This document shows, in pieces, positions 1-64,000 of a stretch of 64,000 nucleotides of DNA (positions within the stretch are counted from its first letter, which is position 1; each line of letters opens with the position of its first letter). Below the pieces are notes generated by a model that was given only the letters and a program-made list of their open reading frames with translations, did not search any database and was not told the origin of the DNA. Source of the DNA: Paragyromitra xinjiangensis (lineage: Eukaryota; Ascomycota; Pezizomycetes; Pezizales; Discinaceae); assembly GCA_038503065.1 (NCBI GenBank), contig JBCAMK010000011.1:1-64000 (forward strand), in the 5' to 3' direction. The position numbers were made by a program, and so were the translations under genes.

Positions 1-21
1 CAGCACCTACCTAAACCTAAA

Positions 22-195
22 CCCTAAACCCTAAACCCTAAACCCTAAACCCTAAACCCTAAACCCTAAACCCTAAACCCTAAACCCTAAACCCTAAACC
101 CTAAACCCTAAACCCTAAACCCTAAACCCTAAACCCTAAACCCTAAACCCTAAACCCTAAACCCTAAACCCTAAACCCTAAACCCTAAACCCTAA
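22..195. repeat. Telomeric repeat array (CCCTAAA)n
   Basis: About 24 perfect CCCTAAA units run from 22 to 189, followed by a partial CCCTAA and a switch to unique DNA at 196. Bases 1-21 hold degenerate units (CTACCTAAACCTAAA). A C-rich strand reading 5' to 3' at the left edge is the expected orientation for a true chromosome left end. The G-strand unit is TTTAGGG, the Arabidopsis type, rather than the TTAGGG usual in filamentous fungi. Confidence 0.96.
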
Positions 196-1096
196 TGTAT
201 TTGTTTTCGTTTTTGATTCAGCAATGACGTCATTGTGAGTGATATTCCATGACTCGCTTACATGCATCTCCAGTGAGTGTTTTTTCGAGTTTTTTCAATT
301 TATACTACAGTATACACATGCCCTTTTGCATTTATTTTCTTTATTCTATGGATCCAGCCTTACCTTGTTGTGGTCTGGTGTGTTTTTTTCGGTTGTTCTG
401 AGAATTACTTACACCATATAAAATTTGTATGTGTCTCCAACATTGGGATGCTGAGATATACCCTGTCGCTTAAAACCACCCCCCCCCTTGCAAACCCAAC
501 AACAACCCCCTGAATCTGCTGTTTTGAGGGCGGCAATGGACTCAGGGGGTGCTTCTTACTCTATAACCGCATTCTCAGAAAAAATATCTTGTGGGATTTG
601 GTGCCGACTGTCTAGCTTCCGGGCGCATATTTCTTCTCAGATGATTAACTTGAACCCCGTAGTAGCTAACACCACGTACTCGATACCATTATATTTCTAG
701 AGCACCAATTTTATACAAAAATCAGACCTATTTGTGCGACATGATTAGGCACAGGTTGTAAAAATAGATTACGTTTAGTTGCGCTCGTCTTGTGCGGGAC
801 CCTAGACGAAACGCGGAAGTCATAAGGCAAGACAAGGTATCAAAAGATACTACAACCGACTTCGCAGCCAAGGCTTAGTTAGGCGCCTGTATGCATCTTG
901 ACTTCCATAATAAAACGGAAGTAAGAAAGACTAATATAGGATTTATGTTCTCTTATGATACAATAAAGTGGTTGATGCGTCACAGAAAGTCTTCGGCCAC
1001 AGGATCAAGAACCTGAGGATTTTTCTTCTTGAGGTAGTTTGTGACGGTGGCGTGACAGCTACTAATAATAGCCTAGGGTTTTATGTTAGTGGAAGT
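196..1096. other. Telomere-adjacent non-coding spacer
   Basis: No convincing gene lies between the telomere and the 3' end of the first gene. The short open frames here lack coding character. A homopolymeric C run sits near 479-488. The only recognisable content is a degenerate protein-coding relic at 842-905, listed separately. Confidence 0.6.
842..905 (+). pseudogene. Relic of the 96-aa gene found at 40.6-40.9 kb
   Basis: Read from 844, this stretch encodes IKRYYNRLRSQG before diverging and stopping at a TGA near 904. The intact minus-strand gene at 40624-40914 contains IKRYYNRLRSEG. The DNA also matches (ATCAARAGATACTACAAYCGACTTCG type). Similarity continues weakly on both sides. I read it as a fragment of a duplicated subtelomeric gene; its function is unknown. 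Confidence 0.55.
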
Positions 1097-3151
1097 TCAC
1101 AAAAGAAGTGCGAAATATATAGATAAGCTCACTTTAACCTTCCATATAACTGTAAGGAGGTTACAAGCGTAATCCATAAACTCGATAGTGTCTGGGAATA
1201 ACCGTGGTGTACCCGACCTCAGGTAAAACAGGTTTTGGCCGATACAAGACATATAAAAAACTTGAGTAGAGCGACCTGGGTTGCAGAGTTGAGCACTAGG
1301 TAATATAAATAAAGAATGTGATGACTTGAACGTACCCGCTTGCAAGATTCCAACCACAATTAAATCCTTGATAGTTGGAGGATCGTAACCCACAACCATT
1401 TTAAGACGATTCAGCATAGCGCGACAACCGGCAAGCAATTTGATCATATCTTGACTCCGTTTGTCCTTGTATGAATTAGAATCGGGGGGCGTCGATAACT
1501 CGATCACAGCGAACTCTAGGCGATCTTTGTGATCCTCACACCTTGTTTGAACAATCCCATCGTAGCGGACATTAGAAGCAATAAAACTGTTATGATCATG
1601 TAGATGAGCTGCCAGCGCCGTCTCTTTTCTGTGAGAATGATAAGTTAAAAAATACATAAAAGAATAGAAAAGTAAAGTGTATAAAAAACTAAAGACAGTA
1701 TACCGTTGCATAAATAGGCCATCATCAGCGAGGCGGAGAATACAATTATCTATTAGTTGGGCGTACAAGCTATCCCAGAATCCTTCTTTGAGATGTGGAT
1801 GACGTAATAGATTAGAAGTCCGAGTAAGTAAGTAAAGGCTGCAGCTTAGACATTGAGATTAGCGATTAAATATAACCAAAGAATATCAAGAAGACATACA
1901 TGTGCTCCATAGTGTTGTCAACCCAACGTCCATCATCATACAAAGCATCCCACTCATCCGTCTCATCCTCAGGTATCGTGTTCTTTCTGCAACCGCGGGT
2001 GGTGTTACACTACTCAATGTCAGGACCTAAAACCCCGGGACGGTATAGAATTTACCTTTTTGTAGCTCATAATATGATCAGCAAGTCGAGGGGGGGGTGA
2101 AAGAACTTTGGGAGATTGATCTTTAATGTATGCCCACTGATTTTCTGTAAACAAACTCCTGATAGAAGAATCTTGAGCATCAATAACTGACAAGTGAGCC
2201 AGATTTAGGTTTTGTTGATTGTTTGAGGGTCTTTGCGCAAATTCTGATATAACATCTTCTAAAAATACCCCGCCTTCAAGCGAAAGTTTATTTCCCATAC
2301 TTTGGTTGGATTTCGACTTGGAAGGCTGCACTCTAGGTTCATAGATAATACTACTGATGTCTGAATCCGAATCTTCCTAATATGATAAAATCAGAACTGT
2401 TAGAAGGCTAAAAAAAGATGGAGGGGCAGGTTATAATACTCACACCAGAGCGACTGTTCTCACTTCGTTCAACATTTGGCTGGGATACGTTGAACGTCTG
2501 AACATTTCCCTGAAAAATAGTTCCATTGTTGTTAAAGACTAGTCGGAGCTTCGAATCTTTATTTTTATGGCAGCGTGTGCGGGTTTTTTTCCAACTGCGA
2601 GCGCGAGCCTTATCCGATTTACGGCCCTGTAATCACCAAAAAAATAAGTATAGTCGCCAATCCACCCCCTCCCACTGGAACGAGATCAAACACCCAGTAG
2701 GTAATTTGGGGTCCAGTGGGCCGCTGGATCGGAGAGCAGACACCACATGAGTAATCTGTGGTCCAGCGAACCACCGGGGAACGGAAGCAGACACCTTAGA
2801 AGTAATCTGTGGCCCGGTGGTACCACCGGGGAACGGGAGCAGCACCTTAGAAGCAATCTGTGGCCCGGTGGTATGTTTTTTTGGGGGGTAGGAATACAGC
2901 AGCGCACAAGCGAGAATGATAAAGAAATATTTACGGCGTATACGTACACCTTCATAATACCTCTGAAGAAGAGAGCTAGCTTTAGACAAAAGTGCTTGGT
3001 CCTTGGAACTGCTAATAATCCGATTAAGAAACGCGAGGTAAGTGTCCACTGCTACCGAGAACTGAAAGTCTGGCCTTTTCGCCTCGCTCTTCAAAAACTT
3101 AACCAGGCCCCAAGCGGGGAGCGCCGTTGAAAGGAATTCTTCAGTGAGCAT
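1097..3151 (-). CDS. Six-exon subtelomeric protein of unknown function, possible PD-(D/E)XK-like C-terminus
   Basis: Exons (minus): 3151-2948, 2626-2444, 2376-2056, 1982-1900, 1844-1704, 1628-1097. They give 1464 nt, or 487 aa, with every junction in phase. Donors are GTACGT, GTGAGT, GTAAAT, GTATGT and GTATAC. The fourth acceptor is the less usual AAAG, chosen because the CAG four bases earlier breaks the frame. The N-terminus is helical. The middle is basic then acidic (RARSWKKTRTR, later PEDETDEWD). The C-terminal 170 residues hold the order YDGIV, FAVIEL, KDKRSQDMIKLL, which resembles a widespread fungal family with nuclease-like D...E-x-[LV] spacing. That assignment is weak. It is the gene closest to the telomere, and its first intron (321 nt) is swollen by a minisatellite. 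The last exon may extend past a cryptic donor near 1120. Confidence 0.6.
2747..2872. repeat. Minisatellite of about 60 bp inside an intron
   Basis: Two to three imperfect copies of a unit of about 60 bp, containing TAATCTGTGG, CACCGGGGAACGG and CACCTTAGAAG, lie within the first intron of the 1.1-3.2 kb gene. The array explains why this intron is about 320 nt when its neighbours are 55-75 nt. Confidence 0.8.
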
Positions 3152-3420
3152 AGTGGCCTGATATGAACAAAGAATAGGTGAGTGTTTATGCGTGTTGGAG
3201 TTTTAGATGGGTTGAGAGCTGATGTTGTTGAGAGTGGTGAAGGTGGCCATATATTACCTCTCTAACTAAAAAGGGGGGGCGGGTCCACCCGCTACCCGAT
3301 CACGTGATTCCTCAGCGATTGTATGCCAAGAACCAAGAGGCGACCAATTATCTTTTTCGAATAAACAGTTTATACGATGGACCAGTCTTAGTCACATTTT
3401 AATTCAACTGTCACTGAGTG

Positions 3421-3719
3421 CTGCTGCCGACAAGTTATTCAGTCACGTGTGGAGGAGGTGCTAGAGCAGCAGGGTGGCAACGGCTACTTTTCTGGTTTTT
3501 TTGGTCCAGGTTTTTTCTCGTTTAGATCTGGATGGCTCTCAGCATCAATTTGGCAGCTTTTGCTTGTTGATACCTGTATTATTGATGTTAGTGACCTTTT
3601 GCGATATCGTGGGTGTTTTGTGGCTGGTGCTTTGTGAGGTTTTGGCACCTCAATTCCCGTTGCCACCCTGCTGCTCTAGCACTTCCCTTGCATGTGACTG
3701 AATAACTTGTCGGCAGCAG
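3421..3719. mobile_element. Hairpin MITE with inverted repeats of about 63 bp
   Basis: The left arm (3421-3483) and the reverse complement of the right arm (3657-3719) agree almost throughout. Both begin CTGCTGCCGACAAG and end GGTGGCAACGG. The 170-bp loop carries no transposase. I saw no clear target-site duplication. This is a short non-autonomous DNA element. Confidence 0.85.
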
Positions 3720-3730
3720 GGAAGATATTC

Positions 3731-3868
3731 CTATCCCATAATCCGGTAAAAAATGCTGACCCCCAAAGTGGCGGTGGCTCAACGTATATTTAATTGAAAA
3801 ATGGCCAATGAAGATTAAGTAAACCCCGACCCCCACCAGAGGGTCAGCTTTACCAGATTATGGGATAG
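3731..3868. mobile_element. Hairpin MITE with CTATCCCATAATC termini
   Basis: The 138-bp inverted repeat starts CTATCCCATAATCCGGTAAA and ends with the complement of CTATCCCATAATCTGGTAAA. It lies 11 bp from the previous hairpin. Single ends of the same family occur near 59770 (CTATCCCATAGTCCGGTA) and 61706 (CTATCCCATAGCCCGGTAAA), so it is a dispersed family. Confidence 0.8.
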
Positions 3869-4592
3869 CCCGGCTTGAGAAGGGGTATGCCCTAACGAAG
3901 AGCTTCACCCGGAAACCTTGAACCAACCGTGACTATGGTCAGGATCTCCAGCTCAGCGTGGGGCCCCCCGGCCACGCTCCTGCTTCCCTGTTTCTCGGTT
4001 CGGGTTTATGGGCTGGTTTACTAGGTATGCAGAAATGCGATATCGCAACCTGTCCAGCAGTGACGTCACCCGGTCAGTCAAGGGGACGTTCGTTATTTCA
4101 GCTAGATAGGAAGATATAACCCTTCACTTCGCTCAGGGCATGCGGGCCTTTTGGCGTCTTCAATGGAGATTCTAGTTACAGAATCTTAGTCCCCAACCCC
4201 TGTTTTCGCAATATACAGGTTTTTCAGAAAACATTACATACGTGATTCGCTTGATTCCCAATACTGATTGGAGCTGACCTCTAGCTAAAACTACCTGACA
4301 TTTTATCACTGGAGGCAGGAGGTTCGCGCTGAGTGGACGGTTCGTAACACCTCAGCAACTAGTTGATCACAACTGCTCGCATGACGATCGCCAAACGATG
4401 CAGAGACGGGATTGGGAACGTTGGTGGCACCCCGCAGTCTTAATTACCCCACATGCAATATACTTATTTCTGGATCAACACGGGCCGTAAAGTAGTTCAT
4501 GCAGATTTCCTTGCATGTGGCCTAGTCCATTTCAAAAGATGCCGAAATCTCCAATTGATGCTGAAACTCCCTCATAGCGCCTGCAGAGTGGA
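3869..4592. other. Intergenic, no feature recognised
   Basis: Short open frames occur on both strands but none shows splice context, homology or internal organisation. I see nothing else in this stretch. Confidence 0.5.
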
Positions 4593-4696
4593 GTGCTCGG
4601 GTCATATTTGTGAGATGGAATATCGGGATTTCCTGCTCTGTGGGGTTGCCATTGAAAAATTGTGAGACCTGTTCCATCTATGCCTAATCTGAGTAC
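4593..4696. mobile_element. MITE copy, GTACTNGGGTCAGG family
   Basis: The left end reads GTGCTCGGGTCA and the right end, inverted, GTACTCAGATTAGGCA. The interior holds GAGATGGAATATCGGGATTT and ATTGTGAGACCTGTTCCATC, both shared with the element at 8484-8594. The interior shows it is the same family although the termini have drifted. Confidence 0.65.
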
Positions 4697-5120
4697 ATAT
4701 TAAGCGGCCTGCAGCTGGTCCAGTTCAGAACATGCCGAAATCTTCATTACGTGCCGCTTCTGCATCAAAAGGCCAGCCAGCCGCGCTTAGTGGGATTGCC
4801 TTGCTTCTACCCTGACCAAGGTCTGTACTCACTACTGGCCCAGCATTAATGGCCGATCAGTTTTTAATACGCGCCTTAATGAGGGTGGTGTGGTCGCATT
4901 CCCAGCCGCTCTATAGGTGTTAAGTTCTGACTTAAGGTCGCCAATGTTTCACATACCAGCACCAACACGCCTAAGATACACTAGCTATAGTGTTGCCTTG
5001 AAAAGGTCTTCGATAGAGATCTTAGATATATAACATTACCCCGAAGCTACTCCCGGCTAGGCCTAAGTTCAATCATATATCTTTACAGGAGAAAACATGA
5101 GGTATAAATTTAGCGATAAG

Positions 5121-5747
5121 TTAGATTCTAGTGTCGAAGTATCTAGTGTTGATGGCCGTGTGCCCACCTGTAGGCTGTCGGGGAGGTATTGGAGACTCCA
5201 CACCACTTCCCACGGCCGTAGGTGTGCCACACTGGGCGAAGGTAACGGTATTGTGTGAAACAGGATCCGGTCCCGAGGTAACTGTGCCAGAAAAGACCAC
5301 CTCTGATGACTCCTTCCTATGATTTACTATAGAGAGAGGAATGCGCTGCGAGCCTGAAATGCGGATTAGGTGGTCTTCCACAGGTGAAAGGCGCGGAGGA
5401 GTGACACTATGGAGTAGATCAGGTCTCCCCTCTAACATGGCATTGTCAAGGGACATCGGGGAGGGCTCCGCATCATTTTTCGCAACCACACCATACATAA
5501 AAGCCTTCATTGTCTCCTTCGAATACGGCTCTGCGATGGCAGTATTTTCCTGATGCAATGTGATAGTGCCAAACAGGACTGCCTCTAATGCTTCCCTTTC
5601 ATAATCTATCATGGAGAGAAAAAGGCGTTGAGAGTCTGAAATGCGGACTGAATAGCCTCTCGCGGGCGAGGGGCATAGGACCACGTTGGCGCTCTGGTGC
5701 GGGTTAGGGTCTAGCACTATGTTGCGCTTCTTTCGTTTGTGATTCAA
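5121..5747 (-). CDS. Hypothetical protein with an internal duplication
   Basis: The open frame encodes about 208 aa. It has two related segments: one around VRISDSQRLFLSMIDYE with FGTIT, the other around IRISGSQRIPLSIVNH with FSGTVT. That points to an ancient internal duplication of about 90 residues. There is no ATG at the 5' end (the frame opens with TTG), and the same frame stays open upstream to a possible acceptor, CTACAG, near 5780. The true start is therefore probably in an upstream exon, perhaps the ATG at 5895 in another frame (MIESGHIEYSS). No known domain, signal peptide or membrane segment is visible. Confidence 0.45.
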   Translation of the reverse strand: MNHKRKKRNIVLDPNPHQSANVVLCPSPARGYSVRISDSQRLFLSMIDYEREALEAVLFGTITLHQENTAIAEPYSKETMKAFMYGVVAKNDAEPSPMSLDNAMLEGRPDLLHSVTPPRLSPVEDHLIRISGSQRIPLSIVNHRKESSEVVFSGTVTSGPDPVSHNTVTFAQCGTPTAVGSGVESPIPPRQPTGGHTAINTRYFDTRI

Positions 5748-5895
5748 TATTGCCTTTTGGTGAGAACTCGAGGGTCTGTAGCGCCGGGGATTCGGAGCGC
5801 CTGCTAGTTCCTCTTGTTAGAGTAATAGCGCAGAGATTTTTTAATTTAGGAAACGTACGTGAGGAAGAGTACTCGATGTGCCCTGATTCTATCAT

Positions 5896-7148
5896 ACCCA
5901 GTTTGGAAGCCGTTTGGGGTTAGTCGATGGGTTTCCAATACTCGGGATTGAAGGAGAGAGTGAGCTCTTTATGGGTAAAAGGAAATCACGCTGCGGGTTG
6001 GTGGCTTATATGTACATGTATCCCTACCTAGCGATACCGTGATAAGTTTCAAAAGAGGAAACAATAGCTTTATATTTAAATAAACTCGCGAATATTGCTC
6101 TCTTGCTTCGATAATTTAAAAGCCTCTGGGATTCTCATATCCTCCATCACACAACAATCAGAATCTAGTAATCGTTGCCCAGCTCTTATATCCTACACAT
6201 TTGTATGCCTGCTTCAAGATTTCGCGAAAATAATCTGAACCTCCTAGGTGCTGAGCTGCTACTTCTGCAGCATCTTCTATAGCGTTGCCCGTATCATCAA
6301 ACCAATACCGGCCGCGAGCTCTGAAGTTGATTTGCTGGGAATAAATGTTAAAGTGACACTGCCACGCAGTCCTCTTATCTCGAGCTGCTTAGGGGTAAGT
6401 AAGTGTATACGGCAGTATTTGTGGGAGGGTTAACATACACCGGAGATCAGAGAAAAACTTAACCTCAAAACCAAGCCCTCTTTCTCCGCAGAGCTCTGAA
6501 CACCGACTAAGTTAGCACCGCTGCTTCTGGCCAGCCTAATGGTCATAATTACTTCTTAGCTGGGTATACCAAAACCCCGCATCTCCTATAGACGTACGTG
6601 GCTGTAGCCTCATATGTATTGTTTCCGTTGCCGCGCGAGTGAAGTACTTTCCTTTCTCCACTGTGGGACTAATCCCAACGCTCGAAACTACAAAGGTACT
6701 AGGCATTGCAGATAAACTTTCCATTAAAGAGGTTGTAGGAGATCTTTAAGGGATTGGGACAGCGATTGAATTAAACCCCTTCAGAAGGGTGGGTACAATA
6801 GCTTTAAAGTGTTCTCGTGTTTTTATGAGTTGAATTGAATTTATTGGTCACGTTCATATATACATGTAATTGCAAAGGTATCACAGCTCAAGCGTAACAC
6901 AGAAACACGGCAGCTAAAATATCACAAGGCTGTTGTTTTTTCGCACATCGGTGCGAACAAACCTAGCGAAAATTAATACCTAACTTAGCACAAGATGAAA
7001 CACTACTATATTCGATCAGCCAAATACCAGGACGGCCCAAATACCAGGAATGTCCGATCTTGTTTCTAACTGGCTGAAAATTAGTTACCCTACCGGATTG
7101 AAGCAGGTTTTCCCATCAGAATTTTTATTCTGGTATTTGGCCCGTCCT
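5896..7148. other. Intergenic, short retroelement-like tail
   Basis: No supported gene. Near 6826-6862 the sequence TTGAATTGAATTTATTGG on a T/A-rich background looks like the repetitive 3' tail of a non-LTR element. Around 7021-7050, CAAATACCAGGA is repeated in close succession, next to the hairpin that follows. Confidence 0.4.
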
Positions 7149-7271
7149 GGTACAAGCGTATGGGGGGTGAAGTTGGGACGGCAAGGGTACTGAATAACTG
7201 TTTTTTGTATCTTAATCGTTATAACTGAATATCCTGGCCGTTCCAACTTCACCCCCGGTACGTTTGTACAA
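7149..7271. mobile_element. Hairpin MITE, GGTGAAGTTGG arms
   Basis: The left arm GGTACAAGCGTATGG...GGTGAAGTTGGGACGG pairs with the inverted right arm TTGTACAAACGTACCGG...GGTGAAGTTGGAACGG. The arms are about 50 bp and the loop very short. No transposase is present. It sits directly upstream of the small gene at 7416. Confidence 0.75.
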
Positions 7272-7415
7272 AGAATCAGTACCTTATCCATAGTCTTGTG
7301 CCCTCTCGGTAGTCCTTGCCAAGCCCAGACCCCTGTCCACCGTTCGACCAGCAGGGTAACGGTTTGCACAACCCCTCCTCTAACCCATTCTTCCTCACAC
7401 TACCTTATACTCGAA

Positions 7416-7965
7416 ATGACAGGAGAAATTTGGACTCGACTACAATCGGCGGTGGGAGCTGATCATGTAACGGCCAACAGCATCAGAATATTCTTTAGAA
7501 CCGCAGCACGGAAAAAGCGAGGAACAATCACAGACACCAGTCTCACGGCGATTGAAGAAGCGCAAGAAAACAAAGAAGAGGGTCGCCGCCCGCGGTTTGG
7601 CAACCTCGCGATGGGGACTCAGAGGATCCTGAAAGAGGAGGTGCGTAAGCAGTATGCATCGCTTCCCAAAGACCGGGCGACAGAACTTTTGATCGAGGAG
7701 GCTTTCGATTTGCAATTCAAGGGAAAGCATCAATATCCTAGTTCAAAGGCAAGAGGAAGTAAGCTGAAGTCCTCCTCCGCTATACTTAGTGCTTATACTC
7801 ATAATTTTTTTCCAGAGGGCAGCGATAATGAGACCAGCGAGTCTGAGACTAACCCACCTACTTTTAGTGAGTATATCCTACCAACACTAGACCTCTCACT
7901 GCTAATACCTATAAGCATCGAGTGGAAGTGGGCTTAGTATCTCGGAGATGCTGAATGGCGCCTAA
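7416..7965 (+). CDS. Small three-exon hypothetical protein (147 aa)
   Basis: Proposed exons: 7416-7758, 7816-7866, 7916-7965. The first intron (57 nt, GTAAGC to TTTTTTTCCAG) and the second (49 nt, GTGAGT, branch GCTAAT, acceptor AAG) both close in phase and end at TAA. The first intron has no stop and a length divisible by three, so its retention would still be coding. The protein is rich in charged helices: a segment from LKEEVRKQY to TELLIEEAF, then a Ser/Glu-rich tail. It lacks a recognised domain. The start is the ATG at 7416, although the frame is open further upstream. Confidence 0.5.
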
Positions 7966-9447
7966 TACCTTCAAATCAAAAGCATAAGGTCGTGGCTTCA
8001 TGTGGTATTGAATTCTGTTTTATGGGAGAAGGCCTCCGGCGTTGTTTCTTTGTTAGTCTCATATCTTATTATAAACATTTGCTTTTCTAGCGAAAAGATT
8101 TTATGAGTGTGAAGCAATCTAGGGGTAAAGTGAGACAAATGATTACCAAAAGCCGCAAGAAAGTGATGCATATCTTGAAATCGCCAGAATATTACCCAAA
8201 TATCTCCATTTTATCACAACACAAGGCACCAAAACGGCACAGTTCGATGACAGAACTGATCTATCAGTCTACGGTATGAAATATTTGATGCTACTTTCTA
8301 GGAAAAGGCCTGTGAGGCAGAAAATGGCATAGGGATGGTGGCTCTCAATAAATGAGTAGCAGTCAAATGGACAATGTATCTTGATATACCTTACTCGGCT
8401 CCTCTGACCAGGATCGTCTGCATAGCTGAGGGCCAGCACTCCGAAATGTGCATCATTTCCTTCTGACCCTTAGTACTTCACATGTTTACTCGGGTCAGGG
8501 TAGTGGAGATGGAACACCGGAATTTTCCGTTCTGCGAGGTCACCATACAAGAATTGTGAGACCTGTTCCATCTCCATATGCCTGACCCTAGTACATGGTT
8601 TGATTGGTTGAGTCAAATCACGAACTACATATCCTCGGCAAGGGTTGGTGATCGGCACTGGCCAGGGATACCCCTAACACTAAAAACAGATACTTCAGTT
8701 TCACTAATTAGGCTTTTAATTTCACCTGCAGCTGCACTTTTCTGAAAAAATATTTTTCAACTGTTTAGATTTCATTTCCTGCCTAGATAGCCTGCGCGCA
8801 TATAGATCCAAGTTCCATAAACCCAAGAGAAACATCCCTGCACAAAAGGTGCCATATCTTCAATCCTTAGCGATCGGGGTACTCGGTGGGGCTTTTGGTA
8901 GAACTAGTAGTAGTCGGTTAGGATCAGCAGATAGCATGAATAAGTGCAGGTTTACCTTCCATCTGCTCCTGGCCAGGATCTACCTCCTCCTCTTCGAATT
9001 CATGGCCTTCCTCGTCTTGCATTATTTGTTGTTGCAGTAATGCCAGCCTAGTATAGCTAATTAGTTCTCATATACAGGGGACGATTTTAGGTTACCTCAT
9101 AAACCTTTCGAGTATTGGGACAACATCCTCGTTCCAGGATAATGAAGATAAAGTAGTAGCCATTTCTTAAGCAAGTTTTAGGTAAAGAATCTTGATATTT
9201 TTTTCGCTATTGCCGTGGTGATAAAACAAGGCTGAGAAAAAGGGAGCTGTGGGCCGGGTCTTAAGTGCTTCATCGAGCATCCACCATGCGTGGGTCCAGA
9301 TATTACCTGTAAGTTAAAATCTGTTGCTATTATAGCCAGCGTACTGGGGTAAGTGAAACTTGTCAGAAGTTTTTGTATTGGTTTGTCCAATTTCCAGTCT
9401 ATCACTGCAATGCGGTTGGGTCAGCCTGCTATCCCCATGTTTTGGAT
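7966..9447. other. Intergenic with one MITE and a possible orphan exon
   Basis: A 58-codon open frame at about 8103-8279 (MSVKQSRGKVRQM...KSPEYYPNIS) follows a good acceptor (TTGCTTTTCTAG) and has coding-like composition. It could be an orphan exon, but I could not join it in phase to the gene upstream. The rest shows no supported gene. Confidence 0.35.
8484..8594. mobile_element. MITE copy, GTACTNGGGTCAGG family
   Basis: The left arm TACTCGGGTCAGG...GGAGATGGAACA pairs with the right arm TGTTCCATCTCC...CCTGACCCTAGTAC. It is the best-preserved copy. Another lies at 4593-4696, with fragments at 59661-59753. Confidence 0.75.
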
Positions 9448-9448
9448 G

Positions 9449-9712
9449 CCTGCCCTGCTGGCAAAGACGGCACGATGAGGCATTATCAGCATCTGTTGGA
9501 GTTTTCGGCATGTTTTGAACTAGAATGACTGCACAAAGCGCCACTTTCTTGCTTATTTGTGTTTCGGGCACTCCGAGGGCCTGCCCTGCTGGTAAAGACG
9601 GCACGATGAAGTATTATCAGCATCCGTTGGAGTTTTCGGCATGTTTTGAACTGGAATGGCTGCACAAAGCGCCACTTTCTTGCTTATTTTGTGTTTCGGG
9701 CACTCCGAGAGC
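9449..9712. repeat. Tandem duplication, about 131-bp period
   Basis: CTGCCCTGCTGG, GCACGATGARG, GGAGTTTTCGGCATG and AAGCGCCACTTTCTTGC each occur twice, 131 bp apart. Two units are nearly identical and a third begins but diverges near 9715. The overlapping frames are products of the repeat, not evidence of a gene. Confidence 0.85.
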
Positions 9713-10198
9713 TTGCGGGGTTGGTACTCTACTCTGAAGGGCAACAACAGGGTTCATCTCGCTTGTTCCTTTCTCTTGATCACTTATGGCGCGATGTAGG
9801 AATCTCAGCGTCTGCTGAGGGTTTCGACATCCCTTGAAATGGACTGAACTACATGCAGTGGTTGTCGACGTAATAGTCCAAGAGATCTGTAGCACAAGCA
9901 ACCCATGCGAGACTAGTCTGTACGTGGGACCCTACCGTCCGCGAAGAACCAGGAAATGCAAGCAGAAGTTGGCCAATTAACCCGCTAATGTGACTAGGTG
10001 AGAGCAGATCAAGGTATTTTACTAGCAAAAGAAATTTTCTTGTTCTTCATGCCTTCCCCAAGTAGAGATGTAGCTTATTCTATAGAAAAATGTGTAGTGG
10101 TGGATGCTGGCAAAATTCCGCAAAACCCCATTCATTATAAAACATTAGATTATTTTCCCATATGCATCGAACTCAACAAAAAATTCCACTTCCGCTCC

Positions 10199-10930
10199 AT
10201 GCCACCCATTAGGAAAACGCCCCGCAAAAAACCAGAAACCCTCCCCGGACCATCGGGGGAAAGCCCACGTTCAAAATACAACTGTAAATGGACTCGAGAA
10301 GAAGACGATCTGATAATAGAGCTGCGTGCTCGAGGCAAGCCATGGGCTGATATTTCAACACAAGTTTCAGGGAGAAGCCCTACTGCATGCAGACTTCATT
10401 ATCAGAACTACTTGGAACGATTAGAGGGGAGCGAGGCAATAAAAAATTACTTTGCCACACTGTATCAAGAGTAAGCCATATCAGATTTGCAAGCAGGGTG
10501 TTTAGTTTTCAAATAGTCTATTAACGAAAGGTATAGGTCCAGGGAGGAAATGTGGAGCAACATTGCAAAGGAGCTGAGAATACCTTGGAAGGCTGCTGAA
10601 CGCATGTTCTTGCAGCTGGGTGAGGAGGGGGTAGCCGAGCGTACCGCGGAACCAATTTCTGCTAAGGATACCAATCCAGACGCCCTAAAAAATGACTCTC
10701 CCACTTCCGATCACCCTTCAGTATCATTTTCTGTCGGTAGTTTAGACGCTCCGGGGGCCGCTCCTGATATTCATCCAACACCATCTTCTACCGGTAGTTT
10801 GGATGCCTTAGATACCAACTCCGATCCTCCCTCAGGGCAACCCTCGAATCGGTGGATGGTTACAGTATTGGGAGGCAAGATTGAGAGCCCAAATACCTCT
10901 CATGCTGTTTGCGGAACTTATAATCATTAA
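10199..10930 (+). CDS. Fungal SANT/Myb-like DNA-binding protein
   Basis: Exons 10199-10470 and 10531-10930; the intron (60 nt, GTAAGC to AAAG) closes in phase. After a basic Pro-rich start comes a SANT/Myb repeat with the tryptophans in WTREEDD and WADIS and the family signature GRSPTACRLHYQNYLE. The second exon continues with REEMWSNIAKELRIPWKAAERM...QLG. That is the second half of a well-known ascomycete Myb family, in which the first repeat is followed by an MW...A...PW+AAE segment. A Ser/Pro-rich low-complexity tail follows, with repeats around STGSLDA. A nuclear DNA-binding role is inferred from the domain. The start is the ATG immediately before the basic region; the frame is also open upstream. 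Confidence 0.82.
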
Positions 10931-11567
10931 GGGTGTCTCATATCCGAAAATAGTGGAACAGATTCACTGGCCCCCAAATTCTTTTGTATTTAGGGGATGT
11001 AGTCCCAATAACTTGGCGGGGCGGAGAGGCCCTGGTTTTTCTCGAGTCGATGGAATGTAGTATACGACCGGTCATGGGTTCTTTAAGTCTCAATTATAGG
11101 TTGCCTGCTTGATTGATTGATAATTCATACACGCATCCAGCCCCTAGGCTATGGCGAAATTATAGGTTGCTAATGAGAGACTTTGTAGCAAAATTCCCTC
11201 ATACACTCACTCTAAACGTTCCAACAGGGTTTCTCTTACATTTTCGATTAGAAGTCGAAAAGGTCTTGTGGGTCTAGTGGTCCGATTCATGATCCTTGCC
11301 TTTTCTGATTTTAATCCCCCACGCTTCTCTCAAACATGCAACCCCGTCAGGAGATTTTATATATGTGCGAACGGAACAAATAGAAAATAAGAATAAAGTA
11401 GTCAAAGGGTGGGCAGCAAGATGATGCGAGTGTCAATCGATAGACAGGTTTTCAATAGTGAAGATATTGGGTGGGACTGGGTCGGAACTACGGAAATGGT
11501 TTGATATCACTGTAATAGGTTCACAGAATATCACTCATGATCAATTTCGTTATCGAAATGTACTTAA
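10931..11567. other. Intergenic with a non-LTR/SINE-like tail
   Basis: No gene is supported. The stretch contains the retroelement tail at 11110-11154 and a faint tRNA-like string near 11266-11290 that does not fold convincingly. Confidence 0.5.
11110..11154 (-). mobile_element. 3' tail of a dispersed LINE/SINE family
   Basis: On the minus strand the sequence reads ATAGCCTAGGGGCTGGATGC then GTGTATGAATTATCAATCAATC. The same terminus, with a different short tandem tail, occurs at 40384-40416 and 53340-53392. A conserved end followed by variable microsatellite-like units is typical of non-LTR retroelements or the SINEs they mobilise. Confidence 0.6.
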
Positions 11568-13734
11568 ATGACCATGGATATCGGAATAGAAATGAGCAAG
11601 AAACCAACTCCTCAAAAAACAGTTCATACGATGAGCGAGCCTCAGTCACATGTTACTTTAACTGCCACCTGCAAACAAGAGGACTCCTCAGTCGAAGACT
11701 CCATAGCTTCGTATTTTCAGCAGGCCTTGCAAGTCCCTCCTCATACTCCAAAAGCTAATGAACACACCTTAGAGTCTGTAAACCTAATGTCATATTTGGG
11801 TCCCCCACCACCAAGGGCTTTAAGACCCTTAATGGGGGGTTTTCAGGACAAGTTACTTGAAATAGTGACGGCGGATATTAGCAGCTCTCGGCAATATATT
11901 AAAGAGTCGAGCCAAATTGTAGTGGATGAAGGTGAGGATTAAACTTACTGCCAGTTTTTTGTTTTTTGTGCCCAGAAAACTCACGAGCAGTACCTTCAGC
12001 TGATACACCTACCTCTTGCAACGTTTTGCCAAGCATCATGGAGCCCTCATACGACACCACCGTGCTTCCAGTAGCCCCAGAATATCTAGATCCTATACCT
12101 TTGTCTTCAGGGATCCTACCAGGCAGCCCACCTCGGTCTCCAAAGCTCTCTCCGGAAGCCATAGCGTTTCCAGACAGCCCACCTCCGTCTCCAGAGCCCT
12201 TACCGGAAACTGCAGCACCTCTAGGCAGCCCACCTCTGTCTCCGGAACTCCTATCGGGAACCGTAACGCCTCTAGACGGTCCATCTCTGTCTCCAGAGCT
12301 CTTACTGGAAGCCATAGCACTTCTAGACAGGCCTTCCCGCGATGTTTCACACCCAGGTGATTTATTTATATCCCTAGGACGCGCTATAGCACCCCTAAAT
12401 AGCTCAACTCCGGGATCCCCGACGGAAGATACGGTACCCCTAGGTGGAACCGGAGCACATGGTTACTTCGGGGATCTGGGAAGAGAGGCAGATTCAAGTT
12501 TCTGTAAGTTCTGTATAAAATTATCTTCATGTTTCGACGACTAACAGTACCCTCAGTTGATCCGCGCCCCTCTAATGATACCCGTTGTGGTAAAACTGAG
12601 TTTTCAGGGCCTGCGACACCCCCAGAGAGTTCTCCCGTGTATGATCAGTCGCGGTGCAGTTCCCGGATGGGCTTTAGGAGGGATGAGGAGAGTTATATGG
12701 ATGAAGAAGAGGGTTGCACGGATGACGATGAGGAGGGTTTCACGGAGGAAGTGGATAACTATGTTCCTCGGAGCATTAATGAAGCGGAAGAGGAAGAAGA
12801 GCTTAGCTCTCATACACCTACTCAGGAGACATTTTACATATGCATGGGCAGGGCTGAATGTAAGTTCTGTGTAGGGTTCTCTTGCACACCGAAAGCTAAT
12901 AGCATCCTTAGCATCTACTTCTCGCGCCGTGGTCATAGAAGAAACCAAGAAACTTCAGCAAGAGGTAGCACAGCTCCGAGAAGAAACAGCACTGCTCCGA
13001 GAAGAAGCAGCGGGGCTTGATAGTAGATTTAAGCATTCATGGACTGAAGAGACGCATAAACTCTATCGTGAATGGAACGAAAAAATCGATTCTTTAAGCC
13101 CTTCCATTTCTCTGATCAAGAGTATGTTCCCTACAAATTTCATGCAACTAAATGGGCTAAAAATCTTGCTAGCGAAGCTCGACAATGTCTCCAAGCTCAG
13201 TGGTGACCGCACCCGTCTTAATAGAATCGAGGGTATGTCCCCCGCAAATTATATGCAACTACATTATCTGAAACCCTTTCTAGCGAAGCTCGACAATATC
13301 TCCAAGCTCAGTAGTGACCGCGCCCGTCTCGATAGAATCGAGGGTATGTCCCCCGCAAATTTCATGCAACTGCATGGGCTAAAAATCTTGCTAGAGAAAC
13401 TCGACAATATCTCCACCTATCTCGATAGAATCGAGGGTATGTCCCCCGCAAATTCCATGCAACTAAATCGGCTAAAACCCTTTCTAGCGAAGCTCAAAGG
13501 TGACCGCACTTATCTCAATGGGGTCGAGGGTATGTCCCCTGCAAATCTCATGCGATTACATAACTAAAAAACTTCCTAGCGAGGCTCGACAATTTCGAGG
13601 GACTCAACAGAGTCACACTTTCTCTCGCTTCTATCCTCTACATATTTATGTTTCCTTGGTTTGACAATTTCAGCATATCCAACAAAGCTGTCCTTTGCCT
13701 CGTCGTTGTTTTCTACATAGTGATGTTTTTCTAG
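11568..13734 (+). CDS. Coiled-coil protein with C-terminal membrane segments and a five-fold repeated intron
   Basis: Exons 11568-11931, 11976-12503, 12557-12859, then 12912 onward. The three introns (44, 53, 52 nt) are all phase 1 with GTGAGG or GTAAGT donors. The protein begins Ser/Thr/Pro-rich. Exon 2 has five Pro-rich repeats of about 20 aa (SPPxSPEx type), exon 3 an acidic stretch, and exon 4 a coiled coil (LREETALLREE). The last section has five copies of an exon plus an intron-like segment. Only the fifth must be removed, because it holds a stop. With all five removed the product is 587 aa; with only the fifth removed, 655 aa. The C-terminus has two hydrophobic stretches (LASILYIFMF and AVLCLVVVFYIVMFF), suggesting membrane anchoring. 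Function unknown. Confidence 0.7.
12119..12320 (+). repeat. Coding tandem repeat, about 60 bp, Pro/Ser-rich
   Basis: Four to five imperfect units, each with GGCAGCCCACCTC or its variant followed by TCTCC and GAGCTC, lie inside exon 2 of the preceding gene. They encode GSPPxSPE(L/P)L-type repeats. The unit length is a multiple of three, so the frame is kept. The mirrored open frames on other strands are shadows of this array. Confidence 0.75.
13122..13579 (+). repeat. Tandem array of five intron-like segments separated by mini-exons
   Basis: Intron-like segments: 13122-13172, 13233-13283, 13344-13394, 13437-13487, 13530-13579. Each begins GTATGT and ends with CTAG, and four of the five have a CTAAA-type branch site. 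Lengths are 51, 51, 51, 51 and 50 nt. The four 51-nt copies are stop-free and in frame; the 50-nt copy holds a stop and must be spliced. Between them lie exons of 60, 60, 42 and 42 nt encoding KLDNISKLSSDRARLDRIEG-like units. All junctions are phase 1. The array arose by duplicating an exon-intron unit of about 111 bp. Confidence 0.82.
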
Positions 13735-14053
13735 TCCTAGCTATATATCTGGAGTGATGTGAATTCGACAGATCGGAAAGGAAGGGATTAAGGGAAAGTT
13801 ATGCTGTTTTTTGTTATGTTTGAATTTTTTCAATTTTCTTACGTATTTCATATGGAACGTGTCTGTTTGTAGCATGAGGGCTGCCGTAGACCCAGGTGGT
13901 CTGAGCTTCTTGTTCCTCTTTTTAGTTTCTGCAGCTGGTTGACTGTATCCTGCTTCGTTCAATAAGATTTTAAAATTGATAAAGACCGCCTCGTTCACAG
14001 ATTTACGATATCCGATCTCCTTAATAAGTATTGGACCAGACGGTCCAAACTAG
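13735..14053. other. Intergenic / 3' flank
   Basis: No supported gene. The minus-strand open frame here is T-rich on the coding strand of its neighbour and has no splice or domain evidence. The last nine bases, CCAAACTAG (14045-14053), are the left copy of the target duplication of the following MITE. Confidence 0.45.
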
Positions 14054-14197
14054 TAGTCTCGCACCAGATCGCTCGGTTATGTAACCGATTAGTCATCACG
14101 TGCTTGACCTCACCTCTTTCCAGTACACCTCATAGGCAGCAAAGTGGAGTTACGATTATTATTTGCGATGCTGACTAAGAGTCTTGGCACGAGACTA
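14054..14197. mobile_element. MITE with 9-bp target-site duplication (Mutator-like)
   Basis: The 144-bp element starts TAGTCTCGCACCAGA and ends with the complement of TAGTCTCGTGCCAAGA. It is flanked on both sides by CCAAACTAG (14045-14053 and 14198-14206). A 9-bp duplication is the usual signature of Mutator-type transposition. A second copy without a visible duplication lies at 48896-49018. No coding capacity. Confidence 0.85.
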
Positions 14198-14206
14198 CCA
14201 AACTAG

Positions 14207-15013
14207 TACTATGTTTAGAAGGGAAATAACTCAGGGATTCAATCACCCAGTGCACGTGGAGAGGGTGGGGATTTGAAAGATAGGGAAGGTTAGCTGATCA
14301 TCTGAGTGACGTCGACTCGTTTGGACTATTCTCTTAGATCTACTTTTACTGGAAATCCACGAAATCCGAGGCCGTGAGGTTATGAGGTCTCAACCCTTGA
14401 CTGGAATTGGCTTGTGGAAACCTAGGCTACGGTGATCAAAGTCTGGGCCGCACCTTTGTCCTTCAAAAGATTTGCCGCCCTGCCGGCTTTCAAAATCTTG
14501 GGTTCTATCTACCACATTTTGCGAACTTCGGTCAAAAGGTGAGCCCTCAAGCAAAACTCGAATCACTAAGGTGTGCATACTTTATCGATACTATCAGCGC
14601 TTACTTGGGGAGAACTACCTGGCATCTGAAAAGTCACCAGTACGAACCGATAACTTCGATCACAGGAAATATGCGCTCTAATACTCAAGTGGTTTATCAA
14701 TACACGGAAAGCTGGCGTAGCTTAGGTATTTTAACTTCTAACTGCTACATGCTTTAATTAATCTAATACTAGTAGGTACTCCGTCAACTACCGCCGCCGA
14801 TGACGATCAAGAGCCACTATTAACCTCAGCGAGATTTCCAATCGGAGGTCGCTTTATCACAGGTATTTCTCCTCCTAGCTTTGAAACTTTGAGGTGTCAT
14901 CCCCGGACTGATAAGCATCGATATAAGCAATCTCATCCCGCTTCAAAGGGGCCCCATATGCTTGGGAACGTATCAAAGCAATCTTTCTGGAGGCTTCCGC
15001 TACTTGTCGGGCT
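14207..15013. other. Region upstream of Est1-like gene, exons unresolved
   Basis: The 5' exons of the following Est1-like gene should lie here but cannot be placed. The gene's frame stays open back to a stop near 14915 (encoding APYAWERIKAIFLEAS...). The open frame at 14407-14757 lacks recognisable features. Confidence 0.4.
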
Positions 15014-16907
15014 TTGAGAAACCTCCATAAATCTCTTTTTTGTTCCTTGCTATCTCTATTCGGGTATTACAGAGGTGGCGTCTCTAGCCGGGAGATTGAG
15101 ATTCAGCTCTCCGAGATTACACCCCCGAGTATCGAGTGGCTCATAGAGTCCACTAAAATTGCTTGTACCGAACTTGCAATGGCGGAAGCTAGATGCTACA
15201 ACCTCCATATCGAAATTGCAGCCACCCCTAGACATGTGAGTGGGATAGGGTGGTTGACATTGATGGAATCACACTGTGCGCTTTTGGATCAATACCATGA
15301 CTTCTTCGCCGCCTCACACCATCCTAGGGCGAGCCTTGCTCTCCGAAACTTAGCACTGAAATACTCAATGCCATCAAGGATGTGGACTTATGGTATATGT
15401 AGACTCCTAAAGCTCTTTTGTTGTGGGTTACCGAATTCTCTGGAGCATATGATAGCCTTCATTCAATTTTCCTATGGCATGATTGGACTTTGTAAGTCAT
15501 CTCGCGTCTTTTCACTTTTACGTCAAAATACCCTAAGTTAATCTCTGGATAGTGTATGAGACTACACCGGCTTTCGAAGGAATATGGATGGAGCTCCTAG
15601 GCAGTCTCAATATTTATCGTATGAGTATCGTGAATGATATTCATGATCACAAGCTATGGGCAGATGTTTCGAAATATTGGTACTCGAAGGCGATTGATAA
15701 AGACCCGCACCGGGGGGTTCTATATTTTCGTTTAGGTGTTTTGGCTGAACCAAACATTTTCCAGCAACTATTCTACTTCTTCAAGAGCCTCGGGGTAGCC
15801 AAACCCTGCTTTATGGCTGAGACCGCTATCTTGGAAACCCTCGATCTCGTTCTTGATCCCGAAAGTTCACCCTCGGTTGAAATACTGTTTTTAAAACTTC
15901 TTAGGATCGACTTTACAGGCACTAATTCGGCGGATTTTGACAATCTTCTTCTCCAATTTTTGGATCGTTTGAGTGAAGATTTCGGAAGCTCCAAGTCAGA
16001 GTGGGAGGTTTGCAACGCTGTCCCTAGCATTGATGAATTGAACTTAATCTAGGTGATATATGAACAGGTCGCCGGTGACTACATTGCGATATGCAACATT
16101 GTCTGCATGCATCAATATAATTTCGAGCACGGTCCTCTTCGAAAAGTCCTAAATAAGGGACCTCTCCATTCAGCCATGGACGAGACAGCTGTATAGGAAA
16201 ACGACAGAAATACTGCTGAGTTAGAAGAATTACTTCGGCATCATACTAGCGAGTTTCCGCTTCAGGGGGTCTCCGAGTCGGGGAACGTCAATATTGTTGA
16301 AGAAGCCTCCAGCAGAGTTGATCTTGAGCCAGCTAACATACCGGAAGATGCTTTGTGTACATGTGGTCTCCGACCCTTCATAAATTCCATGTTACTGACC
16401 TATGGGGTCCTCGAAATTGCGTTGAGACGAACCGACGACAAAACTGTTTTGTCGCACATACATATCTGGCTTGTTTTTATGACGTACATCGAGACTTCGA
16501 CGTCAGCCGCGAGGTTATTGGGAAAGGATTTCCCATGGCAAAGTTTGGCAACAATGCTAAACTACCTTGTAGCGAACTGCAACGGTTGGAATCTAGGCCT
16601 TGAAGGTGAAAAGTTCCCATTTCTGGGGGATGAGATGTGGTTGCCGGAGGACAATATTCTGCAGGGGTTTGATTGGTCTGAATTTTATTTCCCGGAGGGT
16701 TGGTTCGAGGATGTCGATAACGAAACGAGGTCTATGGAACTACCTTCGATGGTCTATGTCCGAATTGAACGTATCTTATGGCTTGCCGCTAAAATAACAA
16801 AAGTAAGGCTCGCAATTGTTTCTCAATGCGCTTTGGGTTCCGTAACTAATCGACTAAGCAATAGAGTAGCGAATTTTTGGTATATAAAGATCGAAAATTT
16901 ACCGTAA
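15014..16907 (+). pseudogene. Est1-type DNA/RNA-binding domain protein, disrupted copy
   Basis: Exons: about 15014-15491, 15553-16007, 16053-16802 (and beyond). The introns (61 and 45 nt) close in phase. The first two match the paralogue at 55.8-58.6 kb in position and phase. The central motif WADVSKYWYSKAIDKDPHRG then FYFFKSLGVAKP is the alpha-helical signature of Est1/SMG7-type domains (A..WY..A....P..G....L......N...Q..Y...SL....P). The C-terminal third (LSHIHIWLVF, FPWQSL, LPEDNILQGFDW, ERILWLA) is the fungal extension of this family. An in-frame TAG at 16194-16196 cuts the protein just after the Est1-type domain. The coding sequence resumes for 200 residues. The 5' end and last exon are uncertain. 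Family members act in telomerase recruitment or mRNA decay; for this paralogue the role is unknown. Confidence 0.8.
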
Positions 16908-17132
16908 ACTTACCATCGGCTACGGATGGAAGATATTTCGAGCTGAGTTAAGGGTTGAAGTTGATTCTGTTTCACATGTTCCTAGTCTCGTTTTTCTTTA
17001 TTTAACTTACTATATTTTGAGAAATAATTATATCAACCCTTCCTGATGCTATTTCCGTCTGATTTCCGAGGGATATAAGAGCAAATAGTCCTTCACATTG
17101 ACTGTATATCGTGCTTTCAATCATCTGCAAAT
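16908..17132. other. Spacer with upstream region of F-box gene
   Basis: Pyrimidine- and AT-rich spacer between the Est1-like gene and the F-box gene. No distinct element is recognised. Confidence 0.4.
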
Positions 17133-17831
17133 ATGGACAGGATACCTCCAGAGCTTTGGCTTTTGATCATGGAAGCGATTCCTTGTCTACCTGACCTGAG
17201 AAACTTCGCCCTATCGAGGAAAATCTTCTTTCACGTATTCTAAAATTATCAGTTCACAGTTTTGAGATCGGTCATCAAAAATCAATTCGGAAATGCTGCT
17301 AAACAAGCGGTATTCGCAGCTACTGAACAAGCTTTAGGAGCAACATCCGAGGAAGCAAGGGTGGAAAAAATAAAATCACTCAACTCATTTCCATGGACTA
17401 GTCATAGAATTGATTCTGGCACCTTGAAGAGGTTGCTTGGCATTGGTCAGGTTGTTGAAGATCTTGCTTATCTTTTCGTTAAAGATATGGCCTCAGGGCT
17501 TTGGGTGGAAGCGCTTGGGAACGGGCCTCCAAGTTCCTTTACTCATGCCGAATCTAAGATAAAGAAGGCTATGTATTGTTACGAGATTCTCACCCAACTT
17601 TACCGAGAATTTACTCCGCAACGTAAGCTTTTTTTTTCTAGCAACCTAGATGAAGCAACTTTCCGGGAGTTTTACCCCCCGCTTGATATCCGGGAATGGT
17701 TGGATATAGCATTTTTTGAGGAATGCTTCTTTCCAAGATTTATAAAGACTATCTGTGGAGAGTGCCAGAGCAGGGGAGTGTGCTTTAGTAAGACTTATTC
17801 TAACGTTAAATGCAAAACATACTTACTTTGA
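17133..17831 (+). pseudogene. F-box protein, interrupted by an early stop
   Basis: The ATG at 17133 opens an F-box-like N-terminus: IPPELWLLIMEAIPCLPDLR then FALSRKIF. At codon 37 (17241-17243) a TAA interrupts the frame. The frame then continues unbroken for about 190 residues (LRSVIKNQFGNAAKQAV... to FEECFFPRFIKTICGECQSRG), the usual length and layout for the C-terminal part of fungal F-box proteins. A GTAAGA donor near 17789 with an acceptor AACCAG near 17836 would add a further exon (QLHSLVFRGGP), which again meets a TGA. F-box proteins normally supply substrates to SCF ubiquitin ligases. With two stops this copy is probably inactive. Confidence 0.6.
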
Positions 17832-17919
17832 ACCAGGTCAACTTCACAGCCTCGTATTTCGAGGCGGGCCAAAAGAGCTTCTACGGTGATTCGGATTTGG
17901 CAGTCTGCTTCCCGGCCGG

Positions 17920-18060
17920 GAAGCTGTGGGTTTGGCAGCAGGTTCAGGAGCCTGGCTGACCTACCTTTGGTTGCTAGCAGTAGGTTGAGTATTCTGGCGA
18001 CAGTTGCTTGTATCTATACGATTTTCTAGATGCAGACTAACGACATTTGTGTGCTTGACC
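17920..18060. repeat. Fragment of the complex subtelomeric repeat
   Basis: GGCAGCAGGTTC, AGGTTGAGTA, CTGGCGACA, TGTATCTATACGATTTTC and ATGCAGACTAACGACATTTG occur in the same order as in the block at 25428-25550. It is a short separate copy of that repeat, lying at the 3' end of the decayed F-box gene. Confidence 0.65.
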
Positions 18061-19905
18061 ATGTGTATGGGCGTGCATCCCTTTCTATTGATGTAATGCG
18101 AATGGATATCATTGTAGGGGTCCATTTACTTTTGCGCGGAGTGGAGAAGAATGTTTTGTCGTGGAGGGACGAGAGCACCTATATATCGGTACTTCAATAT
18201 CGAGTGCCGCGGGTTGATGAAATTTCATGCGGAGGTGGCAGATTTTGGGATCTAGTATCCATTCTAGTGGGGAAAGAGCATATCAGCGTCAGGCAGCTAG
18301 GGATAGTATAGCGAGGGGCGACCTACGCCTTTTAAATAGGATAGATGATAGATTTTATCCCTTCGCGTGCCCTCAAGGTAGGCGCCGGATCGAAAGCTAG
18401 CCACAAACTAAAGCAAGGCCGCCGGCCCAAATATTTGGACTTTGTTGCTCCCCTTGGGCTCTGGCTTGTCACGGTCGTGGCTGATATATACCTATACCTT
18501 CATCATTAGGCCTTGCAAATCACCACCCCGGTTACGCCATAAAGTACATTATTGAAAATCATCGGGTACTAACCATGGGGTATCCATGCGGGAATGGGTT
18601 CATTTTGGCTGCTGTAACCGCGCCACCATGGGAATGTAAACTTCTTGTCAGTGCGTGTGCTGACCAAGTGTGACCAAGATGTACGTGCAGCGAAAGCAAG
18701 CTTAAACTGGCGAATATTGGAGTCTGCGCATTCTAACAAGGGTGAGCATATAGATGACGACACTGAGATCTTATACAAGTCATATGCTTGTCACGGAAGA
18801 GCCTCGAATTTCCGTGCACTGAAGTCAGTAGATGATACTAGGTATAAACTAAAATAAATGCCGCTGTGCCGAGCTCCTTATAATTTGAACCCCGCTATCG
18901 CGTATTCGCGGGACAGTATCCCCGCGGGGATGGCAGCAGTATGAGAAACGAAACAAGGCGTAAGATGTAGTATACGTGCGGGAACCCTACCACCAAAGCA
19001 TAGCTATAAGTAAATTATAAGATTTATTTTACAAACTTCATCCCCCAGTAAATATCTATTTTCCTAATAAACCCCGAAGCTAATGCTATTTTGGGTAACC
19101 TGCAAAGCAAATTACCTACTATGGGGAAGGCAACGCTCTTGGCAGCAGGATTAGGGGGATTTTTTGGAGGGCAACAGGCGAAACAATTTACTAGTCCAGC
19201 AAGTAGACAAGATAATGATGACCATTTCCATTCTATAATCTTAATCTCTCTTGATTCTGGACCTAACCCTACCGCCAAGAGCGTTACCTCCCTCTTAGTT
19301 TGGTACACCTTCTAGGTTTCCGGGACCATACTCAAAAATATTCAATTCGAAGGCCGGGTATAGTGACTCCCAGCTGCATGGCGAATCTGGCCAAGTGAAG
19401 GATTCGTGTGAAAACCCGATTTCTAACTTTAACGACCCTTAAAATCTAGCAGCTTGGCGAGACGAGACAGATTTTCTAAAACAATATACGGTCTTTTCCA
19501 ATCCGTCACCCGGGAGTCATTATAATAACCTGCCGTGCTCTAGCTATACCAAGCCACTATCTAATAGAACCTAAGATTCATATTCATACCTATACCTATA
19601 TCCTACACGTACTCGCTCGGGAAGAATAATTTTACCCTAGTAACCAAGATAAAAAGAAGAAGCCTTTCAACAACAATAAGCTTAGCGCATAACTTGAATG
19701 TATTTTGTGGGTAGAGAGCTAACCCGTAAGGTTGAAACTTACAAACTTATGGTCACAATAATTAGGCATAAGCGAGCACTGAACTTCAGCCGTTGTTATA
19801 TAGTCGCATTTCATACAATAGTAAATTTTTATGGATACAATAACCAACGTAGCTAACTACCCTCAAAGCGACTACGCGATAAGATTGTTGGTAAGAGGGT
19901 TGTCA
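18061..19905. other. Intergenic, no supported gene
   Basis: Several open frames under 100 codons exist (for example 18030-18311 and 19091-19315). None has introns, homology or low-complexity organisation that would argue for expression. The 19091-19315 frame starts MGNLQSKLPTMGKAT and could be a small protein, but there is nothing to test it by here. Confidence 0.45.
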
Positions 19906-20222
19906 AGTCTGGGCACGAGGCTACATGTACAGTTGCGTCCAATAAGTTAGCCTCTCCAATGGCTTGGTGATGTGAACACAAGAAATACACTAAGCCTAAT
20001 TGGGTTTGGTTCGAGACAACCTGGGAGCGCTTAAATAAAGACTACATGTAATTTCAAAAGGTTCAATTCTCTTCAGCCGTCCAAACCTGTCTCAGGACTG
20101 GGCCTTTCTATTGTGCCAAACCTCCAGTGCGCATATAGCATTTCTTCACCTTTTGGCCGCAATTCTATTTACATCTTACAACAAACCACGTCGATTGCGA
20201 ATACTAGTCTCGTGCCCAGACT
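19906..20222. mobile_element. Inverted-repeat-bounded segment related to the TAGTCTCGTGCC MITE
   Basis: AGTCTGGGCACGAGGCTA at 19906-19923 is the inverted partner of TAGTCTCGTGCCCAGACT at 20205-20222. The termini resemble those of the 14.05 and 48.9 kb MITEs, but are arranged inside-out. They may be the ends of two neighbouring copies or of one rearranged element. Confidence 0.45.
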
Positions 20223-21051
20223 CGCTTAGCAACACTCTGATCTACGGTCTTATCAGATCGTAGATTTGAAGGTAGTTGCCTGGATAGGAAATGCGCCAAG
20301 ACGCGACAAGGGGCAGTGGCACCGAAATTAGGGAATCGCTACTCATAACTACATGTAAAAATCAAGTAGTGATTTTTAAAAAATAGGTAGGACTAGTAAA
20401 TTACGCCCCAGGCACCGGCATCATAGACCTACATAACTTACATTTTCCCCGTAACTCACTCGCTACTGGCAGCTGAAATCTAAGATACATACGCAGCAAG
20501 CTGCACGGGCAAGGGGAGTCACACTGATGCTTAGGAGCTAGACTGAATTGTATCGTGGAAGCTGAACAGAAAATGAAGATTACAATAATGGCTGCCTTGC
20601 CTTATTCTCTTTAGATATGATCTAAAATTAATTAAACCCCCGAAACGGATGGTATTGAGAAATGAAGCGCACGACAACCACGAAGTAACATGCGATGATA
20701 GTAACCCAGCCATCACGTTACGGTAAGATAGTAGAAAGTACAAAGAATAGACATGTGAATGAATCCTTGATATACTTAGGCATTCGTTAAGTATTAGAAA
20801 TTTTTTTGTAATCAGCGGCGCCACGCCAAGTATCCACGTGCGGCTACGGAGAGAAAATAACATTGATTCTCCGGTGCTAATTTTGAGGGTTTATTCCAGG
20901 GGGCACATGTATGTATACAGTAGACTCTAGGGTCGGGAGCGGACCTTGTATCGAGAACATTCTTTACTGATAATAGAGTGATATTTCATGATTGAGGCTC
21001 GGTAGTACTTGGGTGTGGGGTAAGTCTGGCGATAGGTGGCGGTGCGAGTAA
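20223..21051. other. Intergenic, no feature recognised
   Basis: The longest open frame (20531-20863, minus) has a hydrophobic, T-rich composition and no splice or domain support. Nothing else was seen. Confidence 0.45.
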
Positions 21052-21315
21052 GATATGGTGCGAGAAGGCGTAGAGGGTGACCTGGGCAACCTGGTTCACA
21101 CCCTTGGGCCCATTTGACCAACTAAAACCCTGAAAACAGCAGTTGAGGCTTTTGATGGCTGATTCAATCGACGCAAATGGATGATCTGTGCCACAAGAAT
21201 TGTAGTTTTCCTACTGATGGCGCTTTTTGACTGTGGCTTTACTAACAAATCTTTTTTTGAAGAGGGTGTGAACCAGGTTGCCCAGGTCACCCTCAACGCC
21301 TTCTCGCACCATATC
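21052..21315. mobile_element. Inverted repeat with 53-bp arms
   Basis: The arm 21052-21105 (GATATGGTGCGAGAAGGCG...GGTTCACACCCTT) is the near-perfect inverse of 21261-21315. Both contain GGGTGACCTGGGCAACCTGG. A 155-bp unrelated loop separates them. The form fits a non-autonomous element or a recent inverted duplication. Confidence 0.7.
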
Positions 21316-21625
21316 CCAATTTCTTCTCCGGCCCTCCACAACTCCCTGAGAGGCCTGATAAAAACGTCTAAGGGAATGGTATGTATTAAACATCAAACAA
21401 ATCTAGTTGGCAAAAGTATGAAATTCAAACGAGCTTGAGCCCGCTGAGAAAATAGCTGCAGCGGTGCACGCAAGAGTTCCCAATTCTCTTCCCCTTTCCA
21501 CATCTCCCTGAGAGACCTGATAGAGATGTTAGAGGATCAAGAATGCTATGTGCTAAACATCAAACTAGGTTAGTTGGTAAAAATATGAAATTATAGCAAG
21601 CTTGAGTCCCTCGAGAAAAGTGCTT
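21313..21625. repeat. Diverged tandem duplication, about 160-bp period
   Basis: CTCCCTGAGAGRCCTGATA, AAACATCAAAC, TAGTTGG and AGCTTGAG appear in the same order in 21313-21450 and 21477-21625. About a quarter of positions differ, so the duplication is not recent. Confidence 0.65.
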
Positions 21626-22603
21626 CACCCATCAGACTTACCCCTACACCCGTAGCACAGAAGGTCACAGCGATAAGAAAACTCTGAAGGGTGACTTGAG
21701 TGGTAGGTTATCAACAAGAAGTTAGTGAAACTACATCCCAATTATCGGTGAAAATCACCACCATTGGATGCGTGGCTTGCTGTAGTTACTGCAGTTGGTG
21801 GTTGAGGCAAGTATTTCCCTTACCTCGATAAAAGAATAGTTTCGTTTTTGTATGGGACCGATCCTTTTACTCCTGAGAATATTCTTTTATCGCGAAATTC
21901 TTATTTGTACATACTAATTTTTGCGGGATCGGGAAATTTCATCTTTATATCAAGAATATTTTCATATCGAGAGTTTTTATATTGAGGATCTGCTATACCC
22001 TATAAGGATCCGAAAGTGTCGCAGTGAATATCCTTACAGGGTAGGGTTTATAGGTAATCAGAGTGGTTTTTCATGACCGCGGCATTTATTCCTATTACAT
22101 AGGCCTTTTCCACTCACGATCGCTACATGCTACCAAGTCGGGCACATTCTGTCCAAAGCAGTATTCCCGACAGCCAGGAGGTACAAGAAGCGGTTGTGGT
22201 TACAAACCACCAACCAACGACTGATTTAGGTACCGAGCTAGCACTACCGATCCACCTGTCAATTCCGCATGGTGCTGGACTTCCTCTCTCAGGATTAGCG
22301 CACGACCTCATCGCTTTAGATCTGGATCAATTAATAGAAACGCTCGACCTCTAGGCTGCGGTACTATAACTCTTAAGCCAGCAGCTAGCTCCCATTTTGG
22401 GCATCCTTCGCTGTGTTCTGGGTCGGTAGGCCGATATCAGTGTGGCACTAGCCCTGCAGGTGGCTTAATCGCGGTTGCCGCATGAGGTTACCCTGTTCCC
22501 ACGTTGATGCAGATAAGCGCTCCAGGGTTAAGGCATGGGCTCCTTTCATCGTCTGCTTTCTTTTCTTTGCTACTCTCCGTCGCCACCAACGATTCAAAAT
22601 ACT
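21626..22603. other. Upstream region of PD-(D/E)XK-like gene
   Basis: The stretch is AT-rich from 21830 to 21990, with the repeated string ATCGAGA/ATTGAGG. A 75-codon frame starting with an ATG at 22127 (MLPSRAHSVQSS...LIETLDL) has coding-like composition. It could be an upstream exon or a separate small protein; I could not join it in phase to the next gene. Confidence 0.35.
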
Positions 22604-24163
22604 ATGGCACTCATTGCTGGCGACGGGTTTTACTCTTCATGGGCAAATCCAGCGGATAGCCGGAACCTTACAGTTTTGAGGGTCGAAACACATCAACACA
22701 GCAAAAATTCTGATTACGAGTTGACCGCCATGGCGAAACGACCCCGAAGGATTCTACGCCAAATTTCTGCTCCTCTTCCTGTGTCTTCTGAGGCACCAGG
22801 GCAACTTGCTACGTGTAATCATAACGAACCCTTACCCCACGTTCCTAGCGCAGTAGGTAGGGAAACTTACCTCACAACCTCCTTCCCCAAATCCCAGGAC
22901 GTCGGCAAGCGTGGTGAAATCGTACCCGGAGCGGACCCAGTATTTGATATAGTGGCACTTCTATTACATCATAACCTTGATGACCCCCAGCTAAGCTTAC
23001 AGTTTCCTCATAGCTCAGAAGAGGTTTTCGATAGGCTCTTGGAACTTGTGGACGGCGATTCTAGGTTACAGGGCTGGCGGTAAGCATAAGCTCGATTGTT
23101 CTTCTTACCTAGACATATGTATTGGATCTCCTAACTAGCAAACTCAGTGTGGAGTTTTTCAATGGCACAATCGTCACCCTGCCTTCTCCGGGCCATGAGC
23201 TACTTGACAACTTTTGGGGGATGGTTAGTCATGACATGTTAAGCGGCGGATGGCTGAGCCGCGAAGAGCGATTCAATATACACGTCCACCAAGCAAGTAA
23301 GTTCGCGTGTGCTGACCCTCCAGAACTTTTCCTCAACTTAAATCGTGCGGCAAAACTTCCATCCTGACTGTTGATCGTTACATAGACATCACGTTAGCTG
23401 ATCCTCCTGGGGACTCATTGCGTCCCGATCTCTGCATTTTGCCACGCCGAATGGATCACTTTCCCACAATTATATTCGAATCTGCGTTAACCCAGACCTA
23501 CAAGAGTGCTCTCGCGAAAGTGGGTGCCTGGTTTAAGGGCTCTATGGGCCGGATTGGGTTCGTCGTCATCATTGATTTCAAATACCCAAAACAAGTTTCT
23601 ACCAAGCCCGATTGCACTGTCGAGCTATGGAAACACCGTGGGAAAGAGACAGGATTTAGACCGGAGTTGGCCCAGGGACCTAAGGTAAGGAATCATCTGG
23701 TGTCCGGAGTACAAGGGGTAGCTTGTCGTATTGAGGCTTATTACCCGTTGAGTTTCTCTCGTAGGTTATCTATCCCGTACCTGACGATGTAGCTTTGGAC
23801 GAGGACATAGCGCTCTCATTCACATATGAGGACTTCTTCGGAGCCGAGGATATACCCGATATTTACCGATCGGTCAAAGACAAACCCTTCTCCTGGTCTA
23901 TGGAGTCGTTAAGGCGTGCGGTGGAGGTGGCTCTCAGGTCGCACAAACTACAAATTAACTTCAAGAACGAGATGCGCTTGAAACGTAAAAGAACGGATGA
24001 CAATGTGGAGGAGGAACGTACAGGAGGGCGCTTCCCCGGTGCTTTCGGAGATCCTTGCGGCTACAAAGGTGTCAAGCTGCTGCCTCAAGATGGTGAATAT
24101 ACCCCTGCCCAATCTCCAAAGGCAGACGAGCCAAGTTCTGGTGGCGTAGTGGCGGAGTTGTGA
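22604..24163 (+). CDS. Four-exon protein with probable PD-(D/E)XK nuclease-like fold
   Basis: Exons 22604-23079, about 23139-23296, 23386-23684, 23765-24163; the 1332 nt give 443 aa. Introns 2 and 3 (89 and 80 nt; GTAAGT and GTAAGG donors) close exactly. The acceptor of intron 1 is the weakest call: CTAACTAG is chosen because the nearer CCTAG breaks the frame. Exon 3 carries LRPDLCILP, then FPTIIFESALTQ, then a W, then GRIGFVVIIDFK, then VELW. Order and spacing resemble the Uma2-like/restriction-endonuclease-like families common in fungi (PD....[IV]xFE....W....G.V..VV...). Exon 4 starts VIYPVPDD and LSFTYEDFFG, also usual there, and ends basic (KRKRTDD). Catalytic activity is not shown. Confidence 0.62.
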
Positions 24164-24989
24164 TCTCCTGAGACAATGTAATACCAGAAGCTGTGGGTGG
24201 TTGTTCGCTCTTGTTTGGGAGTTGTCTTCGCTACTTTCGATATGCTACAATTATTCCTTCGAAGACTTTGAGTGTTGCGCAGTCGGATGGTCTGTAATTG
24301 TTCCTCCTGTGTGGGCCTTTTAAAAAATTAATATCCTATTTTCTTAGAGGGTTTGCATCAACCTTAACCATGTGTGCTATCTGTGTCGCTTCGGTGGATC
24401 TCGGCTTAGGAAAATGACTAATTATCTTTCATCATTTCTTTCCCTTATACTTGCTGCTCGATTCCCTTTATTGTCCTGGGCCCAGGGCCATCAGCACTTC
24501 ATTTTCCTGCGCTGGTCAATGGATAAAATTTGTGGTCTGAGTTGTTAATATGAAGGGAGGTATCGGGTTCAGATCTGGACCGGGTTTAGACTTTTTTTTG
24601 CGCGGAATCAATAGAGCGCGCTCTCCTGAATCGAACCTGCTATTTAGAACTGCCATAGCTCGCTTCTAATGTGGTCAATTCCGCTGTTGAAGTCGTGGAT
24701 TTGGTGCTCGTTGAGCCTCAATTTGCGCCAAGCATCGCGAGAATGCGCCACCTTCCTAAGCGGGAAGGGCAGCAACGAATTATTGCCAACTCTGAGTCAA
24801 CGCCTTCACTCAATTAGGGAAGATTGGCAGAGCGCCACCGAATTATTGCCAACTCTGAATCAATTGCTTGCCAGGAAGGGGAATCGATCTGCAGCCTTAC
24901 CACGCTCGCCTAATAATCCACACCCACCCCTATTCAGCCTTCTCCCCTACAGCAACCTCCTCCCAAAGCGAATCCACAGCGACTCCACA
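24164..24989. other. 3' flank and short tandem repeat
   Basis: No gene. Near 24778-24860 the string GAATTATTGCCAACTCTGA followed by a CAA-type variant is repeated about 67 bp apart. The stretch leads into the complex repeat block. Confidence 0.45.
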
Positions 24990-27530
24990 GCGATTTTGGC
25001 AATGCAGAATAGCGACAAGAGGTAGGTGGAGATCCGACTTTTACTATGCATACTGACGAATATTTACATGTAGATTGACGACTTTGGCCTGCAGGCTGTG
25101 GACAGCGGGCCACGCGACTCCCAAATCAACTGCTGAATTGACACCCTCGCGTCCCGCAGTTCACCTCGACGTGTTTCCCAGGCCGTGGGATCTCGCTGAT
25201 ATTGACGCGTTTCGGGACGCGTTTTATTGATCTCTGGCAGCCAAACAGCTTCCGAATCAGCTGCCGAATCGACTCCTGAATCGACTCCAAATCAGCCTCC
25301 GAATCAGCTGCCGAATTGACTCCTGAATTGACTCCGAATCAGCTTCCGAATCAACTCCCGAGCAGCCTCCGAAGCAGCTGCCGAATTGACTCCGAATTGA
25401 CTCCCGACCACACGCCTCCCACAGCGCGCGTGGCAGCAGGTTCGGGCGCCTGGCAGAGCTCCTGGAGGTCGCTGTCTGCAGGTTGAGTACCCTGGGGACA
25501 TTTGTTTGTATATATACGATTTTTGCTATGCAGAGTGGCGACATTTGGAAGTACTTTTACGATTTTTGATATGCAGGTTTGGACTTCGGACCTGTGGCTC
25601 TGGCACCCACCCAGGCTGCGTGGGTTTCCCGCGATGGGGCTCTTAGGGCGGATCGGAACCAGTTCCTGGGCATACGCCACTTAGGCGAATAAGCACGAAA
25701 TTGGCAGCAAATAGACCTCGGAATTGGCAGCGAATAGGTCTTTGAATAGGTCTCTGAATAGGCAGCGGATTCGGCACGGAATTGGCAGCGAATTGGGCCT
25801 GCTTCGGCAGCTTCGGCTTCGGCGCGCTGGCAGGCGTGGTTCAGGCAGGAGTGCATGGTCTGAGTGGACTGGGGACATTGGAGAGGTATATATACGACTC
25901 CTGCTATGCCTTCTGGCGACAATAGGTTGCAGATATGCGATTTTAGGTATGCAGGCTGGTCAGGTCAATATGTACATATAAGCAATAGATTAGACAACAG
26001 GGGGGTAGATATGCGAATTTATTGATGCACTCTGGCGACAGCAACTTGTAGATTTGCGAATTTTCCTATGCACTGTTTGACAGTGGACCTGCTGTGGTTG
26101 ACTTCCCGCGATCGCGCTCTTTGGGTGGTTCGGAACCTGTTCCTCTCGATACGCCACTCGGCCGAATAAGCTCCAAATTGACTGCCAATAGGCCTCAAAA
26201 TAGGCCTCTATATTGGCAGCTCATAGGCCTAGGAATAAGCAGCGACTTTGGCAGCGAATGTCGCCGCGCTTGCGCCTAGAAATGACAGTTTGAGTTTTAT
26301 GGCGACAGGGCTTTGTACCTTTCCGACTGTTGCAATGCCTTGTGACGACAGTAGATTGTACCTTTACGATTTTTGCTATGCAAGGTTCGACAATGGACCT
26401 GCAGTTTGGTCTCCTACCCAGGATCGGTCGATTTACCACGATCGCGGAAAATGGGGTAGCGAATAAGGTAGCAAATAGAGACCGAATAGGGCTGAATATG
26501 GCGCCCAATAGGGGGAGCTGCAGCAGGCGTATTATTTGGCGCTGTGGCACATGGCGCGTGGGCGGGATCTACTGCAGGCGTCGCGGATTCGGTTCCTTCA
26601 CAGGATCTCACTCGGCTTCGCTTCCCGACGCTTGGAACAGCGAGTTCGACCTATTTGTAGACCTGTGGCGACAGGCCTTTGTACCTTTACGACTTTCTTT
26701 ATGCCTTCTGACGACAGTAAGATGTATATTCCCGATTCTTGCTATGCAGGTTTGGACATGTCCGGTCGATTTGTGTCGATCGACGGAAATCAACGGTCAA
26801 TTCTAGAGGCTTTGGCGTGGCGCGCTTTGGCAGCTCTTGGGCGTCTGAATAGGAGGCTGAATAGGCGCCTCCGTCGGCAGCGAATAGGGCAGCGAATAGG
26901 GAGGCAGGCAGGCGCGCCTCGGTAGGTTCACAGGTTCTCACTCGGTCGCGCGAATTGACAGTGAATAGAGCAGTTCTTTGGCAGCGGCGCAGGCAGGCGC
27001 AGGAAGGAAATGACTTCAGTTCTGGTTGGCGCTCGTTCTTTTGGAACTGTTCGTTTCTCCAACAGCGTTTCCACAGCTGGTTCGACCTATTCAGCAGTCA
27101 ATTCGGAGTCTATTCAGGAGTCTATTCAGCAGTCAATTCGGCAGTCAATTCGGAGGCAGGAAAGCACGGGATTCGGAGTCTATTCGGCAGTCAATTCAGC
27201 AGTCAATTCAGCAGGATTTGGAGGCTTAGAAACAGCCAATTCAGAGTCAATTCGGAGGCTTAGAAACAGCCGATTCAGAGTCTATTCAGGAGTCAATTCA
27301 GCAGTCAATTCGGAGTCTATTCGGGAGTTGATTCGGAGGCTTAGAAACAGCCGATTCGGAGTCTATTCAGGAGTCTATTCAGGAGTCTATTCAGGAGTCA
27401 ATTCGGAGTCAATTCGGAGTCTATTCGGAGTCTATTCAGCAGTCAGATCGGAGTCGATTCAGGAGTCAATTCAGAGGCTGCTCAGGACACTGTTTGGGAG
27501 TTGATTCGGAGGCAGTTGGATCAACAGCGA
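24990..27530. repeat. Complex satellite-like block built from two kinds of unit
   Basis: Two interleaved motif classes fill the block. Class A is a unit of about 90-100 bp with GGCGACA, TTTGTACCTTTACGA (or TATATATACGA), TTTTTGCTATGCAGG and GGACCTG, present at least five times between 25480 and 26770. Class B is short oligonucleotides such as GGAGTCAATTCAGCAGTC and GAATAGGCAGC, arranged as direct or inverted strings (25250-25400, 25690-25800, 26820-26900, 27090-27510). Class B gives long open frames with ESIQQSIRQSI-type translations on several frames and both strands, so I regard these as non-coding. Related copies lie at 17920-18060 and 62046-62760. Confidence 0.8.
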
Positions 27531-27734
27531 AAGCAAGATAATGGGTGGAATTGCGTCCTGCATGTACATAGAGCAGAATAGACTATTAGTGCCATACAAA
27601 GCAGTGTGGCAAGCAGCGTGACATCGTACGTCTAATGCGCCCAATGCCGCCTAACGCGCCCATGGGAGGCTGTACGTCCAGTATATCAGGCTCAGATTTT
27701 CCAGGCCTGCGCCTGGGCGTGAACGAGGCAGGTC
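27531..27734. other. GC-rich short-repeat spacer
   Basis: Permutations of CAGTGCGCCCA, TACGTCCAGT and CGCCCATGGG recur between 27620 and 27840, overlapping the 3' end of the following pseudogene. It looks like local duplication that has replaced or extended the gene's C-terminus. Confidence 0.5.
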
Positions 27735-30700
27735 CTACGTCCAGTGCGCCCACACGTACGCCATACTGGTCAGTACGCCTAGAGCAGTGCCTAAAAAAAA
27801 TCCGAGCCCAGTGCGCCCAGTGCGCCTATGGCACTGGGCACGACTGGACGCAGACCCGGCTTTTTGCTGATGCATAGGTTGGCTTTGGACATGAAAAGTT
27901 GCGTTTTCCCGAAGAATTCTTTCCATAAGATTTTGTAACGGTAATGATCCGCGCAGAAGTCGGCACCGAATTTGGCCCGAGCATTGAAAATGATTTCCAT
28001 GGAACTGAGGTAGCCCATCAAGTACAAAATAGAACAGTGATGCCAGCAGGGCGCCGGCAACATTACTGAGGGCTGGAGATTCAACCATCAATGCCCTAGT
28101 CTGCATTTTTAGGTCATGCATTTTTTGGGTATCGTCTAAAGCTGGTTCGGCACCTAGAAATTGGTGTGTCAAGCGATGATACTGATATGCATTTTCGGGG
28201 GGTAGGTGGTTCCGAAGATCGCGCCAGATCTGCTCTTCAGATAGTGCTTGCATCAAAGTCCGAAAAAGACGTGAGACGAAACCAGAGCCATCTGTGTGCG
28301 TGCTTTCTGTCTTTCTGAAACCTGTTCCAACCGAGACAACTACATCAGGCTCTTTAGCTGTAGGCCATAGGATCATTTTTTCCCATAGTGCGAGTTTAAT
28401 CGGGTTATTATGGGTCACGCCACCATCCTGAAAGTATTTAGAGTGCAAAAGTTTTGGCTTATGGTATCTAGGCCAGTTAGTCGATTCACGGTACTGATGG
28501 GAGCCAAGTGGGGGGCTCACAAGGGAGCGGCGGAAGTACATCTAGCCCTATATGCTTCCTAAATTAGCAACTGCCGATCTAAATTAGAGGTTTGCTTACG
28601 CTTCATATACTGTAGTCTCCACTGATAAGTCCTCCGGCCTGATAATTGAGTAACTTAAGACCCTAATTAACTTTTGTGCTTGCAATTGCAAAATAAACAA
28701 AGGATCAGGGGTCTACCACAATCCTCTCGTCTAGTGCCCATCCCATTGTAATTTGTTATCAAAAAAGGATATGAATCAGATGTTGCTGTCGTAACTGCGA
28801 CCTTTACCGTGTTAGGGCAACCGCCGAAAAGTTTACGATTTCCATAGGTTTGCTGAAGGGCTTCTTCAAATGGCTTCGTGTCATAGAGACTGTCTGCAAA
28901 ATATGACATTATGTAATTTGGGATTTTCCCAACAATTGGAAGTCTTTCTAATCTTCGACGCGTGAAAGCTTTGCTCGACAATTTTTCGAAAACTTCTGTG
29001 CAAGTTTTAACTGGCCATTGGTTCGCACAGAGTCCAAGAGCAATTAATCCGCCTTCTTTATCGTTAGAAATGGAATAATTGATTTAATAAGGATAATTCT
29101 TACCGGCACTAGTCCCTATAACCAGATCAAAAGCCTCTTGAATTGGTAGCTCTATACCCATTTTCTCTTCTAGAATACGGAGGATCTCCAACTCAATTAT
29201 GCCCCTTATTCCACCACTGTCGAGAGCCAGAATCCTAATCCCTGCAGTTGGAGGCTTTAGTCTAATATGTGATCTCAACGTTTTCAGACACAGCGGACAC
29301 TTTTCGATTAGGAGGCTATAACTATCTGGATCTGACGGAAAAGGATAACCTAGGTGCTTGGCGCATGTCTCACAAAGGGAATGACCACAGGGTAGGAAAT
29401 GCTCCGGCTTTTGGATAAGGCAGGAAAAACAAGTCACAGAGCTGTATATTTTCTGTCATACGGGTATGAAAGAAGGTACCGGATGAAATTCTCTAGGGTT
29501 CAACGATCCATTGTCCATTCTACAAAAATATTGTCGATAAAGAGTCTGGGTCGCATCGATAGCCCGATTTATAAGTTCCTGCGGAGATTTAGAATTAATT
29601 CTCGTAACTTCTAGAAACCCTTCTATGCAGGCTTCTCTATAAAGAGAATCGAATGTGATAACTGGGCGGAATCCTGAGAGGCTGTTAGTACCAGCTTAGA
29701 AGCAAAACCAATCGAGGCTATAATTGGCGTGGGGGACATACTATGTATCCCGTATGAAAAGAAGTCTTTTGCAAGAACCGATGCAATCACTGGGATAGAG
29801 AAACTAAAAACCTCATCTTCCGTGTGTGCATGACGTAAGAAGTGAGAGATATGCTGTTGCAAAGCATCTATTGGGGTGCTGGAGACCCGCGAAGCCCGAA
29901 CAACGTCAAAGACCTGCCCATTCTCACAAAAAACCTCGCAAGCCTTATCAAAGAAAGTAATAAAGTTGTCAAAGTTAAAAAGAATTTGAGCGCCCGCTTT
30001 CATGCTTCTTACTGAGCTGACATCTTCATACAACCACTCCTGAAACACCCTAAATTGTTGTCGGATCTCTGGTTTATTTGAAGCCATGCAAAAAACTTTT
30101 ACTTCTGCAAATAGCCTCGAGACAAATTCCCCAGGAGAAAAATCATGAGCAAAAGTTTGTTCTTGTGCAGTATTGAGAAGCTGGTTGAAATATTTAGAAG
30201 CAGTATTTTGATCAAAGAAGTCCTCATTAGTTTCTTGTAGGCAGATCACAATGGCTTTAGGTCGCACAGAGCTAGGGAAAGGAGATCTGTCCAGGCAACC
30301 AGCCCATCGAACAATTTCTTCAGCCACTGAGGCAGTGCCAGCCAAGTTTTTAGCAGCAAAACAAACTACATCACTAAATGACAAGATCAGCTGAGCATGG
30401 ACCTTGTCAGTCAGTTCTTGGTTGGTTGTAACTTTGTTGAGCCAATCGAAAGCGCGACGTTTGGCAGGTCCTGGCCAGTGAGTACTCGAATGCCCAAACC
30501 CCTCACAAGCAGCCAGTAAAATTTTATTGGATGAGAAGTTATTCTCTGCATAAAGGTTGACCCCTGCATGAAGCTTCCTTCCGCAGGGCCCGCGAAAAAG
30601 GAATTTTCCTTGGCGAAGACTTCGGATAAGTTTCTCTTTCTCGGTACCGAAAAATGACACCATACTCAAACTCTCTGAGCCAAGATCTGGCAACCTCTTC

Positions 30701-30789
30701 CTTAGCTAGTAGAGTGCGCCGCAGTCGACTAGGAACCCGCTACCTTCCGTGGTGTCGATTTTTATCCAGGCATTAGAATTAGAAGCCAT
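27735..30789 (-). pseudogene. RING-patatin phospholipase-like gene, multiply disrupted
   Basis: On the minus strand the ATG at 30789 starts ASNSNAWIKIDTTEGSGFLV, the N-terminus of a large fungal family. A long domain of unknown function follows (30693-29742). Then come a canonical intron (29741-29674: GTATGT, branch TACTAAC, acceptor CTCTCAG), a RING-like Cys/His cluster (CFSCL..PEHFLPCGHSLCETC....CPLC), a glycine-rich loop near LDSGGIRG, and the nucleophile elbow GTSAGGLIALGL, which needs splicing of 29103-29053. The Asp motif is DGGVTHNNP. Damage: TAG at 30708-30706; TGA at 29458-29456 just before the RING; an exon join near 28717 out of phase; a TGA and frame change right after ARCTSAAPL (near 28525). 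Intact relatives are predicted lipid acyl hydrolases. This copy cannot make the full protein. Confidence 0.85.
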
Positions 30790-31811
30790 ACTTTGCAATT
30801 GTTGTTGAACACTTAAGCTTTCGTTCGCCGGAAGTTGAGTGTTATTAGCAGTCTTTAGGACTTGGAGGTGCATCCCGATTTATGGGCTTACTCCATCTTT
30901 AGTTTCCCTGAAATAGATAAATTTCCAGTGTTTTTCGTTATCTATTTTTTGCTTCCAATTTGTTTTTTGGTTGCTAGCTCCCTTTTCCTAGGCTCCGATG
31001 GTATAAACTCAGCGAAATCACCGAGAAACCTAGGCCTGTGAGCCCACCACATATTTCTGAAATTCGAGAAAGAGGTTCGAGGTTAGTAAGGAATTGCACC
31101 GCCCTCTTCTTGTATGCACCATCTAACTGCGTGGTAGATGGCACCGCCGCATGAAGACCTACAGCTAACTCTAGCATCAATCCTACTACGACTGGCCGGA
31201 CTGAGATATGAAAAAGCTCACTCCACTGGCGATCTCCGCAAGGCTGTGGGGCACAAAGCAATGTATATTCGTCTTTGGTTGGAGTTATTTTGTTGAGTTT
31301 ATTAGATCGAGTGATCGATCTCTAGGTAGTTCGGATAGTCTTATTATGTGTTGAATTATGCTTGCCGTTTCTGTCAGGGATCCGCCTATCAGAGTTTGTA
31401 TAGATCAATATTCAGTAATAAAGCGGTTTATTCAATAAGTTAATTTCCATATTAAGAATAAATTTAAATTCTATACCAAACAAACAAATGCAGCCAAAAT
31501 CAAAACACATAAACTGATCAATGTGCGACAACCGAAAGCAAGCACGCGCGCGAACTCTACCTATAGCTATGCATATGGCTAGGTATAGGCTTATCCGGAT
31601 CCACGAAACAACCAACAAAAATTTCAAACGAAAACACCCTCCTTCTACTTTGTCCATCAGACGTGCCAAAATATCGCTTAAAACGCTGCCGCATACATGT
31701 TTTTGGAGGGGGTGGCATTTGATGAATACACACTCGATCGCGAGTGTAGGATGGGGGCGGATTGGTTGCTCCCGGTGAGATAGGGGTCACACTCGGTGAT
31801 CTCCCGGTATG
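30790..31811. other. Intergenic upstream of the patatin pseudogene
   Basis: The minus-strand frame 30974-31261 (95 codons, TTG start, segment GLMLELAVGLHAAVPS) has a protein-like look and lies in the right place for an upstream exon or separate gene, but no join could be made. Nothing else is recognised. Confidence 0.35.
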
Positions 31812-32402
31812 TATATGTTCCGGCCCGTATGTCATTAAACCCCGTTTGTAAATGGGCCAGCCAGTACACAAATAGGCCAGCCAGTTTACAAATGGAGCAA
31901 CTTTGGAGATGGGCTGGCCCATCTCCAAAGTGCCACTAGTGGATGGCCCATACACAAAGTGTGTGGGCTCGCTTAGATGTGACTGCACCAACATGAGGCT
32001 TCAAGATCTTAGAGTCAGCATCGATTCACAGCCAGAAAATCTTATCACTGAGGTCAGCTAAATTAAATATAGAAATCTTGTACTAAAGCCGTTCAGCATA
32101 AAAACCTTCATACACCTCTACTAGTAGCTATAAATTCGCTAATATAAAATGGTAATATTAAAATAAAGAAGGCTCATAGCTAGTTAGATTTATTGAGTAT
32201 TATAGGTGTAAAAAAAGGGAAGGGTTGTGGTGGTTTTCAGGTATGGCCTTTGGATATGGGCCAGGTTTAGATCACTCTTTGAAGGTGGGCCAGCCCATCT
32301 ACAAAGTTGCTCTATTTGTAAATGGGCTAACCCATTTGTAAAGCATGCTGGCCACTTTGTAAACGGACATCCATGGTAAACGGGCCAGAACATATACATG
32401 CA
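31812..32402. mobile_element. Element with imperfect inverted repeats of about 110 bp rich in GGGCCAGCC
   Basis: The left side runs from TGTATATGTTCCGGCCCGT through TTTACAAATGGAGCAACTTT to GATGGGCTGGCCCA. The inverted right side has CATGTATATGTTCTGGCCCG, TTTACAAATAGAGCAACTTT and GATGGGCTGGCCCA. Within each arm GGGCCAGCC and TTTGTAAA recur. The ends and arm order fit a non-autonomous DNA element of about 590 bp without transposase. Confidence 0.65.
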
Positions 32403-33051
32403 CGCTCTCGTTGCATATTTCCTAGTCTAGTAGTCCTCTTTAGCTTCATTAGAAAGACCCGAGAAAGGAAATTACGTACTGGGTGCGGCTAAGTAAGGAG
32501 TTCGTGCTGCCAGAGAGGCGAAGCCGTCAAACGCGATGAATCGTTAAATTTATTTAAACTATGGTACCCTTTAGTTCGTTTTCAGGCCCGCTATCTAAAC
32601 CCGAAAGGGTTGCAAACAGTCGGTACCACACAGTGACAGTAGTGAAGTCATCAGAAAAAGGCTCTACACCACCTTTTATGGACCGTCTATAGCTACCTAG
32701 GCCTCCAAATTCGATACCCTCCCTCAGTTAGTTTCCTGTCTCAAAGTGTGTGAAACGCGGGACATAGCAAGGGATGCGAAGCCATAGGAGCAGAGCATGT
32801 AAATCTCTAGCGCACCATCTTCAATAAATAAATTTACGTGAAAGCCACTAAGTGCCACCGAAATCGCAGATTCCATCACTACAGATCATACGACACTAAA
32901 CCATCACTAACACCCTCTAGGATAGTATAAAAGACAACGATTGGGTAAACCAAAGGTGGTGTGCGGGGGGTTTACACACCCTCTGTCAATAGCTTCGCAT
33001 ACCATAGGTCTAACTTCTCACTGCTTAGAGATGGTTAGTATAGGGAAGTAA
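32403..33051. other. Intergenic, no feature recognised
   Basis: No open frame with any support. A G-rich run (GTGCGGGGGG) lies near 32961. Confidence 0.45.
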
Positions 33052-33185
33052 TTAGGGGGATGACGACTATAGTGGAAGCCCGGGGGATGACTAGCGGAAG
33101 CCCTGGGGATGACTAGTGGAAGCCCTGGGGATGGCGACTAACTATATCGAAAACCTGAGGAATGACTAGTGGAGGCCCAGAGGTT
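33052..33185. repeat. Tandem repeat GGGGATGACTAGTGGAAGCC
   Basis: Four to five imperfect units of 22-30 bp, each with GGGGATGA(C) and TAGTGGAAGCCC, run head to tail. It is a short minisatellite in non-coding DNA. Confidence 0.8.
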
Positions 33186-33649
33186 AGCAGTCCCCAATTT
33201 CTCAAGTCATCTAAAACAGTGAATTTGAGATGACACCATAGAGAGACTCTAGTAAACATCTACCTGATCTGACCCTTTTAGCAGAATCGTTACTTATAAA
33301 AGCAAATTCCAACATCTTAGCGCTAGCGTGATTTCCACGTGCCCTTTCGGTCCTGTACGATGATAGTATATAGTATTAGATCTCCGGTAGCATCCTAGCT
33401 GCGTACCATGGTCAATTGCGAGGCAATTCTGGAGTCCGCTCTTGTAGTTCAATAATACAATAATCAGAATTATTTCAGATCATTTAAGATACATGAAAGA
33501 GAAAACAGAATATTAACTTAAAAGGAAAGACAAAGTACTCATTCTACCCAATCCCAAGAATAATTAGAAGGATCCCCACGTGTAAAGCTCAGCTTACTGT
33601 CGAAGGATGTTATTAACCGTGGGTAATAGAAACGTAGATTGTCACATAC

Positions 33650-34081
33650 CTAGCAGTAGTCAGATCGTGACCTTTTTGCCCGGTGTCCTTCATCTTCTAC
33701 CGCAATGACAAACACTTTATTTATTGGTTGTAGTTGCGCATCGTGATACTCAAAATCCTCCAAAACTAACTGCTCGAAGACTTCGGACAGCAATGAAACA
33801 GTCTTTTTCAAACGTTTTCTGCTTCCTGACCGACTATGACGAAGCTCCTGCAAATCTTCGTGGAGTTTTCGAATCCTACGCCAAGCCATAGGGTTCTGCT
33901 GCATTTGCTGCTCAGCCAACAATCGATCATTCTCTTCCCGAACCTCTTTTGCTTCTTTTTTCGCTTGTCCAAAAAGAAACCTCAAGTCAGCACATTCTGA
34001 AACAAGCTTGTGGTAGTCCTCTTGGAGTTGGTCGTAGGGTATGCACGAGTCCCTATCTAAGCCTTGTAATTCAGAGCCCAT
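33650..34081 (-). CDS. Small coiled-coil protein (143 aa)
   Basis: A single open frame from an ATG at 34081 to TAG. After a short N-terminus comes an uninterrupted helix-forming region (KEAKEVREENDRLLAEQQ, later IRKLHEDLQELRHSRSGSRK) with heptad spacing, interrupted by MQQNP. The C-terminus is basic (HRAKRSRSDYC). A GTATGT donor-like string follows the stop directly, so a further exon cannot be excluded. No recognised family. It lies head to head with the low-complexity gene at 34433, with about 350 bp between starts. Confidence 0.6.
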   Translation of the reverse strand: MGSELQGLDRDSCIPYDQLQEDYHKLVSECADLRFLFGQAKKEAKEVREENDRLLAEQQMQQNPMAWRRIRKLHEDLQELRHSRSGSRKRLKKTVSLLSEVFEQLVLEDFEYHDAQLQPINKVFVIAVEDEGHRAKRSRSDYC

Positions 34082-34432
34082 TACTTAATTTCGATTTTGA
34101 CTGCATACAACTTGGGAAGAAAATAAAGGAAACGAAAGAAACACTTATACTCCAAGCTATCTCTTAGTGCATATCATATTATAGACGTGACATAATTTTG
34201 AGCCATGCATACTCTATGCTAGCTGTGTGGGTCTCTTTCAGTTTTGCAGGTAACGAGGATTTAAAATTACTTTTCGTGGCGGTTCAGTATTTCCCTTTTT
34301 ACCAAACTATTTTCGGTCAAAAACTAGGATGGCCATTAAACTACCTCGTGTTTCCCGCTGAAACATCTATTATCGCAATTTGCCATTATCGTCAAACCTA
34401 AGGTACACATTCGATCACATTCTACAATTGCG

Positions 34433-35232
34433 ATGGATATCACAGAGAAAACCTCAGAGGGATGCCTCGCAGAATATCTAGATGAATTCCTAGACGCGTA
34501 CGGCAGCGCCCCAGAGCTAGAGTATAGCATGGAAGAATACTTGAAGAGTTCAAGTGGCCTAGAAAACGCAAGCGGCACTGAGATCGAGGACGAAAGCAAT
34601 TCGCAGAATGTGGAGTACTCAAAAAACGAAGAATACTGGCAATTTCAACAGCAACCCAGGAGTCGTGAAGACTTAAGAGACGAAAAGTACTCGCGGGGCG
34701 GAGGGTACTCACAAAACGAGGAGTACTTGCAAAACAAAGAGTACTTGCAAGGCAAGGGCGAAGAGCACCCGCAAGACGAATGGTACTCGCAAAACGAAGA
34801 GTACTCACGAAACAAAGGATATCCGCGGGGTGAAAAGTACGTAGGGGGCAAAGAAGGCTCAGAAGATGGTCAGTACTCGCAAAACAGAGGATACTCCGCA
34901 GATAGGGAACTAGAAAACGAGAGGAGCTTGGGGAACAAAGAATACGTAACGTCTTTAGGTCAGTTAACTTCTTCACCCGAGCTGGGAAAATGCATGCTGA
35001 ATAGATCATATACATACAAACAGCTGCACAATCTTACGGAAGCGATTATAGTCCTTATATTCCGGATCCTAGGGATGCTATTGGCGATACTATTAAGTAT
35101 ATGCCGGGAACTATGCAGGAACTAGAAGAGAAACTGGTTCGTATGGAAAAGGAATTGTCTGCAGAAATCCGGAAGAGGGTTGCTGCAGAGCGAAAGCTAT
35201 TCCAAATCCAAGGAATAATATTAGATGGATAG
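34433..35232 (+). CDS. Tyr/Glu/Gln-rich repeat protein with C-terminal coiled coil
   Basis: The ATG at 34433 opens a frame with an acidic N-terminus. About 15 short imperfect repeats of six to seven residues follow (EEYSQN, EEYLQN, DEWYSQN types; roughly residues 60-165). A proposed 65-nt intron (34959-35023; GTCAGT donor, CAG acceptor, phase 1) moves into a frame coding SYGSDYSPYIPDPRDAIGD, then MQELEEKLVRMEKELSAEI, a clear coiled coil, ending at a TAG at 35230-35232. Without splicing the frame ends at 35123 in a hydrophobic stretch (IIVLIFRILGMLLAILLSI), which would make a tail-anchored form. The donor is non-optimal, so both forms deserve consideration. Function unknown; the composition resembles disordered, assembly-prone proteins. 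Confidence 0.55.
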
Positions 35233-35410
35233 TTTTGTACTGGGCGGAAATTCTTTAGGTTTCAGCGTTAACGTTGTGCTCTGCTATATATATATTGTGT
35301 TTGTTCTGATCCGCGTATACGTAATTAAGAGATGGCTTACGACTAGATTGATCTATTATCACAAGGTGAATAGAGTAGAAGACGAAATACAAATTGCTAA
35401 TGTGATCTAA
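35225..35410 (+). CDS. 61-codon membrane-segment ORF overlapping the previous stop
   Basis: The ATG at 35225 overlaps the upstream stop in the string ATGGATAG. The ORF encodes a hydrophobic helix (VVLCYIYIVFVLIRVYVI) followed by basic residues. The layout coiled coil then membrane segment matches the gene at 11568-13734, so this may be its displaced C-terminus after a frameshift or unrecognised intron rather than a separate gene. Confidence 0.35.
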   Translation: MDSFVLGGNSLGFSVNVVLCYIYIVFVLIRVYVIKRWLTTRLIYYHKVNRVEDEIQIANVI

Positions 35411-36565
35411 ATAATAGTAAAGGAAAGCAGAGGTCACTCACGCCCCTAAAAAATCCATCGCATTGCGCATGCTCGTGTCGCCTACCCTAACCCTACTGTC
35501 CACGTGACCACTATCCGGCACACCATCCGGGCAGATTTGCTTGTTATTTGGGGGGGGCGCAGCAGGTCCATTTAAATAATACAAATAATAACTAAAAAAA
35601 TAAGAAAGGAAATAATAGGAAAAGACTGCGAAAATAGCGACTGAAAAATAGTAGCAATCCAGACCCTATGCTGTGCCCTGCGTAACCACACACCCACTGG
35701 CGCTTAGGGGAAACGGAGAGCCCCCGCAGCCCACCAAGCTCTACTTAACTCACTGGAAAACCCCTGGCCGAGTAGCACGCTATTTTCCGTGCACCTATCT
35801 GTCAGCAAACCGGGTGCAGTCCCACACCATCATCGGTATCAGTTTAGGGTATCTTGTCTAAACAGCTACCTCCTCGAACTACTAAGCTCTCGAACTACCG
35901 AACGCCCGTGGGTGCCTGCTGAGTGAGGGCACTGAAGCATGTCCAGCCAATCGTATGATATCACAAGCAGTCAATCCAAATCGTCGGGACCCGTGACAAG
36001 CTGCTGGGCCTCAGGCCCGGAATATCATATTGTTAGCTTTCTCTCCTAAAATATTAAGGTAGGGGGAAGAAAACCTACTTTTATATAGAAAAACTACACC
36101 TAAGTCCAAGATGGTTGACAGGTTAATATAACGCAAAGTTTAAGAGAGAAAATAGTTAACACTTACCGTGAGAAGCCTAGAATCTCTAATCTCCGGTAGC
36201 CCATGGCTCAGCAGTTTGCTACGGTCCGGAGGGCTTGGATGGACTGCTAGTATATCACACTGCTTGGCATATGGACATGCTTCTCCTCACCCACCACTAG
36301 CACGGCGAGAGAACAGCCGAGAGAGTAGCTGAGAGATAACTATTCACACAATCCACACCTAAACGATCACGAGACGGGTAGGGTTAGCAACACCGATTAC
36401 CTCCATCAAAGTGCACGTAGATTCACAGCAGTCGACGGGTAGATCCATTAAAGCTAGGAGAGCTTGTTTTTGAGTAGGCCTTGGGTTTCTAGAGCTTCGT
36501 TAACAACGCTGGTCGATGTAGACGAGGAAGTAATTTACCTCATAACCGTTTCCCCCATTTTCACT
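35411..36565. other. Intergenic, no supported gene
   Basis: AT-rich runs (35570-35640) alternate with GC-rich DNA. Open frames are short and unsupported. A single CCCTAACCCTA near 35472-35490 is too short to call an interstitial telomere array. Confidence 0.45.
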
Positions 36566-38449
36566 CTAGTCACTGGAACTCGATCTCCATCCTAAAGCAT
36601 CACAATAGTACCAAGTACCATGTCCCGAGAAGATGTATATACCTAATAAATAGAATAAGAGAATAAGAATAAAAAAGGGCAATACAACCAATCGTAACTT
36701 TGATCTCCGTCTTGACCTCCACCCCCCATCATCCACCTTACTGCGCATGCTCCTTCTACCATCGGCCATGGTGTCCACCCAAGTTGCGGTAGATCTAGAT
36801 GCTAGGACAGTCGATCGCGGAGGAGCCGAGATAAGGGGCGAGGTAGGGAGCGTGACAGGGCCCTCGTGAAAGGGTGGCTGTTGGAAAGTACTTAGTATTC
36901 GTTGAGCAAACAAACCAAAAAAATCCCTGACTTACGATAGCTACAGTTTCCGAGATACTGGTTAGCTGTCCACGCACCGGCCACCTGAACCTCCGAAACT
37001 TTTTGCACGCCTCTCCATCCCGCAGATTCCATGCTACCCTTGGAGGCCTCACGCCTAATACTAATTTTTGGCTTCGCTTCCCTCTAGAGATCTTTTCTGG
37101 CCTCGACCCGCGAAGCTCTAGGGCTTTTATCTGAATTGGTGGATTGGCGTCTTTCGTGTTTCCGGTTATACTTGGCGTTGGACGGTTTTCTCCTCCGGTA
37201 GCTGGGGAGATTTCCGTAATTCGGGTAGGGATGTGGTGGGTCGTTGTCCATGGTTTAGTATGCTGTATGAGTGGGATTGGCTTCGAGAATGATCCTCTAC
37301 TTCTCTTCTTGTTATCATCGACAGAAGCCATAAACCGAACTCTCTTCGCAGGCTCCGGTAACACCTGCGGCTCTAGTAGCTCTTGCTTCCTTTTTAGGGT
37401 TGGCAAATTCTCAGCAAATCGTTGCATTGTTACCGTTCTCTTGACCACAGTCTCATCAATAACATCTTCAAAACTGCTAGCACGAGCTATCACTGCGCTC
37501 TCGGAATCGTCGACTGCCATATTCTCTAAATTGCTGATATTATTCCCCGAACCAGGCGCTGGGTCAGTACTTAATTTGTCCCCCGAATTCGAATCGTTGG
37601 GCACTTTTTCAAAATCGCTCGGCTCATCATCCTTGAGTTCTCGTATCTCTCCGTATGTAATAATATCAACTTTGCTCGTCTCACCATCAACTCCGCTCGT
37701 CTCATCATCAACTTCGCTCGTCTCATCATCAATGTCGCTCATCTCATCATCACCGTCATCGGCTGCCACTACTTCTTCGGATGGAGCACCATCGCCTGCT
37801 GCATACGCTTCTTCAAAAATAACAACACCATAATCATCTGTCTCATTGCCAAACTGGCGCAACGTCGCACGAAAGGTAATATCGACTACCTCCACCTCGT
37901 TGCTGTCTCCGGGCCCAAATTGTAGGTCAACGTCTGTCGGGCTTTCCGGATTGTCAATTACATTTCCAAGGGCAACGGTATCGTCTCCGGAACGAAATCC
38001 TGAATAGGCTTCTCCGACAACACTTTTCGAAGCGTTAACCGTATCTTCAACAGCATCTTCGACGGCATCATGAGAAACATCTAATGACGCCTTAGTGGTA
38101 TGCTTTCGCTAAGTCTAAGAAACAGGGATGATTTTCACCGATAAGACTTACCTACAAGCTGCCTATTCACACCAATACCTCCTGCACCACCCTTAGGATA
38201 AGAGCTTGAATCATCGCTCATCTCAACATCACCGACAACTTTCGTATGCTTGCTTCTCCGGCGTCTTCCGGCTCGCTTCTTAGAAACTTTACCTGTCTGG
38301 GCGCTATTGGTGGTCTTCGTAGGACGTTTCCTGGGTTGTATCGTCGGAACTTTTAGCTGTGAATAAACTAGAAGAAGATGTGCCCTAGAGTACTCGTGGC
38401 TAGACAAGATATTGCGTACAAAATTAAACCCGACCTTACATACGCACAT
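36566..38449 (-). CDS. Basic/acidic low-complexity protein with C-terminal membrane segment
   Basis: Exons (minus): possibly 38449-38444, then 38356-38156, 38108-36936, 36877-36566. The last intron (58 nt; GTAAGT, branch TACTAAG, acceptor CAACAG) is well supported. The second uses GTAGGT, because the GTAAGT four bases downstream breaks the frame. The first two-codon exon is speculative. The N-terminus is basic (SKKRAGRRRRSKHTK, a likely nuclear signal) followed by VEMSDDSSS. The middle has a ten-residue acidic repeat (DDETSEVDDETSGVDGETS). KRVRF lies further on. The C-terminus has one long hydrophobic helix (LRLVVLPFFILILLFYLLGIYIF region). The combination would suit an inner-nuclear-membrane protein, but that is inference only. 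Antisense frames over the acidic repeat are shadows. Confidence 0.6.
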
Positions 38450-38717
38450 AGATACCCCCGCTGGGCTATCGTGGTGCTACACTGTTGATTTTTTCTTATC
38501 TGAGACGAATTGGGTGCTGTTTTACACCCCTGGTCTACCCCTCTGTTTCCGGTTTGCAGACTCGAAATCACATTCTGAACAAATTACAACCTGTGTGCAA
38601 CCGGTTGTCAAGTCTGGCCAATTGAAAATTAAACCACAGCCGCAACGCCCACGCAGTACTCTTACCCAAGAATAAACTGATCAGAGCTAGGGTTTGGTAT
38701 CAACTCCTGCGATTTGA

Positions 38718-38983
38718 GAGCGAACGTTTACAATACCATGTCCGACCGGGGGGGTAAGTTTGCTATACCATGCCATACCATGTCAACGAAACCAGGGCTA
38801 GAGGGTTCGGGTTCAGTTTTAGAAGACCTTCTTTGGATATTTTATTTACACAGGAAGAAGGCAAACTCTCAAATAAAACTACATGTATTATTGTGGCCAC
38901 TTTCCCCCTTGTAGAAGGTTTGGTATGTCATGGTATAGCAAACTTACCCCCCCGGTCGGACATGGTATTGTAAACGTTCTCTC
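38718..38983. mobile_element. MITE with 9-bp target duplication GCGATTTGA
   Basis: The ends read GAGCGAACGTTTACAATACC and, inverted, GAGAGAACGTTTACAATACC. The inverted arms extend about 65 bp (ATGTCCGACCGGGGGG, TTTGCTATACCATG). GCGATTTGA flanks both sides (38709-38717 and 38984-38992). The 9-bp duplication fits a Mutator-like element. No coding capacity. Confidence 0.88.
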
Positions 38984-39172
38984 GCGATTTGACGCAACCT
39001 TCTGCACGATGCGAGGTCTCATGGCCCAGCTCAGCGATCATAAGCTTCCCAACGCCGTTGCGCCACCCAAACGCAGATTCGATTCGAGCCAGGGTACCTC
39101 CTTTACACCCCGCTTCTCGATCTATGAGACACGCATGCACATGGAGAGGTAAATTAAATCACGCAATACATA

Positions 39173-39608
39173 CAGTGCTTCCCTACCTACCGGCGCTCCC
39201 TTAGTAACGTCGTGGCATTTCGACCAGATTGCAACGCCCGAACTTTCCCAACAAACATTAGCAGGATGTGCTGAAAATTTATAGCATGATAGTACAATAT
39301 CTGGTGTATACTCTACTGGGTTCAGTTTGCATAAACTTTTTGGGCTTGGTGCTGTGTCTCTACCCTTGCAACCAAGTATTTTGGTCGCAGCCCTCAACAC
39401 AAGCTGGCACAAAACCCCAACTCCAGAGCTGGGCTATTGCAACCAGAAACAATTGCACACATTAGATTTTCTCCTATATTACTTTACTAATATTATTCTT
39501 CAACCTGAATTTTTTCAGATTTTTACGATTGTTTTTAGTGCTTCTAAAATTTAGTGGCCCAAACGCCGCGCCGTTACCGAGGGAACGCTGGTAGGTAGGG
39601 AAGCACTG
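39173..39608. mobile_element. Non-autonomous Tc1/mariner-like element
   Basis: The termini are CAGTGCTTCCCTACCTACC and its inverse GGTAGGTAGGGAAGCACTG. They are flanked by TA at 39171-39172 and 39609-39610. The CAGT...ACTG ends with a TA target duplication are the Tc1/mariner hallmark. The 436-bp body has no transposase. Confidence 0.82.
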
Positions 39609-39610
39609 TA

Positions 39611-40623
39611 TCCTAACCGAGCAGGAATTTATTTCCTGCGCTTGGGCCCAAAAACACTCCGCTTCAAACGCTAGAAGCGCCTGGAGCGTCTGGAGCGTCG
39701 GCCCCGCGCACACCCAGATCGTGTATATTCTGTTGGTTAGGATAGGCGAATTGGAAGTGTGGGGATACAAAGGACCAAACAACTTAATCACTTTGACGTG
39801 ATCGACTCAACTTAGGTTCATGACCCGTATCATGACCCTATTGACCCAACCCGGCTATAGCTAGTCATGTGAAATCACTCGCATTTACTCAAGCTAATAT
39901 TGAAGTAATAAGGTGAGATATTCGTTGCTTCTGTGGAAGGCTTGATATATTCGATAGAGAAGAAAGAAACGAAGAAGAGGCAGAAAGCCTCTGTATATAT
40001 ACAAGTAATCAACCAATCACAGCCCTTCCACCATATACCTCGCCGGTCAGCGCCTCCAGGCTCAAAGCAGCCTCAATTATACTGAATAGCCACCAGAATA
40101 ATCAACAGCCAAAGAAGCCCAAATCAGCAAGGAATAGTAAGAAACCTGAATAGTAGGAAAGCCTACGTATGCTATAGAAGCCTACGTAGGTGGATAAAAG
40201 AATAGAGCCAAATAGTAAGGAAAGGCCGGAAGTGGCACGAAAGGAAGTAAATATATCCAACAAATATTCATTTTTAGGTACAAAGCGTAAATTTCCCGTA
40301 AATTTCCCTAGATCCTATCGTACTCTACTCCCAGGCTCTTTTGGCGGGTTGTTGGCGGGTTGTTGGCGGGTCGTAGTGGGTCAATTCATACACGCATCCA
40401 GCCCCTTGGGCTATAGCAGCACACAAATAAACACTCCATAACATAAGAAAACATAAGTCGTAGTGAGTTGTTATATCGGACTAAACAGAAAAGCTTCTAT
40501 ATGTTAATCCACGCCGGGGCCGGGCACTTATAAGCAATTGGGGGTGTCACGTACCATAATCTTCAACCCGAAGTTATAGGGAGTTGATGTCTACAAACCC
40601 TCTGCACTTTGTATAAAGCGGAA
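39611..40623. other. Intergenic with possible LTR remnant and a retroelement tail
   Basis: Around 39900-40200 the sequence (GAAGAGGCAGAAAGCCTCTG, TATATATACAAGTAATCAACC, then GCCTACGTATGC and GCCTACGTAGG) looks like a solo LTR, but ends could not be set. The tail at 40384-40416 belongs to the dispersed non-LTR family. At 40350-40372 TTGGCGGGT is repeated three times. Confidence 0.35.
40384..40416 (-). mobile_element. 3' tail of the dispersed LINE/SINE family
   Basis: On the minus strand TATAGCCCAAGGGGCTGGAT then GCGTGTATGAATT, nearly the same as at 11110-11154. Confidence 0.55.
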
Positions 40624-40914
40624 TCACAACGGCATCCTCAAAAACCCGGTCTCGTCAAAAATTTCCACCATGGTAGGCGGATACATCGAGGAAACCACAA
40701 ATTCAACATTCCCTTGATCTCGGCATATGAACTTGCGATGGATGCAAGTATCCTGACCTTCGCTCCGAAGTCGATTGTAGTATCTCTTGATGTGCCTTCT
40801 TATCCTCGACGAAGTTTGTACATCACCCAATTCTGTCCCGATCACGGCCTCAGATTTGATTTCGAATTTATTGTAACGGCGAAGTTTCATCTTAGTGACA
40901 CGAACGGAAAGCAT
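40624..40914 (-). CDS. Small basic protein of unknown function (96 aa)
   Basis: The ATG at 40914 gives a 96-residue basic protein: VRVTKMKLRRYNKFEIK near the start and IRRHIKRYYNRLRSEG in the middle, ending ETGFLRMPL. The frame is open upstream to 40989 without an ATG in a better context. There is no recognised domain. A degenerate copy of its central part at 842-905 shows that the sequence was duplicated to the telomere-proximal zone. That supports it being, or having been, a real gene rather than a chance frame. Confidence 0.5.
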   Translation of the reverse strand: MLSVRVTKMKLRRYNKFEIKSEAVIGTELGDVQTSSRIRRHIKRYYNRLRSEGQDTCIHRKFICRDQGNVEFVVSSMYPPTMVEIFDETGFLRMPL

Positions 40915-41893
40915 ATTCGATAGAGAGGTAAAGCGAGAGGATTTAAGTGGTGGTATGTGTGATGTGTAGCAGGGAAGGGAAGAAATCACTGATCAAGGCG
41001 AGTACTGGGTTTTAATAGTGGTGACAGTCACAGTTGCTTCTCCCAACGCTCAGGACCAAAAAATGTATGCTTATATCGAGGCTATGCTTAGGTAATGTGG
41101 CCCACGGGGCAGCTCGAGGCGAGCTGGGGGGTATGTCTCAAGTCACTTCGTGCTCGTAGGGGGTCTACTTCAGGCTGCTCGAGCAATGGAGGGCTTGCCT
41201 CGAGGCATAGAAGTAGAGAGGTACTATTAAAGGCATCCTCTAAGTACAAATTATTGTTCAATACACTAGTAGCTAGTTAGGTAGCTATCTACTACTATCA
41301 TCTTGCTAGTCAGGTCTGCTGTACGGACTAAGGAGGTAGTTTCCGCGGGGGGTAGAGTGCTTCACTAAGAATATTCTTACGAAAAAATTCTTAGAGGGCG
41401 AGTATAAAGTTGTTGCGATAGCCGAAAAGGCTATCCCACCATGTCCTCGAGCTCTAGATGACATATTTAGGGGCATGACGCTTTATGATAGTGGTGTTGG
41501 TGGTGCTTGGCCAAGCACCAAAACTAGAATATTATATTAGGTGATGAGATAAATTCTCCACGACGCGCCTGGAGTGATATTTTTAAGCTCTATTAGGTGG
41601 CAGGGTTATCTCCACCAGGAACTTACTCGCCTATTTCATTATGTCCTGGGACACAAAGTGGGAAGGCTTTTGTATTTTGGTTTCTTATCGCTATATCTCT
41701 AAGTTTCTATTAATATATTGCTCTCCTCCGGCACGAGTATATGAAGCTCATAGCACACCTTACCACCTCTTCAACACCCCAACGAAATCGTCCAATACGG
41801 GAATTCTATTATAAAGTTACGACAGGTTTGTTACAACCTTCTCATTTATTTGGATCAAGATCTAACATCAGAATAGAATCCAAAACGAACGTC
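40915..41893. other. Intergenic, no supported gene
   Basis: CTCGAGG and GCTCGAG strings are clustered at 41100-41220, and TTCTTA(C/G) at 41370-41400. The frame of the next gene is open from 41741, but its better ATG is at 41894. Confidence 0.4.
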
Positions 41894-42523
41894 ATGTCAG
41901 ATTTCCCAGATTTCGAATTCGAAACAAACATCTCAGACGCGGAAACAATCAGAAACGAAATCACTACACAGCAAATCCATAAACTTACGACTCTCGCGAT
42001 CGAAACATCCGATATCATGATCATTCCACCTCTCATTTTCCCCGGACCCAGAGAACGAATCGCCCGCTACATCGATGATTATTGCGATGAGTGGGAGAGT
42101 ATCCGAGAGGGAAATGCTAGAGCTATAGATGCTATATACGACATTGTAGGTTCTTGTAACCTACGCGAGATTCACGATGAGCTGGCTGCCAGAGCTCAGA
42201 CTACGACTCTCATGGACGAAGCCATTCGATACGCCTTCGTCTCCGTGTATATCGCTTCGAAAGTCTGCACGGATAACCGTGCCCCGTACCCAACATCGCT
42301 CGTGAAAGCCCTGCGAATATATAGCAAGATGAGAAGAGCGTTCAAGCACTATCAACTTAACTATTGGAGATTTAGGGGGAGTGACCATTACCTTAGAGAG
42401 ACGCAGAGACCTAGAGGGATTAGGGTATTCATAACGGTGTTTTGGTCGAGTGTTTTGAGGATAATTGAGTTAGTCAAAGAGATCGGTCGGAAGGGATATG
42501 TTTATACAGGATTTCGTAGTTGA
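41894..42523 (+). CDS. Hypothetical helical protein (209 aa)
   Basis: The ATG at 41894 (MSDFPDFEFETNISDAE) starts an intronless frame. The same frame is open upstream to an in-frame ATG at 41741. The N-terminal third is acidic. The rest is predicted mostly helical, with IARYIDDYCDEWESI, LRIYSKMRRAFKHYQ and a C-terminal hydrophobic helix (IRVFITVFWSSVLRIIELV) followed by basic residues. The length and steady composition suggest a real gene. I do not recognise the family. Confidence 0.6.
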   Translation: MSDFPDFEFETNISDAETIRNEITTQQIHKLTTLAIETSDIMIIPPLIFPGPRERIARYIDDYCDEWESIREGNARAIDAIYDIVGSCNLREIHDELAARAQTTTLMDEAIRYAFVSVYIASKVCTDNRAPYPTSLVKALRIYSKMRRAFKHYQLNYWRFRGSDHYLRETQRPRGIRVFITVFWSSVLRIIELVKEIGRKGYVYTGFRS

Positions 42524-43635
42524 ATTTTGATGTCGCGCAATATAATACGTTTTCCAGAGTTCACGAACAACTGATCAGTGACTTGGGGGTATGCACGTAT
42601 ATATCAAAGATTTTTCTGCATTAGTGAACCTTATTAAAAGGAATAGGTTGAATCGATAAGTATAAACTTGATGAACCATACAAGAACTGTTAAACCTCTG
42701 GAACCTGATATAGTACTTCTGGTTTAGCTAAAAAGGTTTGATGCTTATTGGTCTAATACCACGAGCATCTGAGTATCTATTGGAACTTTGAAACTACATG
42801 TAGTGGCTTAGTGTTGGGCGAAAGCAGGATCGAGCGCGGCTTCTAAGTTTTCGAGCATTTGAGCTTGGGCTTGAATAGGCTCCCGAGCTACAGCGTAGAT
42901 ATTGTGTGTAAGTATGGGTTGTATCAAAGTGATGTCCCTGATCAATCGCTCTGTAGGTGGAAAGTGCCTAGCAACAAGACTAGGACTCATCTCTACCCGG
43001 TGTAGTTAACTCACTTTCTTGGATTGTGATTACTAATATTACATGTTAGAGGGCTCCGGCTCCCAAAAATGCTCGGGCGCTTCTTGGCTAGCTCAAGCCT
43101 GGAAATCTTTAAGCTTGAGCATGCTCATGAGCGCCCAGATTTCGTCCAACACTATAGTGGTTTTGAGGCTAGCTTAATTTTCCGAAGGAGTAATCGTGAG
43201 ATCCGAATTTAACCTCAAACGAAATAAGAGGAGCCGGCGAGGGGGTATCGGGACGAAAAAAGATTTCTATTTTAGGGATTGCGAAAACCTCTTGGAGCTA
43301 CACTTTCTGAGAAAATAATTAATAGTTTTTGCAAATGTAAAAATAAGAAAACACTCAACGATGTGCCCAATACCATTAATGCTAACTGCTGTTTCGAGGT
43401 GTGTATAAAGAAAGGTTTTTACGCCCCCGTCAGCTTTGCTATCAACACCCATCCATTACAAATCCCCTGCAATGGCCAATAACATGCTGGAGATCAGCAG
43501 GCGAGAGTTATCTGCCTTCTCAGATTCTATTCCTCACGCTACAAAGGGGCTATTTCAGCCATAGCAAGAGATCATCTGGTACGCTTTCCCCGAGTACCTT
43601 AAACTTAGTAAAAGCCTGTTACTAATCTAATATTT
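42524..43635. other. Intergenic; possible small ORF and lost first exon
   Basis: On the minus strand a 60-codon frame (42990-42808, ATG start, ending FAQH) is coding-like but unsupported. At 43472 an ATG opens MANNMLEISRRELSAFSDS and, after a one-base shift, ISAIARDHLVRFPEYLKL. That reads like a first exon of the following gene now out of frame. A homopurine/GA-rich stretch lies near 43250. Confidence 0.4.
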
Positions 43636-46600
43636 ATGAAGGTTATGAATCTCGTGAATAATTATCTCGACCGCACGACTAGTGCTGATCGGAAAGTAAT
43701 TTCAGCAAGCCTAGTCAATTTTATTCTTGTTAAGAAGAAAGGGAAAAGAGCCAGGAGATCGCCGGCGGATGAGGATGAAGACGATTTTCTCTGGGAGGCT
43801 ATGGAAACCCACCCCGAAGAGTCGGTCAGAGAAGTAATATCTATAGGCCAAGAGTTTGACTGTGATTCCGCCAAGAAGTTGATGGAGTGGGGGTTGAACG
43901 GAATTTCCTCTCATACAGAGATTCCTTGGCGTGCCCCGGCGGGTGAGACAGAGCATGACAAAATCCGGCGGCTACATAGGGCAGTTATACTCACAGAAAC
44001 TGAGGTCGGTTCGGCCGCCTCTCGGAGGCGATTGTCACACTTATTTTTAGCTTCTGCTCTTGAAGTACTTGGACCGAATGAGAGTTTCGCATTAGTAAGG
44101 CTTTTGGAGATAATCTATGGACAAGACTGGAACAATCAAGCAGGAAGCGGTGAAAAGAGGAAGAAGCAACTTAAATATAAACTTAAAGCTGGAAGAAGAT
44201 GGCTGCAGCTAGGGAAAGAGTTTGGCATCGGTATTGTTATGTTTCCAGGACTTAACTTTCCACATTCATTGTATGAAAAACCGCGAGGCTAGGGGATTTT
44301 GGCTAACGAATAAATAGCTTCGAACAAAAACTGAGAAAATCTGGTATCCAACTATTGATTGATTGCCTACGGGGATGCCGCCAAGATGTGTTAGAGATGG
44401 TTGCCGAGGCAACATCGATTATCACTCAACACATAGACATCACTCTTCCGCAATCAAATGAAGAGGACGGTAGGGATATCACCGCCTTCGCCCCTAGCAG
44501 CAGGCCTAGGCATAGAAATAAATCGTATCCTCCCGAGTCAAGTAACGATGGCGCACGGAGTGGGCAAACGATCATAGGCATTTCTCCATCACCGGAGACA
44601 CCAGAGACACCTGCCGCTGATATCCATAATGTGTCAGTAGAAGGCAAAGGGAAAGAACGCAACGCTCTAGTCAGTAGCAAGTTGAGAAACCGACGGAATC
44701 GCAGACACAGAAAATCAATTAAAGACAAGGAAGAAGCACCTCAAGTGATCCCAATCGCGGCAAAGCAGGCAGAAAATAGTGTCGGCCTAGCACCAAGGAC
44801 ATTGTATGAAGATTTGGGTATGCATGACTTACCAGATGAAGAGCTCGAGAGGGAAGGGGCATTCAAGGGGGCCTCGAGCACTGCAGGTGATCGGGTTGAT
44901 GCTTTCTATCCAGCACCGGGGGCGGACGCTGAGGTGAACGACCCAGTGGCTAGGATGGGGGAGGACGCTATCCTAGATGATAGAAATAACGGTGCTAGTC
45001 CTGTACCTCTGACAGCGGCTCAAGACTACGAAATGCTAGAGGACGAAGATACGGATCTTCCATTGGCAAACTTTGAAGCTACTCCCATGGCTTCGAAGCC
45101 AAGTCTGACGAGAACACTGTTTGGCGTATCAAGGGAAAATCCGACGGAGAGTCCCGTGAGCCTCGGTTTTGCGTTGCCGGAGGATGAGGACCAAAGCCGA
45201 ATAGGATATACCGGTAACTTGGGGATGCCTGAGGTGAATTCGTCGGGCTACCAACCAGAAATTTCCGCGCCAAATGTTGTGGAAGCCCCCATCAATATCG
45301 CCGAGTTCAGAGCTGACCTGCTGGAGGATGGGAATCAGGGCCAAATGGGGTACACAGTTAACCCGGAAATGCTTATGAATCTATCAGGCTACCAATCAGG
45401 AATTTCCTCGCCAAATCTGGCGCAAACTCCTATGGATATCGCCGGGTCTAGAGCTGACCTGCTGGAGGGGGGGAATCAGGGCCAAACGGGGCACGCAATT
45501 AACCCGGGGGTATTTGAGGTAGATCCATTAGCCTATCAACTGGCGGGAGCCCCTATGGGTGCTAGGTTTAGACCCATGGATGCTAGGTTTAGAGCTAACC
45601 CGCCGGAGGGTGGAGGTCGGGGCCAAACTGGGTACGCAATTAGCCCGGGGATGCTTGGGGTGAATTCGTCGGGCTACCAACCAAAAATTTCCGCGCCAAA
45701 TCTAGTGGAAACTCCCGATTTTGGAGTTTACCTGCTGGAGGATGAAACACAGGGTCAAACAGGAGATAATACTAACCTGAAAGTGCTCGAGTTCGGTCCG
45801 CCCAGTTACCAGCCAAACTCTGGCCCTCAGCATAACTCCACAAATGCTACCGATCTATCAACCGAAGCAGGGGATGAAGCACTCGAGGGAGTATTAAGTG
45901 CAGCTAGTAAAGCTCCAAGCCCTCACCTAACATACTTCCCATCTAGTGAAGATCTTTCTGTGCCACCCCAAACCATTGACCCGAGAGAAAGTGTTTATCA
46001 TGGAGAGAGTAGTCCAATTAGTCCGAGCCAGCGCACGCCAAATATAGTGCAGGACCCTATCAACTCAAGCCTTGAACCTGAACCCAAACCAGATGAAGTC
46101 ACACCCATGTTACTCCAAATCGCTGACCCAAGAGACAGTGTTCATCATGGGACTTCAAACCCTGTCCCAGAGAGCAGTCCAATTAGTCCGAGCCGGCATA
46201 CGTCAGACGTAGTGCAGGACCCTGTCAACTCGAGCCTTAAACCTGGACTCAAGTCGAATGAGGTCACATCCATGCCACGCCAAACCATCGACCCGAGAGA
46301 CAGTGTTCATCATGGGACTTCAAGCCCTGTCCCAGAGAGCAGTCCAATTAGTCCGAGCCGGCATACGCCAGATGTAGTGCGGGACTCTGTCAACTCGGGC
46401 CTTAAACCTGGACTCAAGCCGAATGAGGTCACATCCACGCCAGGCCAAATTGTTGACCCAATATCAGAGGTAGCAAATGAAGAAGTTAGTCCCGAAGCCT
46501 TTGGCTCTAACTCTATCGATTCGGAGATTGAGGTAGCAGATGAGACAATTAGTCCCGAAATTCCGGACCTTAGCCCAGTAAGCAACCCAATTGTTTCGAA

Positions 46601-48699
46601 TCTGCCCGCATTAAATCTGGTGGGGAGCTCTGTGGGCCTCGATTCTAAGTTCAAACTCACTGCCGGTGATTCTATTCGTCTATCAGCTGGAGAGGAAAAT
46701 GTACAATACAAGGAAGTTCCTAGAGAAGTAGGTGATGGAGTAAGTTCCGAACTTTTGGACCCTTCGCCTGACGAGAATTTTTCCGCACCACATGTGCACG
46801 AAACAATTGGCATGGTATCAGAAATAGCAAATGAAGGAGTTGGTTCCAGATCCGAAAGCTTTGGTGTCGGTTCAGTTGACGCCCCAATTGATTCGTGGGG
46901 ACTAGATCTAGACTCGGTGGATGATCTAAATTCCAGCTTCAACTTTACGCCTAGCGAGGCTCCACCAGCAACATACCAGGTTATTAACCCAGAATTGGGG
47001 ATGGAGAGTGATCGGAGCAACTCTGGATATCCAAGCCATACCCTAGCGGGCATCTTAAATAACTCAAATCCAGTAGTGACAAATCCGACGGAGAATTTTA
47101 TGGGTCTGGATCCTGGGTTCAGCGCCGTGACTTATGAAAACCTCGGGGGTACTATTAACTTAAGAGCACTTGAGACTGACCCGTCTAGCCACCAGCCAAA
47201 CTCAGCTTCCTCGGATAATTCAAACTCTAGTCTTTGGCGCAGCCCCCCAGAGTCGGTGGATGGAAACTCGGCTGCGGGCGGTCAGATAAACATCTCGGAA
47301 ACAGCGTCGGGAGCGAGCGAATCCGCTTATTCATCAGCGGAAGAGGAAAATACGTTATCTGGGGAAAATTTTGGCGGGATAGACGATGGAGCCAGCTCTG
47401 AACCCTTAACTCCCGATCCCTTGGGTCTTTCGTCCAGTGAAAACCCTTCTGCGCTAGATGTACACCAGATCATTAGCTCAACATCAGAGATAGCAAACAA
47501 GGCAGCTAGTCCTAAAGCTTTAAGCCCTGTTCTAGTGAGCTTCTCATTTGATCAGATCAATCCTCCGGAACAAAACTTATTGGAGGGTTCCCATAATCTT
47601 AGCTTTGAATCTGGCCCACCATCCGACGACACTACACCAATACCGTCTCAGATCGCCAGTCAAACATCGGAAGTGGAGAACAATGAACTAAAGCCCATAG
47701 ATGAGAGTTCACTCGTACTAGTCCAAGTTGCCAAGCCAACACCTGGAACAACAAATGATGGAGTAAGTCCTACGGCTCTAAACCTCGATCCAGTAGAGCT
47801 CTCACTTAGTATTGGCCTATTACCGGGGGCGGTACATGCTGCAGCTATTCAGGGTGCAAGTGCTTGGGCGCAAGGAGAGTACTATCTGATGATGGAAAAA
47901 ACTTTCTGGGTTTGGTGGGAGGTACGTAACATCCCTAGCTAATTTGCGGCACTGAGACTTAGATGAAGTAGGATCTGAGTGGAATTTTGAAAATCGGGAC
48001 GCACGAGCTTCTCGCGAGCGACGTGTTGCGGTTAAAGGGTAACAAGTGGATTAACGATAACATTATCGACTGTCTGCTTGATTTCCACAAATCTCCGGAT
48101 TATGTCTTATTCAACTCGAAAATGCTTAGCAGGATTCCAGGTTCTAAGAGTCTAAGCTTCATAGGGCGGAGTCAGGGGCCAAAAATCATGGCCCCATTCA
48201 ATCATAATGGAAATCATTGGGTTTTATTGGTTATCAATTGTGAAGAAAAAGCCTTAACGGTTTATGATTCTATTAAGTCGAGTCGTCAAGCGACCAATTG
48301 GAAATATGTAAGTAGCCCACACCTTCCTGAACCGACCCTAGCTAATAAGATGCTATAAAGATCCTTCAGAGAATATTTGATGCAGATAAGTATCCTGCAG
48401 TTGTAGATGAGTGGTCTGTTCAGATAGCAGTGAGTGCATATATGTCTATATTCACTATTATATACTAAAGCATACAGGTATGCGGAACCCAGACGGATTC
48501 GTCAAGTTGTGGGATATTCACAATTTGGCATGGAATATGTCTTTTCAATGGCTATGATCCAACTATACCGAAAGATCCAAAACTTTTAAGGCTTGACTTC
48601 GCGAAGATAATCAAGAAGGTGGCAATATCTGGGCGAGAAACTTTTGAAATATCAGACGGATCTGATCATGAGCCTAAGTCGGAGGAAGATATCCTGTAG
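43636..48699 (+). CDS. Ulp1-type (C48) cysteine protease with a very long repetitive N-terminus
   Basis: Exons 43636-44270, 44318-47921, 47972-48307, 48361-48429, 48478-48699; the 4866 nt give 1621 aa. The introns (47, 50, 53, 48 nt) all close in phase. The C-terminal 210 residues are a SUMO-protease-like fold: substrate-side LKGNKWINDNIIDCLLDFH, catalytic His in NGNHWVLLV, Asp in TVYDSIK, Gln in GTQTDS and Cys in SSSCGIF. All four key residues are present, so activity is plausible; family members cleave SUMO or related tags. The first exon (about 210 aa, KKKGKRARRSPADEDEDDF) is a folded-looking domain I do not recognise. The 1200-residue exon 2 is Ser/Pro/Asp/Glu-rich with two repeat sets (see below) and probably disordered. 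Protease signatures beyond the active site are short, so SUMO specificity is inferred. Confidence 0.85.
45185..45790 (+). repeat. Coding repeats of about 46 aa in the Ulp1-like gene
   Basis: Five diverged units share LLED(G)xNQGQTGY, then NPGML, then SGYQP or AYQ, then ISAPN. They are about 120-160 bp apart and always in frame. This suggests the long exon grew by unequal duplication. Confidence 0.75.
45958..46450 (+). repeat. Coding repeats of about 57 aa in the Ulp1-like gene
   Basis: Three units contain PRDSVHHGTSSPVPESSPIS, then DVVQDPVNSSLKPG, then NEVTSMP. The two later units are almost identical in DNA (171-bp period), so the last duplication is recent. Confidence 0.85.
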
Positions 48700-48895
48700 A
48701 TCCAAGGCGTGATCTCAGTTCGCTACTAGACACGTGTTACTTTGTCCTAGATCTTACTTTGGTTGGTGATGAATTGAAGAGATAGTGCTAGTCACTGCGG
48801 GGTGTTTAGCATTGGGGTAAAGTGTTTGTTTAATTTGCTTTGTTGCAGCGGGAGGTTAATATAGGCCTCACAGTTCCCTTAAGTAATGACAAATT

Positions 48896-49018
48896 TAGTC
48901 TCATGCCAGATCGCTCGGTTATGTAATTGACTAGTCATCACGCGCTTGGCCTCCCTCCTGCAAAGTGGAGCTACGATTATTATTTGCGATGCTGACTAAG
49001 AGTCTTGGCACGAGACTA
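48896..49018. mobile_element. Second copy of the TAGTCTCGTGCC MITE
   Basis: Starts TAGTCTCATGCCAGATCGCTC and ends with GAGTCTTGGCACGAGACTA. It is about 85 percent like 14054-14197 but has a 20-bp internal deletion. No target duplication is seen, so the insertion is older or the flanks have changed. Confidence 0.82.
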
Positions 49019-49220
49019 CAGGTGTTTTGGCATTTCTGTCTATACCCCACGATCCATGGATCCCCTACCGTTCCATCTCCACCCCCCGACCCGAGTACCC
49101 TAAATCCCTGTTCAATGGGCTTAGACGTGCCATGCCAGCAGGAAACCCTAACCCAGTGCACCCCGCTATTAAATTGTCCATGGTGGGCAAAGTTATCCTC
49201 CCATCGCAAACCTACGTACC

Positions 49221-49827
49221 ATGAGTGTTCACGAAAAAGTCCTAAAATCTCTTCTCACTGGGGAATCTCCCGAGCTTCGCGGAGACCGCGAGGGCGTAGA
49301 AGGGGAGGATACCGAACTTCCTCTACTTTGCGGACACGAAAGGCAGAAGGAGGAAGGAATGGATGAACAAATGCCATGGGATCGCTGTGGCGAATGCAAT
49401 GTGCAGGAGGTAGCAATGCCAGCAAGGACGATATCAGCGGTAAGCCCCGCGAGTTGTCAAGAGTATTTCGACAAGGCCGAACTTACGGCAATGAAGGTGA
49501 GGATTCTCCTGTTTAAATAATCCTAGATGAGGATTGTTTATGCCAAAATAGACTCGCTGCAACTTGCCAGCAAGCGCATTTTATAGGACCTTTTACGCGA
49601 TGATCCCTCCAGAAAAGTCTCGGCCGACTTGGATGCAGTTGACGGACAGCTGCAAAAAAGCGTTGATGGTAGCTTTGTGTGTCGATATGCGGTATCTTAA
49701 AAAAGATCTTGTCGAGGGTCAATTTAAGAAATTTAATTTTTCTAATAACTGGCTCATTCAAAAGATTGCATGCGATGTTGTACGGAATTATAAACAAGGT
49801 CGCGATAGAATACATGTACCTAAGTAG
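49221..49827 (+). CDS. Two-exon hypothetical protein (183 aa)
   Basis: Exons 49221-49496 and 49552-49827. The intron (55 nt; GTGAGG to AAATAG) is phase 0. Exon 1 (start MSVHEKVLKSLLTGES) is acidic, with four Cys in CGHE, RCGEC and SCQ. Exon 2 (RPTWMQLTDSCKKALMVALC to NWLIQKIACDVVRNYKQGRDR) looks like a compact helical domain. No family is recognised. It lies 200 bp after the MITE. Confidence 0.55.
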
Positions 49828-50945
49828 GTATGCTCCGCCGCTACCTACAGAAGAACAATTAAAACTAACCCCCCCTGCGATTTAGGAAAGCGGACGAGGA
49901 TTAGAATTCATCTTCGATGGTATCCCAACTGGTTTCTCTGTGGTGATCCTAGGAGGTGAATAGATCTAGCAACTACAATATGTCACAATCCCTGGTAGTA
50001 GTCAGGGTGGGACTGAACCTCTCCTTCTCATGTTTTTCTATATAATTTACTTGCCACTTATTATCGCAATTCGCTCCGCTCCTTAAGCTTTATAGTTTTT
50101 TACACATGTTCGAACCTCCGTGATTTGTTTCGCCTCCTTCCCACTCCTAGCTATATACAGTACGTTCCGTAACACTCAGCCATTATAACCATAAGTGGTG
50201 ACACTACTTAACCCCCGGCCCCACACACGCAACTTGCTGCGTACCGTAGGTCTGAAACAATAAACTCCGCCGGATTAGGCTGAAGGTTCTTAGGGAATTT
50301 CTGTGCCTGAGGATTTTTCTCTCCCCCAAAAGCACAGGTAATTCTGTAGGCTTCCTTATAAGTATAAGTACCGAACTACCTTATGACTTGGTAGAAGCTC
50401 TAGAGAATTTGGGGTTTTTACTCTTTAAAACCATGGTGTAAGCCATTGTATGTAACCTACTAGCAAAATCAAGATTAATTGCCACGAAAATTTCCGAAGC
50501 TCAGAGGTCTAAATTCCCTCTAAGAAAAAAATTAGCTTAGCTCGAAGTGATATTAGCTCTAGGCCCTACGATGCGCAGCAACTTTAGACAGTATGGTTGG
50601 GAACGAGACTAGGGTGCAAGATACGCAGCTTGAGGTGCTGTTAGTGAGCATAGGAGGTCGTTAGTGGACATGGGGTTCGGGTTTGGCCGACGGCTTCCGG
50701 GTGGTAAGCCAAAGCAGTTCAGTGACGGACTACTAAGTTCAGGTCTGATTTGTAATCCGAATTTGTTACAGTTCTCTCACTGAATTTCGTGGAATACTAG
50801 GCCCTTTGCGCAAGCGGATCCAGCCTCGGTTTCCAGGAATTTGATTGGTTGAAGCTAGGGTTAGAGTCTTCTGCGTAAAGGGCCTAATATTGCTCAAAGC
50901 TAGATATAACCTTGTATTTCCTACATTAGGGCGGGAGTAACATCA
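49828..50945. other. Intergenic with one short palindromic element
   Basis: No open frame of note. It contains the 89-bp inverted element at 50798-50886. Confidence 0.5.
50798..50886. mobile_element. Short inverted-repeat element TAGGCCCTTTGCGCA
   Basis: TAGGCCCTTTGCGCA at the left matches the inverse of TGCGTAAAGGGCCTA at the right with one mismatch. Total length is 89 bp. A TA-type flank is possible but not distinct. Confidence 0.5.
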
Positions 50946-51998
50946 CTAACTCCACATACTGCGATCAAGCCGCCGCTGCTTTTCGGCCGCCTCCCGCTGT
51001 TCCTCATCTGCCTTCCGCTGCTCTTCGTCCGCCTTCCGCTGCTTCCCGTCCGCCTTTCGTTTCCTTCTTAATTCAGCGTCGTGCAGCCTATAGGCGATGT
51101 TTTTAAAGATCACATCGTCCTCAAACCAGTAGGTCTGGAAAAGTTTCCGGAAACTTTCATGTTTTTCAAGATCATTCTTCACGGCTGCGTACATTTTCTC
51201 CCCCTGCCCGGGTGTTATGTCGGTCCAGAGCTTAGGCCTTTCGCACTTGCTGAATTCTGATGACACCATCCCACAGCTGGCCTATTTGAGCGTTAATGAT
51301 TTCATTATTCTCGGGATATGGAAGACACGTACCAGGCCAGATTTCCACCCATGTTTACCAATGATTTCTTCAACATCTGCAGTGATGAGCTCTTTCCGGG
51401 CTATGGCGGTAATGAGTTTTCGATCTTTTCCGGTTTTTGGCCACGGGATCAGTTTGAACTCGCGGCTACATCCCGTGCAGCAGGCCTTATCTTTTTTCCT
51501 TCTAGAAATATGCTCACAGGATTCGCCGTGTAGTTGATAGGCGATCTTCTCAAAGATCACATCATCCTCAAACCAGTAGTCATGGAACAACTCCTTGAAG
51601 ACTGGGAGACTGTTGAGATCCTTCTTCACAGCTACGTTCATGTTCTTCTTTTCCTCGGGCAAGATTGTGCAGCCCTCAGGCTTCGGGCACTTGAAGAATT
51701 CTGATGACTCCTTCTGACAGCCAGCCTACTTCAGTGTTAATGACCGTATTATCCCCCGAATGCGTGGAAGGTATATTAGACATACCAAGCCAAGTTGCCA
51801 TCCATCTTTACCGATTATTCTTTTAACACTCTCAGTGACAAGGTCTTCCAGAGCTATAGCGGTAATGGGTTTTCGTTGTAGCCCGTCTGTTGGCCACGGA
51901 ATCAATTTGAACTCACGGGTGCATGTCGTGCAGGAGGCCTTGTCATTGTTTCTTACCGGGGTATGTTCGCAAGATTCACCGCTTCCTTCAGGATCCAT
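50946..51998 (-). CDS. Cys-rich protein with duplicated module (313 aa)
   Basis: Exons (minus): 51998-51786, 51725-51333, 51281-50946. The introns (60 and 51 nt; GTATGT and GTACGT) are phase 0 and occupy the same place in each repeat. Module X: CEHTPVRNNDKASCTTC then REFKLIPWP, AITAIA-like, VKRIIGKDGWQLGL; a second copy has CEH....CCTGC....FKLIPWP....IIGKHGW. Module Y: SSEFFKC, KKDLNSLPVFKELFHDYWF, EDDVIFEKIAY, repeated as FRKLFQTYWFEDDVIFKNIAY. The order is X-Y-X-Y. The C-H...C-x2-C pattern could bind zinc. The C-terminus is a charged helix with repeated KADEEQR. Family unknown to me. An upstream exon ending near 52010 is possible. Confidence 0.68.
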
Positions 51999-52622
51999 CG
52001 GACTAAGTAGAACTATTTTGTGTTTCCTTCTAAGGTTTCAGAGGACAAGTTGGCAGTGAGGGGCATTGACGACGCATGGGGCACATGAAGTGACACCACC
52101 AGCACCGCCAAAATATGGCACCACCCCTTGTTTCAAGGTTGCTCTGCATCAAGCAACAGAAAATCACATGCATGCTTTATCGCGCCTACAGAAGCGGGTA
52201 ATAGAGAATTCGAACAATACGGAAGGGCTTCATTCAACACCTGTGGAGGCGAGATTATCTTCAAGTAAAAAGGGCAGAGTACGGAAAGAGCCGCTGGAGA
52301 ACATCTGCAACTGCAAGCGAAGATGAACAGTTGCGTCGCCGTCTCAGCCGCCTCAGCCGCCAACTAATAAATAGTTTTGGTGTTGCCGCCTCAGCTCGCG
52401 CACAACTCAAGCACGCGCTGCGCCAGTCTTGCTAGAGCAGAGGTGTTAACCATAGGGCGCTTCCCACACCCCACATGTTAGCAGAGCCTCCTACCAAGAA
52501 TGTACCATGGACTTAGCAGCGTCCCCTCCTTGATACCATCGTACTTTTTTGGGTATGTAGGGAGGAATAGAACACTCGATTGGTTGCTTGCTAGGTTGGT
52601 AGTACGGCCCCTATTTAAATAG
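51999..52622. other. Intergenic, no supported gene
   Basis: CGCCTCAGCCGCC repeats occur near 52335-52390. The open frames on both strands at 52066-52363 overlap each other and have no further support. Confidence 0.45.
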
Positions 52623-52630
52623 CTCTCTCG

Positions 52631-53123
52631 TAGTGATGTCTACGAGCCTGTTCGAGACGAGCCTGGGAAAGAGCTCGAGCTGGCTCGGCTCGTGGCTATT
52701 AGGGCTCGCGGTGTTTGAGCTAAGTAGTTAGGCTCGAGCCCAGGCTCGAGCCCGGAGGGGCATTGGGGCCCGGGGGACTTGAGCGGGCCCGGGAGGGAGT
52801 GACTATATGTGAGCAACGTTAAAATTTTGTATGTTGGATCCCCTTACTAGTGTCATGATGTACTATATACAAATAAGAGAAACAAAGGACGCAGCAATAC
52901 AACTAAGGTTCCTCCTCTGTATCAAGTTTATTCCCATAGCAGTTCCAAAGGCTCACTACCCACCCACCCAATCTATATATGATTAGTCAAGGCTCGAGCC
53001 CAAAGCTCGAGCTTTTAAAATTGAGGCTCGAATAGGCTCGGCTCTTGGGTTCTTTAGCTCGTGCTGTTCGAGCCCAAGGCTCGAGCTCAAGGCTTGAGCT
53101 GGCTCGGCTCGTGGACATCACTA
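52631..53123. mobile_element. hAT-like MITE with 8-bp target duplication CTCTCTCG
   Basis: The ends are TAGTGATGTCTACGAGCC and, inverted, TAGTGATGTCCACGAGCCGAG. Both flanks carry CTCTCTCG (52623-52630 and 53124-53131), the 8-bp size typical of hAT elements. The subterminal regions are packed with GGCTCGAGCC-type repeats in both orientations, as in many hAT termini where transposase binds. The 493-bp body has no transposase. Confidence 0.9.
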
Positions 53124-53131
53124 CTCTCTCG

Positions 53132-55778
53132 GGGCCTGTCTCTCAATCATTTTCAACCCTGAAGCTGCACCCTGTATTAGGAAGCGTCTCCAGCAGGCAC
53201 TGTTGGGTAAATAGATATAGAAGAAGCGCGCTATATAGAGAGTTCAAACAGCAGATAGTAGAGAATTAGAAAACTAAGGAAACGGAGCTAGAGGCGGAAA
53301 AATCTATATCTACAACTCTGACTAATTAGACACCGGATATTAGTAGTAGTAGTAGTAGTAATTCATTCACGTATCCAACCCGAAGGTTATGACGGTACAC
53401 AAACAACTAACTAACAAACACAAACAAAACAAAAATAAACACCACACAATTTCCCATTCTCACAATCCATCAAATACTTTATCCCATTCATTTCCATCCC
53501 ATAATCCTCCTTCCTCTGCTCTCGCATAACTTTCACCAAACTTAAAACCATACACATCATATTTCCTTTCTCGACAAATATACCCCTCCATTAGACACCA
53601 AATGGTTTATAACAGTATAAAAGGAAGTAAATATTTTAGCGAAACAATCATCTGGTAAGGAGGTCTGAACTGCTAGATCTGGCTATGGCGTGCTGTTAAT
53701 TTCATTAGCATCACCCTTAGTACAAGCTATAACAGATGGGGTTGAAGGGCCTACATCTGACTCTGCAGCTATGCACACGATCTTAATGATGAAGCTTAGG
53801 CCACCTATACCGACTCTTAGGGTGTGGGCTATCACCATAAGAGCTCCTCCGGAACCAAGAAGAGGTTGAACAGGAGATATTTATCATCCCTGCCCTTATG
53901 GCCATTTCTCGTGCGTTTCATACATACGCAGCGGACGTCCTTAGTGAGGAGGGGTCTCCAAAAATTGCAGCTATATGTTCCGTTAAAGAGTTTATTTTGC
54001 TCATTTCCAATCTACCCACCGGGGAGTCTCGAAAATACCGGAGCTGACATATAGGACATGGAGTGTTCTCTAAGGTACCCCGGAGGTCAAGGGATCTTTA
54101 CCAACCATACCTCTGATGATTTCGAGTTACTTCCTTACTTCTTTGGTTCTCCCTCCTCTCCTCCACAACCATTCGTTTTGGATATCCTCTTCCCAGGTTT
54201 CTTAGATGCCCCTCCTTTTAAGCCTTCCTTGGATAGGTCCGCCTTCTTTTTCGATAGTCTATCTCGACTGCTCACATCTGAGATTTCTTTCCTTTTCTTA
54301 TTCAGGAGGTTAGGTATAGGGATGGCCTTAAAGGTCCCCGAGGGAAGGTTATTCTGTCGACTAGCCACTCTAGATGAGAAGATGTGCTTGTTGTGCTAGT
54401 GGATAACCTCGATAGTCTAGTGGATGTGGAGTCAACTTCTTCCACATTGTCTCCCCACACGTATGCTGCTGCTTCATGTTGAGATACATCATCTTCGACA
54501 GGTTCGTGAAGGGCTAAGGTGAACTCATCTCTATGGAGACGAGGCGAACAAGAGTTTTATTATGTCTGGAAGGACCATCGCCCTGAGACACTCCTTCTCC
54601 CACTGTTTAAGATGTGCTACCATATACCTGAAGGGTATATGGCCCATCACACCATAATTCACACGTGGGAGATTATTAATTACCCAGTTCCATGGAAAAA
54701 AAAATTTGCGGATCGTGGCGGATCCACGATAGTCGGTGGGGTGTTGGAGTACGGCTTCCTAATTCGGGAGCTTGCTAGGACAAAGCAATGGACAAAGGGA
54801 GACCCGGAAGCGGTGGGAGTTCTGTGAGTTATTTGTAGTCGGAAGACAGGGCCTTATTAGCATATATACTGAGCTCCAGAGCTCTCCAGTTGTGAAATCA
54901 GGTTTACTATTCATAAAACAACAGATGGGCCCATTTGGGATCGATTGATTACCTGTGAATCTTCCCTAACCTAGCGTCTAGATTGCTAGTTAACAAGCTA
55001 GAGAGCCTAGATAGGATTTCCTATGGTATGATATTGCCTTCAAGTCGATCCAGTGGCTTGAAGATAGAGCATCTGAGGTAGCGGTAGTTTCTACGGGTGT
55101 TTAACGTTATGCTCGTTACTATTAGCGGGGCTGGTTCGCTTTAGTATCCCAGGCTCGCTTAATTTATTCAGATTTTTGATGCAACTCCAGTATGAGCAGA
55201 GGGAAACTCAAGTAGAGACTGTGCATGGGGTTAGGTGAAGACGAGATGCTTAGCTGGGCACATGTTGAGTAGGAGGGTGACCTAAACAGATATTTGTAGT
55301 CGGGAGTTAAGCCCTACAGTACTAGTACTATTGGACTTAGTGGAGGGCATAGAGGTTTTTATTATGTCTGGTTATTGTCCATGATCAAAATTTTGTGAGT
55401 TTTTGGGTTAGTAGCCGAATGGAACTCCGGATTGAAAGTCGCAAACTTTTGATTATGGACAATACTTAATAAACAAAGTACGGATCCTCAAAACCTAAGG
55501 CGCATGCACGTTCCACTATATCAAGACAAAGAAAAGAGAGATATCGATTTAGAGTAGTCAAGGAGGCAGATCCTCAGCACGAGACAAAGAAAAGAGCCAT
55601 CTGGGGCGTTAAAGAAGTAAAAATGAGACCGTGCCCTTAGAAATACATACACCGTGCTATTATGTAGGAGAACCAAACTAGGTATTGCTATCGGTACCGG
55701 CACTAGGGTCAAGCTTCCTATGGTTGTTTAATATCTTCAACCATCGATGCCCATACTAGTCTTCGATTGGGGTTTGGA
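53132..55778. other. Long gene-poor stretch with a retroelement tail and weak ORFs
   Basis: The non-LTR tail lies at 53340-53392. A plus-strand frame at 54519-54827 (GTG-opened, with WEIINYPVPWKKKF and GGVLEYGFLIRELA) has protein-like composition and might be an exon. A minus-strand Lys-rich frame at 54368-54135 overlaps a plus-strand frame at 54058-54399. None could be joined or identified. Confidence 0.4.
53340..53392 (-). mobile_element. 3' tail of the dispersed LINE/SINE family
   Basis: On the minus strand AACCTTCGGGTTGGATACGT then GAATGAATT is followed by (ACT)n. The conserved end with a trinucleotide tail fits target-primed insertion. The body upstream, toward 53500, could not be delimited. 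Confidence 0.55.
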
Positions 55779-58611
55779 CTAATAATCCTTTTCGACGGAA
55801 TGAAACACGTCAGATGGTGATGGCGGTGGTGAGTTGCTTAAGTAAACCCAATCATCATCTGGCAACACCATAGATGTATCCGCCATCTTGGCATCTGAAT
55901 CTTGCCGCACCGGCTCAGAGCTCATTATTGAAGCCACTTTGTATACCTCTATCCTCTGAAGTAGTAATGGGTGCACTGAAAAATACTCGTTTTCAAATTT
56001 CAAGAAATCGCCAGACTATCCATAATTCTGTCAGCTATTATACTCATAGGTAATAGATGCGGAAAGACCCACAGCTGCGATTCTTGAAGCTAACCAGAGT
56101 ATTCTTTCAGCTCTGAGATTATCCACCGATGATGACTCTGGCAACCTTTCCTCGCTGTCTAGCCGCGCACCCTTAAACCATTTCTCAGGGAAGTAAAGGC
56201 TAGCCCATTCAAGCCCACGCAACATGTAGTCCTCTGGCAATGGCCTACCAACTCCCCCCTTCGAAAATGGGAGCACTTCTGCTTCTAAATTTTCGTAAGG
56301 AAGGTCTTTAATTAGAGAGTTAAGCATCCTCACTAGAGACCGCCATGGGAACTCGTTTTCTAGCAGTTTGATGGCTGGTTCTGAAGTTTTGATATGCAGC
56401 ATAAATACTAGCCATATATGGACGTGAGACAAGATACTAGCATATCCAGTTCTCTCTAGGATAACTTCCAATATACCGTACGCAAGTTTCTTCGAATAGT
56501 CGAGGGAGATTTTAGAACATTTCAAGCAATCGAGACACTCTTGGTCGGCGTCCGATGGGGCTCCGTGTTGGTACCGGTCATCACTCTCCAGCCTTGAGTC
56601 TGGCTGAAGCAGCGGTGCGACATGCTCGAAGCTAGTGGACGCTGGAAGCGGGGGGAGGATGTCATTATATTCCGCAGTATTGCCAACTTCCGCGGAATAG
56701 GGAACGCCTGGTGGATTTTTCATATCCTCTTTCTCTATGCCCTCATTCATATCTTCTTCCATACCCTCTTTCACATCCCCTTTCGTATCCTCTTCCACTG
56801 GATGTCTCCGTCCTTGGCACCACGCGCGGCGAAGAAGACTGTCTTTGGCACCATATTGATAGAGCCCGACAATATTACAAATTGCTACCCAACTACCTGA
56901 GGCCTATCGTCAGGCTATTCGTCAGTTATCGCTAGGAAATCGGGGGATTGAGTTTTCACAAACCTCCCATTTCGGCTTTGAATCCCTGACATAGGTATCG
57001 AGGAGAAGTAAAATGCTCTCAAGGCTCTTGTCAAATTCATCTAAACCAATATGGGTGTAATTAATTCCATGCATATGGATGAATTCAGTTTCGAACAGAG
57101 ACTTCCGTGACGCGCTGTCTGGAACGAAAATCGAATCGAAAGTGGTGAGTATGCTCTCCCTAGTAGGGGAGAAGGGCTGGTTAACACCTAAACTCTTGCA
57201 GTAATAGAAAATTTCCTCGAGAATATTAGACCTAGTTGATATTGCAAGGTGGTGATATGGACGTCCAACGTGTGGCGTTTTCTTGACCGCCATGGAATAC
57301 CAAAACCGAGCAGTGTCGGCCCAAATATCACTGTCATCTTTTTCAACGGCCATCCGATAGCGAGCAAGATCCCCAAGGCATTCCGCCCACGTATCTTCCA
57401 GGGCAGGAACTGTTTCGTACACTATTTTAATATATGCACCATCAGCCTCCGATTGCAAGGTTTACTAACTTGCTGGTTGCGGTCGCGTGGCTGCGCGGGT
57501 AGGCGCAGATTAGGAACGACTTACGTAGACTCATAATGCTGTAGGCAAAGTAAATAAAGTATAACAGATGCTCCCGGGAGGATGGCAGATGGCGGCGAGC
57601 CAATTCCACGAAGCTGTAGATCCCATGGCGCCACATCCTCGTCGGCATAGCACATTTTAAAGCCAGTCTGTGTAGATCAGGGCCTGCGTTGGGATGTTGT
57701 GAGGCTAGTAAGAAGTCGTGATTTTCCTTCAGTAGAATCAGATGCAGCTTGACCAGAGCCTTCCACTGTTCGTTATTGAGGGGGTCTCCATTGGGATTCT
57801 GAGCAACGGCAGCTTGTTTGGCCTCAATCTCACGACACTTCGCCTCAACCATTACCAATCCAGCGTAGATCCCCTTCACTTCAGTTATGAGAGCATCATT
57901 GCTAATGGGCTTCATCTCGGGCTGCCTCACCATACACGGTGTTTCATCCTCCCCACCGGGAATACTGTAGGGCCAACCATCCTCCTCGCTGGAAATAGGG
58001 GAGGGCAAACTACCTTCAACGGAACCAGTGCAAAACCATTGATCATCGGGAGTAGAGCTGAACCAACTATATGTCCCTCTTTTAGCCATGTTTAGAAGTT
58101 TCCTGACCCGCTTCGGCCGTAAACTGCCTGAAACCATTTCTTCATCGGGGATACTGCAAGGCTGGCCATCCTCCTCGTTGAAAACAGGGGAGAACTGATC
58201 ACCTCCAACGGAAGTAATGCGGGACCAGTTATCATCGGGAGTATAGCTGGACTGACTGTATTTCCCTTTTTTAGCCATGCTGAGGAGTGTCCCGACCCAC
58301 GCTGGCCGTGAAATACCTGGGGCCACTTCATCGGGGATACTGCAAGGCTGGCCATCCTCCTCGTTGGAAACAGGGAAGGACTGATCGCCTCCAGCGAAAG
58401 CAATGCAGGACCAGTTATCATCGGTAGTTGAGCTGTACTGATTGTACTTCCGTATTTCGGCCGTTGTGGGAAGTATCATGACCCACTCCTGCAAACTGTC
58501 TGGGGTCATTTCTTCATCGGAAGTAGAACTGGACTGACCATCCTCTGGATTGGAGGCCTGCTGGTCTTTCCTATGGCCCTCGGAAGCTTTATCACCTAAG
58601 TTAATCTCCAT
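55779..58611 (-). CDS. Est1-type DNA/RNA-binding domain protein (870 aa), apparently intact
   Basis: Exons (minus): 58611-57525, 57421-56964, 56903-56073, 56015-55779; the 2613 nt close in phase throughout. Donors are GTAAGT, GTTTGT and GTGGGT. The N-terminal 200 residues hold three acidic repeats of about 62 aa (EEDGQPCSIPDE, TPDDNWS). A helical region follows (VKLHLILLKENHDFLLAS, LHRLALKCAMPTRMWRHGI). Next is the Est1-type core: IWADTARFWYSMAVKKTP then YHHLAI, FYYCKSLGVNQPFSPTRESI. The extension has LSHVHIWLVF, FPWRSLVRMLN, LPEDYMLRGLEWASLYFPE and AERILWLASRIAA. The last exon ends acidic with DDDWVYL. Classical Est1/SMG proteins serve telomerase or nonsense-mediated decay; this divergent subtelomeric class has no known job. 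The start ATG is the first in frame after a stop-free upstream stretch, so an upstream exon is possible. Confidence 0.85.
57950..58535 (-). repeat. Three coding repeats of about 187 bp in the Est1-like gene
   Basis: CAGGCTGGCCATCCTCCTCGTT-like strings recur near 58340, 58155 and 57970 on the plus strand, about 185 bp apart. The intervening DNA also aligns (GTTATCATCGG, ATTTCTTCATCGG). Each unit encodes about 62 residues. The tract is acidic and probably disordered. Confidence 0.85.
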
Positions 58612-60768
58612 ATATCTAATCAAATTTGAAAGTCAGGAGAGATAGCCATGCCTAGAACATTTTCGGGAACAGCTCCCTCAAGCTCGACCAGACCCAGAGA
58701 TGGGTCTCTTTTCTCAGCCCGCCCACGAGCATTCCCGGGAGAATGGGGAGTTTTCGCTGGGCAAATATCCCGTTTCTTGGCATCTTGACCTTGTGTTAGG
58801 GATATTCCTGATATTCCCAACTCTATCTCTTGAACGCCAGAGCTTCTAGTATGCTTCAAATCCTTTAACTGAGTTGGAAAGCCAGTGCCTAGCTTTCCTT
58901 CAGCATCGTTGGTGAGGCATTGGCAATAAGGATAATCCTCTGGGGACGATGCAGGATAGTCCTCTTTTCCGGGGGTAGTCGGCGAATTGCTTTGTATCGT
59001 AGGTCAGCGCGATTGCCCGAGGAGAATTGGAGGGGTAGCACCACCTTTGCTCACAAGAGTCTTTACGCCGAATCTGTAACTCGTGGCATCTATCTGGTTG
59101 GGAGGAATGACCTTCTTGTTGCTGCATTGCTGTCATGTGGATGCGGGAGGAAGGCCAGGTAGGTCAGTTAATGTGATAAGTAGAGTAAGTTTGGGTCAAC
59201 GGATGAGAAGGAGTGCTAAGGGTGTTTCCCGTCCTCTTATGGCTAATTGTAGGGTAGGGCGGTTCGCCGACAGAGCCTCAAGGCTTTCGATTGCATCCAG
59301 GCAATTTCTCCGCCGACGAATGAGTAATAGGTGCGCAGTAAAGGGGCAATTCTTTCTATCTATCCCGAGCAGTGCGAATTCGCACAAGGTTGAGGAGCTT
59401 TAGCTCAGGCGCCAGTGCATTGTTTGCTGTAGATATGAAGCTCTATCCCTGCAACAGATCTCTAATATGGTGGATTGACTCTAGGAATCAATACAAAGAA
59501 GGCCCGCAAAATTTGCGCCTTAATTTTCATTTCCCTCATCTGCTGGTGTGGTACGACTCAGGAATATTGTGTCCTTTTGCTAAAAGCACCCCTGTCCGCC
59601 ACACACCAGTTCCGCCATATGACTAGTCTTTGCTATATAACCCCCGTGGGGCCGTCATAGAACAATTGTGAGACTTGTCCCATCTTCGTATGCTTGACCC
59701 AAGTAGACTCCGTAAAACCTGTCTCATTCCCACATCCCTGACCCGAGTGCGTACTTTAGAACGGGTGGGCTATCCCATAGTCCGGTAGAAACGACGAGTA
59801 AGAGGGATACTTTCAACAGAGGGGGGGATAACGTTTAGTTAGCACGATAGAAAAGTGAGTATGAGACTAAAAAGCACATATAAGTACGTCACCCCTAAGG
59901 GGGCCGAGGGAACGACGAGTAAGAATCGCTATAACAAAGGTTTCTAACCTAAAGCTTAATGCTGTATCTATTCGGATGATTCTCTAAACCCAGAATCTCC
60001 AGCTACGTGGTGGGGATTAGGCTTGCATATTTGTGCTGGCAAGAAGTTTAGGGATACGAGGAGTATCCTTGCGATGGAGCAATTGGTTATAAGAACTTCA
60101 AGTCACAAATTGAAAGTTTCTCATTTGCCACGAGATCCAAACTTCTTGCCTACTGCTACAAACCCTGCACACTGTGTAAATACTGCATATACTGCATATA
60201 CTGCAGGATCGCTAGGTAACTACCCACAGGCTGCGCTTCCTCTATTCAAGCACCCTGCTTGAAATTACACTTCTCTTATTTCAGAAGGGTGGCAACCTAC
60301 CAGGAACCCAGTGACGGCGCAGTTCCCCAATTCGTTCCCCACTTTCTCCAAAGACAGGGCCCCTTCACATACCTCCTACTTCTGTAGAACCAGAAGAACT
60401 GGAAAACAAGGGGGTGTGGCTTCCTATGCAATGATATCTGTGCCCTATCCCATAGCATGCAAAGTCACCATCCCTTGCTTCCTGGTTCTTATGGTTCTAC
60501 CTTTATTTATTGTTGAAGGGAGCGAATGAAGCCATATCATGTGGCCCAGAGGAACTTTGTACCGACGGAAGAATAGTATTGACGGGGCCTGATATGTGAG
60601 AATGATTATAATAAGAGAATGGATAGTGGAAACAAGGGAATAAATAGGGGCAGGATCCCACCGAGTAGTTAGTTTCTCATTCAGAATAAACATCATCTCC
60701 TCTCTCATAATTTTATTTATAAGGGCTGAGGCTCAACCCTAAAGTCGTTATACACAAAAAAACCTATC
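58612..60768. other. Upstream region of the Est1-like gene; no resolved gene
   Basis: A stop-free minus-strand frame runs from about 58985 to 58620 (PTTPGKEDYPASSPEDYP... to GMAISPDFQI). It could contain a 5' exon of the Est1-like gene, but no ATG or join was found. MITE fragments lie near 59661-59753 and 59770. ACTGCATAT is repeated at 60180-60205. Confidence 0.45.
59661..59753. mobile_element. Fragment of the GTACTNGGGTCAGG MITE family
   Basis: ATTGTGAGACTTGTCCCATC and GCTTGACCCAAGTAG, then AAAACCTGTCTCATTCCCAC and CCTGACCCGAGTGCGTAC. Two right-hand ends lie in direct orientation, so this is a rearranged or nested pair. Confidence 0.5.
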
Positions 60769-61281
60769 ATGCTCCGTGATACTGTACTGATCCACTGCAC
60801 CTACCTAGGTTGCGACTATTCCTTTCTCCTCGAAAACGAAATCGAATGGAAACGCCACGAGCAAACGCAACATTTTCAACCTGAGCTCTGGAAGTGTGGA
60901 GTGATCCCTCCCAACTCTAGCTCTCTATGCGGTAAACTGTCGTTTCGCAGACAATCACACACTACGCACCTGAGAGACGTTCACGGTATTACTGACAATG
61001 AGATCGCGATAAAAACCGAGCAGGCGCATATCGGAAGGGATAACTTCAAGTCCTTCTGGTGCGGCTTCTGTCCATCGATTCCGGGGCAAGAAGACTCGCC
61101 GAGAGGTCGCGTTATCCCGCTAAACAAAAAGGGACCGGACGGATGGGACGAGAGATTTGGTCACCTGAAAAGACATTTCACTGAAGATGGCTATACGATC
61201 GATAAATACGAGTTCCTCATCGATGATGGCGGGGTAGCCATGGCGGGGCCAATGGCACAAACGCTACCTACCGGGGGCTGA
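60769..61281 (+). CDS. C2H2-type zinc-finger protein (170 aa)
   Basis: The ATG at 60769 opens a single frame. Finger 1: C at residue 10 (CTYLGC) with H-x4-H in KRHEQTQH. Finger 2: WKCG...LCGKLSFRRQSHTTHLRDVHG. Finger 3: FWCGFC...GWDERFGHLKRHF. The WCGFC...WDERF.H...H layout is a recognisable ascomycete class of small zinc-finger proteins, often with a longer acidic N-terminus that is absent here. The protein is short and ends soon after finger 3 (TLPTGG). DNA or RNA binding is inferred from the fingers. A promoter-like AT-rich run precedes the start. Confidence 0.8.
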   Translation: MLRDTVLIHCTYLGCDYSFLLENEIEWKRHEQTQHFQPELWKCGVIPPNSSSLCGKLSFRRQSHTTHLRDVHGITDNEIAIKTEQAHIGRDNFKSFWCGFCPSIPGQEDSPRGRVIPLNKKGPDGWDERFGHLKRHFTEDGYTIDKYEFLIDDGGVAMAGPMAQTLPTGG

Positions 61282-61748
61282 AGGTGGAGTACTGAACAAC
61301 GACGGTGATCTCTGGTACCGGGATAAAAACCACATTGTCGGCATTCGGGGATCGGTTAGCGAGGAGGGGAGAATGGAGTAGTTGTTTCGTTTTGACTTTT
61401 CATGTTCTTTTCTTGGCGGGTTAGGTTGTTGGTAAATAGCTCTGGTATATGTTGCTTTAGGCCTGTTTAATTTTAGGATGGGGAGTTTTACTGGTTTAGT
61501 TTTAGTAGTAGCTGGTCTCTGTAATAAAAAGGACGGCGATGCCGCAAATAAATGGAGACAGAGGGCAGTGCTCTGAGCAGATCCTATGCAGTGACTGGAG
61601 TAAATCTCGCCGGTGCTGAAACGGAGATAAATAAACAGTTTTAAGGGAAAACATTCAGCATCCACGTCTACACTAGAATTATCCCTAGGGTATCGCCTTA
61701 AACTATCCCATAGCCCGGTAAAAATATACTGACCTCCCCTTTCTCGAG
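61282..61748. other. Intergenic
   Basis: The minus-strand frame 61665-61264 overlaps the end of the zinc-finger gene and has no independent support. A CTATCCCATAGCCC end of the 3.7-kb MITE family lies near 61706. Confidence 0.5.
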
Positions 61749-63060
61749 GGCCGATTTAGAACTGCCTAGCCCAGGCCAGTTCATTGTCTTTGAGAATATA
61801 CGGTATCAAATATCCAAGATACCTTAAGTTCTCCTTCACCTACCCTTCCCGAAAGCATCAAGAATTCCGTCTTCCCTAAAAACACGATTATTTGCCCATC
61901 CGGGATTGGAATGACATTATCTACGGCTGACGGCCCGCAACCAGTATCTATAACAAATAAAGCAGAATGGGTATCTGCAACCTGCAGCCCTACCGGCTTG
62001 CCTAGCACCTGGGTCCACAACCTCCTCCCCAGCAATCCACGGCGGCTTCAGCAATGCAGAGTAGCGACAGTAAGTAGGTACAAATCCGACTATTACCATG
62101 CAAACTATCAAATATTCACATGTAGATTGACGACTTTGGCCCACAGGCTGCGGACAGCGGGCCACGCGACCCCTAAATTAACCCGAACGACAGCTTCCTC
62201 TCACAGCGAGCAGCTCCCAGAGCTCACTTCCACGTGTCTACCAGCTCGCGGGATCTCGCTAGCACTTCGGTACGCGCCCTTTGCCTCTGCTCGGCTAGCT
62301 GATATTCGCGTGTTTGCGTTCTATTGACCTCCAGCAGTCAAACAGCTGCTGAATTGACTCGGACATGGGAGGTCGATTTGGGTCGATCGACGGAAATCAG
62401 CAGCTAACTCCGGAGGTTTTAGCGTCACGCGCTTTGCAGCGAATAGGCGTCTGAATAGGTGTCTCCTAGGCAGGCAATCGGCAGCGGATTGGCAGGTAGA
62501 CAGACGCGCTTCTTAGGTTCACAGGTTCTCACTCGGGCACGCGAAGCGACGGTCGAAGCGAGCCCAGTCGTTTGCAGAGCTGTGAGCCTAGTGACGACAG
62601 AGCTTTGTACCTTTCCGACTTTTGCAATGCAGAGTAACGATAATAGCATGTACATTTCCGATTCTTGCAATGCAGGTTGGACAAAAGACCTGTTGCTCTG
62701 GCACCGACTCAGGCTACGTGGATTTCCCGCGATCGCTGAAAATGACTCGGCAGCCTTATACGAGTAACTGCACAAATTTGTGCCAGATGCCCAGAATCTG
62801 AAGGGTTTCACAGGGGATAGCAAGGTATTTTGATAGCGAAGTTTTTCTTGTTTCCAGGCAAATTTTTCCTTCCTGATTATTACTCTAAAATTACGAGGAT
62901 GTGATGTGATATATCCCAATTATAGTGTGCATTTGTTTGGGGTTTTCGTTATGCGGTATAAAAACATGTAGCGACGGTTGGGAACAATGTCAGCGCTTCT
63001 TCCGGCATTTTCGAGCGTGAAGGCCGATTTAGAACTGGCCAGTCCAGGCCATTCCGTTAT
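61749..63060. repeat. Second copy of the complex subtelomeric repeat, bracketed by direct repeats
   Basis: From about 62046 the sequence follows 25003-25260 (AGATTGACGACTTTGGCC, GGACAGCGGGCCACGCGAC, GGGATCTCGCT), then jumps to the equivalents of 26760-26960 (GATCGACGGAAATCA, TAGGTTCACAGGTTCTCACTC) and of 26630-26760 and 25575-25660 (CTTTGTACCTTTCCGACT, GCACCGACTCAGGCTACGTG). Near 61750 and 63024 the string GGCCGATTTAGAACTG then CAGGCCA lies in direct orientation about 1.27 kb apart. Confidence 0.75.
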
Positions 63061-63546
63061 TCTCTAGCTGTTCGGAAAGTCTTGACACCTCAAAGACTCC
63101 CACTTGCCAGAGAGCAAATACTCCTACAACTTGGACTAGTATCCCTTTTGGCATAAGAACTTATCTTTCTGGCAGCGCGGAAAACCCACCTACAGGGAGT
63201 TATGGGCGGCAGTGTAAATTTCTTATTCGGGTGTGCCTGGTACATGATATGCATACATGCTTCATGTACGCTCTTTGAACTTACGGCTCCTTTTTAGCTG
63301 TTGGATTGGTAATACGTGGGCATTAACTATGCGCAGAGGTTTCAATGTGGTTCGATCAGTAACCTAAGCCTTTATCACAAGTTGGCCCAAACCACTATTT
63401 TTAGTAAGAAATACATGTATGTATATAGTCTAATTCGCACTCCAGTCTATTCTATTGTGACGAATCATAAAGAAAAATAGCAACCAAAATCGGATAGTAC
63501 CATGCGCGACAACTCGAGCTCCTATCACGTAGCAATTCTCGACATA
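63061..63546. other. Intergenic
   Basis: No open frame of interest. AT-rich with several ATGTAT strings near 63410-63425. Confidence 0.5.
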
Positions 63547-64000
63547 TTAACATTCTACTCCTCCCGCAGAGATAAGGCTGCTCAAGTCTTCAATCTGTAT
63601 CCCAAGCTGGTCGATCAAAATCTGCAGCTTTCTTTTGCCGTGAAGACCCCACATGACCCTATCAAATATTGTAGCTTGCTTTTTTATTCTTTCTGAGTGT
63701 TGTAGTAATACCGCTTTCCTCTCTTGAACATAAAATGTATAGCATACATTTTTGGACGCTGGCGGAGCTGCCGGTAGCGGTCGCTTCGTGAATCGGCTTT
63801 GTAACTCGTTGATTTCGTCAAAAGTCTCATTGATTAAGACAACCGTGTCAACGTAACGCCGGAAGTTTTGAGCCCTAACAAACGTCTCTAGGATCCCGAA
63901 ACGGGAGTAGTGATTCTCGATTTGAACTTGGAACTGGCGCTCCAATGTACCGTATTTATTGATGCTGGAAACAGTTTCGCGGCCGGTGGCAAGGATATTT
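63547..64000 (-). CDS. HeLo-like domain protein, cut by the window edge
   Basis: The minus-strand frame is open from the right edge of the window (GRETVSSINKYGTLERQFQV begins it) to a TAA at 63547. The sequence has the layout of fungal HeLo and related signalling domains: an amphipathic helix LERQFQVQIENHYSRFGILE, then LINETFDEINELQSRF, and near the end FDRVMWGLHGKRKLQILIDQ then LSSLI, comparable to the W...DK.KF..LI..L....L motif. Such domains act in self/non-self recognition and programmed cell death as N-terminal effectors. The missing part lies beyond 64000. A weak donor GTAGAAT sits at the end, so the stop may be in an intron. Confidence 0.5.
   Translation of the reverse strand, partial: NILATGRETVSSINKYGTLERQFQVQIENHYSRFGILETFVRAQNFRRYVDTVVLINETFDEINELQSRFTKRPLPAAPPASKNVCYTFYVQERKAVLLQHSERIKKQATIFDRVMWGLHGKRKLQILIDQLGIQIEDLSSLISAGGVEC

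Follow-up and report, generated by a model that had tools for sequence, protein, structure and literature searches.

The gene and its subtelomeric setting

The gene described here lies near one end of a contig of Paragyromitra xinjiangensis. The window (the whole stretch of DNA that was analysed, 64 kb) is the start of contig C11 in a genome of 48.2 Mb and 22 contigs. A CCCTAAA telomere array (TTTAGGG type, 26.7 copies, window positions 10-195) opens the contig, and the gene is located 11.6-13.7 kb from that end. TTAGGG or other motifs are found at the telomeres of most fungi examined (PMC10100673), and a TTTAGGG-type telomere looks unusual for a fungus.

The gene model runs from an inferred start codon, ATG at 11568, to TAG at 13734; the three introns within it are ordinary and short (44, 53, and 52 nt) and share phase 1. 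Such short introns, together with the enriched CTRAC branch patterns described below, point to a fungus. Exon 4 is followed by five intron-like segments, which carry on the phase-1 pattern of introns 1-3:

11568..11931, + strand: exon 1 (ATG at 11568), an open frame with an in-frame splice to exon 2
11932..11975, + strand: intron 1, GTGAGG...CAG, phase 1, placed by frame and splice motifs
11976..12503, + strand: exon 2, with a 51-nt coding repeat, Pro/Ser-rich, at 12124-12330
12504..12556, + strand: intron 2, GTAAGT...CTAAC...CAG, phase 1
12557..12859, + strand: exon 3, acidic
12860..12911, + strand: intron 3, GTAAGT...CTAAT...TAG, phase 1
12912..13121, + strand: exon 4, heptad coiled coil
13122..13172, + strand: segment 1, intron-like, 51 nt, stop-free
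13173..13232, + strand: mini-exon A, 60 nt
13233..13283, + strand: segment 2, intron-like, 51 nt, stop-free, branch-like CTGAAA
13284..13343, + strand: mini-exon B, 60 nt
13344..13394, + strand: segment 3, intron-like, 51 nt, stop-free
13395..13436, + strand: mini-exon C, 42 nt, shorter by 18 nt in frame
13437..13487, + strand: segment 4, intron-like, 51 nt, stop-free
13488..13529, + strand: mini-exon D, 42 nt, with an in-frame 18-nt gap that differs from that of mini-exon C
13530..13579, + strand: segment 5, intron-like, 50 nt, with an in-frame TAA when kept
13580..13734, + strand: last exon, two hydrophobic helices, ending in TAG

Introns 2 and 3 begin with the same 11 nt, GTAAGTTCTGT (12504-12514 and 12860-12870), and both are in phase 1. 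This common start is possibly a trace of an older exon-intron duplication.

The rest of the window contains two gene sets resembling each other, one on each strand (14927-15541 and 16197-16907 on the + strand, 56031-56903 and 57442-58632 on the - strand), which have in common motifs such as HDFFAASHHP/HDFLLASQHP and SHIHIWLVFM/SHVHIWLVFM. They look like genes of EST1-type proteins, but no Pfam model was found for either set at E<=0.1. The ORF at 9998-10474 (+) codes for a Myb-like DNA-binding domain (PF00249, E 4.1e-12). Another ORF, at 34340-35125 (+), combines tandem repeats with a hydrophobic C-terminal stretch, an architecture that resembles the gene studied here. Long tandem arrays are located at 57977-58486, 46004-46449, 45246-45507, and 27087-27476 (periods of 186-189, 165, 141, and 12-81 nt, respectively); none of the four has a unit bearing donor, branch-like and acceptor motifs by the criteria used here.

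The five-unit array and its copies

The first-pass annotation had described five segments of 51, 51, 51, 51, and 50 nt beginning with GTATGT and ending with CTAG, and in all five these motifs were recovered exact to the base. Its further description of the array was equally accurate: the five segments start at one codon position (phase 1), the spacers between them measure 60, 60, 42, and 42 nt, and a CTAAA-type branch-like motif is present in four of the five (CTAAAA in four, CTGAAA in segment 2). Segments 1-4 and their spacers do form one open frame (12875-13567), the TAA coming with segment 5. The array itself is not a product of chance; Tandem Repeats Finder scores it at 441 (period 111) and 286 (period 93). 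Since all five copies descend from one unit, they do not constitute independent evidence. The donor and acceptor columns are invariant (10/10) in the five copies, with 34 of 51 columns invariant overall (p=0.010, post hoc), which speaks for introns.

The same letters can be read in two ways. If the segments are removed, the pieces of 60, 60, 42, and 42 nt code for 20- and 14-residue repeats that prolong the heptad coil begun in exon 4 and lead in frame into a tail some 50 residues long, in which there are two hydrophobic stretches. If they are retained, the array is a plain coding repeat of 37/31 residues (RIEGMSPANxMQLxxLKxxLAKLDN...), in which GTATGT falls within Gly-Met-Ser and CTAG within Leu-Ala, the splice-like motifs having been copied from one ancestral unit. 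The last copy, being one base shorter, would then have broken the frame, or that copy alone would now be an intron. The continuous open frame of segments 1-4 and spacers speaks for the coding repeat, as do the ordinary coding tandem repeats elsewhere in this gene and in other genes of the window. The frame after segment 5 is that found between the other segments; it also fits the coding repeat, while being compatible with both readings.

Between copies of a segment or a spacer, differences amount to about 8-26%. The closest pair is formed by segments 1 and 3 (90%), which carry ATCTTG at the place where segments 2 and 4 have CCCTTT in common; this 1/3 versus 2/4 pattern suggests that a two-unit block may have been duplicated. 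In the six pairwise comparisons among units 1-4, segments differ at 50 of 306 bases and mini-exons at 44 of 259, so the segments change no faster than the spacers, as would be expected of a coding repeat. Codon-position bias compared among the copies was uninformative. No RNA hairpin was found in any of the five segments (z from -1.78 to 0.20).

No homologue or paralogue of the gene emerged from our searches. A segment pattern of 26 bases with up to 3 mismatches has 5 matches in 48.2 Mb, all inside the array, and a DNA search of the genome found nothing segment-like outside it. Compared with the genome, the tail matches only itself, with no paralogue, and exon 1 has one credible match, its own, besides two weak ones (E 0.137) that are not credible. 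The protein collection, searched by a method that depends on common short words, gave no match for the retained ORF (E<=1) or for the fully spliced protein (E<=0.1).

Composition, splice signals and the predicted protein

A coding score contrasted the codon usage in 37 sampled long ORFs with 65 intron-like sequences, which were picked by eye from about 100 listed among the 579 matches of a CTAAC pattern; judging by the control, roughly one in four of such matches is due to chance. The interiors of segments 1-4, scored in frame, reach -2.0, -4.7, 0.0, and -2.8 bits. Coding windows have a mean of 5.7 (sd 5.0, 5th percentile -2.0), stop-free intron frames (n=58) a mean of -3.0 (sd 3.2), and the mini-exons score 6.2, 8.3, 4.7, and 6.7 per 39 nt. 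The 65 intron-like sequences have a mean G+C content of 0.41, and the segments (0.35-0.45) are similar. In segments 1-4 and their spacers the frame is open, yet the composition of the segments is intron-like.

The contrast between segments and coding sequence is weaker under a simpler background, where 9.3% of 1,286 core coding windows and 6.5% of 277 subtelomeric windows (ORFs and exons of the window) score as low as the mean of the segments. This still places the segments at the edge of the coding windows, which argues against the coding repeat, although their composition amounts to approximately one observation because the four copies are related. The last exon scores only -0.9 per 39 nt, though it is probably coding, and low scores are thus no proof of introns. 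The similarly low score of this presumed coding tail can be counted in favour of the coding repeat.

Splice signals were evaluated by counting donor, branch and acceptor patterns in the whole genome and in reversed-pattern controls. GTATGT followed by CTAAA and YAG occurs 229 times versus 214 in the controls and is not enriched, while the CTAAC pattern (579 vs 157) and the CTGAC pattern (372 vs 119) are. In a 250-kb sample with four donor types, CTAAA was found 20 times versus 9.4 expected from Markov shuffles and CTAAC 21 times versus 5.8; these counts are small and several unrelated words were raised too. Enrichment of CTAAA therefore depends on the null, reversed controls or Markov shuffles, and as the 250-kb counts are small we adopted the whole-genome counts with reversed controls. 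By this measure CTAAA behind GTATGT is unenriched, which is a point for the coding repeat. An open-frame filter applied to the 250 kb retained 26 donors versus 10 and 7 in two decoys, and CTAAA was present in none of the 32 candidate introns selected by open frames.

On the other hand, a coding unit would seldom carry such motifs. The arrangement GTATGT, CTRAN and YAG occurs twice in 50.8 kb of the 37 long ORFs, i.e., in about 0.4% per 111-nt unit, and with GTRHGT donors six times (1.3% per unit), both counts being small. A chance of about 0.4-1.3% per coding unit stands against the coding repeat. The arrangement of donor, branch and acceptor was found in none of the 13 other tandem arrays chosen from 36 Tandem Repeats Finder rows. 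For an intron, in turn, the chance of being stop-free in this phase is about 0.5, multiplied by one third for a length of 3n, which makes the 3n length and lack of stops in segments 1-4 mildly unexpected. Selection against stop-free 3n introns is reported for several species (Jaillon et al., cited in PMC2911113).

At the protein level, removal of the segments yields a better coiled coil. The repeats obtain a COILS-type score of 1.38 in the spliced form versus 1.11 in the retained one, and the coil contains 7 Pro and 9 Gly with segments 1-4 kept versus 1 Pro and 4 Gly with these removed. These residues, brought into the coil by the segment peptides, speak against a coding repeat. The placement of the removed stretch is less well defined, as four of eight valid shifted removals (-24 to +3 nt) outscore the true place. 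Hydrophobic periodicity is 19.2 with the segments removed versus 17.4 with these kept. In 5,000 trials, random removal of four 17-residue windows reached 19.2 in 0.5% of cases; when the removals were moved by a common offset of -24 to +6 nt, however, values of 17.9-22.0 resulted, and periodicity does not separate the intron and coding readings. Since shifted removals score as well, the coil argument indicates that something around GMSPAN is better out, and does not single out these exact boundaries. In amphipathicity, the segment peptides do not stand out from simulated intron translations: of 4,000 such translations, 70% were equal to or above them.

Pfam searches had E limits of 10 for the spliced and 0.1 for the retained protein, and rows at E<=0.1 were counted in both. 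The spliced coil with its tail matched 22 models, several of them named coiled coil and several within the repeats, none at the curated cut-off. The retained ORF, a tail-less construct, matched six, four of them in or overlapping the upstream coil. Its match to SAM_GIDA_C has E 4.7e-6 and 26.7 bits (just below the cut-off of 27.1), with no single stretch passing. Such a match would favour a coding repeat; it is, however, a whole-protein sum over the repeats and is gone in three single-segment pieces, which may be short enough for filters to lose such matches, and a GidA-like domain was rejected. The retained ORF, when its structure was predicted without an alignment, gave an uninformative model with a mean pLDDT of 44.7, residues 58-218 being below 50.

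The sequence behind the array also speaks for splicing. An open tail frame with two hydrophobic helices after removal of segment 5 appeared in 0.3% of 20,000 shuffles, so the membrane tail is probably real. No form gets to it except through acceptor 5. Were segment 5 spliced, the other segments, which closely resemble it and have identical donors and acceptors, would probably be spliced as well.

Proposed intron multiplication and the alternatives

The reading of the array as real introns multiplied together with their exons, put forward in the first-pass annotation, is the one we favour with some reservation. Composition, coil quality and the membrane tail stand behind it, the tests of composition and heptads being of moderate strength, while the open-frame repeat reading and the unenriched CTAAA count against it. 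Under this reading, an ancestral phase-1 intron of about 51 nt (GTATGT...CTRAAA...CTAG) would have given rise, together with the adjoining mini-exon, to five copies, presumably through unequal crossing-over or through slippage in replication, at a distance of about 13 kb from the telomere. Most transcripts would probably lose all five introns, and the product would start with a Pro/Ser-rich and acidic region, continue as a long coiled coil of 20- and 14-residue repeats, and finish in a membrane tail. As segments 1-4 are 3n and stop-free, they could remain unspliced with the protein intact, whereas acceptor 5 would be needed for the tail.

The closest known case among the literature listings examined is CNN00420 of Cryptococcus neoformans, a single-copy gene with identical, EST-supported introns 3-5 (PMC2395259). 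There, a longer repeat of about 107 nt includes the whole intron, the repeat number varies among strains, and repeat expansion was proposed as the cause of intron multiplication (PMC2395259). Both are single-copy fungal genes with near-identical introns (candidate ones in our case) inside a tandem exon-intron repeat. Unlike introns 3-5 of CNN00420, the copies described here differ by about 8-26%, four of them are in frame and stop-free, and their status as introns is putative (PMC2395259 for comparison). The word "rare", which had been applied to such a duplicated exon-intron unit, is fair, if qualified by this close precedent (PMC2395259).

Multiplication of an existing intron has been distinguished from creation of a new one (PMC4974935). 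In TOUCH3 of Arabidopsis, tandem duplication carries the whole intron and flanking exon sequence, as is proposed here, with two duplications there and five units here (PMC4974935). Nothing closer appeared among the listed matches of the literature on tandem exon duplication. Introner-like elements are spread over unrelated genes in hundreds of copies (PMC4457414). The array resembles them in that near-identical introns (candidate ones here) are found in a fungus; this explanation was rejected, as all five copies found lie in one gene, together with their exons.

Among the alternatives to multiplied introns, the plain coding repeat deserves the most attention, and we hold it to be a tentative possibility. 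Its open frame, the equal pace of change in segments and spacers and the CTAAA counts are countered by the composition, the motif arrangement and the Pro and Gly residues discussed above.

A special case of the intron reading, which we consider unlikely, is that segments 1-4 are regulated optional introns, similar to exitrons, providing many coil lengths. Exitrons are defined by alternative splicing (PMC4484396). Segments 1-4 are stop-free GT-AG segments in a coding exon and segment 5 is not, the coding status of the surroundings being taken from scores. The likeness to exitrons, drawn from sequence, extends to the position within an ORF and to 3n removal resulting in an internally deleted protein; the tandem copies and the intron-like G+C content set the array apart (PMC4484396). 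The G+C content also argues against optional introns, as Arabidopsis exitrons have GC above that of introns (PMC4484396). Poor branch sites, in turn, could make removal leaky.

The capacity for such variation is considerable. All pairings of donors and acceptors give 89 forms, and every combination using acceptor 5 (55 of 89) keeps the frame, yielding 55 distinct proteins of 519-655 residues that reach the tail; the remaining 34 end at one common stop. Enumeration also reproduced the previously claimed 16 tail-reaching forms obtained by single-segment removal without exon skipping. The 16-32 length variants attributed to optional removal are arithmetic, i.e., capacity and not evidence of use. 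That the gene works as a combinatorial splicing array, with five interchangeable phase-1 pairs, 3n mini-exons, up to 55 in-frame membrane-anchored coil forms and acceptor 5 as the sole obligatory site, seems to us doubtful, and somewhat more so than optional removal as such.

Least probable is a broken or mis-assembled gene, whose short fifth unit would be a sequencing or assembly slip or which would be a decaying subtelomeric orphan: the lack of a homologue in the protein collection and of a credible second copy in the genome and the position of the repeat array near a telomere agree with it, but the mini-exons and exons 1-4 score within the coding range and the frame, the three further introns and the tail fit together.

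If the segments are introns, the number of introns in this gene would have grown by repeat expansion, with four copies that can be retained in frame and one that cannot. The array would then be a natural test of the tolerance for stop-free 3n introns and of coil length change through splicing or copy number. If the segments are coding, the array would serve as a warning that a coding repeat can mimic an intron array and may possibly be a case of a coding copy becoming an intron.
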